64,000 nucleotides of DNA from Janthinobacterium sp. GW458P (GTDB taxonomy: Bacteria; Pseudomonadota; Gammaproteobacteria; Burkholderiales; Burkholderiaceae_D). Both the position numbers and the translations under genes were made by a program. The stretch's first letter is position 1. Each line of letters begins with the position of its first letter. This document shows positions 1 through 64,000 of this stretch, one piece after another. Where the stretch lies: assembly GCF_002127585.1 (NCBI RefSeq), contig NZ_NEGZ01000002.1, positions 62,001 to 126,000 of the forward strand. The letters are read 5' to 3'. The notes beneath the pieces were generated by a model. It was not told the DNA's origin. It saw only the letters and a program-made list of their open reading frames with translations, and ran no database searches.

Positions 1-1211
1 GCGGCGATGCGCTGGTGACCATCGGCGGCAAACTGATGCGCAACAAGTACAGCAAGCACGTGGAAAGTCTGGTCGACGATCCGGACAACCCCGATGCGAA
101 CCAGCAATCGATTGAAAACAATACCTTCGGCCCCGAGGGCGTGCAAAAGATCAGCAGCCTGTATGCGGGCCTGCAATACAACCGGAGCATCTACCAGATC
201 AGCGCGGGCCTCAACACCACGCACTTTGATTTGACCGGCTACAAGCCGGCCTGCGATCCGCGCGTGCAATGCTTTCCGCAGGGGGCGAGCAATATTGCGT
301 TGAAGGAACATGGCATCAACCCCTCGCTGCTCGTTTCCGCGCAGCTGACGCCGTGGTTCCAGCCGTTTGCCAGCGCCGAGCGCACCATGCGCGGGCCGAA
401 TCCGCAGGAAGTGTTTTTCTCGAATGACGGCGGGGCGTCGATGAATCCCTTCCTGAAGGGGGAGAAAGCGACGACCTACCAGCTGGGTTTCAATTCCAGC
501 CTGCATGGCTTGCTGAGCAAGAACGACGTGCTGAACTTCAAGGCCCTGTACTTCAAGAGCAAGATCGACGGCTATATCACCAGCCAGTCCTTCCTCGTGT
601 GCGACCGCGGCCGCAAGTGCAATATCGCGGAAGTGCTGGCTAATGACTGGCAGAACGTGGATGACTACATGACCAACATGTATATCTACATCAACTCGGC
701 CACGCCCGTGTATTCGCGGGGATGGGAACTGGAAGCGCAATACCAGCTGGGCCCGGCGTATGCGCGCCTGTCGTACACGCGCGAAACGACACGCCAGCCG
801 ACGTCGATTGCCAGCGCCTGGTTCGGCGCGTCCGACATCAGCGAGCTGCCCAGCGTGTATTACAACCTCGACGTGGGCACGCGCTTGCTCGATAACAAGC
901 TGGAAGTGGGCGCCATCCTCAAGCACACGGGCTCGAACCGCCGCCTGTCGCCCGACAATGAAGCCGACGAAGCGACGGGCGAGGTGCTGAAGGCCGAGAA
1001 TCCGAAGATCCCGGCCGTGATCGACCTGTATGCGAGCTGGCAGGTGTCGAAAAACCTGTTCCTGCGCCTGTCCGTGCAGAACGCCATGAACAAGGATTTC
1101 TCGGAAGCGCTGAACCGGCTGAACTCGATGCCGTCGCAGTCGCAGGACAACACGCCGCTGAGCACGGCGCGGGGCAGGACGTATGTGGCGGGGCTGGAGT
1201 ACCGCTTTTAA
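1..1211 (+). CDS. TonB-dependent outer-membrane receptor, 3' part (5' end outside window)
   Basis: The reading frame is open from base 3, so the true start lies upstream; the GTG at 15 is only the first start-like codon. About 400 C-terminal residues are visible. They show alternating beta-strand and loop composition, a typical receptor segment reading SAQLTPWFQPFASAERTMRG, and a C-terminal GLEYRF ending in phenylalanine, the signal for BAM-mediated insertion of outer-membrane barrels. These receptors take up siderophores, cobalamin or saccharides using energy from TonB-ExbB-ExbD. The plug domain that would hint at the substrate is not in the window. Two cysteine pairs (near bases 249-270 and 601-630) may be loop disulfides. 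Substrate unknown. Confidence 0.85.
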   Translation, partial: GDALVTIGGKLMRNKYSKHVESLVDDPDNPDANQQSIENNTFGPEGVQKISSLYAGLQYNRSIYQISAGLNTTHFDLTGYKPACDPRVQCFPQGASNIALKEHGINPSLLVSAQLTPWFQPFASAERTMRGPNPQEVFFSNDGGASMNPFLKGEKATTYQLGFNSSLHGLLSKNDVLNFKALYFKSKIDGYITSQSFLVCDRGRKCNIAEVLANDWQNVDDYMTNMYIYINSATPVYSRGWELEAQYQLGPAYARLSYTRETTRQPTSIASAWFGASDISELPSVYYNLDVGTRLLDNKLEVGAILKHTGSNRRLSPDNEADEATGEVLKAENPKIPAVIDLYASWQVSKNLFLRLSVQNAMNKDFSEALNRLNSMPSQSQDNTPLSTARGRTYVAGLEYRF

Positions 1212-1241
1212 ACCAGACCCCAGCCCCGCGCTTTGGCTGAA

Positions 1242-1649
1242 TTAATACTCGCGTGGTGTCGTTCCGTAGTAACTATGGATGGAATTGGCCCACGTGGTAT
1301 CGGCCATGTTCGGCCAGTTATCCGTATCGAAGCCGGGGGCGTTTTCGATGCGCTCCTTGTCGACGTTCAGGGTGAAGCGCTTGTTGACGGTGTCGAGCAG
1401 CAGCGCTTCCCAGGGCACGGCGAACAGCTTTTCGCCGATGGTGAAGACGCCGCCGTGCGACATGACGGCGTAGGCGATCTTGCCGCTGCGCATGTCGATC
1501 ATGATTTCCTTGATTTCGCCCAGGTGTTCATCCCTGGCGTTGTGCACATGGTCGCCGATCAGGGTGTCGGCACCCATCAGTTCAGGGCCGGGGCCTTTGT
1601 GGCCGCGGTTGACATACATGCCGTAGGCGTCGCGTTCTTCGTAGCTCAT
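1242..1649 (-). CDS. PRC-barrel domain protein
   Basis: A 135-residue soluble protein. I start it at MSYEERDAYG because AGGAGG lies six bases upstream; a longer frame begins at 1715 but has no such site. The segment from about residue 28 (LIGDHVHNARDEHLGEIKEI) through the AVPWEALLLD segment is the PRC-barrel fold, a small beta-barrel found in RimM, in photosynthetic reaction centre subunit H and in many stress-induced bacterial proteins of unknown role. The remainder is short flanking sequence. It stands alone, convergent with the upstream receptor and divergent from pyrG. The family is clear; the function is not. Confidence 0.75.
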   Translation of the reverse strand: MSYEERDAYGMYVNRGHKGPGPELMGADTLIGDHVHNARDEHLGEIKEIMIDMRSGKIAYAVMSHGGVFTIGEKLFAVPWEALLLDTVNKRFTLNVDKERIENAPGFDTDNWPNMADTTWANSIHSYYGTTPREY

Positions 1650-1850
1650 GATGGACCTCCTGTTGAAAATGCCAGTCTGCGGCCTGGGAGCGGCAGGGTC
1701 TGTTCGCTCGCCCACACAAAGTATGGAATTGGAAAGATTTCAATTATTGCTATCGGGTAATTTTGTTGTGCGTAGACAGCAGGAGGGCGGGGGATAGTCG
1801 GTATTTGGCGCAAATTTCCGCGTGCGGGGGGCGACGCAGGCGGGCTTTAG

Positions 1851-4973
<3,123 letters not shown>

Positions 4974-4993
4974 GCTGCTGTAAAACCCACTGG

Positions 4994-5022
4994 CCGGCCG
5001 GAGATGTTCCGGCCGGTTTTTT
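4994..5022 (+). terminator. Intrinsic terminator after eno
   Basis: CCGGCCGGA (4994-5002) pairs perfectly with TCCGGCCGG (5008-5016), with a five-base loop and a run of six T. It sits only 14 bases before the ftsB start codon, so ftsB is probably transcribed by read-through or from a promoter inside eno. Confidence 0.85.
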
Positions 5023-5035
5023 AACTGAATGCCCC

Positions 5036-5359
5036 ATGCGCCTCATTACGCTCGCTCTGGCAGCCCTGCTGCTGCTGATCCAATTTCCCCTCTGGCTGGG
5101 TAAAGGCGGCTGGCTGCGCGTTGCCGACATGGAAGCCCAGGTGGCGGTGGCGAATAAAAAGAATATGGAATTGAAGGCGCGCAACGCCAAGCTCGAGTCC
5201 GAAGTGCGCGACCTGAAGGACGGCACGGGCGCCGTCGAGGAGCGTGCCCGCTATGAGCTGGGCATGGTCAAGCAGAATGAGATTTTCGTGCAGATCGTGC
5301 GCAAGGGCCAGACCCCGCCACTGCTGGAAACGCCGGTGGACGCTGCTGCGCCACACTAA
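5036..5359 (+). CDS. ftsB: Cell division protein FtsB (septum formation initiator family)
   Basis: A 107-residue bitopic inner-membrane protein of the divisome that forms the FtsQ-FtsB-FtsL complex. Residues 3-21 are a hydrophobic membrane segment ([19 protein letters not shown]). Residues 30-62 form a heptad-like coiled coil ([20 protein letters not shown] onward), followed by the family's [16 protein letters not shown] segment. The eno-ftsB order is the usual proteobacterial arrangement and supports the call. A perfect 8-bp hairpin without a T-run (5381-5404) follows the gene. Confidence 0.95.
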
Positions 5360-5507
5360 GAAGTAAGACTTCCCGCTTGCCAGCCTGGACCGATTGCCAG
5401 GCTGACATGTCAATGACTGCCTTGTTACCTTGTACTGACTACTTTGTACTGCTGCACGCGACTGGCCGCATGGCGCGGCGTGGTGCGACTGCCTTGCTGC
5501 TTGTTGA

Positions 5508-5600
5508 TCAGAAACGGGCCTTGCCGGTCGAGATCAGGTAGAAATGGATGCCGGTAACGACGACGGCTACGGCGATCAGTGCGGTTTCGAGAAACATCAT
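5508..5600 (-). CDS. Putative 30-residue single-span membrane peptide
   Basis: An unlisted small reading frame read from the minus strand: MMFLETALIAVAVVVTGIHF followed by YLISTGKARF, then TGA. It has the layout of a genuine membrane peptide: a short acidic N-terminus, about 18 hydrophobic residues, and a short basic C-terminus. AAGGA lies seven bases before the first ATG, and another ATG follows directly. It occupies an otherwise empty gap between ftsB and a family A repeat. Size and topology resemble KdpF- or CydX-like accessory peptides, but no partner gene is adjacent. Existence is supported by the ribosome site and composition only; function unknown. Confidence 0.6.
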   Translation of the reverse strand: MMFLETALIAVAVVVTGIHFYLISTGKARF

Positions 5601-5630
5601 AAAAATCCTTGTGAGTAAATAGTTAGCTTA

Positions 5631-5714
5631 AAAAAACGTCCAGGGCCAGGCGCCCAGCCGAAGACAGTACGCACTACGGCGAGGCGCAGGCAACGCCGCC
5701 CTGGGCGTTTTTTA
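5631..5714 (-). repeat. Family A structured repeat, single copy
   Basis: An 84-bp imperfect palindrome. The left arm AAAAAACGTCCAGGGC pairs with the right arm GCCCTGGGCGTTTTTT with one mismatch, around a core containing CAGTACGCACTACGG. It overlaps the stop codon of the minus-strand gene at 5712. Arms ending in A-runs and T-runs make it look like a bidirectional terminator. Related copies are at 31900-31981 and four in tandem at 50581-51016. Confidence 0.75.
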
Positions 5715-5993
5715 GCCGCGCGAGGCCAGGAAGCGCAGTTCGGAGGCCAAGTTCGGCATCAGGTGCTCGTAACGGGCCGCTTCCGAGTTCAGCAGGGCGA
5801 TATCGCGCATGCTTGGACGCACATAGCGCTGGTCTTCGGCGCTGCGGACAGTGCTCGTGGCGATGACTTCCTTCTGCGCCAGTTCGCTGTATGGCTTGGA
5901 AGCGAGCAGGGCGCCCAGGAAGGCGCGCGTGGCGCGGCCCAGGTTGCTGAAATAGTTATCGTCGTTGCTGTAGGTGTTGGTAAAAGTGGACAT
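5712..5993 (-). CDS. Hypothetical small protein, 93 residues
   Basis: Starts at MSTFTNTYSNDDNYFSNLGR, with GGAGGG placed correctly upstream; an in-frame ATG at 6062 lacks a site. The middle segment RATRAFLGALLASKPYSELA is alanine-rich and helical; the rest is polar (RSAEDQRYVRPSMRDIALLN). No signal peptide or membrane span is evident and I recognise no domain. It is transcribed alone, with a family A repeat overlapping its stop codon and the terminator of the phosphodiesterase gene upstream. Probably a lineage-specific protein. Confidence 0.65.
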   Translation of the reverse strand: MSTFTNTYSNDDNYFSNLGRATRAFLGALLASKPYSELAQKEVIATSTVRSAEDQRYVRPSMRDIALLNSEAARYEHLMPNLASELRFLASRG

Positions 5994-6096
5994 ATGCCCT
6001 CCATGTATGGTCTGTTGTTGCATTGCACAATAATGGAGTTGGCGATATATGTCTAATTCCAAATTCCAATTTCAGAAATTCAAGAAACGAATAATA

Positions 6097-6121
6097 AGGG
6101 CGTAGCCGCCGGCCACGCCCT
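6097..6121 (-). terminator. Probable terminator of the TBDR-phosphodiesterase operon
   Basis: On the minus strand AGGGCGT and ACGCCCT form a stem around a GC-rich loop, followed by TTATTATT. It lies about 25 bases past the phosphodiesterase stop. The T-run is interrupted, so it may be weak. Confidence 0.5.
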
Positions 6122-6145
6122 GAAAAAGAATTTGTTACGAAATGT

Positions 6146-7276
6146 TTATCCGGCGGCGATGCGCCCCAAGCCGGGATCATCGCTGAAAAAGCCGTCCAGT
6201 CCCGTCTCGACGTAGCGCCGCATTTCGGCCACGGAACCGGCTTCGTTGCGCGCATTGTCGCCATTGCCATCGCGGAAGTCGGCCGCCAGGAAACGGTTTT
6301 CCGGGCGGAAGGTCCACGTGTGCAGCAGCAAGCCCGCCTGGTGCGCATCGTCGACGATGGACGAGGGCTTTGCCAGGCGCTGGTCGGCGCCCAGCGCGAT
6401 GACGCCCCGCGTGGGCGGCGCCACCACGTCCGCGTAGGCGGCGATGTCGCGCAGGCCGGCCGGCGAGGTCATTTGTCCAAACGTCAACTTTCCTCCCGCC
6501 TTGACGACATCCATCGGACGCACGTCGCCGCCCACCACCAGCTGCATCAGGCGCACGTTGGCGCGCCGTCCCAGCTTCTCGCGCAGGTATTTCAGATTCG
6601 CCACTTCGAAGGACTGGATTTCGATCGGCGCGCGGCGCGTGTATTCGTGCGCCAGCATGGTCGACAGGAAACGGTCTTCCAGCGCCAGGCCCCCATCGCG
6701 GAAATACGTCGAGCTTTTCAGCTCCGGCACGAGGCCGATGACGCGGCCGCTGGCGGCAGATTGCGCTGCAACAAAATCGATGATTTCTTCCCACGTGGGG
6801 ATCTGGAATTGTCCATCGTATAAGGTGTTGCCGGTACGCACTTTCGGCAGCCGTTCGACGGCGCGCAGGGTCTTCAGTTCGGCCAGCGTAAAGTCGTCGA
6901 CGAACCAGCCTTCGTGCCATTCGCCGTCGACCAGCTTCTTGCCGCGCCGGCTGGCGAACTCGGACCGGCGCGCCACGTCGGTGGTGTCGATCAGATTGCT
7001 TTCATGCCGGGCCACGAGGATGCCGTCGCGCGTGGCCACCAGGTCCGGTTCCACGTAGTCGGCGCCGTCGAGGATGGCCTTGGCATACGAGGCCAAGGTG
7101 TGTTCCGGGCGCAGGGCGCTGGCGCCCCGGTGGGCGAACACCAGCGGACGGGCCGGGGGCGTGGCCAGCAGGCCGGCGGCAAAGCCCGGCGCCGCCGCCA
7201 GGGCCAGGCCGCCCACGGCCGCCTGGACGAAGCTGCGGCGCGAAAAGTGCCGTTGCGGGAGGATGGGTGAGCGCAT
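6146..7276 (-). CDS. Glycerophosphodiester phosphodiesterase, Tat-exported
   Basis: A 376-residue enzyme predicted to hydrolyse glycerophosphodiesters to glycerol-3-phosphate and an alcohol in the periplasm. The N-terminus has a twin-arginine signal (SRRSFVQAAVGGLALAAAPG). The mature part opens with the family signature VFAHRGASALRPEHTLASY (His-Arg and Glu catalytic/metal residues) followed by VEPDLVATRDG, and keeps LVPELKS and LLHTWTFRPEN of the GlpQ-type TIM barrel. Its ATG shares one base with the TGA of the upstream receptor (TGATG), implying translational coupling. The Pho-box-like repeats upstream of the receptor suggest induction by phosphate starvation. Confidence 0.92.
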   Translation of the reverse strand: MRSPILPQRHFSRRSFVQAAVGGLALAAAPGFAAGLLATPPARPLVFAHRGASALRPEHTLASYAKAILDGADYVEPDLVATRDGILVARHESNLIDTTDVARRSEFASRRGKKLVDGEWHEGWFVDDFTLAELKTLRAVERLPKVRTGNTLYDGQFQIPTWEEIIDFVAAQSAASGRVIGLVPELKSSTYFRDGGLALEDRFLSTMLAHEYTRRAPIEIQSFEVANLKYLREKLGRRANVRLMQLVVGGDVRPMDVVKAGGKLTFGQMTSPAGLRDIAAYADVVAPPTRGVIALGADQRLAKPSSIVDDAHQAGLLLHTWTFRPENRFLAADFRDGNGDNARNEAGSVAEMRRYVETGLDGFFSDDPGLGRIAAG

Positions 7277-9690
7277 CAGAAATCCGCCGTCAGGGTCAGG
7301 AAGCCCTGGCGAGGGGCGATCGGGAAGGTGTTGTACGTCTTGTCGGCCGCGCCCACCACCACGTTCAGCGCGCCTTCGCGGTTGGCCAGGTTGCTCACAT
7401 TCACGCGCCAGCGCGGGTTTTTCAGCCAGCCGGCCAGGGCCGGCAGCTTGCCCGACACGCCCAGGCCCATCAGGAAATAGCTGGGGACCGACAAATCGTT
7501 GGTGTATGTCGCGTAGCGCTTGCCCACATAGTCTCCAGTCAGCTGCACTTCGATATCGCCAAACGTAGCGGAAGCCACGAACTTGTTCAGCCATTCCGGC
7601 GAGCCCGGCACGTTCTTGCCCGCCGTCGGCACGAGTGCGGCGCCATTGTAGTAATTGTCCGAATAGCGTGAACGGTTGTATGACAGGGCATTGTAGAACG
7701 AGAAATTATTGCCGAAGTGAACAGTGCCCGCGATATCGATGCCGTCCGTGCGCACGCTGCCCACGTTGGCCAGCACGGGGTTGCCGCCGATGATGGAGGA
7801 AATCACGGGCGTCGGGCTGATCTGCAGCAAACGGTTGCTGAAATCGACGTGGTAGACGTTGACCTGGCCATCGATGGCCGTGATGGCGCCCAGGCTCAAG
7901 GCGTGGCTGCCGCGCACGCCCGCTTCATAGGTGAGGGCCGTTTCCGGCTTGGCGTCGCGCTTGAACAGATCAAACGCCGCCTGGCTCGACAAGCTCCAGG
8001 GCGAGGCGCCGCCGCCGCCGTAGGTGACGAACTGGCGCATGTTTTTCTGGATATTGAAGTACAGCTGGTCTTGCGGCGTGACATCCCAGCGCGCGCCCAC
8101 TTGCGGCAGGAACCATTTTTTCGTGTTGATGGTGCCGATCGGCAAGGCCGTCGAGCCGCCGGCGATGGCGCCCTTGGCCGGCTGCACGGGGAATTGGCCA
8201 TCGGCAAACTGCAGGCTGGACTTGAAGCCGGCCTGCAGGGCGATATCGGGGCGGATGCGCCATTCATCCTGCAGGTGCAGCTGCACCACCTTGTTGTCGA
8301 TCTCGCTGCCGTACTGCGTGATCAAAGGATTGCTGGGGCGGTCATACGGCGAAGTGGGCTGGTTGACGTCGAGCGCATACCAGCGGCGGTAGGCGGACGA
8401 GCGGTTCTGCTCCAGCCACAGGCCCGCTTCGAGCTGGTGATTGCCGAGCTCCTTGCGCACGGTGGAAAGGAAGCCGCCGCGCTTGATGTCGTATTCCGTC
8501 GTGCGCACGGCGTAGCCGGAATTGCCGAAGACTTCCTTCAGGTTCTGTTTCGGGTAGTACACGCTGAACAGGCCCGGCAAGCCGGCCACGCCGATGGGGC
8601 CGGCCACCACGCCGGCGCCGTCATCCTTGTGGTAATACATCTGGTTGGACCAGGTCATGCCATCGGACAAGTTGGCGTCGAACTTGGCATACGCCAGGTA
8701 ATCGGTGCGCTGCGCATCGCTGTAGTAATTGCGGTAATTATTGCCGTCGGCGGCGGGCGTGGCGCCCGTGGGCGACAGGTAATTGAGGGCCGTCTTGAAG
8801 TCCGGGTACAGGAAGGGGCGCGTGTACGGCGCGCTCGTCTCGCCCGCCACGTGCACGGTGCTGTCTTCGTTCGGCTCGATCTTGTCCGAATAGTTGAAGA
8901 ACAGGGTCAGCTTGCCCGCCTCGCTGCGGTTGACGTATTTGGCGTTGACCTGGTCGCCGCCCTGGCGCGCATCGAAGTCCCAGGCCCGCGCCTCATGGTG
9001 CAGGATGGAAACATAGGCGCTGCTGCCGTCGCCGAAGGCGCCCGTGTCGTAGCGGGCAAACGTGCGCGAGGTGCGGTGGCTGCCCACCGTCTGCTGCACG
9101 CTGGCGCCCCGCGTGGCCAGCGGGTCGCTGGAATACGTCTCGATGGTGCCGCCCAGGTTGCTCGTCGAGGCCGTGGCCAGGTCGCCCGCGCCCGAGGACA
9201 GCACGACGCTGCGCACGTTCTCGCTGATGACGGCGCGCTGCGGCGACAGGCCGTTGTAGTTGCCGTACTGCTGGTCGCCCAGCGGCACGCCATCCATGGT
9301 GTAGCCGAGTTGCTGGCCGGAAAAGCCGTGCACGAACAGCGACAGGTTCTGCTCGTTGTTGCCCCATGGATCGGCCGTCTGGAAGCTGACGCCGGGCAGG
9401 GTTTGCAGGGCTTTCAGCGGGTTCGTGCCGGGCAGGATTTTCTGGATTTCATTCTTGCTCAGGGCGACCGAAGAACGCGTCTTGCGCGAGGAAATCTCCA
9501 CGGTGGCCATGGGCGCATTGTCCTCGGCCGCCGGGGCAGCAGAGGCTGCCATGTCGGTAGTGGCGGACGCCACGGCGGCGGCCACGGCCGTTTGCGCCAG
9601 GGCCGGCAAGGACAGGCCTGCGGCGCAGGCGCCCAGCAAAACATGAAAGGAATGGCGGCGCAGGGCCAGCGTCAAGTGGGGTGTCATCAT
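7276..9690 (-). CDS. TonB-dependent receptor coupled to a phosphodiesterase
   Basis: An outer-membrane transporter of about 804 residues. A signal peptide (HVLLGACAAGLSLPALAQ) is followed by a plug domain beginning near VEISSRKTRSSVALSKNEIQ, with the typical GFSGQQLGYTMDGVPLGDQQ stretch, and a C-terminal barrel ending in LTLTADF (terminal Phe). Start chosen at the ATG pair 9690/9687, just before the signal peptide; the longer frame to 9807 runs through the putative regulatory region. Because the next gene is a glycerophosphodiesterase, the cargo is probably an organophosphate or a phospholipid head-group compound. That cargo is inferred from context and is not visible in the protein. Confidence 0.9.
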   Translation of the reverse strand: MMTPHLTLALRRHSFHVLLGACAAGLSLPALAQTAVAAAVASATTDMAASAAPAAEDNAPMATVEISSRKTRSSVALSKNEIQKILPGTNPLKALQTLPGVSFQTADPWGNNEQNLSLFVHGFSGQQLGYTMDGVPLGDQQYGNYNGLSPQRAVISENVRSVVLSSGAGDLATASTSNLGGTIETYSSDPLATRGASVQQTVGSHRTSRTFARYDTGAFGDGSSAYVSILHHEARAWDFDARQGGDQVNAKYVNRSEAGKLTLFFNYSDKIEPNEDSTVHVAGETSAPYTRPFLYPDFKTALNYLSPTGATPAADGNNYRNYYSDAQRTDYLAYAKFDANLSDGMTWSNQMYYHKDDGAGVVAGPIGVAGLPGLFSVYYPKQNLKEVFGNSGYAVRTTEYDIKRGGFLSTVRKELGNHQLEAGLWLEQNRSSAYRRWYALDVNQPTSPYDRPSNPLITQYGSEIDNKVVQLHLQDEWRIRPDIALQAGFKSSLQFADGQFPVQPAKGAIAGGSTALPIGTINTKKWFLPQVGARWDVTPQDQLYFNIQKNMRQFVTYGGGGASPWSLSSQAAFDLFKRDAKPETALTYEAGVRGSHALSLGAITAIDGQVNVYHVDFSNRLLQISPTPVISSIIGGNPVLANVGSVRTDGIDIAGTVHFGNNFSFYNALSYNRSRYSDNYYNGAALVPTAGKNVPGSPEWLNKFVASATFGDIEVQLTGDYVGKRYATYTNDLSVPSYFLMGLGVSGKLPALAGWLKNPRWRVNVSNLANREGALNVVVGAADKTYNTFPIAPRQGFLTLTADF

Positions 9691-9744
9691 CAGCCTGTGG
9701 AAAATATTGGAAGCAATACAAGCTGCGCAGCGTAACGGCGGCGC

Positions 9745-9784
9745 GTGACGGGCTGATGACGAACTGATGACGGGACGATGACAG
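9745..9784 (-). promoter_or_regulatory. Candidate tandem Pho box (PhoB site)
   Basis: Read on the minus strand, four direct repeats are spaced exactly 11 bp apart: CTGTCAT (9784-9778), CCGTCAT (9773-9767), TCGTCAT (9762-9756) and CCGTCAC (9751-9745). PhoB boxes consist of 11-bp direct repeats with a CTGTCAT-like 7-mer followed by four bases. The array begins 55 bases upstream of the receptor start, and the operon encodes an organophosphate hydrolase, which fits Pho control. AT-rich -10 candidates lie between 9701 and 9720. Confidence 0.75.
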
Positions 9785-9843
9785 CGGAAACAATTGCGCC
9801 GCCTCAAGGGCGGCGCGGTAGATTCATTGCGAAAGTGTAATGA

Positions 9844-10824
9844 TCAATTGATGCTGGCCGCTGGCGGAATCAACACCTCGGCCGGCGCATCCGTGATGAA
9901 CAATTGCGCACAGTCAACCTTGTCGAAATCGTAGTGCTGGCCGCAGAAATCGCAGTTCACGCCCACATGGCCGATCTCTTCCAGGGTGCTGTTGACCTCT
10001 TCCTCGCCCAGCATCTTGAGCATATTGCCCACTTTTTCGCGCGTGCAGGTACAGTGGAAGCTCGGGTGCAGCGGGTCGAAGACGCGGATCGTCTCTTCCC
10101 AGAACAGGCGCTGCATCAGGGTGTCGATATCGGTTGACAGGATTTCCGCCTCTTTCAGGGTCGAGGCCAGCATCACGGCGCGGTTCCAGGTGTCGAGTGC
10201 GTCTTCTTCCGACACGGGCGTCGCTTCGGCCTTGCCGCCGTGGTGGGGCAGCTTTTGCAGCAGCAGGCCGCGCGAGACGGTGTCGTCCGTGGCCAGCCAC
10301 AGGCGCGTGTCCAGCTGTTCCGAGCGCAGCATGTAGTTTTCGATGACGGTGGCCATGTCGTCGCCGTCCAGCGGCACGATGCCCTGGTACGGCTGCTGGC
10401 CCGGCACCTTGTCGGCCGGGTCCAGGGTGATGATGAAGCGGCCCTTGCCCGTGGCGTTGAGCAATTGCGGCACGGTGGCGCCGTCGGCAATGGCAGCGTC
10501 CGGGTCCAGCTTGGCCGTGGCGCGCAGGCGCAGGTTCGAATCGCATTCGACCACCATCAGGCGCACGGGACCGTCACCGTGGATCTGCATGATGATGGAG
10601 CCGTTGAATTTCAGGTTGGCCGACAGCAGGGCGGCGGCCGCCACCATTTCGCCCAGGACTTTTTTCACGGCCGTCGGGTAGGCGTGGCGCGACACCACTT
10701 CCTGCCAGGTGGTCGAGACGTCGATGAACTGGCCGCGCACGGCGGCGTTGTCGAAAATAAATTTTTGCAGGGTATCCTGGCCGGTGGCGGCGGCGCTGAC
10801 GGCGCCCGTCGTTTCAGTCGTCAT
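9844..10824 (-). CDS. hslO: Redox-regulated holdase chaperone Hsp33
   Basis: A cytosolic chaperone activated by oxidation that protects unfolding proteins during oxidative stress. At 326 residues it is slightly longer than the classic form. The C-terminal zinc switch is intact: CTC in FHCTCTREKVGNML and CDFC in VNCDFCGQHYDF supply the four cysteines. The body contains typical segments such as LLSANLKFNGSIIMQIHGDG. Start chosen at MTTETTGAVS; the upstream extension to 10878 overlaps the previous gene. The gamma carbonic anhydrase gene ends four bases before this start, so the two form an operon. Confidence 0.95.
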   Translation of the reverse strand: MTTETTGAVSAAATGQDTLQKFIFDNAAVRGQFIDVSTTWQEVVSRHAYPTAVKKVLGEMVAAAALLSANLKFNGSIIMQIHGDGPVRLMVVECDSNLRLRATAKLDPDAAIADGATVPQLLNATGKGRFIITLDPADKVPGQQPYQGIVPLDGDDMATVIENYMLRSEQLDTRLWLATDDTVSRGLLLQKLPHHGGKAEATPVSEEDALDTWNRAVMLASTLKEAEILSTDIDTLMQRLFWEETIRVFDPLHPSFHCTCTREKVGNMLKMLGEEEVNSTLEEIGHVGVNCDFCGQHYDFDKVDCAQLFITDAPAEVLIPPAASIN

Positions 10825-10828
10825 TCTC

Positions 10829-11353
10829 TTATCCAATCTTCTTGAGTTGCGTATTAAATAGCTGGCCGCGCTGCACATAGTTCACGGCGTTGCCTTGTAG
10901 CCTGGTGATATCGTCTGCCGTCAGGGCCCGCACGGCTTTCGCCGGTGAGCCGAGGATCAGCATATTGTCGGGAAATTCCTTGCCTTCCGTGACCAGGGCG
11001 CCCGCGCCGACCAGACAGCCCTTGCCGATCTTCGCGCCGTTCAGGACCACGGCCTGGATGCCAATCAGGGCGCCGTCGCCGATCGTGCATCCATGCAACA
11101 TTGCCTGGTGGCCGATGGTGACGTTCTCGCCGATGTCCAGCGGGTAGCCGGGGTCCGTGTGCAGCACGGCGCCTTCCTGCACATTGCTGTTGGCGCCCAC
11201 GCTGATGCGTTCATTGTCGCCGCGGATGGTGGCGCCGAACCATACGGAGCTGTTCGCGCCCAGGGTGACCTTGCCGATCACGTTGGCCGTGTCGGCCACA
11301 AAAGCGGAAGCATCAATCTGCGGCGCATAGTCGCCCAATTGGTAGAGTGTCAT
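10829..11353 (-). CDS. Gamma carbonic anhydrase family protein
   Basis: A 174-residue left-handed beta-helix protein built from hexapeptide repeats (for example GKVTLGANSSVWFGATIRGD). The metal-ligand histidines of gamma-class anhydrases are present in VLHTDPG and IGHQAMLHGCTIGDGALIG. Family members (YrdA, PaaY, CaiE relatives) form trimers with zinc at subunit interfaces; some hydrate CO2, others have unclear activity. It is the first gene of a two-gene operon with hslO. Its start lies about 200 bases from the divergent hydrolase gene, which leaves room for a shared promoter region. Confidence 0.92.
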   Translation of the reverse strand: MTLYQLGDYAPQIDASAFVADTANVIGKVTLGANSSVWFGATIRGDNERISVGANSNVQEGAVLHTDPGYPLDIGENVTIGHQAMLHGCTIGDGALIGIQAVVLNGAKIGKGCLVGAGALVTEGKEFPDNMLILGSPAKAVRALTADDITRLQGNAVNYVQRGQLFNTQLKKIG

Positions 11354-11560
11354 CGTTAGCCCGTGGCGGTGGTGGAAGCGCCGGGCAGGGCCGGACGCGG
11401 AAGTTACTGCGCTGCGTACGCTATTTTACGCTGTTGCAGGACAAGTCCTGCCGCCGACCGCCAATCCGGTATAATTATCGAACGGTCGTACTTTTATATG
11501 CGCATTATCTACAGACACAGCATGTGGCGCCATTCGCGCCACTTTCAAGGCAGGCATCCG

Positions 11561-12451
11561 ATGAAACCCATGAAACTTTCCCGTTCCGAATTCATCAACA
11601 TCCGCGGCGCCCGCACGCATGTGCGCCACTGGGGCCGCGAAGGCGCGCCCATACTGTTCATGGTGCACGGCTGGATGGACGTGGCCGCCTCGTTCCAGTT
11701 CGTCGTCGACGAGTTGCAGGGCGACTGGCACGTGATCGCGCCCGACTGGCGCGGCTTTGGCCTGAGCGACTACACGCAGTCCGACACCTACTGGTTCCCC
11801 GACTACCTGGCCGACCTGGACGCCATGCTGCTGTACTATTCGCCCGACGCTCCCGTCAAGCTGCTCGGCCACAGCATGGGCGCCAACGTGGCCGGCCTGT
11901 ACGCGGGCGTGCGGCCGGAACGCATCAGCCGCTTCATCAACCTGGAAGGCTTCGGCATGATGGCAACGCGGCCGGAGCAGGCGCCGGGCCGCTACGCCAA
12001 GTGGCTAGCCGAATTGCGCGAGCCGCCCGCCATGCGCAGCTATCCCAGTCGGCAGGCCGTGGCCGAGCGCCTGCAAAAGACCAATCCGCGCCTGCCGGAC
12101 GACCGCGCGGCCTTCCTGGCCGAGCACTGGTCGGCGCAGAACGAGGCGGGCGAGTGGGACATCCTCGGCGACCCGCAGCACAAGCGGGTCAACCCCATCC
12201 TGTATCAGGTGGAAGAGGTGATGGCTTGCTGGCGCCGCATCACGGCGCCCGTGCTGTGGGTGGAGGCCGCCGACACGAATATGTGGCAATGGATGGGGCC
12301 GAAAGCGGAGGCGCGTATCGAAATCGACAGGCGTTTGCGTTGTATCAAGGATGTGCGCTGCGAGATGATGGCGGATGCGGGCCATATGCTGCACCATGAC
12401 CAGCCGGCGGAACTGGCGCGCCTGGTGGAAATCTTCCTCGCCCGAGCATGA
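11561..12451 (+). CDS. Alpha/beta-fold hydrolase
   Basis: A 296-residue cytosolic hydrolase. HGWMD near residue 38 forms the oxyanion region, GHSMGA holds the nucleophilic serine, and DAGHMLHHDQP supplies the catalytic histidine near the C-terminus. The cap region (about residues 140-220) is rich in charged residues. Start chosen at MKPMKLSRSEF; the frame extends upstream to 11363 through the promoter region, where TATAAT is seen at 11470-11475. The substrate cannot be read from sequence; esterases, epoxide hydrolases and haloalkane dehalogenases share this fold. Downstream is the independent rnm gene. Confidence 0.88.
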   Translation: MKPMKLSRSEFINIRGARTHVRHWGREGAPILFMVHGWMDVAASFQFVVDELQGDWHVIAPDWRGFGLSDYTQSDTYWFPDYLADLDAMLLYYSPDAPVKLLGHSMGANVAGLYAGVRPERISRFINLEGFGMMATRPEQAPGRYAKWLAELREPPAMRSYPSRQAVAERLQKTNPRLPDDRAAFLAEHWSAQNEAGEWDILGDPQHKRVNPILYQVEEVMACWRRITAPVLWVEAADTNMWQWMGPKAEARIEIDRRLRCIKDVRCEMMADAGHMLHHDQPAELARLVEIFLARA

Positions 12452-12532
12452 CGGGAACGCTATGCGCTTTTGACAAGCAGCGTACAATAAAAACTTCTTT
12501 CATGTAGAGCCCGTGCAGGGTATTGTTTTCGT

Positions 12533-13366
12533 ATGCTTAAAGTCGACCTGCATTGTCATTCGAATATCTCCGACGGCGTGCTGTCACCGGCCGCCGTGGC
12601 TGCGCACGCCCGCAAGGCGGGCGTCGACGTGTGGGCGCTGACGGACCACGATGAAGTATCGGGCGTCGCCGCCGCGCGCGCGGCCGCGCTGGACCTGGGC
12701 ATGCGCTTCGTGGCCGGCGTGGAAATTTCCATTACCTGGGCCGGCGAAACCGTGCACATCGTCGGCTTGCAAGTCGATGAAAACAATCCCGGCCTGGTGC
12801 AGGGCTTGCACCAGACTCGTTCGGGACGCGACGCGCGCGGCCGCGAGATTGCCCGCCAGCTGGACCTGGCCGGCATCCCCGACGCCTATGAAGGGGCCTT
12901 GAAATTCGTCGGCAACCCGGACCTGATGTCGCGCACGCATTTCGCCCGCTACATCGTGGAAACGGGCAAGTGCGCGAACATCCCCGACGTGTTCAAGAAA
13001 TACTTGTCCGAAGGCAAGCCTGGCTATGTCGAGCACCGCTGGGCCACCCTGGCCGAAGCGGTCGGCTGGATACGCGGCGCGGGCGGCGTGGCCGTCATTG
13101 CCCATCCGGGCCGCTACCGCTTCAGCGACATGGCGCAAGGCGTGCTGTTCGATGAGTTCAAGCAATTGGGCGGCGTGGCCATCGAAGTCGTCACAGGCAG
13201 CCACAGTCCGGACCAGTATCCGGAATATGCGCAACTGGCCAACGCCTACGGCTTCCTCGCTTCGCGCGGCACGGATTTCCACGCGCCGGGCGAGTCGCGC
13301 GTGGATTTTGCCATGCTGCCGCCGCTGCCGTCGAATGTCACGCCCATCTGGCACGACTGGTTCTAG
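12533..13366 (+). CDS. rnm: 3',5'-nucleoside bisphosphate phosphatase / RNase AM, PHP family
   Basis: A 277-residue PHP-domain enzyme. The metal-binding motifs appear in order: VDLHCHSNISDG at the N-terminus, TDHDEVSG, AGVEIS, VIAHPGRY and GTDFHAPG. The family (E. coli YciV, and a Chromobacterium homologue characterised as a 3',5'-bisphosphate phosphatase) removes 5' nucleotides from short RNAs and trims the 5' ends of 5S and 23S rRNA. Its usual neighbour yciO is found two genes downstream, with htpX inserted between. A family B repeat starts seven bases after the stop codon. Confidence 0.9.
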   Translation: MLKVDLHCHSNISDGVLSPAAVAAHARKAGVDVWALTDHDEVSGVAAARAAALDLGMRFVAGVEISITWAGETVHIVGLQVDENNPGLVQGLHQTRSGRDARGREIARQLDLAGIPDAYEGALKFVGNPDLMSRTHFARYIVETGKCANIPDVFKKYLSEGKPGYVEHRWATLAEAVGWIRGAGGVAVIAHPGRYRFSDMAQGVLFDEFKQLGGVAIEVVTGSHSPDQYPEYAQLANAYGFLASRGTDFHAPGESRVDFAMLPPLPSNVTPIWHDWF

Positions 13367-13372
13367 CTGAGA

Positions 13373-13483
13373 GCCAGGCAAATCTGCTGCGCGGCGCGCT
13401 TTGCGGCCGGCGATGCTCACCGTACCCAGTACGGTTGCGCTTCTCGGCCACAAATCACTGCCGCTCGCGACGATTTTCCTGGC
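13373..13483 (+). repeat. Family B structured repeat, copy 1
   Basis: A 111-bp element just after the rnm stop. The ends GCCAGGCAAATC (13373-13384) and GATTTTCCTGGC (13472-13483) are inverted repeats. An inner hairpin ACCGTAC-CCA-GTACGGT is flanked by the conserved segments GCGGCCGGCGATGCTCAC and TTGCGCTTCTCGGCCAC. The same architecture with different arm sequences recurs at 21295-21426 and 37613-37743, with a shortened form at 31827-31886. It always reads in the direction of the gene whose 3' end it follows. Confidence 0.8.
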
Positions 13484-13513
13484 TGCCGATGCGCTGGCGT
13501 ATTGCCATAGCTG

Positions 13514-13541
13514 CTTGAAAATGCGCCTTTCCGTACTTATC
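13514..13541 (+). promoter_or_regulatory. Possible heat-shock (sigma-32-like) promoter of htpX
   Basis: CTTGAAA (13514-13520) matches the sigma-32 -35 consensus exactly. The -10 side, CCGTACTTAT, resembles the C-rich heat-shock -10 only loosely. The position, about 45-70 bases before the htpX start, and the known heat induction of htpX make this plausible but unproven. Confidence 0.4.
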
Positions 13542-13585
13542 TTTTCGTTATTCTTGTCATACATAGTCATCTGGAGCCATCGCCC

Positions 13586-14470
13586 ATGAAACGCATCGTC
13601 CTCTTTATCGTTACCAACCTGGCCGTGATGCTGGTGCTGTCCATCGTCCTCAGCTTGTTGGGCGTGGGCAATCCGGCGCGGGGCAGCACCCTGAACCTGG
13701 GCAGCCTGATGGTGTTTTCGCTGGTGGTAGGCTTCACCGGGTCCATCTTTTCCCTGTTGATCAGCAAGCCCATGGCCAAGTGGAGCACGGGCGCGCACGT
13801 GATCGACAATCCGACCTCGTCGACGGAATTGTGGCTGGTCAATACCGTGCGCGCGCTGTCCGAGCGGGCCGGCATCGCCATGCCGGAAGTGGCCGTCTAT
13901 GAAGGCGACGCGAATGCGTTTGCCACGGGTGCTTTCAAGAATTCGGCGCTGGTGGCCGTCTCGACCGGCTTGCTGCAAAGCATGAACCGCGATGAAGTTG
14001 AAGCCGTGCTGGGCCATGAAATCGCCCACGTCGCCAATGGCGACATGGTCACCTTGACCCTGATCCAGGGCGTGGTGAACACTTTCGTCGTCTTCATGGC
14101 CCGCGTGGTGGGCTTCTTTGTCGATAATGTGTTGCTGAAAAATAACAACCGCGAAGGCGGCGGGCGCGGCATCGGTTACTTCGTGACCGTGATGGTGTGC
14201 GAAGTGATCTTCGGCTTGCTCGCTTCCATCATCGTCGCCTGGTTCTCGCGCCAGCGCGAATTCCGCGCCGACGCCGGCTCGGCCAAGCTGCTGGGCAGCC
14301 CCACGCCGATGATGCATGCGCTGGCCCGCCTGGGCGGCGTGCCGCCGGGCGAGTTGCCGCAATCGATGCAGGCGCTGGGCATCAGCGGCGGCGATGGCGG
14401 CTGGGGCGCGCTGTTCGCCACGCATCCGCCGATCGAGCAGCGCATTGCCGCGCTGCGCGGCGTACAATAA
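13586..14470 (+). CDS. htpX: Membrane zinc protease HtpX
   Basis: A 294-residue inner-membrane M48 metalloprotease involved in membrane protein quality control with FtsH. Two N-terminal membrane segments ([20 protein letters not shown] and [20 protein letters not shown]) precede the active site H144-E-I-A-H148 in [16 protein letters not shown]. Two further hydrophobic segments follow ([40 protein letters not shown]), then the third zinc-ligand region [15 protein letters not shown]. Full length for the family. It is inserted between rnm and yciO, which are adjacent in many genomes. Confidence 0.97.
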
Positions 14471-14508
14471 TGCTAACTTAACAAGCTGGTTCGCCAGAAC
14501 GCTGACAC

Positions 14509-15132
14509 ATGAGTCAATTTTTCCAGATTCACCCCGACAATCCGCAATTGCGCCTGATCAAGCAGGCGGCGCAGATCATCCAGTCCGGCGGCGTCGTGGC
14601 CTTGCCCACGGATTCCTGCTACGCGCTGGTATGCCAGCTCGATGACAAGGGCGCCGTCGAGCGCCTGCGCCGCATCCGCGGCGTCGATGAAAAGCACCAT
14701 CTGACCTTGCTGTGCCGCGACTTGAGCGAGCTGGGCGTGTACGCGCGCGTCGACAACCGCCAGTTCCGCCTGCTCAAGGCGGCCACGCCGGGCGCCTACA
14801 CCTTCATCCTGGAGGCGACGCGGGAAGTGCCGCGCCGCCTCAGCCATCCTTCGCGCAAGACCATCGGCCTGCGCGTGCCGCAGCACCGCATCGTGCAATG
14901 CCTGCTGGAAGAGCTGGGCCAGCCCCTGCTGGGCGCCACGTTGACCCTGCCCGGCGATGAAGACAGCCTGACGGACGCCGACACCATCCGCGCACGGCTG
15001 GAAAAGCTGGTCGACCTGATCATCGACGGCGGCGTCTGCGCACACGGCCCCAGCACCGTGATCGACCTGACGGGGCCGGAGGCGGAAGTGGTGCGCGTGG
15101 GACGCGGCGACCCGGCCGTGCTGGGTTTGTAG
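14509..15132 (+). CDS. yciO: YciO/YrdC/Sua5-family protein (L-threonylcarbamoyladenylate synthase-like)
   Basis: A 207-residue single-domain protein of the Sua5/YrdC fold that binds nucleotide and RNA. Recognisable segments are GGVVALPTDSCYALVCQLDD, RRIRGVDEKHHLTLLCRDLS, ATPGAYTFILEATREVPRRL and the C-terminal GPSTVIDLTG. TsaC/Sua5 members make threonylcarbamoyl-AMP for the t6A modification of tRNA; the YciO branch has weak or different activity. The branch assignment rests on length, the FFQIHPDNPQ N-terminus and proximity to rnm, as in enterobacterial yciV-yciO. It starts 38 bases after htpX and is probably co-transcribed with it. Confidence 0.88.
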   Translation: MSQFFQIHPDNPQLRLIKQAAQIIQSGGVVALPTDSCYALVCQLDDKGAVERLRRIRGVDEKHHLTLLCRDLSELGVYARVDNRQFRLLKAATPGAYTFILEATREVPRRLSHPSRKTIGLRVPQHRIVQCLLEELGQPLLGATLTLPGDEDSLTDADTIRARLEKLVDLIIDGGVCAHGPSTVIDLTGPEAEVVRVGRGDPAVLGL

Positions 15133-15226
15133 CGAGGCATCGCGCACCCGTTCCGGCGCCGCTCTTCACCTATTCTTAATGACAACATAAGCAAGGACGG
15201 TGGACGCCTCTGTTAAAATCGGCGTC

Positions 15227-15907
15227 ATGAATGATATCAATGTGACGGTACAGACGGTCGCGGTGTATCTGGTGCCGGTGCTGTTTGCCATCTCCCTGCA
15301 TGAAGCGGCGCACGGCTACACGGCCAGGTATTTTGGCGATCCGACGGCCTCGAACGAGGGCCGGCTGAGCCTCAATCCCATCCGGCACATCGATCTTTTC
15401 GGCACGATCCTGCTGCCCTTGACCCTGTATTGGGCGATCGGCGTGCCGTTCGGCTATGCCAAGCCGGTGCCTGTCGATTTCAGCCGCCTGCGCAATCCGA
15501 AGCGGCAGATGGCCTGGGTGGCGCTGGCAGGGCCGATGGCCAACCTGGCCATGGCGTTTGGCTGGATGATTGCGCATGTCCTGCTGGGCACGGTATCGCC
15601 CGGTTTTGCCATGCGCGGTTACCTTGACGAGGTGAGCCTGGCTGGCGTGGCGGTCAACGTGGTCATGTTCTGTTTTAACCTGATACCCGTGCCGCCCCTC
15701 GATGGCGGGCGCATCGTCGCCGGCATGCTGCCCGACAGCCTGTCGAGGAAGTACGCCAGCATTGACCGCTATACGCCGTTCGTCTTCGCTCTGCTGATTT
15801 TTCTGAGCTATAAAGGCTACCTGGGCCTGGCGTTGAGCGGCGTGCTCCAGAAGGCGGTGGAGCTCCTGTACGCGATGACCTTGCCGCTGCGTATGCTGCT
15901 GGGCTGA
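15227..15907 (+). CDS. Site-2 protease family membrane metalloprotease
   Basis: A 226-residue integral membrane protease. H25-E-A-A-H29 in SLHEAAHGYTARYFGD is the zinc-binding motif, and FNLIPVPPLDGGRIV supplies the third ligand in the conserved LDG segment. Hydrophobic helices surround both. The compact form without PDZ domains is the type found next to Sua5 and trpS genes in betaproteobacteria. I place the start at the ATG (MNDINVTVQ) rather than the in-frame GTG at 15200, because a TTAAAAT stretch that could be a -10 lies between them. Substrate unknown. Confidence 0.9.
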   Translation: MNDINVTVQTVAVYLVPVLFAISLHEAAHGYTARYFGDPTASNEGRLSLNPIRHIDLFGTILLPLTLYWAIGVPFGYAKPVPVDFSRLRNPKRQMAWVALAGPMANLAMAFGWMIAHVLLGTVSPGFAMRGYLDEVSLAGVAVNVVMFCFNLIPVPPLDGGRIVAGMLPDSLSRKYASIDRYTPFVFALLIFLSYKGYLGLALSGVLQKAVELLYAMTLPLRMLLG

Positions 15908-15931
15908 TGTGTGCTAAAGAGCAATTAACTG

Positions 15932-16516
15932 ATGGAAGTACCGATGCAAGCAACTGAACAAGTAGTAGACACTGAAACGATTTCTGGCTGGGTGCGCCGC
16001 TGGGCGCCCCTGATTCCCGGTGGCGAAGTGCTGGACCTGGCGTGCGGCGCCGGCCGTCATGCGCGCCACCTGGTGAGCCTGGGCCACCCCGTGATCGCGC
16101 TCGACCATGATCCGGAAATGCTGGAAAAGGCGGCCGGCACGGGCATCACCACCTCGCTGGTGGACCTGGAAGGCCCCGACGCCGCCTGGCCGTTCGCTCC
16201 CTGCCGCTTTGCCGGCATCGTCGTCACCAATTATCTGCACCGGCCGCTGCTCGAGGCGATGATCGCCAGCCTGGCGCCCGATGGCGTGCTCGTGTATGAA
16301 ACGTTTGCCGAGGGCAATGAGCAGTTCGGCAAGCCGTCGAATCCCGCATTCCTGCTGAAGGAAGGCGAGATGCTGGCCTGGGCGGTAGAGCATGGCTTGC
16401 GTGTGGTAGCGTACGAGGACGGGCGCGTGGAACAGCCAAAAGCTGCTCTGGTGCAACGAATTTGTGCCGTCCGGCCAGATTTTCCACGGTTGGCAGCCCT
16501 GCTGCCGACCTTTTGA
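15932..16516 (+). CDS. Class I SAM-dependent methyltransferase
   Basis: A 194-residue Rossmann-fold methyltransferase. Motif I is [15 protein letters not shown] near residue 34. The acidic residue that binds the SAM ribose lies in [14 protein letters not shown], and motif IV is in [17 protein letters not shown]. No extra domain suggests a substrate. The start at 15932 gives [10 protein letters not shown]; a second ATG four codons later is also possible. It follows the site-2 protease by 24 bases and precedes dapA with its own upstream -10-like sequence, so its operon membership is uncertain. Confidence 0.85.
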
Positions 16517-16601
16517 GCGGCAGTTTATACTTCAGAATGCACCACAGGCGCGGGCTATCCGCTACAATCGTTGTTTTATTTATCGGCGCTATAAACTTAC
16601 T

Positions 16602-17480
16602 ATGATCAAGGGCAGCATTGTAGCAATCGTCACCCCGATGCACGCGGACGGCAGTCTGGACTTTCCAGGTCTGCGCAAGCTGATCGACTGGCATATCGCC
16701 GAGGGTACGGACGGCATCGTCATCGTGGGCACCACGGGCGAATCGGCAACTGTGAGCGTGGAAGAGCACTGCGAACTGATACAGCTGACCGTCGAGCACG
16801 CCAAGGGACGCATTCCTATCATCGCCGGCGCCGGTGGCAACTCCACGGCCGAGGCCATCAAGCTGACGCGCTATGCGAAAGAAGCGGGCGCGGACGCTGT
16901 CCTGCAAGTGGTGCCGTACTACAACCGTCCTACCCAGGAAGGCATGTACCAGCACTTCAAGGCCATCGCCGAAGCCGTCGACATCCCCGTCATCCTGTAC
17001 AACGTCCCTGGCCGCACCGTTGCCGACATGAGCAACGAGACCATCGTGCGCCTGTCGGCCATCCCGAATATTGTCGGCGTGAAAGATGCAACGGGCAATA
17101 TCGGCCGCGGCGTCGACCTGCTGCGCCTGGTGCCAGCCGGCTTCGCCGTGTACTCGGGCGACGATCCGACGGCCATGGCGCTGATGTTCTGCGGCGGCCA
17201 CGGCAATATCTCCGTGACGGCCAACGTCGCGCCGCGCGCCATGCACGAGCTGTGCGTGGCCGCGATGGCGGGCGAACGCGCCACGGCCATTGCCATCAAT
17301 AACAAAGTTTTCCCATTGCACCAGAAATTGTTTGTCGAGCCCAACCCGGTGCCCGTCAAATGGGCGCTGGCCGAAATGGGCATGATGCCTGCCGGCATAC
17401 GCTTGCCGCTGGTGCCGCTGGCTGAAAATTGCCACGACACCGTGCGTGACGCCTTGCGCGACGCGGGCGTCCTGTCTTAA
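16602..17480 (+). CDS. dapA: 4-hydroxy-tetrahydrodipicolinate synthase
   Basis: Condenses pyruvate with aspartate semialdehyde, the first dedicated step to diaminopimelate and lysine. A 292-residue TIM barrel of standard length. It starts [13 protein letters not shown] and contains the GTTGESATV pyruvate-binding loop, the Tyr in [10 protein letters not shown] and the Schiff-base Lys in [10 protein letters not shown]. The longer frame from 16464 overlaps the methyltransferase and is rejected. TACAAT at about 16563 is a plausible -10. The downstream neighbour bamC is the classical partner (dapA-nlpB in E. coli). Confidence 0.97.
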
Positions 17481-17561
17481 GCCCGGACTTTAAGCCCGGA
17501 CTCGTACAGTCCGGACCTTCCCTGATTTCAGCTGCTACTTAGCTTCTTATCCAGTTACGAC

Positions 17562-18755
17562 ATGACTAATTGCAAGAAAACCAAACCGGCGCCTGCCACC
17601 ATCGCCGTCCGCGGCATCGTCATCGGCGCCGTCGCAGCCAGCCTCGCGGGCTGCGGCATGATCAGTTCGGTGGTTGGTGGCGACAAGGTCGACTACAAGT
17701 CGGTCAAGAAAGCCAGCACCCTGGACGTGCCGCCTGACCTGACGCAATTGCAGCAGGACAACCGCTACTCGCTGCCAGACTCGAAAAACGGCGTGGCCAC
17801 GGCTTCCGGCTACAACGCGCAGCGCAACGCCACGGCAGGTACGCCTGTCGTCGTGGGCGCCGACGGCGTGGTGGGTGTCGTGCCGGTCACGGCGGGCGGC
17901 GTCAAGGTTGAGCGCGCGGGCAACCAGCGCTGGCTGGTGGTCAAGCAGTCGCCTGAAGTGCTGTGGCCGCAACTCAAGCAGTTCTGGGAAGATTCCGGCT
18001 TCAGCATCGCCATCGACCAGCCGACGGCCGGCATCATGGAAACCGAGTGGAACGAGAACCGCGCCAAGCTGCCGCAGGATTTTATCCGCAACACCATCGG
18101 CAAGGCTTTCGATTCGCTGTATTCGACGGGCGAGAAAGACAAGTTCCGCACCCGCATGGAGCGCCTGGCCGACGGCTCGACCGAGATCTACATCAGCCAC
18201 CGCGGCGTGGAAGAGGTCGTTACGGGCCGCGACAAGGAAACCACCACCTGGACGGCGCGTCCCAACGATCCGGGCCTGGAGGCGCAATTCCTGGCCAAGC
18301 TGATGACGCGCCTGGGCGCGGCCAGCGACGAAGCGCAAGCGAAGACGGCCGTCGACGCCGCCATCGTGCAGCCGCAGCACGCCAAGCTGGTGGGCGACGC
18401 CGCCACGCCGGCGCGCGCCATCGAAGTCGATGAAGCGTTCGACCGCGCCTGGCGCCGTGTCGGCCTGGCGCTGGACAGGGTTGGTTTCACCGTGGAAGAC
18501 CGCGACCGCACGCAGGGCACGTATTTCGTGCGTTACGTCGATCCGGACGCGGTCAAGAAAGATGGTTTCTTCTCGAAACTGTTCAGCTGGGGTTCGTCCT
18601 CCGACAAGGACAAGGAGGCGCAGCGTTACCGCGTGCTCGTCAAGGCCGGCAATGGTTCGACCAGCCTGGTCAGCATCCTCAGCAACGAAGGCCAGCCGGC
18701 CACCTCGCCAGTGGCCGAGAAGATCCTGGGTCTGCTGAACGACCAGTTGAAATAA
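17562..18755 (+). CDS. bamC: Outer-membrane assembly lipoprotein BamC
   Basis: A 397-residue lipoprotein component of the BAM complex that inserts outer-membrane barrels. After a basic start and hydrophobic stretch, the lipobox ASLAGC places the lipidated cysteine at residue 31. A segment of about 45 residues follows (VDYKSVKKASTLDVPPDLTQ), characteristic of BamC and known to contact BamD. Two helix-grip domains cover roughly residues 125-240 and 270-390. The adjacency to dapA is conserved in proteobacteria. A cluster of hairpins follows the stop codon. Confidence 0.93.
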   Translation: MTNCKKTKPAPATIAVRGIVIGAVAASLAGCGMISSVVGGDKVDYKSVKKASTLDVPPDLTQLQQDNRYSLPDSKNGVATASGYNAQRNATAGTPVVVGADGVVGVVPVTAGGVKVERAGNQRWLVVKQSPEVLWPQLKQFWEDSGFSIAIDQPTAGIMETEWNENRAKLPQDFIRNTIGKAFDSLYSTGEKDKFRTRMERLADGSTEIYISHRGVEEVVTGRDKETTTWTARPNDPGLEAQFLAKLMTRLGAASDEAQAKTAVDAAIVQPQHAKLVGDAATPARAIEVDEAFDRAWRRVGLALDRVGFTVEDRDRTQGTYFVRYVDPDAVKKDGFFSKLFSWGSSSDKDKEAQRYRVLVKAGNGSTSLVSILSNEGQPATSPVAEKILGLLNDQLK

Positions 18756-18800
18756 GCGCTACATTCGCGGCAGGCATCAGAACCTGCCGCACATTAAAAA

Positions 18801-18832
18801 GGCTGGCCCGGGAAACCGGGCCAGCCTTTTTT
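18801..18832 (+). terminator. Intrinsic terminator after bamC
   Basis: GGCTGGCCCGG (18801-18811) pairs with CCGGGCCAGCC (18816-18826) over a four-base loop, with an A-run before and TTTTTT after. A smaller perfect stem (18767-18774 with 18783-18790) lies nearer the stop. A further inverted repeat, GCGTCCGGCAT with ATGCCGGACGC (18840-18850 and 18869-18879), lies between this and the terminator of the opposing gene. Confidence 0.88.
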
Positions 18833-18879
18833 ATTGCCTGCGTCCGGCATATATATCCTGCGGATAAAATGCCGGACGC

Positions 18880-18910
18880 AAAAAAGCCGGCCCGAAGGCC
18901 GGCTTTCTTT
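18880..18910 (-). terminator. Terminator of the Ala-rich lipoprotein gene
   Basis: AGCCGGCC (18885-18892) and GGCCGGCT (18897-18904) form a perfect 8-bp stem. On the minus strand it is followed by TTTTTT, 23 bases after the lipoprotein stop. The AAAGAAA on the other side makes it partly bidirectional. Confidence 0.8.
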
Positions 18911-18926
18911 AGTGCAGGGTGCTAAA

Positions 18927-19181
18927 TTACTTAGCAGCCGATGCAGCAGCCGAAGCAGCCGAAGCAGCGTCGGTAGCGGCCGAAGCGGCAGCCGAAGCAG
19001 CAGCAGCAGCGTCGGTAGCGGCCGAAGCAGCAGCGTCAGCAGCAGCAGCTGGAGCAGCTTCAACTGCTGGTGCTGGTGCTGGGGTTTCAACTACTGGTGC
19101 TGGTGCAGGAGCTTCTTCTTTTTTGCTGCAAGCAGCCAGAGCAACAACCATCAGGGAGGCGATCAGCAGGGATTTTTTCAT
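18927..19181 (-). CDS. Small alanine-rich lipoprotein, 84 residues
   Basis: Signal peptide MKKSLLIASLMVVALAAC with lipobox ALAAC (Cys18), then SKKEE and an Ala/Pro stretch (APAPAPVVETPAPAPAVEAA). The last 45 residues are almost pure Ala with Ser, Asp and Thr in a repeating AASAATDAA pattern. This would form a long helix, much like Lpp-type or periplasm-spanning lipoproteins. AAGGAAAAC gives a good ribosome site. The gene is isolated, with a long AT-rich upstream region and its own terminator, consistent with strong independent expression. The low-complexity DNA is prone to slippage, so length may vary between strains. Confidence 0.8.
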   Translation of the reverse strand: MKKSLLIASLMVVALAACSKKEEAPAPAPVVETPAPAPAVEAAPAAAADAAASAATDAAAAASAAASAATDAASAASAAASAAK

Positions 19182-19534
19182 TTGTTTTCCTTAATTATTT
19201 CAAAAAATAAATCAACATTGTTGCGATGAATAATTACCGGTAATTATCGCTCGTTAGGTCGTCTTCGAAGGCTTTTCGTACCAGGTGGTGCCTGCCAGAC
19301 AACGGAAACTTCCTAACCGAATATTATAGCGATTTTTGGTGCGTCGCAATAGGAGCAAGAGGCAAATTCGCAACTATTTTGTGATATCGCAATATTTGCC
19401 GGGGCAAATTGCAAGCAAGTGTAAATGTTTTGCGAAAGCGCGACAAAACGATATAAAAATAATATGCTTTGTTGCGCTAGCGCAGAACTCGCACTATTTG
19501 CCCTTGTAATACCACTTTGCTACGCTACCGTCAT
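19182..19534 (-). other. Long AT-rich leader/promoter region of the Ala-rich lipoprotein
   Basis: No gene is seen in these 353 bases. They hold a perfect 18-bp palindrome (19230-19247), a minus-strand TATAAT at 19328-19323, and the inverted pair GCAATATTTGCC / GGCAAATTGC near 19390-19413. If the TATAAT is used, the mRNA leader would be about 130 bases and would include the palindrome. The roxA gene reads towards this region and no clear terminator for it is visible. Confidence 0.5.
19230..19247. promoter_or_regulatory. Perfect 18-bp palindrome upstream of the lipoprotein gene
   Basis: ATAATTACCGGTAATTAT is its own reverse complement. It lies about 50 bases upstream of the lipoprotein start codon. 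Perfect symmetry at this length is typical of a dimeric repressor operator, or it could form a leader hairpin. No local regulator gene is adjacent. Confidence 0.5.
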
Positions 19535-20656
19535 TCAAGCCAGTTCGATCCAGCCATCCTGATACCAGGTATATAACGCATCCATGACGTCATCGGAAGC
19601 CTGGGCCACGGCGGCGCCATCGAGGGCGCGTTCGTTGGCCAGGGTTTCCAGAGCCGCCTTGTCGGCCTTGCCAATGGCAAATGACTCGCCATTGATAAAG
19701 ACATTCTTGCCACGATACAGCATCAGGGTCTTGCGTGACAACACAACACCCTTCTTTTGCGCGGCATCCGCGAAGCGGCCCACCGTCAATGGCTTCGACA
19801 GCGGCGTGAAAAACACATTGTGCTTCGGTTCCGACAGGTGTTCGCCCAGGAAGATGGTGACATCTTCTTCCGTGAAGCGCACCTTGTTCAGTTCTTCTGC
19901 GATGGTGCTGAGCATTTCACGGGGAATTTCCGCCGGTTTGCCCGAGGCTTTCAGGTCCGGATCGCTGTAAATGCCCGGCAAGTCGATCGAGTCGGCCATG
20001 AATTGCAAAAAGGCTTCACCCAGTTCCTGGAACGTGGGCGAGCGGAAACCGATCGAATACGTCTGGCAGTCGCCGATGGCCACGCCGTCGTGCGCGTAGT
20101 GGGGCGGCAGGTACAGCATGTCGCCCGGTTCCAGCGTGAATTCTTCGTCGGGCGTGAAATTGCTGAGGATTTTCAGCGGCAGGCCGTCGATCAGGCTCAG
20201 GTCCTTCTGCGCGCCGATGCGCCAGTGGCGCTTGCCCTGGCCTTGCAGCAGGAACACGTCGTAGGAATCGAAATGCGGGCCCACGCCGCCGCCGTCGGTG
20301 GCGAAGCTGACCATCAGGTCGTCCAGGCGCGCGTCCGGCAGGAAACGGAACTGGCGCAGCAGGGCGTCGGCCTTGGCGCTGTGCAGGTTGGCGCCCTGCA
20401 CCAGCAAGGTCCATTCCTTCTGTTTCAGCGAAGGCAGGCTGGTCAATGGACCCTGCTGCATGTTCCAGTGGCCATCCGCGTGGCTGACCAGGCGCGATTC
20501 GACGTGGTCCAGCGTGGCCAGCTCGGCCAGAGCCTTGAAATCGAACAACGCCTTGAAGCCGGGCACGGCCTGGCGGATCAGCAGGGGCTTTTTATGCCAG
20601 TAGTCGCGCAAAAATTGCGCCGGCGTGATATCGCCGAGGAGAGTTAATTTATTCAT
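19535..20656 (-). CDS. roxA: Ribosomal protein uL16 arginine 3-hydroxylase, JmjC/cupin family
   Basis: A 373-residue 2-oxoglutarate/Fe(II) oxygenase of the YcfD group that hydroxylates an arginine of ribosomal protein L16. The iron ligands are visible: H128-x-D130 in GVGPHFDSYDVFLLQGQGKR and H189 in LPPHYAHDG. The N-terminal part has LTPAQFLRDYW-like sequence and HKKPLLIRQA, usual for this group. The C-terminal 150 residues form the dimerisation and winged-helix part. It is divergent from slyD, with 93 bases between the start codons. Length matches E. coli YcfD. Confidence 0.9.
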   Translation of the reverse strand: MNKLTLLGDITPAQFLRDYWHKKPLLIRQAVPGFKALFDFKALAELATLDHVESRLVSHADGHWNMQQGPLTSLPSLKQKEWTLLVQGANLHSAKADALLRQFRFLPDARLDDLMVSFATDGGGVGPHFDSYDVFLLQGQGKRHWRIGAQKDLSLIDGLPLKILSNFTPDEEFTLEPGDMLYLPPHYAHDGVAIGDCQTYSIGFRSPTFQELGEAFLQFMADSIDLPGIYSDPDLKASGKPAEIPREMLSTIAEELNKVRFTEEDVTIFLGEHLSEPKHNVFFTPLSKPLTVGRFADAAQKKGVVLSRKTLMLYRGKNVFINGESFAIGKADKAALETLANERALDGAAVAQASDDVMDALYTWYQDGWIELA

Positions 20657-20713
20657 GCGCCCATTATAACAACCGGAAATGCAGGAATGCGCCTGTCGTT
20701 GGCGGCGTAAAGG

Positions 20714-20719
20714 TATAAT
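20714..20719 (+). promoter_or_regulatory. Probable -10 element for slyD
   Basis: TATAAT lies 31 bases before the slyD start codon. A second, weaker TACAAT is at 20731-20736. No clear -35 element is seen. Confidence 0.45.
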
Positions 20720-20749
20720 TTGCCAGCTTATACAATGAAAGGAAGCATA

Positions 20750-21295
20750 ATGAAGATTGCCAAGAATACGGTCGTGACTGTCAACTACAAACTGTCAGAC
20801 GCGCAAGACAATCTGATCGAAGATGGCCGCCAGCCTATGGTCTACCTGCATGGTGATTATGAAAACACCCTGCCGAAGATCGAAGAAGAGCTCGACGGCA
20901 AGGAAGTTGGCTACTCCAACACGATCCAGATCGAACCGGATGATGCTTTCGGTGAATACGACCCAGCCCTGGTCAAGGTAGAGCCGCGCAATCGCCTGCC
21001 TGAGCCGCTGGAAGTGGGCATGCAGTTCGAAGGCATGCCGGAAAGCGATTCGCCGGACGAAGAAGCGATGATCTTCACCGTCACCGATATCGCCGACGAC
21101 AAGGTCGTGCTGGACGGCAACCATCCACTGGCCGGCATCGCGCTGCGCTTCTCGCTGACCGTCGCTGACGTGCGCGCAGCCACCGACGAAGAAATCGCCC
21201 ATGGCCACGTGCATGGCGCGCATGGCCACGACCATGGCGATGATGAAGATGAAGGCGAAGAGGGCGATCACTTCCGCACCCACCCAATCCACTAA
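20750..21295 (+). CDS. slyD: FKBP-type peptidyl-prolyl isomerase SlyD
   Basis: A 181-residue cytosolic prolyl isomerase and chaperone with metal binding. MKIAKNTVVTVNYKLSDAQD starts the FKBP domain. The insert-in-flap chaperone domain spans roughly residues 70-125, and the C-terminal tail is His- and acid-rich (HGHVHGAHGHDHGDDEDE), as used by SlyD to bind nickel. AAAGGAAG precedes the ATG; the longer frame from 20720 is not needed. The stop codon abuts family B repeat copy 2. Confidence 0.95.
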   Translation: MKIAKNTVVTVNYKLSDAQDNLIEDGRQPMVYLHGDYENTLPKIEEELDGKEVGYSNTIQIEPDDAFGEYDPALVKVEPRNRLPEPLEVGMQFEGMPESDSPDEEAMIFTVTDIADDKVVLDGNHPLAGIALRFSLTVADVRAATDEEIAHGHVHGAHGHDHGDDEDEGEEGDHFRTHPIH

Positions 21296-21426
21296 CACCT
21301 GACCAAACCTGCTGCGCGCGGCGGGGCGCGGCCGGCGATGCTCACCGGCTCGGCGCCCCCGTACTTACGTACGGTTGCGCTTCTCGGCCACGCCGCGCCG
21401 CTGCTCGCGACGGTTTTGTCAGGCGT
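21295..21426 (+). repeat. Family B structured repeat, copy 2
   Basis: A 132-bp element starting on the last base of the slyD stop codon. Outer arms ACACCTGACCAAACC and GGTTTTGTCAGGCGT are inverted repeats. The inner hairpin is CCGTAC-TTAC-GTACGG, with the same conserved flanks as copy 1 (GCGGCCGGCGATGCTCACCG and TTGCGCTTCTCGGCCAC). It has the same direction as slyD. Confidence 0.8.
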
Positions 21427-21509
21427 CGTGACGTTTGTTGGTCGTGACGTCTGTTGTTGGATAGATGAAGGCTGGCTGCGTGCCGGCCTTTATTTATTGC
21501 GGCGCACTT

Positions 21510-22553
21510 TTATCGGCGCAGTGTCGACGCCCTGGCGCGGGCCTGCGCCGATGGCCTGACGGCCCGTTGACGCACCTCAAAGTATGGCGTCTTGCCGGGC
21601 CGCACGGCGATGGCGGACCAGTCGTTGTCGATGCTGACGTGGCCCAGGTTGCCTTTCCAGCGGATTGCCGGCGCGCCCGTCCTGGCCGTGGCCTTCTTGT
21701 TTTTTCCCTCTTTGCCGTCCGCGTCGCCATCGCGCTGCGTATCGACCAGTAACACCTTGCCGCTGAACTTCTTCGCCAGGGTGCGGATCTGCTTGCGCGG
21801 CCCCGCAAAGCCATCCTGTTTCGAACTGAAACTGGGCAGCAGCGAATTGTCGTCTTCATCGAGCACGCCCACGTCGCCGTCGGAAAACAGCACGATGCCG
21901 TCGAGCTGCTTGCGCTGCGCCATGGCGAACAACCGCTGCAGCCAGGAACGGTTGGCCACCAGGCGGTCTTCGAACTCGCTGTTGCGGCCCGCTTCCGGCA
22001 GGAAATGGTTGTTATTTGCGGGCAAGTTGACGGTGGCAAACAGCACGCCGCCGTATTCCCAGTGCGCGTTTTCCGCATAGCTGCGGAACTTTGCCGTCGA
22101 TGACAGCCGCGACAGGGTCAGCTTGCGCTGGCCCAGGCTCTGGTCGTCCGCGAAATACACGTCGCGCAGGCGGTTCAGGCGTTCGATGGCGTTGATGCGG
22201 CCGCGCGAATTGCGGCAGTTGGCCCAGTCGCTGGCCGACAGCGAAACGATCAGCGGCGGCCCGCTGGCGTCGAGCAAGTCCTTGCGCTGGCTGTACAGCT
22301 TGTCGCTGCACGATTCGCTGGCCGCCTTGATGCCGGTCGCCACCACGAAGGAGGCATTGAAGGCGCTGGTGTCGGCGATGGCTTTTTTCAGCGGGCCATC
22401 GTCGGGCCCCGCCTTGAAGGAGTGGCCCAGCACGGCAAACTCGAAGCCGGCCTGGTCGCCCGGGGCTGCCAGCGCCGGCTGTCCCTGCAGGCAAGCGGCC
22501 AGCAGGCCGGCCGCCAGCAGGGGCAGGCGAACGAAGCGGCGCCCGATGGTCAT
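21510..22553 (-). CDS. Secreted protein of unknown function coupled to mutS
   Basis: A 347-residue exported protein. The N-terminus [18 protein letters not shown] has a lipobox-like LLAAC (Cys21), but PALAA soon after could be an ordinary signal-peptidase site. Segments such as [38 protein letters not shown] and [11 protein letters not shown] are arranged like strands of a calcineurin-like phosphoesterase, though the classical metal motifs are not intact; I offer this as a weak idea only. The C-terminus is basic. The start overlaps the mutS stop as ATGA, so translation is probably coupled. Confidence 0.75.
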
Positions 22554-25243
22554 GCGGCGGCCAGCCGTTTCAACTGGTACAGCTGCTCCAGCGCGTCGCG
22601 CGGCGTGAGCGCATCGGGATCGAGGTCGGCGATGGCGTCGAGCAAGGCTTGCTGCGCTTCATTGAGCGCGGCCAGCGGCGCCGCCGCTGCCTCGTCTTCA
22701 TCTTGCGCATACGGATCGGCTGCCGGTGCGGCGAACAGGTCGCGCTGCGGCGTGGCGTCCAGCGCCTGCGCTTCCAGGCGCGCCAGGTGCTTGCGCGCGG
22801 CCTTGATCACCGGTTGCGGCACGCCGGCCAGCTGCGCCACCTGCAAGCCGTAGCTTTGCGAGGCGGGACCGGCTTGCACGGCGTGCAGGAAGACGATGCT
22901 GTCCTTGTGTTCGACGGCGGACAAATGCACGTTGGCGGCGCTCGGATGACTGTCCGGCAGTTGCGTCAGCTCAAAGTAGTGTGTGGCAAACAGGGTGAAA
23001 CTACGGCTGGTGTCGATCAGATGGCGCGCGATGGCCCAGGCCAGGGCGAGGCCGTCGAAGGTCGAGGTGCCGCGGCCCACTTCATCCATCAGCACCAGCG
23101 AGTGCTCGGTGGCGCCGTTCAAAATCGCGGCCGATTCCGTCATTTCGACCATGAAGGTCGAGCGTCCGCCCGCCAGGTCGTCGGTGGCGCCGATGCGCGT
23201 GAAGATGCGGTCGATGGGGCCGATGGTGGCGGACGCGGCCGGCACGTAGCTGCCCACGTAGGCCAGCAGGGTGATCAATGCCACCTGGCGCATGAACGTC
23301 GATTTACCGCCCATGTTCGGGCCGGTAATCAGCAGCAGGCGGCGTTCGTTGACGAGGCGGCAATCGTTGGCGATGAAGCGTTCGATCTGCTTTTCCACCA
23401 CGGGGTGGCGGCCTTCGACGATATTGATGCACGGCTCGTCGACCAGTTGCGGCGCGGCCCAGTTGTGCTGCTGCGCATGTTCCGTCAGCGCATTCAGGGT
23501 GTCGAGCTGGGCCAGGCCCTGCGAAATGGTCTGCAAGGTGCCGATGTGCGGCGCCAGCTCGGCGAGCAGCAGGTCGTACAGCATCTTTTCGCGCACGAGG
23601 GCCTTGTCTTGCGCCGACAGGGCCTTGTCTTCGAACACCTTGAGTTCCGGCGTGATGTAGCGTTCGGCGTTCTTCAGGGTCTGGCGGCGGCGATAGTCGT
23701 CCGGCACCTTGTCCGTCTGGCCGTGCGTGACTTCAATATAGAAGCCGTGCACCTTGTTGTATTCGACGCGCAGGTTGGCGATGCCCGTGCGTGCGCGTTC
23801 ACGCGTTTCCAGGTCGAGCAGGAACTGGCCCGCGTTTTCCGACAGGGCGCGCAGTTCATCGAGTTCCGCGTCGAAGCCCGTGGCAAACACGCCGCCGTCG
23901 CGCACCATGGCGGCCGGTTCCTGCGCCACGGCGCGCACCAGCAAGTCCAGGCAGGCGGTCGGTGTCGCCAGGGCCGCGTGGATGGCGGCCAGCAAACCCG
24001 TTTCGCCGCCCTGGCCAGGGCCATAACAACGGACCACGTCGCCGCGCAGGGCCGGCAGTTGCAGCAAGCCGTCGCGCAAGGCGGCCAGGTCGCGCGGACG
24101 CGCCGACAGCAGGGCGATGCGCGTGGTGATGCGTTCGATGTCGGGCACTTGCGCCAGGGTGGCGGCGAGCGGACCGGCCGCTTCGCTTTGCGCCAGCGCG
24201 GCGATGGCTTCATGGCGCGCGCGCGCCACGTTCTGGTCGCGCCGCGCATGGTGCAGCCAGTGGCGCAGCATGCGCGAACCCATGGCCGTGCGGCAATGAT
24301 CCAGCAGGGAAAATAGCGTCGGCGATTCCTGGCCGCGGATGGTTTCCGTCAGTTCCAGGTTGCGCCGCGTGGCCGCATCCAAGCCGATGAATTCGCTTTC
24401 CGTTTCCGTCGTCAGGGAGCGCACGTGCTGCAAGCCGCGGCCCTGCGTCGATTGCGCATAGCGCAGCAGCGCGCCGGCCGCGCCGAACGCGGCGCCGAGG
24501 CCGTCGGCGCCAAAACCCGTCAAGGTCGCCACGCCCAGCTGGTCAAGCAGGGCCTTGTGGCCGCCGACCACGTCGAAATGCCAGTCCGGCACGCGGTTGA
24601 TGTGGGTGCCCGCATAGTCGTCGAACAGGTTGCCGTTGTCGCCGCTCAATATTTCGGCCGGCACGATGCGCTCCAGTTCCTGTTGCAATCGCGCGGCCAC
24701 GGTGCTGCTGTCGCCGGAAAACTCCATCAGTTTTAGTGCACCGCTGGCCAGCGACAGCCAGGCCAGGCCCGTGGTGACCGTCTTGCGTTGCGTGATGCTG
24801 CACATGGCCAGCAGCGGGCGCTCGGCCTTTTCGGGCAGCAAGTCCGCATCCGTCAGGGTGCCGGGCGTGACCACGCGCATGACCTTGCGCTCGACTGGGC
24901 CCTTGCTGGTGGCCGGATCGCCGATCTGTTCGCAAATGGCCACCGACTCGCCCAGCTTGACCAGCTTGGCCAGATAGCCGTCGAGCGAGTGAAACGGCAC
25001 GCCGCACATCTTGATGGGGTTGCCGCTGGCCACGCCGCGCGCCGTCAGGGTAATGCCCAGCAGGCGCGAGGCTTTTTCCGCATCCTCGAAAAACAGCTCG
25101 TAGAAATCGCCCATGCGGTAGAAGACCAGCATCGTCGGATGGTTTTCCTTGATGCCTAAATATTGCTGCATCATGGGAGTAAGCTTTTCAGCCGAATTTT
25201 TCTTTGCCGCGGCGGCGTTGATTTCTTTTGGGACGGTGGTCAT
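22550..25243 (-). CDS. mutS: DNA mismatch repair protein MutS
   Basis: Recognises mismatches and starts methyl-directed repair with MutL. At 897 residues it is full length. The mismatch-contacting F47-Y-E49 motif appears in [12 protein letters not shown]. The C-terminal ABC-type ATPase shows Walker [14 protein letters not shown] (around residue 640), [16 protein letters not shown] as Walker B and signature region, and FATHYFELT. The beta-clamp and tetramerisation tail follows. I start at [10 protein letters not shown]; the frame continues 78 codons upstream in unrelated sequence, and MMQQYLG 24 residues later is an alternative start. Confidence 0.97.
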
Positions 25244-25470
25244 GTGTTCTTTGTCGTTGGTCCGGCGGCAGGGAAACGCATGCCTGCCGGGCTGTGGGTG
25301 GTGCTGTGTGCGTGCCAGGCCGCGCCAGGGGGCGGAGCTTGGGTTCAAGGCCGTCATTTTACCGCTTTCGGCGGGCAGGGCGGCGTATTGCGTGCGGATG
25401 GGGGGGGCTGCCGCGCCGACAGGCGGCGCGGCGTGAATATATCTGTTTGAAGCGAAGGGCAGGAATCGCA

Positions 25471-25599
25471 ATGTCAAACGATAACAAGGGCAGTCATTCC
25501 GTCATGGTCACAGGCATGGGCATTGATCTCCACGATATCAGTCTCTTCGGGGAAAAAGTACAGATCTTCCACTTGGATCTGACTAATTTCTGCCTTTGA
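25471..25599 (+). CDS. Possible 42-residue protein in the mutS-kinase gap
   Basis: A reading frame [20 protein letters not shown] continuing to LTNFCL, preceded by AGGAA with a six-base gap. Base use is less GC-rich than in the flanking genes. The gap 25244-25684 (441 bases) holds no other gene candidate I trust. Just after the stop, ACGCTGCG and CGCAGCGT can pair across about 30 bases. A 60-codon frame on the opposite strand (25474-25656) competes with it. It could be a remnant of a longer gene. No family recognised. Confidence 0.3.
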
Positions 25600-25684
25600 C
25601 GCTGCGGCACATGATTGATAGAGAGTACAACGTCCTGTCGCAGCGTGGATCTGCATTGATCCCCCTGTTTATAGATGAGCGGAA

Positions 25685-26245
25685 TTAATTTGGTCCAGTA
25701 TCGCCGCCGATGGAGCCTTCCGGGTCGAAAGAAAAGACGCGTAGTTCTGGTTGCCGACTATCGCCCCGCAAGATGCGGACGGTCAGCACGAATGATATTT
25801 CCCAGCGTCCCTTCGTGTGGCCCACATCAAGCGTGTGCTTCCATTCCTGGCGTATGCGGCGCAGGTCGGGCAGGAGTGGATCTGGCGGTAGCAGCTCGGA
25901 AACAAAATCGAGTTGCAGGGGATAGGTGGCGCCTACGGCTTGCAGGAAGGGGGATGGGGGGGAATAGACGGTCGGAATACCGGTGCCTATCTGTGTCAGC
26001 TGCGGTACGCTGATGATGCAGCAATCGAGGATCTGAAATGAGGTGAAGCCGCTTTTTTCCGAGCCGCAGCAATTGACTTCCAAGTAGACATGCTGGCCCG
26101 CTTGAAAGTGAACACTGCCCATATAAGGGCCGTGGCGCGGGTCGGCTGTGCCATCGCAGGAAGTGAAGGTATAGTCGAGCTGGTTGCTGGTTTGGTCGGC
26201 GTCAAAATGTACCGACAATTTCATCCACGGCTTTTCATACATCAT
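25685..26245 (-). CDS. Hypothetical protein coupled to the Ser/Thr kinase
   Basis: A 186-residue protein with no signal peptide or membrane span. The first half looks like a beta-sandwich (LSVHFDADQTSNQLDYTFTS; HVYLEVNCCGSEKSGFTSFQ) and has two Cys-Cys pairs. The second half includes a helical segment (LLPDLRRIRQEWKHTLDVGH) and ends FSFDPEGSIGGDTGPN. Its ATG overlaps the kinase stop codon as ATGA, so the two are translationally coupled and probably act together; it may be a substrate or adaptor of the kinase. I do not recognise the family. Confidence 0.7.
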   Translation of the reverse strand: MMYEKPWMKLSVHFDADQTSNQLDYTFTSCDGTADPRHGPYMGSVHFQAGQHVYLEVNCCGSEKSGFTSFQILDCCIISVPQLTQIGTGIPTVYSPPSPFLQAVGATYPLQLDFVSELLPPDPLLPDLRRIRQEWKHTLDVGHTKGRWEISFVLTVRILRGDSRQPELRVFSFDPEGSIGGDTGPN

Positions 26246-28452
26246 TTTTTGCTGTCACTTTCTAATTTGATAAGAAGTTGTTGATAACGAGTATCCCTTC
26301 GCAATGGAAGGAAATCGGGTTCCGATTCGATCAGGTGCAAGGGATAGCCGAGTTTTGCCGCTTTTTCTAAAGAAACAATCGCTTCAGTACGCATGCCGAT
26401 CAGTTCGAAGGTGAGTGCCGCCCGAAATGCGATGGCGCTGGTTTCGGCCTGCGCCAGTGTTTTTTTTAGTAACTCCAACGCCTGTTGCTTGTGCATGACA
26501 CGGGCCTGGTAAAGCGCCATGCGCGACAGGGCGGTCGTATCGCCTGGCGTGCGTTCAAGCACGGGCGCTAGCAGGGCGATGGCGCGCTGGTAGGATTGGA
26601 TGGATGCGGCCGCCAGCGATGGTACCCAACGTTGCGCATCGGCCAAGTTGGCCCATTGCAGATAGGCGCGCGGATTGCCTTTGCTGGCGGAGACACTATC
26701 CTCAAAGGCGCGCACTGCACCCAGGTAGTCGGTCTTGGTAAATAGCAACGTCCCAAGATTGTTGTACAGTTCCCAGTGGGGGCGGATTTGCAAGCCTTGC
26801 TGTAACACTTGCGCGGCTTCCTCGTTGCGGTTCATGCTTTGCAATACCAAGCTCAAGCCTGCGTAGGAACCGGATGACAGCGGATCCATCTTGATACTGT
26901 TGCGCATTGCCTGTTCTGATGCGGCAAGCTCTCCTTGCTCAAAATACATGCGTCCCTGCAATGCGTGAAAAAGGTGTTCTTGCGGATAGGCTGCCATGGC
27001 GACGGCCAGAGTAGCCTTGGCCAAGTCGTAATTTTTGGCATAAATCAGCATGCGTGTCTTGCCGTACAAGCCCAGCAAGTTGTTCGGTTCCAGGTTCAGT
27101 GCAGCGGTGGCTTCCTGCATGGCTTCTGCACGCTTTCCCTGAAATTCCCGTACCCACGCCTGTGCCACGTGCGACAGGGCAAGCTGGTTGTCGGCTTCCA
27201 GCGCCTGCCTGGCGCTCACGTCGGCCCGCTGCAGCCAGGTGTCGTCGCGGCCATTGCCGATATAGCGCAAGCTCGAAGCCAGCGATAAGCCAGCCGCGGC
27301 GGCGGCGTTGGCTGGATTATGCGCCAGCACTTTGCTGAATTCTTCAATGGCAAGGGTCTGGCTGGTATCGCGATCGAAGGTACGCAGCGCCTCCATGCCG
27401 GAACGCATGGAGGCTATCTCGGAATAGGCGGCTGTGGCGTTGTCGCTGCGCCGGGTGGCGATCAGTTCTGGTGCTTTCCAGGCGGCCAGTGCCAGCATCA
27501 CGGCCGCCGCACAGGCGAGCATGGTGCGTTGGCTTGGCAAGTGAAAACGGATCGAAATGGCTTTCTGTGGACTTGGCGCCGGTTTGCTCGGCATAGCGTG
27601 AGCCGGCTGCTCATTACTTGGTGCCCCTAGCGCCTCGCGCACGTCGCGCATGGTGCGCGGCCGCTCGGCCGGGTCGTGCGCCGTCATCGCGCGCACGAGG
27701 GCGTTGATGGCGGGCGGCACGGAGTCGGGCAGGTCGGGCCACGGCTCCGTCGCCTGCATGTGGGCGGCGGCCAGGGCCAGGCCGTTCAGGTGGGCGAAGT
27801 GGCGCTGGCCGGCCAGCATTTCGTACAGCATGGCGCCCAAGGCATACACGTCGCCGCGCGTGTCGGGCAGGCGGCCCATCAGGCGCTCGGGCGCCATGTA
27901 GGCGATGGTGCCCTGCAGGTCGCACAGGGTAGTCGTTTGCGTCGCTTGCGGGTCGATGTGGCGGGCCAGGCCGAAGTCGAGGATGCGCACCTTGCCATCC
28001 GCTTCCAGCATCAGGTTCGACGGTTTCAGGTCGCCGTGCACGAGGTCCATGGCGTGCGCTTCGTCCATCGCGTCGGCGATCTGGTAGGCGATGTCGAGCG
28101 CCGCCTGCAAATCCGCCTTGCCGCTGTGCATGAACTGCCCCAGGGTCTGGCCTTCGACCAGTTCCATGACGATGGACTGGCTCGTGCCCTGGCCCTCGAT
28201 GGCAAAGATGCGCACGAAGGCCGCATGCTTGAGCGAGGCGGCCAGGCGCGCTTCATTGATGAGTTTTTCGGGATGCAGCACGTCGGCTTGCGGTTTTAGA
28301 CGCTTCAGCGCCACGCTGCGGCACAGCTTGGCATCCCACGCTTCGAATACATGGCCGAAACCGCCTTCGCCCAGCAAGCGGCGCACTTCGTAGTGCCCGC
28401 TGATCGTGTCGTCTTGCGGCGGGGTCTGACGCAGGGAGTCGAGCAGTTCCAT
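26242..28452 (-). CDS. Membrane-anchored serine/threonine kinase with TPR-like repeats
   Basis: A 736-residue PknB-type kinase. The glycine loop is LGEGGFGHV (27-35), the ATP-binding Lys is K50 in VALKRLK, the catalytic loop is HGDLKPSN (D141, with HGD in place of HRD) and the DFG motif is at 159-161. The activation segment leads to GTIAYMAPERL. A proline-rich linker follows (SKPAPSPQKA). One membrane span (RTMLACAAAVMLALAAW) lies near residue 315, then about 400 residues of helical tetratricopeptide-like repeats that would be periplasmic. The divergent neighbour is a PAAR protein, which recalls type VI secretion-associated kinases, though no other secretion gene is here. Confidence 0.9.
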   Translation of the reverse strand: MELLDSLRQTPPQDDTISGHYEVRRLLGEGGFGHVFEAWDAKLCRSVALKRLKPQADVLHPEKLINEARLAASLKHAAFVRIFAIEGQGTSQSIVMELVEGQTLGQFMHSGKADLQAALDIAYQIADAMDEAHAMDLVHGDLKPSNLMLEADGKVRILDFGLARHIDPQATQTTTLCDLQGTIAYMAPERLMGRLPDTRGDVYALGAMLYEMLAGQRHFAHLNGLALAAAHMQATEPWPDLPDSVPPAINALVRAMTAHDPAERPRTMRDVREALGAPSNEQPAHAMPSKPAPSPQKAISIRFHLPSQRTMLACAAAVMLALAAWKAPELIATRRSDNATAAYSEIASMRSGMEALRTFDRDTSQTLAIEEFSKVLAHNPANAAAAAGLSLASSLRYIGNGRDDTWLQRADVSARQALEADNQLALSHVAQAWVREFQGKRAEAMQEATAALNLEPNNLLGLYGKTRMLIYAKNYDLAKATLAVAMAAYPQEHLFHALQGRMYFEQGELAASEQAMRNSIKMDPLSSGSYAGLSLVLQSMNRNEEAAQVLQQGLQIRPHWELYNNLGTLLFTKTDYLGAVRAFEDSVSASKGNPRAYLQWANLADAQRWVPSLAAASIQSYQRAIALLAPVLERTPGDTTALSRMALYQARVMHKQQALELLKKTLAQAETSAIAFRAALTFELIGMRTEAIVSLEKAAKLGYPLHLIESEPDFLPLRRDTRYQQLLIKLESDSKK

Positions 28453-28762
28453 ATACCTTGGCTTCAGAGTGCATCAGCGTGGACGTCAAGCATCGAGAGG
28501 GTCAATGCGATGTTTGAATGCCCAAGATGATTGATTTTGAGTAACTTCCTGATTTAAAACGATTGTTTCGAATAAGTCAATTAATATTGGCAAGGAGTGA
28601 ACAAAAGTTGCTGCCGGATGGCGATTGCTATTTTTGCGCCCGGCATGCCGTCAATGTGCGCGAACGCAATGACGAATGTTTCGTAGCACCCGATAATGCC
28701 AACGGGAGAGGCACCGCATGGACCGGTGCCGCGTTGTGTGCCGGACAAGGATAGGAGTCATT
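28453..28762. other. Divergent promoter region between kinase and PAAR genes
   Basis: 310 bases without a trusted gene, noticeably AT-rich from 28500 to 28600. A hairpin GGCACCG / CGGTGCC (28710-28716 with 28724-28730) lies 32 bases upstream of the PAAR start. No clear -35/-10 pair could be assigned to either direction. Confidence 0.4.
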
Positions 28763-29026
28763 ATGCGCGGCGTGATCCGCTTGAACGATCCCACCAGCCA
28801 CGGCGGCAAGGTGGCGGGCGCGGCGCCGGACAGCACGGTGCTGGGCGTGGCCGTGGCGCGCAAGGGCGATCCTTGCGTGTGTCCGATCAAGGGCCATGTG
28901 CGCTGCGTGATCGCCGAGGGCGATCCGCAGGTGCTGATCGATGGCGTGCCCGTGGCGTTTGATGGGCACAAGACCAGCTGCGGCGCCAGCCTGATGTCCA
29001 CCGTGGGCAACAGCGGGCGCGGTTAG
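28763..29026 (+). CDS. PAAR-domain protein (type VI secretion spike tip)
   Basis: An 87-residue protein, nearly all one PAAR domain. MRGVIRLNDPTSHGGKVAGA opens the fold. The zinc-type residues are in DPCVCPIKGHVRCVIAEGDP and GHKTSCGASLMSTVG. PAAR proteins sharpen the VgrG spike of type VI systems and carry effectors. AGGAG with good spacing supports the ATG at 28763; an earlier in-frame ATG at 28718 has no site. The tail shows no effector extension. The stop codon overlaps that of the opposing aminotransferase gene. This is an orphan gene within the window. Confidence 0.9.
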   Translation: MRGVIRLNDPTSHGGKVAGAAPDSTVLGVAVARKGDPCVCPIKGHVRCVIAEGDPQVLIDGVPVAFDGHKTSCGASLMSTVGNSGRG

Positions 29027-30345
29027 CGCAGGCAGGCGTCGATGGCCGCGCCCAGCTTGTCGACGATTTCCTCGACGTGGCTGGCGTCGATGATGTAGGG
29101 CGGCGCCAGCAGGATGTGGTCGCCGTGCAGGCCGTCGATGGTGCCGCCCATGGGGTAGCACATCAGTCCATTCTGCATGGCTTGCGCCTTGATGCGCGCG
29201 TGCAGGCGGCGGGCCGGGTCGAACGGCTGCTTGGTGGCGCGCTCCTGCACCAGTTCCAGGCCCAGGAACAGGCCGCGGCCGCGGATGTCGCCCACGTGCG
29301 GGTGCTCGCCGAAGCGCTGGCGCAGCCGCTCCTGCAGCAAGCCGCCCATGGCGCGCACGTTGGCCAGCAAATCGCGCTCCTCGATCTGCCGCTGCACGGC
29401 CAGGGCGGCGGCGCAGGCCGTGGCGTGGCCGATGTACGTGTGGCCGTGCTGGAAGAAGCCCGTGCCGGCGCGGATGGTCTCGCGGATGTCCCTGGACACC
29501 ATCACCGCGCCGATGGGCTGGTAGCCGGCGCCCAGCCCCTTGGCGATGCAGATCAGGTCGGCCGTGACGCCTTCCTGCTCGCAGGCGAACAGGCTGCCCG
29601 TGCGCCCCATGCCGCACATGACTTCGTCGAGGATCAGCAGGATGCCGTGGCGCTGGCAGATGGCGCGCATGCGCGCAAAATAGCCGGCGACGGCGGGCAG
29701 GGCGCCGGCCGTCGCGCCGACGACGGGCTCGACGATGAAGGCCATGACGTTCTCCGCGCCCAGTTCGGCGATATTGTCTTCCAGTTCCTGGCCCAGGCGC
29801 GCCACGTAGTCGGCATCCGTTTCGTGCGCCTGCTGGTCGCGCCAGGCGTAGCAGGGCGACACATGGGTCACGCCGATGAGAAGCGGCTCGAACTGCTGGC
29901 GGCGCCAGGCGTTGCCGCCCGTGGCCAGCGCGCCCAGGGTGTTGCCGTGATAGCTCTGGCGGCGGGCGATGACGTGGCGGCGCTGGGGCTGGCCCCGCTC
30001 GACGAAATACTGGCGCGCCAGCTTGAGCGCGCTCTCCACCGCTTCCGAGCCGCCGGAGACGAAATACACGCTGTCGATGCCGTCTGGCGCCCGCTCGACG
30101 AGGAAATCGGCCAGCTGCTCCATCGGCTCGCTGGTGAAAAACGAGCTGTGCGCGTATGCCATCGTGGCAATCTGCCGCTGCACGGCGGCGATCACGGCCG
30201 CATCCGAATGGCCGAGGCAGGAGACGGCGGCGCCGCCGCAGGCGTCCAGGTAGCGCTTGCCATCGGCATCGATCAGGTAGGGACCGTCGCCGCCCGTGGC
30301 GACAGGGTAGGTGGCGGTCAGGCTGCGGTGGAAGACATGGCTCAT
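29023..30345 (-). CDS. Class III PLP-dependent aminotransferase
   Basis: A 440-residue aminotransferase of the omega-amino acid type. YFVSGGSEAVESALKLAR binds the phosphate of PLP, D240 in LLILDEVMCGMGRTG contacts the pyridine nitrogen, and K269 in ICIAKGLGAGYQPIGAVMVS is the Schiff-base lysine. HGHTYIGHATACAAAL is typical of the family. The substrate could be an omega-amino acid, a diamine or a similar amine; sequence alone does not decide. The RpiR-type regulator gene ends 83 bases upstream, and operator-like repeats lie in between. Confidence 0.9.
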   Translation of the reverse strand: MSHVFHRSLTATYPVATGGDGPYLIDADGKRYLDACGGAAVSCLGHSDAAVIAAVQRQIATMAYAHSSFFTSEPMEQLADFLVERAPDGIDSVYFVSGGSEAVESALKLARQYFVERGQPQRRHVIARRQSYHGNTLGALATGGNAWRRQQFEPLLIGVTHVSPCYAWRDQQAHETDADYVARLGQELEDNIAELGAENVMAFIVEPVVGATAGALPAVAGYFARMRAICQRHGILLILDEVMCGMGRTGSLFACEQEGVTADLICIAKGLGAGYQPIGAVMVSRDIRETIRAGTGFFQHGHTYIGHATACAAALAVQRQIEERDLLANVRAMGGLLQERLRQRFGEHPHVGDIRGRGLFLGLELVQERATKQPFDPARRLHARIKAQAMQNGLMCYPMGGTIDGLHGDHILLAPPYIIDASHVEEIVDKLGAAIDACLR

Positions 30346-30411
30346 GGCATCGCTTTCTTGTCGGCAAGTGGGAATGGCCGATTATAGGATGCGCTGCGCC
30401 GCATTGCAACG

Positions 30412-30448
30412 TTTGATGTATTTTTTCTTAATTTACATCATTTGATGT
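30412..30448 (-). promoter_or_regulatory. Candidate operator for the RpiR-family regulator
   Basis: TGATGTA (30414-30420) and TACATCA (30434-30440) form a perfect inverted repeat across 13 bases. A second copy of TTTGATGT (30441-30448) makes ACATCATTTGATGT a perfect 14-bp palindrome. The sites lie 65-105 bases upstream of the aminotransferase start and overlap the last codons of the regulator gene. Confidence 0.5.
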
Positions 30449-31315
30449 TTCTGCATAGGCGCCTAGCGCCCGCAGCTGGTTTTCCGCCGCGCCGATGGCG
30501 TGCACGGCATCGTGTCCCGCGCGCGCCACCAGCAGTTCCGCCAGGCTTTCCACGGCCGCGACGCCGGCCACGATGGAGGGGAAGAACGAGGGGCTGTCGA
30601 CGGCGATGACGATGCTGGCGTCGGCCTGCAGGGCCAGCGGCGACATGGCGCTGTCGCTGATGGCGACCACCTGGCAGCCGGCCTGGCGCGCCGTTTGCGC
30701 CACCAGCAGCGCTTCGCTCGAATACGGCGCGAAGCTGACGACGACGACGGCTTCGCCTGCCTGCAGGGCGCGCAAGTCCATTTCCAGGGTGCCGCCCTGG
30801 CCGCTCAGCAGCTGCACGCTGGGGCGCAGCAGCCGGTACAGGTAGTGCAGGGTGTAGGCGATGGGGTGGGCGGCGCGAAAGCCCGCCACGTGCACGCGGG
30901 GCGCCGCCTGCAACAGATTGGCGGCAGCATCCAGGGCGGCGTGGTTGGCGCTTTCCGTGGCGGCCAGGTTGCGCTGCTGCGCCGCGAACACTTCCGTGAC
31001 CAGGCCGCCGTCCTTGCCGGCCAGCGCGCCCGCTTTTGCCGCGTAGCCGGCCGGGCCGGCGCGCAGACGTTCGACAAAGATGGCTTTCAGTTCCGGCCAG
31101 CCGGCAAAGCCCAGCTGCTGCGCCAGGCGCACGAGGGCGGCCGATTGCACCTGGGCCCGCGCGGCGATGCTGCGCATCGAGGAAACGGCCACGTCGTCCG
31201 GATGGTCGGCCAGGTAGCGGGCGCCGGCCTGGAATTGCGGACTCAGCCCCGCATAGCGGGCCTTGATCAGGTCCATCAGTGCCGCATAATTGTCGTTGGT
31301 GCTTGCTGCCTGCAT
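30428..31315 (-). CDS. MurR/RpiR-family transcriptional regulator
   Basis: A 295-residue regulator. The N-terminal helix-turn-helix domain spans about residues 10-85, with SSMRSIAARAQVQSAALVRL as the recognition part. A C-terminal SIS domain (about 125-275) has VHVAGFRAAHPIA, VVVSFAPYSSEALLVAQTAR and VVAISDSAMSPLA, the phosphosugar-binding layout. Members sense sugar phosphates or amino sugars. It lies directly upstream of the aminotransferase on the same strand and probably controls it through the repeats between them. Start at 31315 gives MQAASTNDNYAALMDLI. Confidence 0.9.
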   Translation of the reverse strand: MQAASTNDNYAALMDLIKARYAGLSPQFQAGARYLADHPDDVAVSSMRSIAARAQVQSAALVRLAQQLGFAGWPELKAIFVERLRAGPAGYAAKAGALAGKDGGLVTEVFAAQQRNLAATESANHAALDAAANLLQAAPRVHVAGFRAAHPIAYTLHYLYRLLRPSVQLLSGQGGTLEMDLRALQAGEAVVVVSFAPYSSEALLVAQTARQAGCQVVAISDSAMSPLALQADASIVIAVDSPSFFPSIVAGVAAVESLAELLVARAGHDAVHAIGAAENQLRALGAYAETSNDVN

Positions 31316-31363
31316 CGCCTGCCTTGCATCGTGAGTGTCGTTGCGGCGATGGTACAGGATTCG

Positions 31364-31720
31364 TCAGCGCGCCGGTAGCGGCGCGCCTTGCACCCGGGCG
31401 GCCGTGCGTGGACGCAGGCGGGCAAACAGGTGCGGCCCGGCCGGCTTGCGGCGCGGTCCCGTCGTCAGCACGCGCAGGGCGACGGGCAGCGGCACGTCGT
31501 GGCAGTGCAGAAACAGGGCGGCGGCGCCCGTGCCGGCCATTTCCTGCAAGGCCAGCGCATGTTCGACCAGCGCCGCCGTGCGCATGTCGAGCCGTACCGG
31601 GATGTCGGGTTGAAATAACTGTATATCGACGTGCCGTGCATCGCGCATGCTGTCCCCGCCGGGTTCGCTAGTCAAGCTGCCAGCATAAAAGCGCCCCGGT
31701 AGCACCACTTTGCGCCACAT
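31364..31720 (-). CDS. Hypothetical protein, 118 residues
   Basis: A small basic protein starting MWRKVVLPGRFYAGSL, with AGGAA just upstream. The middle contains RHVDIQLFQPDIPVRLDMRT and a helical stretch, then an Arg/Pro-rich tail (RRKPAGPHLFARLRPRTAAR). No signal peptide, membrane span or known motif is seen. A shorter start at MRDARHVDIQ (31648) is possible. It is on the same strand as the RpiR gene, 48 bases upstream of it. Whether it is a genuine gene is moderately supported by the ribosome site only. Confidence 0.5.
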   Translation of the reverse strand: MWRKVVLPGRFYAGSLTSEPGGDSMRDARHVDIQLFQPDIPVRLDMRTAALVEHALALQEMAGTGAAALFLHCHDVPLPVALRVLTTGPRRKPAGPHLFARLRPRTAARVQGAPLPAR

Positions 31721-31826
31721 CAATTCCTATGTCGGATAGATTCCACAAGGCAAAAAAACGCTAACCGTGGCCGGCTGGCGCTGCAAACCCCCGAAGGAAG
31801 AAAATATGTTTTTCAACGATGCTGCG

Positions 31827-31886
31827 ACACCTGACAAAATCATCGCCGGCCGTAAAGCGCGCCGCGCAGCCGGTTTGCTCAGGTGT
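31827..31886 (-). repeat. Family B repeat, internally shortened copy
   Basis: A 60-bp derivative bounded by ACACCTGA and TCAGGTGT. Read on the minus strand it keeps the left part of the element, through GGCCGGCGATG, and then jumps directly to the right end ATTTTGTCAGGTGT, so the inner hairpin region is missing. It lies just beyond the family A copy that follows the receptor gene and has the same direction as that gene. Confidence 0.65.
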
Positions 31887-31899
31887 TACTGCCGGTGCT

Positions 31900-31981
31900 A
31901 AGAACGTCGAGGGCGAGGCGCCGCGCCGAAGACAGTACGTACAGTACGGCGAGGCGCGGCAACAACGTGCTGGACGTTTTT
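31900..31981 (-). repeat. Family A structured repeat, single copy
   Basis: An 82-bp element with AAGAACGTC and GGACGTTTTT at its ends and CAGTACGTACAGTACGG in the core. It overlaps the stop codon of the minus-strand TonB receptor, the same placement as the copy at 5631-5714. Arms differ from the other copies but still pair. Confidence 0.75.
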
Positions 31982-34637
31982 AGTAGCTCCAGCGGACGGA
32001 CAGGCCGACAACCTTGTCATAGCGCCGCACATCGCGCACATACTCGGGCGTGTCGTGGTAGTCGCGGTAGGTCGAGTCGAGCAGGTTGTTCGCGTCCAGC
32101 GTTACCGTGGTGTTCGGGTTGAGCTTGTACGAGACCGACGCGTCCAGGGTTTTCGTCGGCGCAACGGTCAGGTGGATGCCCTTGCCGCGGTAGTTGTAGT
32201 CGTCGACGTACTTGTCGCGCCAGCTGTAGGCCAGGCGCGCCGACCACGGTCCCTGTTCGTACAGGCCGACGATATTGGCCGACCACTTCGACATGCCCGT
32301 GAACGGGTGCGCGCTGCCATTGAGTTCTTCCAGTTCGCCCGTCATGTAGGTGGCGTTGGCCTGCAAGCCCAGGCCGCTCATCCAGCCGGGCAGCTTGTCG
32401 TAGAACTGCTGGTAAGCCATTTCCAGACCTTGCAGGTGGCCCTTCGAGGTGTTGCGCGGGCGGGTAATGTCGTACTCGATGCCGCCGTACGTTTCCTTGG
32501 CCGAACCGGACAGGATGTAATTTTTGAAATTGTGGCGGAAGACGGTGGCCGTGACGGAACCCGTCTGGGCGAAATACCATTCCAGCGCCACGTCCAGGTT
32601 CTTGCCTTCCACGGGTTTGAGGTCGGGATTGCCGCCGCTGCCAGTCGGGCGCACCATTTCCAGGCTCTGGCCCAGGGTCACGCCGGGGTTAAAGTCGGCG
32701 AAGTTCGGGCGCTGCACGGCCTTGCCGGCCGTCAGGCGGGCGATCAGGTCCTGGCGCAGCATGGCTTTCAGGGTCAGGCTGGGCAGCACGTCCGTATCCG
32801 ACGTCTTCACGCGCACCGGCGTGACGATGCCGTCTTGCGCGGAATTGCCTTGCAAGTCCTGCTTGGTCTGCACCACGCGCACGCCCAAGGTGCCATCGAC
32901 CGGCACTTGCGCCAGATCAAAGCCGATGCGCGCCTTGCCGTAGACGGCATTGGTTTTCTCCACGTCCTTGTAGTGGGTCATCGGATCGTCCGGGCTGCGC
33001 TCGCTGCTGCCCGTAAACAGCTGGCGCAGCACGGCTGTGTTGTTGAGCATGAAGTCGCGGCAGGGCGTGAGCCAGCTTTGCAGGCCGAAGTTGCCCGTGT
33101 TCTTGTGCGAGGCGCAGGCCAGGCCGGGAATCGCGTCCGCAGTCATGGGCGACGCCAGGCCGCCTTGCACGTTCTTTTCGCGTATGGCTTCCGCCTTGCG
33201 CCTGGCCAGGCGCACGCCGCCCGAAAATTCGCGGAAAAAGCCCGTGCTGTCCATGTCGTAGCTGACGTCGCCGCGCCAGTCGGTGAAGCTGCCTTCGTCG
33301 TGGCTGTGGTTATCGTAGAAGCCGAGCAGCGTGTAGTTCTTCGGGTCCAGCATGTTGTAGCCGGGGTAGCTGATCTGCGCGCCGCCGTTGACGTTCGTGC
33401 TGCCGATCACGCTGGTCGGGTGGGCGAGAAAGTCGAGGATGGGAAATTCGCGCTCGAAGTTGCTCACCGTGCGCGCCAGTTCCGTCGTCGCGCGCAGCTG
33501 CGGCGTGATGTCCCAGCGCGCGCCGATGGCGCCTTGCGAGCCGATCGAGCGGTCGCGCCGCGCCTGGGTCGAGCCGAGGGTGAACGGCGACCACGGGCCG
33601 TCGATCTTGCCCACCGTGGCCGCCTGGCTGGTGCCGGGGATCAGGGTGATGTCGGGATTTTGCCCCCAGGGCAGCGAACCGACGAAGAACTGACTGTCGA
33701 ACGCATGCTTGATCAGGGTCGACATGCCTTCCGCATACACTTCCACCTGCGAGTTCGGACGCCACTGGAAGGCGGCATTCGCCGCGTAGCGCTTGCGGTC
33801 GCCCACGGTCGGGATCATGCCGACGGAATCGGGGCCCGTGATGTTGCCCGCTTCGGGGCGCTTGACGGGTTCGGCGTTCCAGATCGTCTCGTCATAGTAT
33901 CTGCCGCGCTGGTAGGACAGGCCGAGCAGGGCGCCGAATTCGCCGTATGGGGTCTTCCAGCGGTTCGAGACCATGCCGCTGACGTTCGGGTCCGTCGAGC
34001 CGGCCTTGTCGCGGTGTTCGGCGCGCACATTGCCCGATGCCGTAAAGCCCTTGAAGTCGAACGGGCGGTTGGTACGCACGTCGACCACGCCGGCCGTGCC
34101 GCCTTCGACCATGTCGGCGCCCTGCGATTTGTACACGTCCACGCGCTGCAGCATGGCCGTCGGAATGTCGGCCAGGTACAGGCTGCGGCCCACCGAGGTG
34201 AACATCTCGCGGCCGTTGAGCAGGGTCACCACGCCGGGCAAGCCGCGGATGATGACGGTGCCCGCTTCGCCGCCTTCGCGGCGGACCTGCACGCCCGTCA
34301 CGCGGCCGAGGATTTCGGCCACGTTCTTGTCGGGGAATTTGCCGATTTCATCGGCGACGATGGAGTCGACCACCTGGTCGCTGTTTTTCTTGATCGTCTG
34401 CGCGCTCTGTGCCGCCCTGCGCACGCCCGTGACGGCGACGACGGCGATGCCGCTGTCGGCCGGAGTTGCTGCCGGCGCCGTTTCTTCCACTGGTGTTTTC
34501 GCGGCGGGCGCCTGTTGCGCCCGGACGGAAGCTCCGCTCAGTAGCCCTGCGCCGGCCAGCGCGGCCACTGTGGCTTTCAAGGTCAGCCGTGTATTGTGTC
34601 GGGACGTGCGGGTGCCCGTTGCCATCGATTGCTTCAT
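31980..34637 (-). CDS. TonB-dependent receptor (Xanthomonas/Caulobacter-type)
   Basis: An 885-residue outer-membrane receptor. A signal peptide (LTLKATVAALAGAGLLSGAS, cleavage after VRA) leads to a TonB-box-like VVAVTGVRRA, then the plug (QVVDSIVADEIGKFPDKNVA), a signature typical of the TIGR01782-like receptors often linked to carbohydrate uptake. The C-terminal barrel ends VVGLSVRWSY. GGAGAC precedes the ATG. No sugar-utilisation genes are adjacent, so the substrate is open. Repeats of families A and B follow its 3' end. Confidence 0.9.
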   Translation of the reverse strand: MKQSMATGTRTSRHNTRLTLKATVAALAGAGLLSGASVRAQQAPAAKTPVEETAPAATPADSGIAVVAVTGVRRAAQSAQTIKKNSDQVVDSIVADEIGKFPDKNVAEILGRVTGVQVRREGGEAGTVIIRGLPGVVTLLNGREMFTSVGRSLYLADIPTAMLQRVDVYKSQGADMVEGGTAGVVDVRTNRPFDFKGFTASGNVRAEHRDKAGSTDPNVSGMVSNRWKTPYGEFGALLGLSYQRGRYYDETIWNAEPVKRPEAGNITGPDSVGMIPTVGDRKRYAANAAFQWRPNSQVEVYAEGMSTLIKHAFDSQFFVGSLPWGQNPDITLIPGTSQAATVGKIDGPWSPFTLGSTQARRDRSIGSQGAIGARWDITPQLRATTELARTVSNFEREFPILDFLAHPTSVIGSTNVNGGAQISYPGYNMLDPKNYTLLGFYDNHSHDEGSFTDWRGDVSYDMDSTGFFREFSGGVRLARRKAEAIREKNVQGGLASPMTADAIPGLACASHKNTGNFGLQSWLTPCRDFMLNNTAVLRQLFTGSSERSPDDPMTHYKDVEKTNAVYGKARIGFDLAQVPVDGTLGVRVVQTKQDLQGNSAQDGIVTPVRVKTSDTDVLPSLTLKAMLRQDLIARLTAGKAVQRPNFADFNPGVTLGQSLEMVRPTGSGGNPDLKPVEGKNLDVALEWYFAQTGSVTATVFRHNFKNYILSGSAKETYGGIEYDITRPRNTSKGHLQGLEMAYQQFYDKLPGWMSGLGLQANATYMTGELEELNGSAHPFTGMSKWSANIVGLYEQGPWSARLAYSWRDKYVDDYNYRGKGIHLTVAPTKTLDASVSYKLNPNTTVTLDANNLLDSTYRDYHDTPEYVRDVRRYDKVVGLSVRWSY

Positions 34638-34941
34638 CTTGTCTCCACCTGTATTTTAGTTATGTTGAGAACGCTGCGGCAGTTGCCGCCGGAGCTGAAA
34701 CTTGCTCAAGAAATATGGTAGGGGGTATGACTTTGCCCCACAAATGAGTTCTTTTGCGCTGTCCATATCAATTCCGGTATCCCTGCCGCATTCATGCGCG
34801 CTGGCGGCAGGCGCAGGCAAGCCTTGCCGCTGCGGACGTGTGGCAAAGGGGCGACAGGTGGAGACAAATTGCGTTGTGTCTTGCGGCGGCGCCGCTGTTC
34901 GCTGCCGAAATGGGCGCCGTTGCGCTGACCATGCAGGGGCG
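34638..34941. other. Upstream region of the TonB receptor, no gene seen
   Basis: About 300 bases separate the receptor start from the cphA terminator. I see no credible gene. Purine/pyrimidine tracts and the sequence around 34700-34770 are AT-richer than the surroundings and probably hold the receptor promoter, but no consensus pair stands out. Confidence 0.35.
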
Positions 34942-34970
34942 AAAAAAAAGGCGGCCCGCAGGCCGCCCTT
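34942..34970 (-). terminator. Terminator after cphA (long form)
   Basis: GGCGGCC (34950-34956) and GGCCGCC (34961-34967) pair over a four-base loop. On the minus strand a run of eight T follows. It lies about 20 bases past the cphA stop codon. Confidence 0.85.
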
Positions 34971-34987
34971 GTGCGCAGTTGGCGCGC

Positions 34988-37558
34988 TTATGCTTCGGCG
35001 ACGCGCATGGCGATGTGCGCCAGCGCTTCTTCCACCTGGTCGATCAGGATCAGACACAGGTCGCCTTCGTTCAAACGCGCCAGGGCCTTGTCGATGGCGA
35101 CGAATTCGCCGTTGATTTCATCGATATGGCTGGTGCGCTTGGCGCCGTCCAGGCCCTGGCGCAGCAAGGCCACGACTTCACCGTCGGCGCGGCCGCGCTG
35201 GCACTGGTCCTGGTACAGCAGCACGTCGTCGAAGGCGGCGCCGAGGATTTCCGTCTGCTGACGGATGTCTTCGTCGCGGCGGTCGCCGGCGCCGCTGATG
35301 ACCACCGAGCGGCGCTTGGCCGGCATGCTTTCGACGGCCTGCACCAGCGCCAGGATGGCGTCCGGATTGTGGCCGTAGTCGGCGATCAGCGTGGCGCCCT
35401 TGTAATCGAAGACGTTGAAGCGGCCCGGCGCATTGTCGGCTTCATTGGCAAAGGTTTTCAGGCCCAGTGCAATGGTTTTCCAGTCCAGGCCCACGGCCCA
35501 GGCGGCGGCCAGCGAGGCCATGACGTTGTCGACCTGGAAGCCGATGGCGCCGTTGCGCGTGATGGGCACTTGCGACAGGGCGATTTCGTGGCGCTCCTTG
35601 CCCTGCGCCGCCACCAGCTTGCCGTCTTCCACGTACACCACGCGGTTGCCCTGCGCGCGGTGCGTGGCCATCACGGGATGCGTCTTGTCGGCGGCGAAGA
35701 AGGTCACCGTGCCGCTGCAATTCTTGGCCATGCGGGCCACGGCCGGGTCGGTGGCGTTCAGCACGGCCACGCCGCTGTCGGCCACGTTCTGCACGATCAC
35801 GCGCTTCAATACCGCCAGGTCTTCCACGGTGGTGATGTAGTTCAGGCCCAGGTGGTCGCCCGCGCCGATATTCGTCACCACGGCGACCTGGCAGCGGTCG
35901 AAGGCCAGGCCTTCGCGCAGCATGCCGCCGCGCGCCGTTTCGAACACGGCCGCGTCCACGTCCGGGTGCAGCAGCACGTTGCGCGCGCTGCGCGGGCCGC
36001 TGCAGTCGCCGCTGTCGATCTGGCGTCCTTCGATGTACACGCCATCCGTGTTCGTCATGCCCGTGCGCAGGCCGGAAGCCGTCAGCAGGTGGGCGATCAG
36101 GCGCACGGTGGTGGTCTTGCCGTTGGTGCCCGTGACGGCGACGACGGGGATGCGGCCATCGTCGCCTTCGGCGAACATGGCGGCGATGATGGCTTCGCCC
36201 ACGGGGCGCGGCTTGCCGAACGAGGGCGCCAGGTGCATGCGCAGGCCCGGCGCGGCGTTGACTTCGACGATGCCGGCGTTCTGCTCTTCCAGCGGTTTCA
36301 GGATGCTGTCGGACACCACGTCCACGCCGCAGATGTCCAGGCCCACCATGTGCGCGGCCGCGACGGCGCGCGCCGCCACTTCCGGATGCACGTCGACGGT
36401 GACGTCGGTGGCCGAGCCGCCCGTCGACAGGTTGGCGTTATTGCGCAAGATCACGCGCTGGCCCACGGGCGGCACGGATTCGGCCACATAGCCCTGCTTG
36501 GCCAGGCTGGCCAGGGCGATGTCGTCGAAGCGGATTTTCGTCAGCGAGGTGGCGTGGCCGCTGCCGCGGCGCGGGTCCAGGTTGACCTGGTCGACCAGTT
36601 CGCGCACCGTGTGCTGGCCGTCGCCCACCACTTGCGGCGGGTCGCGGCGGGCCGCCGCCACCATCTTGTTGCCGATGACGAGCAAGCGGAAATCGTGGCC
36701 CGGCAGATAGCGCTCGACGAGGATGTCGTCGCGGAATTCCTGCGCCGCGATGAAGCCGGCCGTCAGCTGTTCGCGCGTGGTGACATTGACGGTGACGCCC
36801 TTGCCCTGGTTGCCATCCTTTGGTTTCACGACGACGGGCAGGCCGATCTCGCAGGCGGCGGCCCAGGCATCGTCCACGTCGATGGCGACACGGCCTTGCG
36901 GCACGGGCACGCCGGCCGAGTCCAACAACTTCTTGGTCAGTTCCTTGTCTTGCGCGATGGCTTCGGCGATGGCGCTGGTGCCGTCCATTTCGGCGGCCTG
37001 GATCTTGCGCTGCTTGCTGCCCCAGCCGAACGTCACCAGGCTGCCTTCGGTCAGGCGGCGGAACGGGATGTTGCGGGCCACGGCGGCGTTGACGATGGCG
37101 CCCGTCGAAGGGCCCAGGCGCACGTCCTCATCGAGTTCCTGCAACTGGTGCAGGGCGCCGGCCAGGTCGAACGGCGCGTCGTCGAGCGCGGCGCGGCACA
37201 GCTGCTGCGCCAGTTCCAGGGCCAGGCGGCCTACGGCTTCTTCCGAGTATTCGACGACGACCTGGAAGATGCCCGTTTCCAGGGTCGGCGTGGTGCGGCT
37301 GAAGGTGACGGGGCAGCCGGCTTGCGCCTGCAGGCCCAGCGCCGCCAGTTCCAGCACCTGCGCCATCGGCGCGGCGTTGTAATTGCCCAGCGGTTGCAGC
37401 GGGCTCAGTTGCGGAAAGAGTGCGCGCAGGCGGGCTTCGAAGCCGGGCAGCTGGGCGATGTCGAGTTCCTGCGTGGTGCAGGAAACGATGGCTTCCACGG
37501 CGGTGTCGTGGCTCCAGAGGTTAGGGCCCCGCAAGGCCCGTACGCGAGATACTTCCAT
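34988..37558 (-). CDS. cphA: Cyanophycin synthetase, full-length form
   Basis: An 856-residue enzyme that builds the Asp-Arg storage polymer cyanophycin. The N-terminal domain (1-160) begins EVSRVRALRGPNLWSHDTAV. The ATP-grasp domain (about 215-470) contains VPVPQGRVAIDVDDAWAAAC and VVKPKDGNQGKGVTV. The Mur-ligase-like domain (about 475-856) has an intact P-loop GTNGKTTTVRL near residue 480 and later RFNVFDYKGATLIADYGHNP. It is downstream of a shorter paralogue on the same strand, with a family B repeat and a small GCCCGGC/GCCGGGC hairpin in its leader. No cyanophycinase gene is in the window. Confidence 0.95.
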   Translation of the reverse strand: MEVSRVRALRGPNLWSHDTAVEAIVSCTTQELDIAQLPGFEARLRALFPQLSPLQPLGNYNAAPMAQVLELAALGLQAQAGCPVTFSRTTPTLETGIFQVVVEYSEEAVGRLALELAQQLCRAALDDAPFDLAGALHQLQELDEDVRLGPSTGAIVNAAVARNIPFRRLTEGSLVTFGWGSKQRKIQAAEMDGTSAIAEAIAQDKELTKKLLDSAGVPVPQGRVAIDVDDAWAAACEIGLPVVVKPKDGNQGKGVTVNVTTREQLTAGFIAAQEFRDDILVERYLPGHDFRLLVIGNKMVAAARRDPPQVVGDGQHTVRELVDQVNLDPRRGSGHATSLTKIRFDDIALASLAKQGYVAESVPPVGQRVILRNNANLSTGGSATDVTVDVHPEVAARAVAAAHMVGLDICGVDVVSDSILKPLEEQNAGIVEVNAAPGLRMHLAPSFGKPRPVGEAIIAAMFAEGDDGRIPVVAVTGTNGKTTTVRLIAHLLTASGLRTGMTNTDGVYIEGRQIDSGDCSGPRSARNVLLHPDVDAAVFETARGGMLREGLAFDRCQVAVVTNIGAGDHLGLNYITTVEDLAVLKRVIVQNVADSGVAVLNATDPAVARMAKNCSGTVTFFAADKTHPVMATHRAQGNRVVYVEDGKLVAAQGKERHEIALSQVPITRNGAIGFQVDNVMASLAAAWAVGLDWKTIALGLKTFANEADNAPGRFNVFDYKGATLIADYGHNPDAILALVQAVESMPAKRRSVVISGAGDRRDEDIRQQTEILGAAFDDVLLYQDQCQRGRADGEVVALLRQGLDGAKRTSHIDEINGEFVAIDKALARLNEGDLCLILIDQVEEALAHIAMRVAEA

Positions 37559-37612
37559 AATTAAACCGTAATCCTGTTGTGTTCTTGTGGGCCCGGCCGT
37601 AGCCGGGCTTCT

Positions 37613-37743
37613 ACGTCAAATTAAACCGTAGCGAGCGGATGGGAGGCTCGGCGCCCCCGTTGGCCCGAGAAGCGGAGCTGTGCGGATGCACAGTGAGCAT
37701 CGGAGGCCGCAAATCGCGACGCGCAGTCGGTTTGGTTTGACGT
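37613..37743 (-). repeat. Family B structured repeat, copy 3 (between the cphA genes)
   Basis: A 131-bp element starting 10 bases past the stop of the shorter cphA. Arms ACGTCAAATTAAACCG and CGGTTTGGTTTGACGT pair. On the minus strand the inner hairpin is CTGTGC-ATCC-GCACAG, unlike the CCGTAC/GTACGG of the other copies but still paired. The conserved flanks TTGCGGCCTCCGATGCTCAC and GCTTCTCGGGCCAAC are recognisable. Confidence 0.8.
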
Positions 37744-37753
37744 TTCTGGTTTT

Positions 37754-39931
37754 TCAATTCCCGATGCAGCCGGGGGCCGCGTCGAAGGTGCGCAAGCCGG
37801 CGCAAATCAGGTCGACGGGCAGGTTCAGGGCCCAAGCGGCGGCCGCGACGGCCAGCACGCTGTCGACATTGCCGGCCGTGGCCGGTTTCAGCAGGTCCAG
37901 GCACAGCAGGACCGTTTCGATGCCGCCTTCGGCCAGCACGATGTGGTTGCCGCGCACAAACACGGCGCGCTGGCCGGCGGCCAGCTGTGCCGCGAGGGCC
38001 GGCAGGCTGCCATCCTGCGCATACAGGGTCACCGTGCCGTCGCACAGTTCGGCCAGTTCCAGCACGTGGGCGTTGGCGGCGTTGAGCACGGCCACGCCGG
38101 TCGGCACGACCACGTCGACCTGGCTGCGCACGGCCTTGTACAGGCCCGCCTCGTCCAGCACGTCGAAATCCTTGATGCTATCGAGGCTGCCCATGTCCGT
38201 GACGATGCCGACCTGGCACTTGTCGTAGGCCAGGCCTTCGGCCAGGATCATGCGCGGATTGCTCTCGAACAGGGCCGTCTGCACGGTGCGGTTGAGCAGC
38301 AGGCGCTGGCCCGCGTCCCAGTTCACGCAATCGTTGCTGACGACGCGGCGCTGGTCCAGGTACATGCCTTCGCTGCAGACGGCGCCCGTGTGCAGGCCCG
38401 ACAGGTTGAGCAGCTTGCACAGCATGCGCACGATCAGGCTGGCGCCGCGCGTGCCCGTCACGCCGATCAGCGGAATGCGGCCCGTTTCTTCGGCAGCGAA
38501 CAGGTGGTCGACGATGGCCGCGCCGACAGGGCGGGGCTGGCCCACGCCCGGCTTGATGTGCGCCAGCAGGCCGGGGCTGGCATTGACTTCGATGATGGCG
38601 CCGCGCTGTTCTTCCAGCGGACGCGTGATGTCGGTGGTGACCAGGTCGATGCCGGCGATATCGAGGCCCACGACCCTGGCGGCCAGCAGGGCCGCATGCA
38701 CGACGGACGGGTGCACGTCGTCGGTGACGTCGATAGCCACGTTGCCGTTCGGCTGGATCAGCACTTTCTGGCCCGATTGCGGCACGGACAGGGCGGTCAT
38801 GCCCTGGCGCTGCAGTTCCAGCACGATTTCGCCCGACTCGTGCGGCTTGACGGTGCCCAGCGGGAAATCTTCGCCTTCGCCGCGGCGCGGATCGGTATTG
38901 ATCTGCGTGTTGACCAGTTCCAGCACGGTGGACACGCCGTCGCCGTCGACCCACAGGGATTCGCCCTTGGCGGCCGCGATCAGCTTGTTGCCGACGACGA
39001 GCAGACGGTGCTCGTCGCCCGTGATGAAGCTTTCCACCAGCACGGCCGAACTGTCGCCCTTGCGCGCGGCCAGTTCATAGGCTGCCTTGACGTCGCTTTC
39101 TGTCATCAGGTTCAGCGACACGCCGCGGCCGTGGTTGCCGTCATACGGCTTGACGACGACGGGCACGCCGATGTCCTGCGCTTCTTCCCAGGCCGCTTCG
39201 GCGCTGCGCACCAGGCTGCCTTCGGGCACGCGCACGCCGCACGATTTGAGCAGGAATTTGGTGAGATCCTTGTCGCTGGCGATGCCTTCGGCAATCGCGC
39301 TGGTGCGGTCCGTTTCGGCCGTCCAGATGCGGCGCTGCGCGGCGCCGTGGCCCAGCTGCACCAGATTGCCGTCGTTCAGGCGCAGGGAAGGGATGCGGCG
39401 CTCGGTGGCCGCATCGACGATGCTCGCCGTGCTCGGGCCCAGGCAGCGCGAATCGACCATGTCGCGCAGCGGCGCCAGGGCCGCCTCCAGGTCGTAGGCT
39501 TCATCATTGATGGCGGCCATCAGCAGTTCGCGCGCGGTCGCCAGGGCAGCGCGGCCCACGTGCTCTTCGCGCGTGCGGAAGGCCATCTTGTAGACGCCGC
39601 GCTGGCTGGTCGAGCGCGTCTGGCCGAAGCCCGTGCGCATGCCGGCCAGGTTTTGCAGTTCCAGCACCACGTGTTCGAGGATGTGGGCCGACCATGTGCC
39701 TTCGCGCAGGCGCTCGAAAAAGCCGCCCCGTTCGCCCACGCCGCAGCGGTGCTCGATCATGCCGGGCAGCCACGCCACCAGGCGCTCGTACAGGCCGGGC
39801 AGGGTATTCGATGGATAGTCTTCCAGTTCGCCGATATCGACCCAGGCTTCAATCACCGGGCGGTAAGTCCAGATGTTGGGGCCGCGCAAGTGGGTGACGC
39901 GGACGAATTCGATGTTCTTCTTCTTGATCAT
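37754..39931 (-). CDS. cphA: Cyanophycin synthetase paralogue with degenerate Mur-ligase domain
   Basis: A 725-residue homologue of the downstream gene. The N-terminal domain (IEFVRVTHLRGPNIWTYRPV) and ATP-grasp domain (VVKPYDGNHGRGVSL; IIEVNASPGLLAHIKPG) look intact. The Mur-ligase P-loop reads GVTGTRGASLIVRML near residue 490, lacking the Lys-Thr-Thr of GTNGKTTT, and the protein ends about 130 residues short, without the C-terminal lobe. This matches the pattern of CphA2/CphA'-type enzymes, where ATP-grasp chemistry is kept and the Mur-ligase half is not; cyanobacterial CphA2 joins Asp-Arg dipeptides. The precise activity here is inference. Confidence 0.9.
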   Translation of the reverse strand: MIKKKNIEFVRVTHLRGPNIWTYRPVIEAWVDIGELEDYPSNTLPGLYERLVAWLPGMIEHRCGVGERGGFFERLREGTWSAHILEHVVLELQNLAGMRTGFGQTRSTSQRGVYKMAFRTREEHVGRAALATARELLMAAINDEAYDLEAALAPLRDMVDSRCLGPSTASIVDAATERRIPSLRLNDGNLVQLGHGAAQRRIWTAETDRTSAIAEGIASDKDLTKFLLKSCGVRVPEGSLVRSAEAAWEEAQDIGVPVVVKPYDGNHGRGVSLNLMTESDVKAAYELAARKGDSSAVLVESFITGDEHRLLVVGNKLIAAAKGESLWVDGDGVSTVLELVNTQINTDPRRGEGEDFPLGTVKPHESGEIVLELQRQGMTALSVPQSGQKVLIQPNGNVAIDVTDDVHPSVVHAALLAARVVGLDIAGIDLVTTDITRPLEEQRGAIIEVNASPGLLAHIKPGVGQPRPVGAAIVDHLFAAEETGRIPLIGVTGTRGASLIVRMLCKLLNLSGLHTGAVCSEGMYLDQRRVVSNDCVNWDAGQRLLLNRTVQTALFESNPRMILAEGLAYDKCQVGIVTDMGSLDSIKDFDVLDEAGLYKAVRSQVDVVVPTGVAVLNAANAHVLELAELCDGTVTLYAQDGSLPALAAQLAAGQRAVFVRGNHIVLAEGGIETVLLCLDLLKPATAGNVDSVLAVAAAAWALNLPVDLICAGLRTFDAAPGCIGN

Positions 39932-40398
39932 GTAAGTGGTTTCTTGATAACAAGCCAGGCGTCTGGGCGCCAGATACTTTATGTTGGCTTTACAGAGTCT
40001 TTTCAGGCTCGTGCTTGGTTCTTTATCCCGGGTATGCGCAGTGTGCCACTTTTAGCGGCCTCTTGTCGCGTTTGCTTCTCGTATTCTGCTGGTGTTGTCA
40101 TTCTAATTGTTACTAATTGTTGCCATACTTGTTATAAAGTTACCGACTCCGGGCTAAGCTGGAGCATTTGCGCAACAGCGGGCTGTTGTATACTTGCCCC
40201 TGTACGATGGCCGCGCATTTTTTTGCTCCGTTTTGCCATCATTCATTACCTGCAGGCATCCATTCGATACAATACAGGAAATTGCCACTGGTGCATCTAC
40301 CTCGCCATCGCGCAATACACAAACATTGATCGGGCGTCTGCCCCATCCCCCAAATCCCGCCCTGAAGGGCTTGGCCTCGAGCCGGAGTATGCTTTACG
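39932..40398. other. Divergent promoter region between cphA and ABC transporter genes
   Basis: 467 bases with no gene I can support. The stretch 40080-40145 is AT-rich, with TAATTGTTA and CTAATTGTTG as near direct repeats and a minus-strand TATAAC. TACAAT at about 40269 could serve the plus strand. Runs of C and T around 40330-40360 lie just before the transporter. It probably carries promoters for both directions. Confidence 0.4.
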
Positions 40399-42669
40399 AT
40401 GACAACTGAACTGAGTGTTCCTGCAACAACTATTCCCCTTACCTCGCTGCCGGAACACTGGCTGGCGGAAGTGGAAAGCAAGCTTTCTCCAGGGGAGAAC
40501 GTTTTAAGTAGCGTTGAGGTTGACCTCGATGCGCGATTACGTTTCACAAAAGGCATAATTGTTGTCACAGAGAAGCGTTTACTGGCCCGTTCCCCGGGCG
40601 ATACCGCCTGGAAAAGTTGGTCTTTCCGCCACGGACTGCGCCTGACGCACCACGACCATGCCGGTGTCGGCCACCTGGAACTGTTCGACGACCACGGCCG
40701 CCTGGCCTCGTGGCGCTTTACCCTGGGACAGAATTTGCATGCGATCCGCGTGCTGGAGCAGTTCGTCGAGCGCCTCGACAGCCACCTGACGGGCCAGCCC
40801 GTGCTGGAAGCAGAGCAGGAAGTGTGCCCCAGCTGCAAGGCGCCTCTGGAGCCGGAACAGGAAGAATGCCCGATCTGCGCCAAGGTGCTGCACACGCCGC
40901 CGTCCACCTGGACCCTGTTCCGCCTGTGGCGTTTTGCCCACCCTTACCGTGGCCAGCTGGCGCTGGGCTTCCTGCTGATGCTGCTGAGCACCGCTGCGCA
41001 CATGATTCCGCCCTACCTGACGGCGCCGCTGATGGACAATGTGCTGATCCCGTATCAGAACGGCAAGCATATCGACCCGTGGCTGGTGGTGTACTACATG
41101 AGCGGCTTGCTCGGTTCGGCCCTGCTGGCCTGGCTGCTGGGCTGGGGCAAGACCTATGTGCTGGCCCTGGTGTCCGAACGCATGGGCGCCGATTTGCGCT
41201 CGGCCACGTATGAACACCTGATGAAGCTGTCGCTGGAATTTTTCGGCGGCAAGCGCACGGGCGACCTGATGGCGCGCATCGGCAGCGGCAGCGACCGCAT
41301 CTGCGTCTTCCTCTCGCTGCACTTGCTCGATTTCGCCTCCGACGTGTTGATGATTATCATGACGGGCGTCATTTTGTGGTCGATGAACCCGTGGCTGGCC
41401 ATCATGACCCTGGCACCGCTGCCCTTCATCGCCTGGATGATCCACCTGGTGCGCGACCGTCTGCGCACGGGCTTTGAAAAGATCGACCGCGTGTGGAGCG
41501 AAGTGACCAACGTGCTGGCCGATACCATTCCCGGCATCCGCGTGGTCAAGGCGTTTGCGCAGGAAAAGCGCGAAGCGGCCCGCTTCCGCGACGCCAACGC
41601 GCACAACCTGGCCGTCAACGACAAGTTGAACAAGGTCTGGTCGCTGTTTTCGCCGACGGTCTCCTTCCTGACGGAGATGGGTTTGCTGGTCATCTGGTGC
41701 TTCGGCATCTGGCAACTGTCGCGCGGCGAAATCACCGTCGGCGTGCTGACCGCCTTCATCGCCTACAGCACGCGCTTCTATGGCCGCCTCGACTCGATGA
41801 GCCGCATCGTCTCCGTGACGCAGAAATCGGCGTCCGCCGCCAAGCGCATCTTCGACATCCTCGACCATGTGTCGAGCGTGCCGGAACCGGCGCAACCGGT
41901 CAAACTGGACAAGATCGAAGGCCGCATCGACCTGCGCGAAGTCGGTTTCCGCTATGGCAACCGGGCCGTCAACCGCGGCATCACCCTGAACATCAAGGCG
42001 GGCGAGATGATCGGCCTGGTGGGCCACAGCGGTTCGGGCAAGAGCACGCTGGTCAACCTGATCTGCCGCTTCTACGACGTGTCGGAAGGGGCGATTTTGC
42101 TCGACGGCGTAGACATCCGCTCGTTCGCTGTCTCTGACTACCGCCGCAACATCGGCCTGGTGCTGCAGGAGCCGTTCCTGTTCTTCGGCACCATCGCGGA
42201 GAATATCGCCTACGGCAAGCCGCACGCGACGCGCCAGGAGATCATCGCCGCCGCGCGCGCTGCGCATGCCCACGAATTCATCCTGCGCCTGCCGCAGGGC
42301 TACGATTCGATGGTGGGCGAGCGCGGACAGGGCCTGTCCGGCGGCGAACGCCAGCGCATCTCGATCGCCCGCGCCCTGCTGATCGACCCGCGCATCCTCA
42401 TCATGGATGAAGCGACATCGTCGGTGGACTCGGAAACGGAAAAAGAAATCCAGAAGGCGCTGGACAACCTGGTGCAGGGCCGCACGACGATCGCCATCGC
42501 CCACCGCCTGTCGACATTGCACCGGGCCGACCGCCTGGTGGTGCTGGACCGGGGCCAGGTCGTCGAAGTGGGCAGCCACGATGAACTGATGGCGAAAGAG
42601 GGCGCCTATTTCCGCCTCTATGAAGCACAGGCGCGCAACAATGAGCTCGCCCTGGATGACAAGGAATAA
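40399..42669 (+). CDS. Cyanophycin-associated ABC transporter, fused permease-ATPase
   Basis: A 756-residue half-transporter of the exporter type with an extra N-terminal region. Residues 1-130 resemble a PH-like soluble domain, followed by a zinc ribbon (CPSC at 143-146, CPIC at 157-160). The transmembrane domain spans about 175-490. The ATPase has Walker A GHSGSGKST (near 545), the LSGGERQRISIARAL signature and ILIMDEATSSVDSETE. The next gene encodes a DUF1854 protein; this pair is a known companion of cyanophycin genes in proteobacteria. The cargo is unknown. Divergent from the cphA pair, suggesting shared control. Confidence 0.88.
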   Translation: MTTELSVPATTIPLTSLPEHWLAEVESKLSPGENVLSSVEVDLDARLRFTKGIIVVTEKRLLARSPGDTAWKSWSFRHGLRLTHHDHAGVGHLELFDDHGRLASWRFTLGQNLHAIRVLEQFVERLDSHLTGQPVLEAEQEVCPSCKAPLEPEQEECPICAKVLHTPPSTWTLFRLWRFAHPYRGQLALGFLLMLLSTAAHMIPPYLTAPLMDNVLIPYQNGKHIDPWLVVYYMSGLLGSALLAWLLGWGKTYVLALVSERMGADLRSATYEHLMKLSLEFFGGKRTGDLMARIGSGSDRICVFLSLHLLDFASDVLMIIMTGVILWSMNPWLAIMTLAPLPFIAWMIHLVRDRLRTGFEKIDRVWSEVTNVLADTIPGIRVVKAFAQEKREAARFRDANAHNLAVNDKLNKVWSLFSPTVSFLTEMGLLVIWCFGIWQLSRGEITVGVLTAFIAYSTRFYGRLDSMSRIVSVTQKSASAAKRIFDILDHVSSVPEPAQPVKLDKIEGRIDLREVGFRYGNRAVNRGITLNIKAGEMIGLVGHSGSGKSTLVNLICRFYDVSEGAILLDGVDIRSFAVSDYRRNIGLVLQEPFLFFGTIAENIAYGKPHATRQEIIAAARAAHAHEFILRLPQGYDSMVGERGQGLSGGERQRISIARALLIDPRILIMDEATSSVDSETEKEIQKALDNLVQGRTTIAIAHRLSTLHRADRLVVLDRGQVVEVGSHDELMAKEGAYFRLYEAQARNNELALDDKE

Positions 42670-42671
42670 GC

Positions 42672-43142
42672 ATGGCCAGTACAACTTTTACATTAAGCCG
42701 CGACCCCTTCGGCAAGCTGGTGATGACGGACGCGGACGGCCAGGTTTTTGAGGGCGTGGCGCCCGTGCGCGCCTTTCCCATCCAGTCGCCGGATGAAGGC
42801 ATTTCGCTGGTGCTGGGCGACGGCAAGGAAGTGGCGTGGATCGACCGCCTCGACGCCTTGCCGGAGCCGACGCGCGGCCTGCTGCAGGAAGAGCTGGAAG
42901 GGCGCGAATTCATGCCCGAGATCGCGCGCGTGAAAAGCGTCTCCAGTTTCGCCACGCCGTGCACCTGGTACGTCGACACGGACCGGGGCGAGACGCAATT
43001 CGTGCTGAAAGGCGAGGAAGACATCCGCCGCATCGGCGCCACGTCGCTCTTGATCGCCGACAACCACGGCATCCACTTTTTGATACGCGACATGTTCAAT
43101 ATCGACAAGACGACGCGCAAGATACTCGACCGCTTCCTGTAA
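42672..43142 (+). CDS. DUF1854 protein, cyanophycin metabolism-associated
   Basis: A 156-residue soluble protein starting two bases after the transporter stop, so co-translated. It begins ASTTFTLSRDPFGKLVMTDA and contains VAWIDRLDALPEPTRGLLQE, with repeated short beta segments near RVKSVSSFATPCTWYVDTDR, and ends HFLIRDMFNIDKTTRKILDRF. The family has no known biochemical role, but it is regularly found with the ABC protein upstream near cyanophycin synthetase genes. A regulatory or adaptor role for the transporter is inference. A strong terminator follows. Confidence 0.85.
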   Translation: MASTTFTLSRDPFGKLVMTDADGQVFEGVAPVRAFPIQSPDEGISLVLGDGKEVAWIDRLDALPEPTRGLLQEELEGREFMPEIARVKSVSSFATPCTWYVDTDRGETQFVLKGEEDIRRIGATSLLIADNHGIHFLIRDMFNIDKTTRKILDRFL

Positions 43143-43160
43143 GCGTTGGAGTTACCTGAA

Positions 43161-43186
43161 AACCGCTGCCTGCAGCGGTTTTTTTT
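43161..43186 (+). terminator. Terminator after the DUF1854 gene
   Basis: AACCGCTG (43161-43168) pairs with CAGCGGTT (43173-43180) over a CCTG loop and runs into eight T. It lies 18 bases after the stop codon. Confidence 0.9.
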
Positions 43187-43201
43187 CGTCTGCCGGGCAT
43201 G

Positions 43202-43226
43202 AAAAAAGCCGCACAGGCGTGCGGCT
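43202..43226 (-). terminator. Terminator of the third TonB receptor gene
   Basis: AGCCGCAC (43207-43214) pairs with GTGCGGCT (43219-43226). On the minus strand the stem is followed by TTTTTT. It lies about 50 bases past the receptor stop, back to back with the opposing terminator. Confidence 0.85.
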
Positions 43227-43276
43227 TTCGAGGGCAACGCCGGCAACCGTTTCAGACTGCCGGATAATGCGCTACA

Positions 43277-45799
43277 TTACATGAATTTGTAGCCTGCGCC
43301 GATGTAGAAGTAACGGCCGCGCACGTTGTACAGCTGGGCAAAGCCCAGGGTGCCGTACTGGTTGGTGGCACCCGTCGCGCTAAACGGCGGCATCTTGTCG
43401 AACAGGTTCTTGATGCCGGCCGTGAAGGTCAGGTTTTGCATCGCCACGTACTGGCCCGTCAGATCCACTTCCGTGTGCGAAGGAATCGTGCGGGTGCCCG
43501 GCTTGACTTCGTCGCGTCGCAAGGGCGAGTCGATCATGTCGCCCGTCGTGCGGATGACCAGGGTGCCGGACATATTGTCCTTTTCCAGGCTGGCGGTGAA
43601 CGTGTTGCGGTACTTCGGATTCATGAACATCTTCATCGTGCTTTGTTCTGGATCCGTCGCCGTGTCCTGGGTGTCCATGCGGGTGTAGATGGTGGACGCA
43701 TTGCGGATCGTGAATTTGCCGAACATCGTTTGCGGCGAGATGTAACGCAGGTCCGTATCGAAACCGCGCACTTCGGTGGTAGCCAGGTTCTGGTTGTTCA
43801 GCAGGATGCGCGCATCGCCATTCTTGATTTCCACGTTGCCCAGCTCGATCGCCTTGGTTTCCGTCAGGGTGCCGATCTCATTCTTTTTGTTAATCTTGAA
43901 GAAGTCGATGCTGGCTGTGAACGAGTTCACTGGCGAGAACACCACGCCCAGGTTGTAGGTCTTGCCCGTTTCAGGTTTCAAGTCCTTGTTGGAGCCGGAG
44001 ACCTGGTAGTAGGCAAAGTTTTTGCAATTGCCGGCAATCGATGGGAAGGCTTTGCAGATATCCGCATCGCTGGTCGTGTAGGCGCCCGCATCGACGCCGC
44101 CGTACATCTGTTTCAGCGATGGCGCCAGGTAGCTGCCCGCATACGAACCGCGGAACATCAGGTTGTTCAGGGGCTGGTAGCGCAAGGCCAGTTTCGGGCT
44201 GGTCTTGCTGCCGACATTCGAGATGTCGTCATAGCGCAGGGCGACCTGCGCTTCGACGTTTTTCAGGAATGGAATCGACAGTTCGCCGAAGATGCCCTTG
44301 GAATTGCGGTCCGCCTTGACGGCCGCTTGCTGGATGCTGCCGAAGACCACGCCATCAATCTGGTTCTGGTCGGGTTGGTCGCTCAGCGTTTCCTTGTTGT
44401 ACGACACGCCAACGGCGTAAGCCATCGCGCCGCCTGCCAGGTCCATGATCGGCGCCGATGCCTTGGCGTTGAAGAAGGTCAGTTCCGACTTGCCGGCGCG
44501 CGTAGGCGTCAGGCGAATCTTGTCGACGGCTGCCTGCGGATTGTCGGTGCGGGTCGGATTGATCGTACCATTGGCGATCGCTTCGTTGAACAGGTCGTAA
44601 TGTGCGTAGTTCGAATCGCGGTTGGTGGCCTTGCTCACGCCCTTGCCGATGGCGACATCCCAGTCGATGCCGCGCGTCGTGCCTTCCAGACCCGTCGAGA
44701 ACTGGGTCATCGTGCCCTTGCGGTTGGTCTGGCGCGGACCCATCTGCATGAAGCGGCCGGCGACGGTCTGGTTGCCGACCTTGAAGTTGCCAGGCGCTGG
44801 CTGGGACGAAAAGTCGTCCTTGCTTTCGGAATAGGTAAATTCCGCAAACGCGCGGATGCTGTCGCTGATTTTCAGGCTGCCGATCAGCATGCCGCTGGCG
44901 CGGTCGGCGCCGTTGGTGGAGGTCAGCAAGGTCTTGTTGACGTCAAAACGGCAGCCTTCGGGGCTTACATCGCCCGCTGGGCAAGGCACCAGGGTGCCGC
45001 CGCCGACGATATTGCCGCTAGGATGATAGCCGCTGCGGCCATCCGGGCCGCCAAAGCGGCGGAAGTCTGCCGAACTGGTCAGGTCGCGGTCCTTGCGGTA
45101 GATCGGGTCGCGCTTGAAGATGTCGACTGTGGCCAGCACGTTGAAGCCCTGGGTGTCATAGTCGCCATAGCCGTACACGAGGTTGGCCGTCTTTTCCTTG
45201 GCGTCCGAGCGCGAGCTTTGGCCGTAGCTGGTTTTCGCTTCCAGGCCCTGGTAGTTCTTTTTGGTGATGAAGTTCATCACGCCGGCGACTGCATCGGCGC
45301 CATAAATGGCGGAGCCTCCGTCTTTCAGGATTTCAATGCGTTCCAGCGCGCTCAGCGGGATGGCGTTGACGTCGACCGCTGCGCCCGCCCCCGAACCGTC
45401 AGCCAGCGCATTGGTCGGCAGGCGGCGGCCGTTCAACAGGATCAGCACGTTGCGTTCGCTCAGGCCGCGCATCTTGATGTTGGTGGTGCCGGAACCGGAA
45501 GGGGAGCTGGCGCTCAGTTCGCCCTGGTCATTGATGTCGATGGAGGCCAGGTTGCGCACCAGTTCGGCGACGCTGGTGGCGCCAGTGCGCTCGATATCTT
45601 TCTTGCTGTAAATCTCCACCGGTGCGGCTGTCTCGGCATCCACGCGTTTGATGGCGGAACCCGTCACGACCACGCGCTGCAATTTCTCGTCAGCCTTGGC
45701 TTCCTGCGCTTGAGCCGCCTGGTGCATGAAGCCTGCGCTCATGACCAAAGTGCCGGCAAACATCATGCGCAAGGATTTGCTTAATTTCTTTTCAATCAT
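43277..45799 (-). CDS. TonB-dependent receptor
   Basis: An 840-residue outer-membrane receptor. The signal peptide is MFAGTLVMSAGFMHQAAQAQ. The plug begins QRVVVTGSAIKRVDAETAAP, with VEIYSKKDIERTGATSVAEL, NVLILLNGRRLPTNALADGS and ERIEILKDGGSAIYGADAVA, all highly typical. The barrel ends VRGRYFYIGAGYKFM. GGAGG lies seven bases before the ATG, and a perfect 18-bp palindrome lies just upstream of that. Two Cys in a loop (CPAGDVSPEGC) may be a disulfide. The N-terminal signature is that of receptors often associated with peptides or oligosaccharides; no utilisation genes are adjacent. Confidence 0.92.
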   Translation of the reverse strand: MIEKKLSKSLRMMFAGTLVMSAGFMHQAAQAQEAKADEKLQRVVVTGSAIKRVDAETAAPVEIYSKKDIERTGATSVAELVRNLASIDINDQGELSASSPSGSGTTNIKMRGLSERNVLILLNGRRLPTNALADGSGAGAAVDVNAIPLSALERIEILKDGGSAIYGADAVAGVMNFITKKNYQGLEAKTSYGQSSRSDAKEKTANLVYGYGDYDTQGFNVLATVDIFKRDPIYRKDRDLTSSADFRRFGGPDGRSGYHPSGNIVGGGTLVPCPAGDVSPEGCRFDVNKTLLTSTNGADRASGMLIGSLKISDSIRAFAEFTYSESKDDFSSQPAPGNFKVGNQTVAGRFMQMGPRQTNRKGTMTQFSTGLEGTTRGIDWDVAIGKGVSKATNRDSNYAHYDLFNEAIANGTINPTRTDNPQAAVDKIRLTPTRAGKSELTFFNAKASAPIMDLAGGAMAYAVGVSYNKETLSDQPDQNQIDGVVFGSIQQAAVKADRNSKGIFGELSIPFLKNVEAQVALRYDDISNVGSKTSPKLALRYQPLNNLMFRGSYAGSYLAPSLKQMYGGVDAGAYTTSDADICKAFPSIAGNCKNFAYYQVSGSNKDLKPETGKTYNLGVVFSPVNSFTASIDFFKINKKNEIGTLTETKAIELGNVEIKNGDARILLNNQNLATTEVRGFDTDLRYISPQTMFGKFTIRNASTIYTRMDTQDTATDPEQSTMKMFMNPKYRNTFTASLEKDNMSGTLVIRTTGDMIDSPLRRDEVKPGTRTIPSHTEVDLTGQYVAMQNLTFTAGIKNLFDKMPPFSATGATNQYGTLGFAQLYNVRGRYFYIGAGYKFM

Positions 45800-45815
45800 T
45801 GTCCATCCTCCAACT

Positions 45816-45833
45816 AGGAAACTTAAGTTTCCT
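45816..45833. promoter_or_regulatory. Perfect 18-bp palindrome next to the receptor ribosome site
   Basis: AGGAAACTTAAGTTTCCT is exactly self-complementary and ends four bases before the GGAGG of the TonB receptor. It could be an operator at the transcription start, or an RNA hairpin that affects ribosome access. It contains AGGAA, which could compete as a ribosome-binding sequence. Confidence 0.5.
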
Positions 45834-46182
45834 TAGGTTTTTATTTAGCTATTTGAAAGTATTTTCAAAATTACCATGTTTATAAATTTAGCAGCTTAAA
45901 TTTACAATTCATCAGACCATTTTTCGCCTTCGGCTGTCAAGACGCCTCTGCTTTTTGCGTATGGATTCTTTATTCGAAGAATGACGCTGGATGAATTTGA
46001 TTTGTGTATGGCAGGAAATCATGAAATTTTAATTGTTAAATAAATTTAATTTTCCAATTGGCAAAAAAAGCGTGGATAGTTTTGTTTTTTTGTAATGCCA
46101 ATCTAGACATCTGTTGTTTTTTTGTGACGTTTTATATCGTCGTTGCGACGATTGTCCGCCGCATTGCGGCAGCGCTACGGGC
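45834..46182 (-). other. AT-rich region upstream of the third TonB receptor
   Basis: About 350 bases, clearly AT-richer than the genome around it, with T-runs and A-runs (for example around 45850-45900 and 46020-46120) and no gene. It probably contains the receptor promoter; several TATAAA/TAAAAT-like hexamers occur and none can be singled out. ATTTAATTTTCC-like stretches may be intrinsically curved DNA. Confidence 0.4.
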
Positions 46183-46210
46183 AAAAAAAAGCCGCCCGTG
46201 GAGGGCGGCT
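46183..46210 (-). terminator. Terminator after amn
   Basis: AGCCGCCC (46190-46197) pairs with GGGCGGCT (46203-46210); the minus strand continues with eight T. It lies about 20 bases past the amn stop. Confidence 0.88.
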
Positions 46211-46230
46211 GGCATGACGGGGGAGCGCGA

Positions 46231-47745
46231 TTACTGAAACGCCACCTCGGCAAAACTGCGCAATTTGCGGCTGTGCAGGCGGTCCACTCCCTGGCGGCGC
46301 AGCAGTTCCACGGCGCGGATGCCGATGCGCAGGTGCTGGTCGACGCGCTCGCGGTAGAAGTGGTTGGCCATGCCGGGCAGCTTGATTTCGCCGTGCAGCG
46401 GCTTGTCGCTCACGCACAGCAGGGTGCCGTACGGGACGCGGAAGCGGAAGCCGTTGGCGGCGATCGTCGCGCTTTCCATGTCCAGCGCGATGGCGCGGCT
46501 CTGGCTGAAGCGGCGCTCCGGCGTGCGCTGCGGCAGCAGTTCCCAGTTGCGGTTGTCCGTGCTGGCGACTGTGCCCGTGCGCATGATGTGCTTCAAATCA
46601 TGCCCCGTCAGCTGGGTGATTTCCGCCACGGCCGTTTGCAGCGCCTGCTGGATTTCCGCCAGCGGCGGGATCGGCACCCACAGCGGCAAGTCTTCGTCGA
46701 GCACGTGGTCTTCGCGCACATACGCATGCGCCAGCACGTAGTCGCCCAGGCTTTGCGTGGTGCGCAGGCCCGCGCAGTGGCCCAGCATCAGCCAGGCGTG
46801 CGGGCGCAGCACGGCGATATGGTCGGTGATGGTCTTCGCGTTGGCCGGCCCCACGCCGATATTGACCATGGTGATGCCGCTGCCGTCCGCGCGCAGCAAA
46901 TGGTAGGCGGGCATCTGCGGCAAACGCGGCGGGGCCGCGCCCAGCGCGTCGTCGCTTTCGCCGGCATGGCCGACGCGGCGCGTGACGACGTTGCCCGGTT
47001 CGACAAAGGCGATGTAGCCATCGTCGTCCGACGGTGCGGCGGCGTCGGGCGCGCGCTGCATCAAGGCTTGTCCCAGGCGGATGAATTCATCGATGTAGAA
47101 CTGGTAATTGGTAAACAGGACGAAGTTCTGGAAGTGCTGCGGCGAGGTGCCGCTGTAGTGGCGCAGGCGCTGCAGCGAATAGTCCACGCGCGGTCCCGTA
47201 AACAGCGACAGCGGCTGCGCTTCGCCGTGCGCCGTCTCGTGCGTGCCGTTGGCGATGCCGTCGTCCATGGCCGACAGGTCCGGCAAGTCGAACAGGTCGC
47301 GCATGGCCATGCGGCGGCCCGCATCCATATTGCCTTCGATGTGGTCGTGCTCGGCGAACGAGAAGTGCACGGGGATGGGCTGGGCGCTGACGCCCACTTC
47401 CAGCAGCACCTTCTGGCCACCGTTATGGTTTTTCAGCAGCAGGGTGAACTGGTCGAGGTAATAGTCGCCAAACAGGTCGGGGCGGGTCAGCGTGGTTTCA
47501 AACACGCCGGGGCCGGCGACAAAGCCGTAGGCCAGCGGCGAGTCGGCGCGCGCCACGGTCTCGGTCTGGATGCGTACGAAGGGGTAGCAGGCGCGCACCC
47601 GTTCGTGCATGTCTTCGCCAGCGACAAAGCGCTGCAGCGCATCGCGCAAGTGTTCGATGCTGCTGCGGTAAATGGCTTGCACCTGCGCCAGCGCCTGGCG
47701 TGGATCGTCGAAGCGGGCGGAGGCGATGAAGGGGGGCGTAAGCAA
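46231..47745 (-). CDS. amn: AMP nucleosidase
   Basis: Splits AMP into adenine and ribose-5-phosphate and so helps set adenylate levels. At 504 residues it has the length of the long proteobacterial form. The N-terminal domain contains RVRACYPFVRIQTETVARAD. The C-terminal nucleoside phosphorylase-like domain shows GSGITMVNIGVGPANAKTIT, AWLMLGHCAGLRTTQSLGDY and IALDMESATIAANGFRFRVP with the acidic residues of the active site. The start appears to be TTG with AAGGAG seven bases upstream; no better ATG is in frame. It is divergent from the TetR gene. Confidence 0.93.
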   Translation of the reverse strand: MLTPPFIASARFDDPRQALAQVQAIYRSSIEHLRDALQRFVAGEDMHERVRACYPFVRIQTETVARADSPLAYGFVAGPGVFETTLTRPDLFGDYYLDQFTLLLKNHNGGQKVLLEVGVSAQPIPVHFSFAEHDHIEGNMDAGRRMAMRDLFDLPDLSAMDDGIANGTHETAHGEAQPLSLFTGPRVDYSLQRLRHYSGTSPQHFQNFVLFTNYQFYIDEFIRLGQALMQRAPDAAAPSDDDGYIAFVEPGNVVTRRVGHAGESDDALGAAPPRLPQMPAYHLLRADGSGITMVNIGVGPANAKTITDHIAVLRPHAWLMLGHCAGLRTTQSLGDYVLAHAYVREDHVLDEDLPLWVPIPPLAEIQQALQTAVAEITQLTGHDLKHIMRTGTVASTDNRNWELLPQRTPERRFSQSRAIALDMESATIAANGFRFRVPYGTLLCVSDKPLHGEIKLPGMANHFYRERVDQHLRIGIRAVELLRRQGVDRLHSRKLRSFAEVAFQ

Positions 47746-47833
47746 GCGGATTCTCCTTGTGGCGGTTCGTGCATATCATTGTAAGGCAGCAAGGCAAGTC
47801 GTGTTGGCCGCGTTGCCTGGCCGTCTGGGGCGC

Positions 47834-47870
47834 TTGACGGATTCAAATAGAATCGGTATTCTATTTGAAT
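47834..47870 (+). promoter_or_regulatory. TetR promoter with overlapping operator
   Basis: TTGACG (47834-47839) and TATTCT (47857-47862) are 17 bp apart. ATTCAAATAGAAT (47841-47853) and ATTCTATTTGAAT (47858-47870) form a perfect 13-bp inverted repeat with a CGGT centre. The right arm covers the -10, the expected start site and the first two bases of the TetR start codon at 47869. Expected transcription start coincides with the A of ATG. Confidence 0.75.
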
Positions 47871-48468
47871 GGTCAGACTAGCCAAATTCAACGAAAACAA
47901 CTTCATCGACAGCGCGATCGCCGTCGCCGCCCAGTGCGGCGTGGGCGCCGTCTCGATGGCCGCCATCGCCGTCAAGGCCGGTGCGCCCATCGGCTCCGTG
48001 TATCACCGCTTCGATTCGCGCAACGCCATCCTGGCGCGCGCCTGGCTGCGCGTGAAGAGCGACTTCCGCGAGGAAGTGGCCAGCCGCTGGCTCGGCGGCG
48101 ACACCTGGGCCGGCGTGCACGGCTTGCTGGACTGGTGCCGGCGCAAGCCCGTGTACGCGCGCTTCCTGCTGCAATGCGAGGACAATCCCGATTTCAGCGG
48201 TGGTCTCAGCGAGGAATTGCTGGCCGCCGTCGAAGAGGAGCAGGCGGCGCTCGACGCCTGCTTTGAGCGCTGCGCCGAAGCCATGCCCGCCAGCAAGGAG
48301 CTTGATCTGGATCACATGCTGCTCAAATTCGTGCTGATCGACGCCCCCGTGGCCGTCGTCAAGCCTTACCTGGCGCAGGAGCGGCCGATACCGGCCAGCG
48401 TCGATGCCATGCTGCGCGCCGCGCACGATGCCGTGCGCGGCTGGGCGACCCAAACCATCACACACTGA
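47869..48468 (+). CDS. TetR/AcrR-family transcriptional regulator
   Basis: A 199-residue regulator. The N-terminal helix-turn-helix covers about residues 10-58, with VSMAAIAVKAGAPIGSVYHR as the DNA-reading part; the rest is the helical ligand-binding and dimer domain. The start codon lies inside a perfect operator-like inverted repeat, and there is no room for a ribosome site, so the mRNA is probably leaderless and self-repressed. The operator is also about 100 bases from the divergent amn start and could influence it. It precedes map by 17 bases on the same strand. Confidence 0.88.
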   Translation: MVRLAKFNENNFIDSAIAVAAQCGVGAVSMAAIAVKAGAPIGSVYHRFDSRNAILARAWLRVKSDFREEVASRWLGGDTWAGVHGLLDWCRRKPVYARFLLQCEDNPDFSGGLSEELLAAVEEEQAALDACFERCAEAMPASKELDLDHMLLKFVLIDAPVAVVKPYLAQERPIPASVDAMLRAAHDAVRGWATQTITH

Positions 48469-48485
48469 CAAAGAAAAGAATCTCC

Positions 48486-49289
48486 ATGCGCTATTCCACC
48501 CAGCTTGAACACGGCAAGAAAATCCCCCTGCACGACGAAGAAGGTTTCATCGGCATGCGCGCGGCCGGCCGCATCGCCGCCGATACGCTCGACTACATCA
48601 CGCCCTTCGTGAAGCCGGGCGTATCGACGGCCAAGCTTGACGCCCTGTGCGAGGAATTCATGCGCGCCGCCGGCGCCATCCCCGGCACCATCGACTACCA
48701 CGGCTACAAGCACGCCAGCTGCATCTCCGTCAATCACGTGGTCACGCACGGCATCCCGTCCGAGACGAAGATACTGAAAGTGGGCGATATCCTGAACATC
48801 GACGTGACGCCGAAGTTCCAGGGCTGGTTCGGCGACACCAGCCGCACCTTCAAGGTGGGCGCCGTGTCCATCCTGGCCAACCGCCTCGTCAACACGGCGT
48901 ATGAAGCCATGATGGCCGGCATCCACACCGTGCGCCCGGGCGCGACCCTGGGCGACGTGGGCGCCGCCATCGAGGCGGTGGCTAAGGCGCAGGGCTTTTC
49001 CTCCGTGCGCGATTTCTGCGGCCATGGCGTGGGCCAGGTCTTCCACGACACGCCGCAAGTGCTGCACTATGGCCGCGCCGGCACGGGCATCGTGCTGGAA
49101 CCGGGCATGATTTTTACCATCGAGCCGATGCTCAACGTGGGCAGCTACCAGGTCAAGGTCTTGCCCGACAAATGGACGACGGTGACGAAAGACCGTTCGC
49201 TGTCGGCGCAGTTCGAGCATTCGCTGGCCGTGACGGAAACGGGTTTTGAAATCTTCACCCTGACCGGCTTGTCCGATCCGCTGGCGTAA
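48486..49289 (+). CDS. map: Type I methionine aminopeptidase
   Basis: Removes the initiator methionine from nascent proteins. A 267-residue pita-bread fold enzyme. The metal ligands appear in ILNIDVTPKFQGWFGDTSRT (two Asp), DFCGHGVGQVFHDTP (His), MIFTIEPMLNVG (Glu) and SAQFEHSLAVTETG (Glu). HGYKHASCISVNHVVTHGIP is the conserved substrate region. It begins 17 bases after the TetR gene and is followed after two bases by an unknown gene. It may be a second map copy beside the one usually found near rpsB; that cannot be judged here. Confidence 0.95.
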   Translation: MRYSTQLEHGKKIPLHDEEGFIGMRAAGRIAADTLDYITPFVKPGVSTAKLDALCEEFMRAAGAIPGTIDYHGYKHASCISVNHVVTHGIPSETKILKVGDILNIDVTPKFQGWFGDTSRTFKVGAVSILANRLVNTAYEAMMAGIHTVRPGATLGDVGAAIEAVAKAQGFSSVRDFCGHGVGQVFHDTPQVLHYGRAGTGIVLEPGMIFTIEPMLNVGSYQVKVLPDKWTTVTKDRSLSAQFEHSLAVTETGFEIFTLTGLSDPLA

Positions 49290-49291
49290 GC

Positions 49292-49816
49292 ATGGATGAC
49301 GCGCGCCGGCAGCAGCTTACCGAGATCGTCGCCGCGAAAGCCGGCGTGGATGCGGCCTGCGCGGCGCGCCACCTGGCGCAGCATGATGACGACGTGGCCG
49401 CCGCCCTGCGCGGCATTGACGCCGAGCGCTACACGCTGACGCAGCGCCTGCTGAACAAGTACCGGCGCGACCCGCAAGACGCGCTGCAGCAGGTAGCGCT
49501 GGCCGTGCTGCAGCAGGAAGGCATCCGCGACGACCGCGTGCTGCGTTCTGAACGCATCGCGGCCCTGGCGCCGCCCGTCGCCGGCGTGGTGCTGCTGGCC
49601 GAGTGGCTGGCCTATGTGGAATGGGAAGGCTTCGACAGCGCGCTGTACGCGAATATCGACGCGGTGGCCGCGTTCATCGCCGGCGAATTGGACCTGCCCG
49701 GGGTGGCGGCCAACCTGCTGCAGGCGCGCGACGAATGCGCGTTCGAGGCGCAGCGCCCCGCACTGGCGCTGGCCGCGCTGGCGTACATCGAACGCCACAT
49801 GACGCAGTTTCCCTGA
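49292..49816 (+). CDS. Hypothetical protein downstream of map
   Basis: A 174-residue, mostly helical, soluble protein (DDARRQQLTEIVAAKAGVDA at the N-terminus, then AEWLAYVEWEGFDSALYANI). No signal peptide, membrane span or known catalytic motif. The first 45 residues resemble a small helical bundle like those that bind other proteins, but I cannot name the family. It starts two bases after the map stop codon, so it is almost certainly co-expressed with map. Confidence 0.7.
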   Translation: MDDARRQQLTEIVAAKAGVDAACAARHLAQHDDDVAAALRGIDAERYTLTQRLLNKYRRDPQDALQQVALAVLQQEGIRDDRVLRSERIAALAPPVAGVVLLAEWLAYVEWEGFDSALYANIDAVAAFIAGELDLPGVAANLLQARDECAFEAQRPALALAALAYIERHMTQFP

Positions 49817-49892
49817 CGGCGGGCGCTTTGCCGCCGGCGTGGCAGGTCTTACAATGGAGGCAAGCACTGTTGCCCCATTTTGAAGACTCCAC

Positions 49893-50537
49893 ATGAGCGA
49901 TTTTCCCGAAGATATCTACACCGAGCCGTCCGTTGACGTGCACACGCTGAACAACCTGGGCCCATTGACCGGCATGGCCGGCATCTGGACGGGCACGCGC
50001 GGCCTGGACGTCAAGCCGAAAGCCGACGGCCCGCGCAAGCAGGCCTTCGTCGAGCGCATCGAGCTGCAGCCTATCGACCCCGTCACCAACGGCCCGCAAC
50101 TGTTCTACGGCTTGCGCTACTACATCCACATCACCAAGCCGGACCAGGTCAAAACCTACCATGAGCAAGTCGGTTACTGGCTGTGGGAGCCGGCCACGGG
50201 CGCCGTGATCCAGACCCTGGCCATCCCGCGCGGCCAGATCGCCATGGCGTCGGGCACGACGACGGCGGACGCCACCAGTTTCGAACTGGTGGCCAAACGT
50301 GATTCGACGGCCTACGGCATCTGCTCGAATCCCTTCCTTGAACACGCGTTTACCACCGTCGAATACCGCATCAAGGTCGACATCCACGCCGACGGCAGCT
50401 GGGGCTATGACGAAGACACGGTCATGCTCATTCGCGGCAAGGATGAACCGTTCCACCACACGGACCGCAACCTGCTGACGAAAATCGGCGAGCCGACGCC
50501 GAATCCGATGGCCTTGCAGGCGCTGGCGGCGGTGTAA
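49893..50537 (+). CDS. Nitrobindin-like heme-binding beta-barrel protein
   Basis: A 214-residue protein of the FABP-like/nitrobindin type (formerly DUF1794). PLTGMAGIWTGTRGLDVKPK matches the family's Gly-x-Trp-x-Gly start of the barrel. Repeated beta segments follow: LFYGLRYYIHITKPDQVKTY, QVGYWLWEPATGAVIQTLAI, and the end region RIKVDIHADGSWGYDEDTVM. Known members bind ferric heme or fatty-acid-like ligands; some isomerise peroxynitrite. No signal peptide. Heme binding here is by family only. The gene has 76 bases of leader and is followed by the repeat array. Confidence 0.8.
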   Translation: MSDFPEDIYTEPSVDVHTLNNLGPLTGMAGIWTGTRGLDVKPKADGPRKQAFVERIELQPIDPVTNGPQLFYGLRYYIHITKPDQVKTYHEQVGYWLWEPATGAVIQTLAIPRGQIAMASGTTTADATSFELVAKRDSTAYGICSNPFLEHAFTTVEYRIKVDIHADGSWGYDEDTVMLIRGKDEPFHHTDRNLLTKIGEPTPNPMALQALAAV

Positions 50538-50542
50538 AAATC

Positions 50543-50568
50543 AAAAAGCGGCGACTTTTGCCGCCGCT
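50543..50568 (-). terminator. Terminator facing the repeat array
   Basis: AGCGGCG (50547-50553) pairs with CGCCGCT (50562-50568). On the minus strand it is followed by TTTTTGATTTTTA. It would stop transcripts of the zinc-finger gene that pass through the repeat array. On the plus strand it lacks a T-run. Confidence 0.6.
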
Positions 50569-50580
50569 CTGCTGGAGCGC

Positions 50581-51016
50581 CTGAAAAATGCTCAGGGCTA
50601 GGCGCGTTGCCGCAGGCAGTACGAACGTACGGCCAGGCAAGGCAACAACGCCATGGGCTTTTTCTCAGGTCTTTTGTCGCCGCTCTGCTGGAGCGCCTGA
50701 AAAATGCTCCGGGCTAGGCGCGTTGCCGCAGGCAGTACGAACGTACGGCCAGGCAAGGCAACAACGCCATGGGCTTTTTCTCAGGTCTATTGTCGCCGCT
50801 CTGCTGGAGCGCGTGAAAAATGCTCCGGGCTAGGCGCGTTGCCGCAGGCAGTACGAACGTACGGCCAGGCAAGGCAACAACGCCATGGGCTTTTTCTCAG
50901 GTCTTTTGTCGCCGCTCTGCTGGAGCGCCTGAAAAATGCTCAGGGCTAGGCGCGTTGCCACAGGCAGTACGAACGTACGGCCAGGCAAGGCAACAACGCC
51001 ATGGGCTTTTTCTCAG
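50581..51016 (-). repeat. Four tandem copies of family A, 116-bp period
   Basis: Cores of 88 bp at 50581, 50697, 50813 and 50929 alternate with 28-bp linkers (starting GTCTTTTGTCGCCGCTCTGC). Each core starts CTGAAAAATGCTC and ends GGGCTTTTTCTCAG, with GCAGTACGAACGTACGG in the middle. Copies differ at only a few positions, so the array is recent or homogenised. The last copy ends seven bases before the stop codon of the minus-strand zinc-finger gene. The 486 bases from 50538 to 51023 hold no gene. Confidence 0.9.
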
Positions 51017-51023
51017 GTGCTCC

Positions 51024-53486
51024 TTAAGGTTTGCCTTGCGCGACGGCCTTAATCGCGCGCTCCTCTCCCATGGCGGCAGCGATCTTCCAGCGCTGCATGG
51101 CGCTGTCGCGGTCCGGGCGCTTCAAGCCGGCGCCTTCCCAGTCCATCAGGCCCAGGTTGTAGATGTCGCCCGCGCTGCCCTTGTCAGCGGCCAGGGTGAA
51201 CCATTTGCGCGCTTCCTTATGGTTGACGGGAAACTGGTAGCCGCGCACGTGGTACAGGCCCAGCAAATGCATGGCTTGCGCATTGCCCTTGTTGGCCGCC
51301 TGCTTCAGCAGGTCCAGGCCGCGCGCCATATTGCGCGGCTCCTGCCAGCCTTCGGCCAGCATCACGCCCTTTGCCGTCAGCGCGTAGCTGTCGTTCTTCA
51401 CCAGGCCCTTGCCGACCAGGGGCTTGGCGGCCACCTGGCGCGCCTCGCGCTGGCGCGCCGTCGGCGCCGTGACGGGGCCGTTCTGGCCTTCGCCCATCAG
51501 CAGCATCCAGCCATACAGGCCATACGCGCCCGCGTCGCCCTTGCCGACCAGGCTTTCCAGCATGGCCAGCGCCTGCGTCTTGTCGCCATTTTCATACAGT
51601 TTGACGGCCCTGGCGCTGCTTGCGTCCGGCGGCACGGTGGCCGGTGCATGGGGCGCGACGGGCGCCGAGGCCATGGCCGTTTGCGGTGGCGCAGAAGCGG
51701 GACGCACGCGCGCGGGCAAGCCATAGCTGGCGGCCAGCACGGCGACGCTGGCGGGCGCCAGGATCAGCACGTGGGCCAGCTGGTTGCGGCGGCCCTTGCC
51801 GGCGATGCCCATGGCCCGTGCGGCCTGCTGCTGGCCGCCCAGCGCCTCGCTCAGCACGTTCTTGACCTTGCGGTTGAACAGCCAGTAGCCGGCGCCCGCG
51901 ACGAACAGGCCGGCGACGGCGGCCGCACCGCGCCCTGCGAAGAACCAGGCGGCGATGGCGGCGGCCAGGGCGGCCAGCGCGCTTTTCCACCAGAACTGCT
52001 TGGCCAGCCGCGTGTAGACCTGGCGCAAGGCACCGAGCACGCAGGTGCGCACATTGTTGGCATACTCGGCGGAGACGACATCGACGTGGGCGTGGTCCGC
52101 GTCGCCGCTGAGGACAGACTCGATCACGTCCGCATTCAATTCCGATGCGGCCACGTCGCGCAGCGGCGTCAATAAGCCCTGGACGTGGGCCGAGAACAGG
52201 CCGTCGTCGGCGCTGCCGGCCAGCGCGTCGCTGAGCGCCTTGAGGTCGCCGCGCAGCAGCTTTTCCACGATGTCGTCCAGGGTCAGCCAGCGCAAGTCCG
52301 TGCCGTACGCCACCAGGTGGTGCTTTTCCCCGTTGCAGGCGGCGTCCAGGCGCACGATGCGCAGCTTGCCCCCGTACAGGGCGTCGACTTCCTGCGGCTG
52401 GTCTTCATTGTAGATGCTCACTTTCGCCAGGGCCAGGCTGCTGGCGATGGCTGCCAGTGAGTGCACGCTCTCCTTGTCGCGGATGCGGCGCGCGTCGTCT
52501 GGCGCCTGCTTGGGCAGGCTGACGCTATAGCCGGGCGCCACGTGCACGTCGATCCAGGCCGCCTTGCCCACCTTGCCGGAACCGTCGCACGGGTTGCAGC
52601 GCAGGTCGCCCGCGCCGCTGCAGGTGCGGCAGGTGACCTTGCCGCTGGCGCGGCAGGTGGCGCAATTGATGTTGCCGGAACCGTGGCAGGTGTTGCACGT
52701 GACCTTGCCGAAGCTGCAATGGTAGCAATTGCGGTGCTCGGTGCGGTACTGCGTGCGCGTTTCGCTGTGGTAGCTGGTGTGCGAGCTGCCGTTGCTGTAG
52801 GTGGTAGTGGGTACTTGCACCGTCACGTAGTCGGTGACTTGTTCGGCCACCGTGCCGTTGCCGTTGCAATACGAGCAGGAGACCTTGCCGCTGCCGTAGC
52901 AGCCGTAGGCGTCGCAGCTGACGGTGCGCCCGCCGTGGCAGGTCCAGCACGTTTCCGTGGTCAAGCCGTGGCAGGTATGGCAGCCGATGCGGCCTTTGCC
53001 GGAACAGGCGCTGCAGGTATCGAGGTGCCAGTACTTGACGGCGTGCGGCAGGTAGATGCCCGCCTCGATGCCGTTGTAGGCCTGGCCCGGCTGGCGCAGG
53101 GCGGCGTCAAGCTTGCCTGCCGCGCGGCGCAGCCTTTCCTTCTCCTGCGTGTGAGCGAGCGCTCCCACCTCGTGGGAGCCACAGCGGCAGTCATTTCCCG
53201 CCGGCGCAAAATAGCCATTGATGACGCGCTGCTCGAAGCGCGCCTCGAGCGCGTAATTCGCCTGCAGCGAAAAATCCTGCAGCACGTCTTCCTCGCCCAG
53301 CGGCGTGATGTCCTGCGGCTCGAAACGCGTCTTGTCCTGCACCAGGGTGCGCAGCTTGCCCAATACGGTGGGGATGTCCTCTTTGCCGAGCTTGAGGGGC
53401 GCTGGCGCCGTCGCGGCCGTCTCTGTCACCTGCGGCGCAACCTCGCTGCCTGGGGTTTCATGGGCCGTCTCGGTGCTGGAGTTCAT
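51024..53486 (-). CDS. DnaJ-type zinc-finger array / membrane / Sel1-repeat protein
   Basis: An 820-residue protein with a rare layout. Residues 1-155 are soluble and include a CRCGS segment (100-103). Residues 158-304 hold two blocks of five DnaJ-like cysteine pairs each: CSAC, CHTC, CWTC, CDAYGC, CSYC, then a Ser/Thr/Tyr-rich insert of about 45 residues, then CYHC, CNTC, CATC, CRTC, CNPC. A middle soluble domain (305-500) follows, then three hydrophobic segments (ALAALAAAIAAWFFAG; AAVAGLFVAGAGYWLF; VLILAPASVAVLAASYG) and C-terminal Sel1/TPR-like repeats (AMHLLGLYHVRG; GDIYNLGLMDWEG). No J domain. Function unknown. Confidence 0.8.
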   Translation of the reverse strand: MNSSTETAHETPGSEVAPQVTETAATAPAPLKLGKEDIPTVLGKLRTLVQDKTRFEPQDITPLGEEDVLQDFSLQANYALEARFEQRVINGYFAPAGNDCRCGSHEVGALAHTQEKERLRRAAGKLDAALRQPGQAYNGIEAGIYLPHAVKYWHLDTCSACSGKGRIGCHTCHGLTTETCWTCHGGRTVSCDAYGCYGSGKVSCSYCNGNGTVAEQVTDYVTVQVPTTTYSNGSSHTSYHSETRTQYRTEHRNCYHCSFGKVTCNTCHGSGNINCATCRASGKVTCRTCSGAGDLRCNPCDGSGKVGKAAWIDVHVAPGYSVSLPKQAPDDARRIRDKESVHSLAAIASSLALAKVSIYNEDQPQEVDALYGGKLRIVRLDAACNGEKHHLVAYGTDLRWLTLDDIVEKLLRGDLKALSDALAGSADDGLFSAHVQGLLTPLRDVAASELNADVIESVLSGDADHAHVDVVSAEYANNVRTCVLGALRQVYTRLAKQFWWKSALAALAAAIAAWFFAGRGAAAVAGLFVAGAGYWLFNRKVKNVLSEALGGQQQAARAMGIAGKGRRNQLAHVLILAPASVAVLAASYGLPARVRPASAPPQTAMASAPVAPHAPATVPPDASSARAVKLYENGDKTQALAMLESLVGKGDAGAYGLYGWMLLMGEGQNGPVTAPTARQREARQVAAKPLVGKGLVKNDSYALTAKGVMLAEGWQEPRNMARGLDLLKQAANKGNAQAMHLLGLYHVRGYQFPVNHKEARKWFTLAADKGSAGDIYNLGLMDWEGAGLKRPDRDSAMQRWKIAAAMGEERAIKAVAQGKP

Positions 53487-53565
53487 GCGCGTCCTTTTGC
53501 TCTCTGGAAAGATGTTTGAATTTTAGCATCCATGCCTGGAAAGCATGCAGTTTAGTCCACGTTTT

Positions 53566-54345
53566 TCAGCGCAGGCCGCGGCGGAACTGGTCGGGCGTGC
53601 CGCCGCTCTGGCGGCGAAACATGGCGATGAAGGCCGAGGCCGTGCTGTAGCCCAGTTCCAGCGCGATCGCCTGCACGGTATCTCCCTGTTCCAGCATCGG
53701 CAGGGCCGCCAGGAAGCGCTGGCGCTGGCGCCATTCGCCGAAGGGCATGCCCAGCTCGCGCTGACAGCGGCGCGCCAGCGTGCGCTCGGTGACGTGCAAT
53801 TGCGCGGCCCACTCGGCCAGTGAGCGGTTACTTCCCGGCTCCGCCTGCAGGGCGGCCAGCAGCGCCGCGATGACGGGTTCGTCGCTGCCGGGCAGATAGT
53901 TGCGGCTGCACGGCGCCAGCTGCAGCTGGTCGACCAGCACCTGCGCCAGGCGCTGGTCGGCTTCGGTGGCGGGCGTGGTGACGCCCCTTTCGGCGAAGTC
54001 GCCGAGTATGGCTTTGAGCAAGGGACTGAGCACCAGCGCGCACGGCTGCGCCGGCAGCTGCGCGCACAGGCCGGTATCGATGTAGGCGGAGTGAAATACG
54101 ACGTCCTGGCGGATATAGCCGTCATGCAAGGTCTCGGGCGGTATCCACACGGCGTACTGGGGCGGCGACAGGTAGCGCTGGCCCGCCACCATGATTTCCA
54201 TCACGCCCGTGGAGCAATACGTGAGCTGGCCCCACGGATGGCTCTGGTAATCGAACTGCTGGTGCGCGTGGTAATCGTCGAGGCGGAAATACACGGGATA
54301 GGGCAGGGCGTCGGAAACGGCGGGGAAATGCTGGTTGCTGGCCAT
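53566..54345 (-). CDS. AraC-family transcriptional regulator
   Basis: A 259-residue regulator. The N-terminal half is a cupin-like sensing domain (YHAHQQFDYQSHPWGQLTYC; QYAVWIPPETLHDG). The C-terminal half has the double helix-turn-helix with SLAEWAAQLHVTERTLARRC and the signature ALELGYSTASAFIAMFRRQS. It starts at 54345 (MASNQHFPAV) and faces the DMT transporter gene across 108 bases. Two direct repeats 21 bp apart in that gap look like its binding site, so it probably controls the transporter. Confidence 0.92.
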   Translation of the reverse strand: MASNQHFPAVSDALPYPVYFRLDDYHAHQQFDYQSHPWGQLTYCSTGVMEIMVAGQRYLSPPQYAVWIPPETLHDGYIRQDVVFHSAYIDTGLCAQLPAQPCALVLSPLLKAILGDFAERGVTTPATEADQRLAQVLVDQLQLAPCSRNYLPGSDEPVIAALLAALQAEPGSNRSLAEWAAQLHVTERTLARRCQRELGMPFGEWRQRQRFLAALPMLEQGDTVQAIALELGYSTASAFIAMFRRQSGGTPDQFRRGLR

Positions 54346-54357
54346 GGTATCTCCTGT

Positions 54358-54387
54358 TTTGTCCTGTTCTTCGCATCGTTTGTCCGG
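54358..54387 (+). promoter_or_regulatory. Candidate AraC-type direct-repeat operator
   Basis: TTTGTCCTG (54358-54366) recurs as TTTGTCCGG (54379-54387), exactly 21 bp apart, two helical turns, as expected for an AraC-family protein. Eleven of fifteen bases agree when the window is widened. The sites lie between the divergent regulator and transporter genes. Confidence 0.55.
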
Positions 54388-54453
54388 TTTTCATTATATC
54401 CATGGAATCGGACCATGCGAAAATGGCAGTCATTGAATCGTGGAGTTACTTGC

Positions 54454-55344
54454 ATGAAAGCCAAGCATTATCTGTTTCCCGTGATTGCCGTGCTGATCTG
54501 GGCCATCAACACCATCGTCAGCAAGATGGCCGTGGGCGTGATCGACCCGGCCGCCATCTCGTTCTATCGCTGGCTGCTGGCCGGCGTGCTGCTGGCGCTC
54601 GTGTTTGCCCGTCCCGTGTGGAAGCAGCGCTCCGTGGTGAAACCGTATCTGGGCAAACTGTTTGTGCTGGGCATGTTGGGCATGGTCATGTACCAGTGCC
54701 TCGCGTATATCGCCGCGCAGACGACGACGGCCACCAACATGGGCATCCTCGCGTCGATGATGCCGCTGCTGGCCGTGGGCCTGTCCGTGCTGGTGCTGAA
54801 AGAGGCGCCCACCGTGGGCGGCGTGTTCGGCGGCATCGTGTCCTTGCTGGGACTCGGCTACCTGCTCAGCCATGGCGACCCGGCCGCGCTGCTCGCTCAT
54901 GGCGCGGCCGTGGGCGACGCCCTGATGCTGCTGGCCTGCCTGTCGTATGCGGGCTACGGCGTGCTGCTCAAGCGGTGGAAGATTCCCCTGAATAACTGGC
55001 ACTCCTTGCTGATCCAGGTCTGGTGCGCCGTGCCCGTGCTGTTCGTGTATTACCTGAGCCAGTCGGCGCCGCCCGTCACCGGCGCCGGCTTGCCGCTGGT
55101 ACTGTTTGCCGGCATTCCCGCTTCCATCATCGCGCCGTTCTTGTGGATGCACGGCCTGGCCAGGCTGGGGCCGAGCCGCGCCACGACATTGATGAATCTG
55201 CTGCCCGTGTTCACGGTGATCATCGCCATGCTGTTCCTTGGTGAAACCTTGCACAGCTATGATGTGATCGGCGGCGGCGTGACCCTGCTGGGCGTGGTGA
55301 TGGTGCAGTACCTGAAACGCCCATTGAGGCGCGCACAGGCGTAG
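54454..55344 (+). CDS. DMT-superfamily (EamA) transporter
   Basis: A 296-residue inner-membrane permease with two EamA repeats and about ten hydrophobic helices, from HYLFPVIAVLIWAINTIVSK to VIGGGVTLLGVVMVQYL. Both repeats carry the usual small-residue helices, for example TNMGILASMMPLLAVGLSVL and TTLMNLLPVFTVIIAMLFLG. These proteins export amino acids or other metabolites. I start at MKAKHYLFPV, after GTGGAG; the frame continues upstream over the opposing regulator gene. It is divergent from the AraC gene. Confidence 0.9.
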   Translation: MKAKHYLFPVIAVLIWAINTIVSKMAVGVIDPAAISFYRWLLAGVLLALVFARPVWKQRSVVKPYLGKLFVLGMLGMVMYQCLAYIAAQTTTATNMGILASMMPLLAVGLSVLVLKEAPTVGGVFGGIVSLLGLGYLLSHGDPAALLAHGAAVGDALMLLACLSYAGYGVLLKRWKIPLNNWHSLLIQVWCAVPVLFVYYLSQSAPPVTGAGLPLVLFAGIPASIIAPFLWMHGLARLGPSRATTLMNLLPVFTVIIAMLFLGETLHSYDVIGGGVTLLGVVMVQYLKRPLRRAQA

Positions 55345-55382
55345 TATTTTTGCTATGCTGATGTTTTTCGCAAGGAGCCATC

Positions 55383-55970
55383 ATGCCGGACATTGATACC
55401 CTGTTGAGCGAACTCGAAGCCTTCGGCAGCAGCAACGATGCGGCGCACGCGGAGCGCGCCAGCCGCATGCTCAACATCACGCGCGACACGGGCGAATTGC
55501 TGGCCGTGCTCGTGCACGCGCGCGGCGCGCGCCGGGTGCTGGAAATCGGCACCTCGAACGGTTACTCGACGCTGTGGCTGGCGCGCGCAGTGCAGGCGCT
55601 GGGCGGCAGCGTGGTGACGGTGGAAAAGGCGCAGGACAAGTTCGACATGGCGCACGCCAACTTTGTGCGCGCGCAATTGCAAGGCGTGATCGGTCAGCTG
55701 CTGGCCGACGCCGGCGACGTGCTGCGCGATGCGGCGGACGGCGCCTACGATTTCATCTTCCTCGATTCCGCGCGCCAGCAATACGAACAATGGTGGCCGC
55801 AGCTGGACCGCGTGCTGGCGGCCGGCGGCGTGCTGGTGGTCGACAACGCCAGCTCGCACTACGCGGACATGGCGCAGTTTCTTGACGCCATCCGCGCCGA
55901 CAGCCGCTACACGACGTGCCTGGCCACGGTCGGCAAGGGCGAATTCATCGCCGTCAAGGCGGGCAACTAA
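55383..55970 (+). CDS. O-methyltransferase-like SAM-dependent methyltransferase
   Basis: A 195-residue class I methyltransferase of the caffeoyl-CoA/catechol O-methyltransferase type. VLEIGTSNGYSTLWLARAVQ is the SAM-binding motif, VVTVEKAQDKFDMAHANF holds the ribose-contact acid, and YDFIFLDSARQQYEQWWPQL contains the metal-site aspartate region. GGVLVVDNASSH follows as expected. AAGGAG precedes the ATG. It sits 38 bases after the transporter and may share its transcript. Substrate unknown. The convergent neighbour is msrC. Confidence 0.88.
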   Translation: MPDIDTLLSELEAFGSSNDAAHAERASRMLNITRDTGELLAVLVHARGARRVLEIGTSNGYSTLWLARAVQALGGSVVTVEKAQDKFDMAHANFVRAQLQGVIGQLLADAGDVLRDAADGAYDFIFLDSARQQYEQWWPQLDRVLAAGGVLVVDNASSHYADMAQFLDAIRADSRYTTCLATVGKGEFIAVKAGN

Positions 55971-55973
55971 CGC

Positions 55974-56483
55974 TTACTCGGCGACGATGGCCGCTTCCAG
56001 CACGCGCACCAGCGATTCGACGCCTCGGGCGTCGACCTCGTCGAAGCGGCCGGTCAATGGGCTGTCGAGGTCGAACACGCCGATGATGTGACCTTGCGCA
56101 AACACGGGCACCACCAGTTCCGAACGCGAATTGACGTCGCAGGCGATGTGGCCGGGAAACGCATGCACGTCCTGCACGACGATGGACTTGCCTTCGACCA
56201 CCGTGGTGCCGCACACGCCGCGTCCTTTCTTGATGCGGATGCAGGCCGGCTTGCCCTGGAACGGCCCCAGCACCAGTTCCTCGCCTTTCAGAAAGTAGAA
56301 ACCGGCCCAGTTCAGGCCCGGCATGGCGTGGAAGACCAGCGAACTGAAGTTGGCCGTATTGGCGATGAAGTCGGTTTCGCCCGACAGCAAGCCTTGCAGC
56401 TGCGAACGCAGATCCGCATACATGGCTTGCTTGGCTTCGGGGGTATCGGTGGCGTAGGCGGTGTCGCTGAGGGTAAACGTCAT
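55974..56483 (-). CDS. msrC: Free methionine-(R)-sulfoxide reductase, GAF family
   Basis: A 169-residue single GAF-domain enzyme that reduces free methionine-R-sulfoxide. The three conserved cysteines are present: C81 in PACIRIKKG, C91 in GRGVCGTTVVEG and C115 in GHIACDVNSRSELVVP. HAMPGLNWAGFYFLKGEELV is typical of the YebR group. Start chosen at MTFTLSDTAY; the frame continues 40 codons upstream without a family match. It ends four bases from the convergent O-methyltransferase gene. Confidence 0.92.
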   Translation of the reverse strand: MTFTLSDTAYATDTPEAKQAMYADLRSQLQGLLSGETDFIANTANFSSLVFHAMPGLNWAGFYFLKGEELVLGPFQGKPACIRIKKGRGVCGTTVVEGKSIVVQDVHAFPGHIACDVNSRSELVVPVFAQGHIIGVFDLDSPLTGRFDEVDARGVESLVRVLEAAIVAE

Positions 56484-56550
56484 GGTCGTGGCGGGGCGCA
56501 AAATGGGGAAGGCGCCATGGTAGCGCGTCTGGCGCGTCCGCGCGCGGCCC

Positions 56551-57453
56551 TCACTTTTGCAGATGTTCTTGCGCCAGCCGGCGCAGCAGGGGCAGGGCAG
56601 CATGCCCGTGTTCTTCCCGCCAGGCCAGGCCGATGCCGGCCGCCAGTTCCTCGCCCTCTGCCAATGGCCGGTAGGCCACGCCAGCGAGGCGCAGCGCGCG
56701 GAACGAGTCGGCCAGCAGCGCCATGCCCTTGCCGGCCGCGACGTCGCCGAGCAGCACGTGGTGGTCGGGCGCTTCGCGCAGGAAGGCGGGGGCGAAGCCG
56801 TGGCGGCGGAAAATGGCCTGGCAATGGTCGAAAAAGGCGGGCTGGCGCGCCCGTTCGAACCAGTAGATCGATTCCTGCGCGATATCAGACAGGCCCAGCT
56901 TGCGCTTCTTCGCCAGGCGGTGCCCGGCGGGCAGGGCCAGCATCATGGGCTGGCGCGCCAGCGGCTGCACGGCCAGCTCGAACGTGGCGCTGGGCAGGGC
57001 GAGCAGGGCGGCGTCGAGCTGGCCCTTGCGCACGGAGGCCACCAGGCGCGGCGACGGCGCCGCCGTCAGCTCCAGCCGGACATTGCCCAGTTGCGCCTCC
57101 AGCTGCCCTTCCAGCACCGCCAGCAGCGGACGGAACAGGCCCGCTTCCACGGAACTGGTCAGGCCCAGGCGCAGGCGCGCCGGGGCCGCATCGCGCTGCA
57201 GCGAGGTTTGCGCCGCATCCAGCAAGTCGAGGATGTGCAGCGCCTGCGGCAGCAGGGTGCGGCCCGCCTGCGTCAGGGCCACGCCCTGCGTGTCGCGCTC
57301 GAACAATCGGGCGCCCAGCTTGTCTTCCAGCGTCTTGATGGCGCGCGACAGGGGCGGCTGGGTCATATGCAATTGCTCGGCCGCCTGGCGGAAGTTCAGG
57401 CAGCGGGCGACGGTGCAAAACAGGGTCAGGGCATGGGTGTCAAGGGCTCTCAT
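56551..57453 (-). CDS. LysR-family transcriptional regulator
   Basis: A 300-residue LysR regulator. The N-terminal winged helix reads ALTLFCTVARCLNFRQAAEQ then LHMTQPPLSRAIKTLEDKLG and RLFERDTQGVALTQAGRTLL. The two-lobed effector domain covers about residues 90-295 (RLRLGLTSSVEAGLFRPLLA; VLLGDVAAGKGMALLADSFR). It is divergent from the aldo/keto reductase gene with 85 bases between starts, the usual layout for a LysR regulator and its target. Confidence 0.92.
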   Translation of the reverse strand: MRALDTHALTLFCTVARCLNFRQAAEQLHMTQPPLSRAIKTLEDKLGARLFERDTQGVALTQAGRTLLPQALHILDLLDAAQTSLQRDAAPARLRLGLTSSVEAGLFRPLLAVLEGQLEAQLGNVRLELTAAPSPRLVASVRKGQLDAALLALPSATFELAVQPLARQPMMLALPAGHRLAKKRKLGLSDIAQESIYWFERARQPAFFDHCQAIFRRHGFAPAFLREAPDHHVLLGDVAAGKGMALLADSFRALRLAGVAYRPLAEGEELAAGIGLAWREEHGHAALPLLRRLAQEHLQK

Positions 57454-57538
57454 ACCAGAAAGGTATCACGAAATCGCGCATTCCCCCGCCAGCCGGCGCG
57501 GTCTAGACTGGCCGCATTGACACTTGAGGGAGATCAAC

Positions 57539-58531
57539 ATGCAACTGCAACAACGACGCATCGGCCATAGCGGCTTGACCAGTTCGGCACTGGGCCTGGG
57601 CTGCATGGGCATGTCGGAATTCTATGGCGCCACGGACGAGGCGCAATCCTTGGCCACGCTGGAAGCGGCCCTGGCGGCGGGCGTGACCCTGTTCGACACG
57701 GCCGACGCCTACGGTTTCGGCCACAACGAGCAATTGCTGGGCCGTTTTCTGAGCAAGCATCGCGGGCAGGCGCTGGTCGCCACCAAGTGCGGCCTGGCGC
57801 GCGAGGCGGGCAGCTATGCGCGCCGCGTCGACAATGCTCCCGCCACCATCCGCCATGCCTGCGAGGCGTCGCTGGCGCGCCTGGGCGTGGAGACCATCGA
57901 CCTGTTCTACCTGCACCGCCTGAACCTGGACACGCCGCTGGAAGAATCGATGGGGGCGCTGGCGCAGCTGATGCAAGAAGGAAAAATTCGCGCCGTGGGC
58001 CTGTGCGAAGTGAGCGCCGCCACTTTGCGGCGCGCGGCGGCGCTCTGCCCCGTGGCGGCCGTGCAGAGCGAATACTCGCTGTGGACGCGCGAGCCGGAGC
58101 AGGGCGTGCTGGCCGCCTGCCGCGACGTGGGCGCCAGTTTCTTTGCCTACAGCCCGCTGGGACGCGGTTTCCTGACGGGAACGATCGTCGGCGCGGACAG
58201 TCTCGACGCGGGCGACTTCCGCCATTTCAATCCCCGTTTCGCGGCCGGAAACCTGGCGCGCAACCAGGCCATCGTGGCGCTGGTCCAGGACCTCGCGCGC
58301 GCCAAAGGCTGCACGCCGGCCCAGCTGGCGCTGGCCTGGCTGCTGGCGCAGGGCGACGACATCATTCCCATCCCCGGCACCAAGCGCATCGCCTACCTGC
58401 ACGACAATCTCGGCGCGCTGGACGTGCGGCTCGATGCCGCGGAACTGGCGGCGATCAGCGCCGCCTTTCCTTTGGGCATGGCGGCGGGCGCGCGCTACAC
58501 GGACGAAGGCATGAAGGGCGTGGATGCGTGA
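57539..58531 (+). CDS. Aldo/keto reductase
   Basis: A 330-residue NADPH-dependent TIM-barrel oxidoreductase. The catalytic tetrad is visible: Asp and Tyr in LFDTADAYGFGHNEQLLGRF, Lys in VATKCGLAREAG and His in LFYLHRLNLDTPLEESM. The nucleotide-binding end has IPIPGTKRIAYLHDNLGAL. It belongs to the branch with MGMSEFYG near the N-terminus, common in stress and aldehyde detoxification. Start at MQLQQRRIGHSG with GAGGGA upstream. Probably regulated by the divergent LysR gene. Natural substrate unknown. Confidence 0.92.
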   Translation: MQLQQRRIGHSGLTSSALGLGCMGMSEFYGATDEAQSLATLEAALAAGVTLFDTADAYGFGHNEQLLGRFLSKHRGQALVATKCGLAREAGSYARRVDNAPATIRHACEASLARLGVETIDLFYLHRLNLDTPLEESMGALAQLMQEGKIRAVGLCEVSAATLRRAAALCPVAAVQSEYSLWTREPEQGVLAACRDVGASFFAYSPLGRGFLTGTIVGADSLDAGDFRHFNPRFAAGNLARNQAIVALVQDLARAKGCTPAQLALAWLLAQGDDIIPIPGTKRIAYLHDNLGALDVRLDAAELAAISAAFPLGMAAGARYTDEGMKGVDA

Positions 58532-58662
58532 AAAAAGGCGCGCGAGTGTACGCCAGCGTACCTAACTGAAGCTTTTCCTGCGGGACAATCCACGACGATC
58601 TGCTAGCATTTGGCAGTGACTGCTCGGTGCGCGTTGCACCGTGTTCAACAGTCAGGTATCCG

Positions 58663-59496
58663 ATGAGGTGGATGTTGTTAGATGACGATATTTTCGATAT
58701 AGAACTGAAATTATTGCTTGAGGGAATCTTGTTGAGATATCAGCACGATTTCCGCGATTATTCCGTGGCGTCGCTGCGCCGCCGCATGCGCCAGGCCATG
58801 GAGCGCTTCGGCTGCGCCAGCCTGTCGCAGTTGCAGGACCGCATACTGCACGAACCTGCCGTGTTCGCGCAGATGCTGCAGTTTTTCACCGTGCAGGTGA
58901 GCGAGATGTTCCGCGATCCCGCGTATTTCCGCGCCCTGCGCGAAAAAGTCGTGCCCATCCTGCACACTTATCCATCGATCAAGATCTGGGTGGCCGGCTG
59001 CAGCAGCGGCGAAGAGGTGTGGTCGCTGGCCATCCTGCTGGACGAGGAAGGCTTGCTCGAACGCAGCATGATTTATGCGACGGACATCAATGTCGAGGCG
59101 CTGGCGGCCGCCGAAGCGGGCATATACGCCGTCGAGCGCATTGCCCAGTTCAGCGAGAATTATCAGCTGGCGGGCGGCAAGCGCTCGCTGTCCGACTATT
59201 ACACGGCGGCCTACAAGGGCGCCATCTTCGACCGGCGTCTGCGGCGCCAGTTCGTCTTCGCCGACCACAGCCTGGCGACGGACAGCGTGTTTTCGGAGGT
59301 GCACATGGTTTCCTGCCGTAACGTGATGATTTATTTCAATAAAGATTTGCAGGACCGCAGCCTGGGCCTGTTCCACGAAGCGCTGGTGAACCGGGGCTTC
59401 CTGGGCCTGGGCATGAAGGAAAGCCTGCATTTCAGCCGCCATGCGGACAGCTTCAACGAGCTGAGCCCGGCCGAGCGCATCTTCCAGCGGGCCTGA
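58663..59496 (+). CDS. CheR-type glutamate O-methyltransferase
   Basis: A 277-residue protein-glutamate methyltransferase. The N-terminal helical domain (FDIELKLLLEGILLRYQHDF; RDYSVASLRRRMRQAM) leads to the SAM-binding domain with SIKIWVAGCSSGEEVWSLAI, MIYATDINVEALAAAEAGIY and VHMVSCRNVMIYFNKDLQ. No chemoreceptor gene is near. The neighbours are a lone CheB methylesterase and two kinases, an arrangement seen in non-chemotaxis signalling clusters. The start could be either of two ATGs (58663 or 58672); I use the first because of its upstream AGG. Confidence 0.92.
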   Translation: MRWMLLDDDIFDIELKLLLEGILLRYQHDFRDYSVASLRRRMRQAMERFGCASLSQLQDRILHEPAVFAQMLQFFTVQVSEMFRDPAYFRALREKVVPILHTYPSIKIWVAGCSSGEEVWSLAILLDEEGLLERSMIYATDINVEALAAAEAGIYAVERIAQFSENYQLAGGKRSLSDYYTAAYKGAIFDRRLRRQFVFADHSLATDSVFSEVHMVSCRNVMIYFNKDLQDRSLGLFHEALVNRGFLGLGMKESLHFSRHADSFNELSPAERIFQRA

Positions 59497-59497
59497 C

Positions 59498-60094
59498 ATG
59501 CTGCCCACCTGCGACGTGGCGCCGCCGCCGCCGGGCCTGCGCCTGATCGCCATCGGCGCTTCGGCCGGCGGCGTGGAAGCGCTGGGCATCGTGCTGCGCG
59601 CCTTGCCGGCCCGCTGCCGCGCGGCCGTCGTGGTGGTGCTGCACCTGGCGCCGGGCCGCTCCAGCCAGTTGCCGCAGCTGTATGCGCAGCGCTGCCAGCT
59701 GCCCCTGCGCGAAGCGCAGGACAAGGAGCCGCTGCAGGCCGGCGTCGTGTATTTCGCGCCGCCCGACTATCACCTGCAAATCGAACCCGAAGGCTGTTTT
59801 TCGCTGTCGCAGGAAGAACCCGTGAATTTTTCGCGCCCGTCCATCGATGTCCTGCTGGAAACGGCGGCGTATGCCTACCGGCGCGCCATGCTGGCCATCA
59901 TCCTGACGGGCGCCTCGGCCGACGGCGCGGTGGGGCTGGCGCGCGTGCGGCAGCTGGGCGGCGGCGCCTGGGTGCAGGACCCGGCACGGGCCAGTTGCGC
60001 CGTCATGCCGGCCGCTGCGCTCAAGCGTGCCGGCGCCGACCGCGTGCTCGATTTGCCGCAAATGGCCGCCAGCCTGGCGTTGCTCGGTGCATGA
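59498..60094 (+). CDS. CheB-type methylesterase domain protein without receiver
   Basis: A 198-residue stand-alone methylesterase/deamidase domain. The catalytic triad is present: Ser in AIGASAGGVEALG, His in VVLHLAPGRSSQLP, Asp in ILTGASADGAVGL. The usual N-terminal response-regulator domain that controls CheB is missing, so activity must be controlled in another way, perhaps by the receiver-kinase encoded next. It starts one base after the CheR stop codon, so the pair is co-translated. Confidence 0.9.
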   Translation: MLPTCDVAPPPPGLRLIAIGASAGGVEALGIVLRALPARCRAAVVVVLHLAPGRSSQLPQLYAQRCQLPLREAQDKEPLQAGVVYFAPPDYHLQIEPEGCFSLSQEEPVNFSRPSIDVLLETAAYAYRRAMLAIILTGASADGAVGLARVRQLGGGAWVQDPARASCAVMPAAALKRAGADRVLDLPQMAASLALLGA

Positions 60095-60222
60095 ACGGAC
60101 AAATGGATCGCTGCGGGGAGTGCGTGTAATATATGACCACTGATGTGAATACAGAAATAATACTAATTTTAAATATCGCAACATGCCGGCATGCCGCCAT
60201 GGCGACGCCTGAAGACTGATCC

Positions 60223-61350
60223 GTGACTGCACCTATTCATATCCTCGTCGTTGACGACATCGCGCAAAACCTGATCGCCGCCGAAGCTGTGCTGGCGCGG
60301 CCCGGTATTGTTGTCCTGAAAGCATCATCGGGCGCGGAAGCGCTGGAATTGCTGTTGACGCACGAGGTCGCGCTGGCCCTGATCGACGTGCAGATGCCGC
60401 AGATGGACGGCTTCGAGCTGGCCGAGCTGATACGCGGCAGCGAACGCACGCGCAGCATTCCCTTGATTTTCCTCACGGCCGCCTCGCGCGAACCGAGCTA
60501 CAGTTTCCGTGGCTACGAGGCGGGCGCCGTCGATTTCCTGTACAAGCCCATCGACGTGAAAGCCTTGCAGAGCAAGGTGGCGGTGCTGGTGCAGTTGTAC
60601 CAGCAGAAACGCGAACTGTCTGCCCAGCTCGACGAGCTCAAGCACGCCCTGCACCTCAACGAATTATTTACGGCCGTGCTGGGCCACGACTTGCGCACGC
60701 CGCTGTCGGTGGTGATGAACGGCGCCATGCTGCTGCCGATGATGAGCGACCACCCGAAAGTGGTCGTCACGGCGCAGCGCATCGAAAGCAGCGCCAAGCG
60801 CATGGCGCGCATGGTCGACCAGTTGCTGGACCTGGCGCGCATCCGCTCGGGCACGATGGAGTTGCGCAGCAGCATGCACGACTACCTGGCGCTGGCGCGC
60901 GCCATCGTCGAGGAATTCGAAACGGCGGGACAGGCCGCATCCATCGAACTGAGCAGCGTCGGCGAGCTGCATGGGCAGTGCGATGCGGGCTTGCTGTCGC
61001 AAGTCATTTCTAATCTCTTAAGCAACGCCATCACGCATGGCGAGGCGGGCGCACCCGTGCAGCTGGCGCTCGACGGGCGGGCTGCCGACTGCATCGAGTT
61101 GCGCGTGATCAATCGCGGCGTGATCCCTGCCGCCCTGCTGCCGACCCTGTTTGAGCCGTTCCAGCAGGCGCGCGAGAAACGCAGGACGGGGCAGGGACTG
61201 GGCCTGGGCCTGTACACCGTGAACATGTTCGTCAAGGCCCATGGCGGCACGGTCGAGCTCAGCTCGTCGGCGACGCAGGGCACGGTGGCGACGGTGCGCA
61301 TTCCGCGCCATTGCCATGTGTGCGTGCAGCCCGACGTGGCGGCGCCATGA
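60223..61350 (+). CDS. Response regulator-histidine kinase fusion
   Basis: A 375-residue soluble protein with receiver first: IHILVVDDIAQN, phospho-acceptor D55 in LALIDVQMPQMDGFELA, and YKPID with the conserved Lys. A coiled linker (LYQQKRELSAQLDELKHALH) leads to the kinase with H155 in LFTAVLGHDLRTPLSVVM and an ATPase with QVISNLLSNAITHGEAGAP, then GQGLGLGLYTVNMFVKAHGG. The start codon is GTG. The stop overlaps the ATG of the next kinase gene (ATGA). It may receive phosphate from, or pass it to, that kinase. Confidence 0.9.
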   Translation: MTAPIHILVVDDIAQNLIAAEAVLARPGIVVLKASSGAEALELLLTHEVALALIDVQMPQMDGFELAELIRGSERTRSIPLIFLTAASREPSYSFRGYEAGAVDFLYKPIDVKALQSKVAVLVQLYQQKRELSAQLDELKHALHLNELFTAVLGHDLRTPLSVVMNGAMLLPMMSDHPKVVVTAQRIESSAKRMARMVDQLLDLARIRSGTMELRSSMHDYLALARAIVEEFETAGQAASIELSSVGELHGQCDAGLLSQVISNLLSNAITHGEAGAPVQLALDGRAADCIELRVINRGVIPAALLPTLFEPFQQAREKRRTGQGLGLGLYTVNMFVKAHGGTVELSSSATQGTVATVRIPRHCHVCVQPDVAAP

Positions 61351-64000
61351 GCAAGCCTACCTGGCCGCGCGGCGGCGGCAGCATGGGCGAGCTGGTGCGC
61401 CAGTTCGACTGGTCGGCGAGCAGCCTCGGCGCGCTCGACGCCTGGCCCGCCCATTTGCGCACCAGCGTCGACATCGTGCTCCATTCGCCGATGGCGATGG
61501 TGCTGATGTGGGGGCCGCAGCACGTGATGGTCTATAACGACGAGTACATCAATATCGCCGGCCCGCGTCATCCGGCCGCGCTGGGCGGCACGGTGCCGGC
61601 CGTCTGGCCCGAGATCTGGGACTGGAACGCGCGCATCCTGGAGGCGGGCTTGCGCGGCGAGACGCAGGTGCACCGCGAGCGCTGCCTGCCGCTGTTGCGC
61701 GACGGGCAGCCGACGGACGTCTGCTTCGACCTGTTCTACACCCCCGTGCATGGCGCCGATGGCCAGGTCGACGGCGTGCTGTGCACGGCCGTGGAATTGA
61801 CGGCGCGCATGGAAGAAGGGCGCCAGCTGAAGCTGGCCACGGCCGAGCTGGGCAAGCTGAACGCCACCTTGCAGGCCGAGAGCGAGGCGGTACGGGCCGC
61901 GAACCGCCGCCTGGACGAGGACCGCGCCCTGCTGCGCGCCCTGTTCCAGCAGGCGCCCAGCTTCATGGCTCTGCTGCGCGGGCCGCAGCATGTGTTCGAG
62001 CTGGCCAATGAACACTATCTGCGCCTCGTGGGACGCGACGACCTGCTGGGCCAGCCCGTGGAAGTGGCCTTGCCGGAAGTCAAGGCGCAGGGCTTCATCG
62101 ACCTGCTCGACCAGGTCTACCGTTCCGGCGTTGCCTACGAGGGACGCCAGGTCAGGGTGGACTTGCAGACGGCGGACGGGCAGACGGGCGAGCGCCATGT
62201 CGATTTCGTGTACCAGCCCATCAAGGATGCGGACGGCGCGGTGACGGGCATCCTCGTCGAAGGCATCGACGTCACCGAGCGCATGGAAGGCGAGGAGCGC
62301 CTGCGCCTGGCGCAGCAGGCGGGCGGCATCGGCACCTTCGAATGGTTCCCCGAGACGGGCGCGATGCTCGTGTCGCCCACGTTCCGCCGCCAGTGGGGCA
62401 TCGCCGATGATGAGGAAGTCACGCAGCAACTGCTGGTGAGCCTGGTCGATGCGCGCGACCAGCAAAAGGTCGGGCCCAGCAAGCTTGAGCTGGCGCCCAA
62501 TCCGCTCGAATACGTGGAATACCGCATCCGCCGCCCCGCCGATGGCGCGGTGCGCTGGATCGCGCGCCAGGGCGAGGTCATTGCCGGCCGCTTGCCGGGC
62601 CAGCGCCGCTATGTGGGCGTGTCCTTCGACGTCACGGAACGGCGCCAGATCGAGGAGGAACTGATGGCCAGCCAGGAGCGCATGGCGGCCATTTTCGGCC
62701 AGGCATCCGTCGGCTTGTCCGAACTGGGCCTCGATGGCCGTTTCCAGCGCGTCAACGGCGCGCTGTGCTGCATGCTGGGGCGGTCGGCCGAAGAGCTGCT
62801 GAGCCTGAACATGAACGATATCCTGCATCCCGACGACGTGCCGGGCAACAATGTGCTGTTCCGCCGCCTGGTGGAGACGGGCGAGTCGTTTTCGCTGGAA
62901 AAGCGCTACCTGAAACCCGATGGTTCGCAAGTGTGGGTGTCGAGCAATGTCAGCCGCCTCGTCGATGAACAGGGACACACGCGTTCCTTGATCGCCGTCA
63001 AGACGGATATCACGGACCGGCGCCGCGTGGAAAAAGCGCTGCATGAATTGAACGAAACGCTCGAGCACCGGGTCGAACAGGAAGTGAGCGAGCGCACCAA
63101 GGCCGAAGACGCCTTGCGCCAGGCGCAAAAAATGGAAGCCGTGGGCCAGCTGACAGGCGGCATCGCGCATGACTTCAACAATGTGCTGCAGATTATTTCC
63201 GGCAATTTGCATCTGCTGCAGCACCTGGCGGGCACGGATGGCCTCATGCGCCAGCGGCTCGACACGGCCATTGCCGCCGTCGAGCGGGGCGCCAAGCTGT
63301 CCTCGCACCTGCTGGCGTTTGCGCGGCGTCAACCGCTCAAACCCGTGGTGGCGGACCTGGCCCGCGTGGTGCGCAATATGGATGCGCTGCTGCGGCGCGC
63401 CTTGGGCGAGGCCATCGACATCGTGCTGGTGGGCGGCGGCGGCCTGTGGAACACCCTGGTCGACCGCAGCCAGATCGAAAACGTCATCCTCAACCTGGCC
63501 ATCAATGCGCGCGACGCCATGGATGGCGCGGGCAAGCTGACCATCGAGCTGGGCAATGTCGTGCTCGACGAGCATTATGTGCACAACCTGGTCGACGTGC
63601 CGGCCGGACAGTACGTGATGCTGTCGGTGACGGACACGGGGCGCGGCATGAGCGGGCCCGTGCTGCAGCGCGCGTTCGAGCCGTTCTTCACCACCAAGCC
63701 GGAAGGGGCGGGCACGGGCCTGGGCCTGTCGATGGCCTACGGCTTCGTCACGCAGAGCCGCGGCCATATCCGCATCTACAGTGAACCTGGCGTGGGAACG
63801 GGAGTCAAAATCTATCTGCCCCGCTCCCTGATGGCCGAGGCGGACGAGGAAGTGGAATTGAGCGGCGTCGTCACGGGCGGCACGGAAACCGTGCTGGTGG
63901 TGGAAGACGACGTGGGCGTGCGCACCACGGTGGTCGACATGCTGGGCGCGCTCGGCTATACGGTGCTCAAGGCCGAGGATGGCGAAAGCGCGCTGGCCGT
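61347..64000 (+). CDS. PAS-domain hybrid histidine kinase (3' end outside window)
   Basis: An open frame of 884 codons to the window edge; it starts at the ATG overlapping the previous stop. Residues 1-165 are an N-terminal sensor-like region (FDWSASSLGALDAWPAHLRT), then a coiled segment and three PAS/PAC units (about 190-310, 315-430, 440-560; endings VEGIDVTERM, VSFDVTERRQ, VKTDITDRRR). The kinase core has H608 in LTGGIAHDFNNVLQIISGNL and GAGTGLGLSMAYGFVTQSRG. A receiver begins near 850 (ETVLVVEDDVGVRTTVVDML) and is cut by the window end before its phospho-acceptor. No membrane span is seen, so it is probably cytosolic. Confidence 0.92.
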   Translation, partial: MSKPTWPRGGGSMGELVRQFDWSASSLGALDAWPAHLRTSVDIVLHSPMAMVLMWGPQHVMVYNDEYINIAGPRHPAALGGTVPAVWPEIWDWNARILEAGLRGETQVHRERCLPLLRDGQPTDVCFDLFYTPVHGADGQVDGVLCTAVELTARMEEGRQLKLATAELGKLNATLQAESEAVRAANRRLDEDRALLRALFQQAPSFMALLRGPQHVFELANEHYLRLVGRDDLLGQPVEVALPEVKAQGFIDLLDQVYRSGVAYEGRQVRVDLQTADGQTGERHVDFVYQPIKDADGAVTGILVEGIDVTERMEGEERLRLAQQAGGIGTFEWFPETGAMLVSPTFRRQWGIADDEEVTQQLLVSLVDARDQQKVGPSKLELAPNPLEYVEYRIRRPADGAVRWIARQGEVIAGRLPGQRRYVGVSFDVTERRQIEEELMASQERMAAIFGQASVGLSELGLDGRFQRVNGALCCMLGRSAEELLSLNMNDILHPDDVPGNNVLFRRLVETGESFSLEKRYLKPDGSQVWVSSNVSRLVDEQGHTRSLIAVKTDITDRRRVEKALHELNETLEHRVEQEVSERTKAEDALRQAQKMEAVGQLTGGIAHDFNNVLQIISGNLHLLQHLAGTDGLMRQRLDTAIAAVERGAKLSSHLLAFARRQPLKPVVADLARVVRNMDALLRRALGEAIDIVLVGGGGLWNTLVDRSQIENVILNLAINARDAMDGAGKLTIELGNVVLDEHYVHNLVDVPAGQYVMLSVTDTGRGMSGPVLQRAFEPFFTTKPEGAGTGLGLSMAYGFVTQSRGHIRIYSEPGVGTGVKIYLPRSLMAEADEEVELSGVVTGGTETVLVVEDDVGVRTTVVDMLGALGYTVLKAEDGESALA

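Follow-up and report, generated by a model that had tools for sequence, protein, structure and literature searches.

Palindromes at the ends of genes have been familiar since the REPs, but it is difficult to decide whether their structure plays its role as RNA or as DNA. NEMIS/Correia, ERIC and other palindromic MITEs are short intergenic near-palindromes with conserved terminal repeats and a TA target duplication, and internally deleted forms of them occur. The attC sites are imperfect hairpins behind a stop codon; their polarity is fixed, their bottom strand folds and structure is kept more than sequence. REPs, according to PMC3733652, are extragenic palindromes present in many copies, between co-directional as well as convergent genes; conv-REPs lie less than 20 bp from ORF 3′ ends, REPs at times provide the stop codon, their stems carry complementary changes and the authors take GT pairs as a sign of RNA function. 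Recognition by TnpA-REP is described in excerpts of PMC8266576 as strand-specific, the E. coli enzyme needing a bulge and requiring the tag GTAG on the cleaved strand. REPINs are a folded repeat population whose copy number varies between genomes (PMC3116915).

Here we describe a dispersed element of about 118 nt from Janthinobacterium, made up of one hairpin of some 36–44 pairs. Among the papers listed on palindromic, intergenic or miniature inverted-repeat elements of Janthinobacterium and Massilia, none describes it in its title or the opening lines of its abstract. The element had been noticed in a sequence-only reading as a structured repeat with covarying arms behind stop codons; that observation is confirmed, structure and placement both being real and family-wide, and a reading of the element as a structure of the mRNA is disfavoured. 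With more than 200 copies whose arms vary freely yet remain paired, RNA and DNA can be told apart by counts made separately for the two strands, and these counts give the mRNA no advantage.

Copies in the window and their paired structure

The window is the whole stretch of DNA analysed, 64 kb of the Janthinobacterium genome. Copy 1, a full-length element on the + strand (13372–13484; 129.4 bits with the covariance model), has a predicted fold in which the 5′ outer arm AGCCAGGCAAATC (13372–13384, +) pairs with the 3′ outer arm GATTTTCCTGGCT (13472–13484, +), and its inner hairpin CCGTAC-CCA-GTACGG (13420–13434, +) appears in both the sequence and the predicted fold. A PHP-family phosphatase gene (12533–13366) precedes it, with the stop (13364–13366) 3 nt before the model's arm start. 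This gene had been taken for rnm, a name that fits less well than another: the match to RNase RNM is 266 bits (cut-off 375) and that to 3′,5′-nucleoside bisphosphate phosphatase 421 bits (cut-off 400). Copy 2 (21296–21426, +; 109 bits) abuts the TAA (21293–21295) of a slyD-like peptidylprolyl isomerase gene, whose best NCBIfam match reaches 113.5 bits, below the cut-off of 174, and has an extra GC-rich module at about 21345–21358. Copy 3 (37613–37743, −; 93.5 bits), with its inner hairpin at 37678–37693, lies 10 nt past the stop (37754–37756) of a cyanophycin-synthetase-type (cphA) gene (37754–39931, −). Copy 4 (31816–31891, −; 34.2 bits) is an internally deleted 76-nt form that keeps its outer arms, and four relatives (G062, G025, G021 and G004) have a full-length element at its site. 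The three copies that had been named earlier, with the arms cited for them and the inner hairpins CCGTAC/GTACGG and CTGTGC/GCACAG, are all present, and their RNA folds lie far below those of shuffled sequences (z of −4.65 for copy 1, −5.04 for copy 2, and −3.80 and −5.16 for the two strands of copy 3).

Some further repeats were seen in the window. The GC-rich module GGCTCGGCGCCCC (21345–21358 and 37645–37658) is present in some copies only, before the inner hairpin or after it, giving a form of about 147 nt. Five tandem 116-nt repeats at 50439–51134 form a separate repeat family, 43-nt relatives of which are found at 5632–5674 and 31900–31942, one of them adjoining the deleted copy 4 (31816–31891). 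Low-complexity repeats spaced by 9 or 12 nt at 18924–19076 probably lie within a coding region.

By blastn the genome holds 43 copies. A covariance model built from 45 copies (R1) finds at least 148 matches in it, a lower bound since 150 of 5633 candidates were scored. We analysed 136 copies, a minimum for this genome; these were kept from 190 rows after leaving out opposite-strand echoes and the partial duplicate L012:3001–3107, and three weak short matches to R1 (C72, C90 and C1) stand outside the set. We used several alignments: A2, of 45 copies from this genome, in which one copy stands for the tandem array of three in L011; A6, 39 of those 45, used for the structure of the opposite strand; A4, of 121 copies from the same genome as A2; A5, of 85 copies from named Janthinobacterium congeners; and A7, of 29 copies from other genera. 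The tandem array itself (L011:1484–2068) has three copies, and the 5′ arms of the second and third no longer match the shared 3′ arm.

The consensus structure of A2 has 36 pairs, and 94.4% of its cells pair (85.7% when shuffled). Both sides have changed with pairing kept in 20 of these 36 pairs (133 cells versus 29.8 shuffled), including 11 of the 13 pairs of the outer helix and four of the six of the inner hairpin, and the covariation score is 0.275 versus 0.117; none of 500 shuffles reached the observed pairing, double-change or score value. Sliding the partners by 1–3 columns lowers pairing to 33–42%. The structure of the opposite strand (A6) is 95.6% paired, with double changes at 19 of 38 pairs. 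Compensatory change in the arms and inner hairpin, as the sequence-only reading had proposed, is thus clear in the 45 copies, in the 39 read on the opposite strand and in 24 loci of other genera; the covariance-model search of the genome and its relatives returned many copies, and covariation persists with more of them. It is also seen within loci: copies behind orthologues of the PHP gene have CCGTAC/GTACGG, CTGTAC/GTACAG or CTGTGC/GCACAG as inner hairpin, depending on the species, and at the cphA locus one species has TGTG/CACA and others TTTG/CAAA. Such compensatory changes could also arise by template switching between the arms, and alone are no proof of selection.

Around the two internal loops and the inner hairpin lie conserved blocks, in mRNA-strand letters CTACTGCGCG, CTGCGATGCTC, GCTGCGCTTCTC and CCGCTCGCTACG, and within the genus the outer arms have a loose consensus in common. 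Faster evolution of arms than of core within a locus was not clearly seen (5′ arm, core and 3′ arm of 0.090, 0.058 and 0.000 for seven PHP orthologues, and of 0.042, 0.057 and 0.058 for six cphA orthologues).

Placement at stop codons, spread and turnover

By scoring for coding stops within −12 to +10 nt of the start of the 5′ arm, using ORFs called by a codon-usage score trained on 34 genes of the window, we found 107 of the 136 copies to be stop-adjacent, compared to 26 of 3000 positions drawn at random; for intergenic points of the window, with point and strand both chosen at random, the figure is 74 of 4000. Placement is therefore not random relative to genes, and the earlier statement that all copies follow a stop codon was too strong, 29 of the 136 lacking a coding stop. 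The distance is exactly +2, the mode, in 39 of the 107 copies and between −1 and +5 in 94, and the stops used are TAA (48), TGA (37) and TAG (22). Among the named congeners 65 of 82 copies are stop-adjacent, 82 being those of the 85 aligned copies that had enough upstream DNA to score. In a few cases the distance is −8 and the arm itself supplies the stop (6 of the 107 copies in this genome, 8 of the 65 in named congeners). Of the 29 copies that lack a coding stop, 14 have TAA, TAG or TGA 0–3 nt before the arm, as against 1, 4, 7, 6 and 3 in five control windows, which suggests a DNA-level motif at the element's left edge. The possibility that the stop codon forms part of the palindrome was set aside: pairing beyond the arms is 3.79 versus 3.65 for shuffled flanks (sd 0.07, highest of 200, 3.84). 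Placement is also polar; using windows of ±12 nt on the forward and −20 to +30 on the reverse strand, 85 copies have a same-strand stop only, 12 an opposite-strand stop only, 15 both and 24 neither.

At E≤1e-8, R1 has matches in 56 of 116 genomes and 31 of 44 genera of the family, which we take to be Burkholderiaceae in GTDB; Janthinobacterium accounts for six of the 56 genomes and one of the 31 genera. Of 21 low-copy genomes from 13 other genera, 14 have a single match at E≤1e-6, a pattern that resembles a site kept in place more than an element that spreads. From the low-copy genomes 29 copies were aligned, and 24 were realigned without structure guidance. These 24 loci keep the blocks CTaCTGCGCg, cTGCGATGCTC, GTAC....GTAC, cTgCGCTTCTC and ccGCTCGCtACG (capitals at least 90%, small letters at least 70% identity), and beyond the innermost pair no arm column reaches 90% identity. 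The arm pairs are Watson–Crick in 16–24 of the 24 loci, most of them with three or more pair types. Distant copies have sequence blocks in common and arms that are unrelated yet complementary. At 20 of 27 distant loci inspected the longest upstream ORF stops −4 to +8 nt from the arm. Fifteen upstream ORFs were scanned: 10 scored above the NCBI cut-off (NuoD, PstB at two loci of one genus, two acyl-CoA thiolases, AhpC, 2-methylcitrate synthase at two, SucB and GroEL) and five below it (NADP malic enzyme, Kup, a B12 receptor and two FadB-type dehydrogenases, their ORFs being cut by the end of the locus).

The occupancy of orthologous sites differs between species. In 30 genomes the PHP locus is filled in 14, three of these with an internally deleted form, and empty in 16; the cphA locus is filled in seven of 30 and empty in 23; and for the slyD locus, again in 30 genomes, filled and empty states are both present among the matches listed. 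The element is therefore gained and lost as well as structured, and the contrast drawn earlier, of a selected structure more than a decaying transposon, was too sharp. Internally deleted forms are seen in L233, L243, L244 and L274. At the PHP locus two unrelated arm pairs occur, each self-complementary and each immediately behind the stop. At slyD, PHP and cphA, where the nearest relatives differ by a few per cent or more, we recognised no target duplication. Insertion into pre-existing terminator hairpins was considered and rejected, since empty sites were seen without the arm sequences; a small hairpin in G012 (L258), considered as an empty target, has a loop that resembles both core ends and, by eye, reads as a deletion form.

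Three further observations concern individual sites. At the pstB end of one genus, different species have unrelated arm pairs (L431, L433 and L434 versus L437), like the Janthinobacterium PHP locus. At L339:12083–12216 and its orthologues a copy sits directly behind an intrinsic terminator. In G021 the L339-type copy is cleanly absent; the direct repeats TTTTGTTGGG bound the missing stretch, and the 3′ arm is one of the two.

Evidence on the strand that folds

Selection on the upstream mRNA should leave G·U pairs in large excess over A·C mismatches on the mRNA strand. At pairs shared by the folds of both strands, G·T:A·C on that strand was 19:31 in A2, 55:88 in A4, 11:53 in A5 and 18:32 in A7, unlike the RNase P control with 43:5; these wobble cells are not independent events. 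Scored by the way in which each shared pair leans, the ratios are 8:8 (A2) and 10:9 (A4), so that the result is weak per pair in this genome, and 1:13 (A5) and 4:14 (A7), with 24:1 for RNase P. Thus none of the four sets shows a preference for G·U on the mRNA strand, and two of them clearly favour the other strand. One column pair of the 24 loci from other genera is A·C on the mRNA strand in 21 and G-C in two, and hence is G·T or G-C on the opposite strand.

We rest the strand claim on pairs common to both folds because counts on a structure chosen for one strand are biased. Structures chosen on the opposite strand give 132:29 and 240:64 for that strand, and the wrong strand of RNase P likewise gives 107:45. 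An alternative sense-strand fold of A2 (41 copies) gives 85:31, a result of its including one column pair with T·G in all 41. A first count on the pairs of R1 had given 35:38 for A2, 91:143 for A4 and 57:77 for A5, with 128:6 for RNase P. The control comprises 15 of 30 RNase P loci, from 15 genomes of the order, 41 genomes having had a match; tRNA was given up as a wobble control with two usable tRNAs, and RNase P was used instead.

Predicted energies point the same way. The opposite strand folds to the lower energy in 171 of 182 copies (79 of 85 in A4, 69 of 73 in A5 and 23 of 24 in A7); A2, with 40 of 41, comes from the same genome as A4 and is not added. For RNase P the opposite strand is lower in none of 15 loci and the own strand is chosen in all 15. 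With DNA parameters the opposite strand is lower in 84 of 85 (A4) and 72 of 73 (A5). The strand tests used copies of ordinary length (41 of 45 in A2, 85 of 121 in A4, 73 of 85 in A5, and 24 of 29 in A7, where two near-identical pstB copies were also dropped). In the window the DNA energies predicted for opposite and mRNA strand are −39.2/−31.8, −47.9/−46.0 and −33.5/−32.6 kcal/mol for copies 1–3, a modelled margin that is clear only for copy 1. The opposite strand carries an exact GTAG, the tag required by E. coli TnpA-REP, in 91 of 121 copies of A4, 69 of 85 of A5 and 22 of 29 of A7.

Taken together, the wobble counts and the better folding of the opposite strand disfavour a structure of the mRNA. 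They suggest that, like REPs and attC sites, the element works as a DNA strand that has folded; a single-strand DNA hairpin is favoured, short of proof. Of the earlier proposal of a selected RNA or DNA structure, a structure kept through change at non-random places stands, and its sense as upstream mRNA does not. Counting GT pairs on each strand would also test the RNA reading given to the families of PMC3733652.

An mRNA element would be a hairpin in the 3′-UTR of the upstream transcript, with an effect on how ribosomes are released, how stable the mRNA is or how RNases cleave it. The tight spacing of 94 of the 107 stop-adjacent copies and their preferred polarity speak for it, as do the upstream genes in distant genera (nuoD, pstB, sucB, ahpC, groEL and 2-methylcitrate synthase among them), the 85:31 of the one sense-strand fold and the finding of PMC12306157 that in E. 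coli a REP lying within 15 nt of the stop reduces translation. Given the excess of A·C over G·T at shared pairs in all four sets, the R1 counts, the column pair just described and the better folding of the other strand, we consider such an element unlikely, though far from negligible.

Antisense transcription over the 3′ end of the upstream gene, yielding a structured RNA, would agree with the better-folding strand and with the purine-rich conserved internal loops that this strand carries. However, in the orientation of the copy, 67 of the 136 lie between co-directional genes and only 40 before a convergent gene (18 lie between two reverse genes and 11 are placed otherwise or cut), so that there is no common source of antisense transcription; Rfam, moreover, gave no match for the window and 17 loci at the gathering score, nor for one distant copy at E≤1. 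We regard this as quite improbable.

Still more doubtful is a palindromic transposon in decay, in which mutation by template switching keeps the two arms matched with no selection for structure. It would yield simultaneous compensatory changes, and internally deleted forms do exist, but it predicts no strand bias, against the better folding of one strand in 171 of 182 copies, and correction would erase the internal-loop mismatches that are kept, with the blocks, in the 24 loci from 12 other genera.

A proposed mobile hairpin and its relation to known systems

We tentatively place first a dispersed, non-autonomous REP/MITE-like DNA hairpin of about 118 nt whose mobiliser lies outside the element, an explanation to which we give something close to an even chance. 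The working form would be a folded single strand, complementary to the mRNA of the upstream gene. The blocks around the two internal loops and the inner hairpin would be read as sequence; the outer arms and mid-stem would be needed solely as stem and would drift with compensation. A trans-acting single-strand enzyme, with a Y1/RAYT-type HUH transposase as the candidate, would copy or move the element, which would insert next to the stop codon at the 3′ ends of genes and favour one orientation. Movement as single-stranded DNA, the kind of enzyme and the reason for the targeting of stops are what we infer here. With its very tight placement behind stop codons (mode +2 nt) and its presence in 31 of the 44 genera examined, the element offers a defined substrate for finding the placing enzyme.

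Several findings argue against this REP/MITE-like hairpin. The genome has two Y1_Tnp genes, and at least one is present in all 40 congeners searched, including those with 0–3 copies of the element (some of them incomplete assemblies), so Y1_Tnp presence does not track copy number; and no copy was found in 31 Y1_Tnp loci with about 1.5 kb of flanks (E≤0.1), a subset of at least 96 places listed. The lack of a recognised target duplication, ends that are the least conserved part, the single matches in low-copy genomes and the failure of one query copy to find a blastn match in plasmid and phage collections weigh in the same direction. Within an orthologous locus, evolution of the arms is not clearly faster than that of the core, which leaves this explanation without an account of how paralogous arms diverged.

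A family-wide, strand-specific hairpin with its own mobiliser would account for the element otherwise: a conserved core of about 88 nt, targeted to the stop codons of housekeeping genes, would have locus-specific self-complementary arms made at insertion or rebuilt later. We hold this to be rather unlikely. If true, it would be a separate kind of hairpin element that uses gene ends as its target, neither REP, MITE nor attC.

The remaining explanations are best met in comparing the element with known systems. An integron-like attC site or relic seems very improbable. The element resembles attC hairpins by analogy in its place behind a stop, its polarity, the better folding of the opposite (bottom) strand and the keeping of structure over sequence, with arms that vary with compensation; however, the integron integrase model TIGR02249 scored above cut-off in none of 40 congeners, copies are dispersed over the chromosome behind housekeeping genes with no cassette array seen, and the outer arms of the 24 loci have neither a column at 90% identity beyond the innermost pair nor the conserved cleavage triplet column of an attC core site. 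We give as little credence to an intrinsic transcription terminator, a stable hairpin at gene ends that also occurs between convergent genes, because only 5 of 136 copies have a TTTT in the 10 nt that follow the 3′ arm and a native terminator-like hairpin persists downstream of the element at slyD and cphA.

Palindromic MITEs share with the element an intergenic near-palindrome with internally deleted forms; unlike theirs, its ends are the least conserved part. No target duplication was recognised at slyD, PHP or cphA. Like REPINs, it is a folded repeat whose copy number differs between genomes, but it does not consist of two inverted REPs and, in contrast to a REPIN–RAYT system, had no copy in the 31 Y1_Tnp loci. 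Like members of the REP/BIME GTAG superfamily, it occurs in many extragenic copies near ORF 3′ ends (107 of 136). It differs from them in being one hairpin of 36–44 pairs and about 118 nt where a REP has 20–40 bp, in carrying its GTAG inside the hairpin, below 13–15 bp of outer arms, where that of a REP is terminal, in its strong single polarity and in that none of the copies tested had a RAYT next to it. By its length, its additional arms, its polarity and the missing linkage to a RAYT it falls outside the REP family; by analogy, it may well work like a REP.
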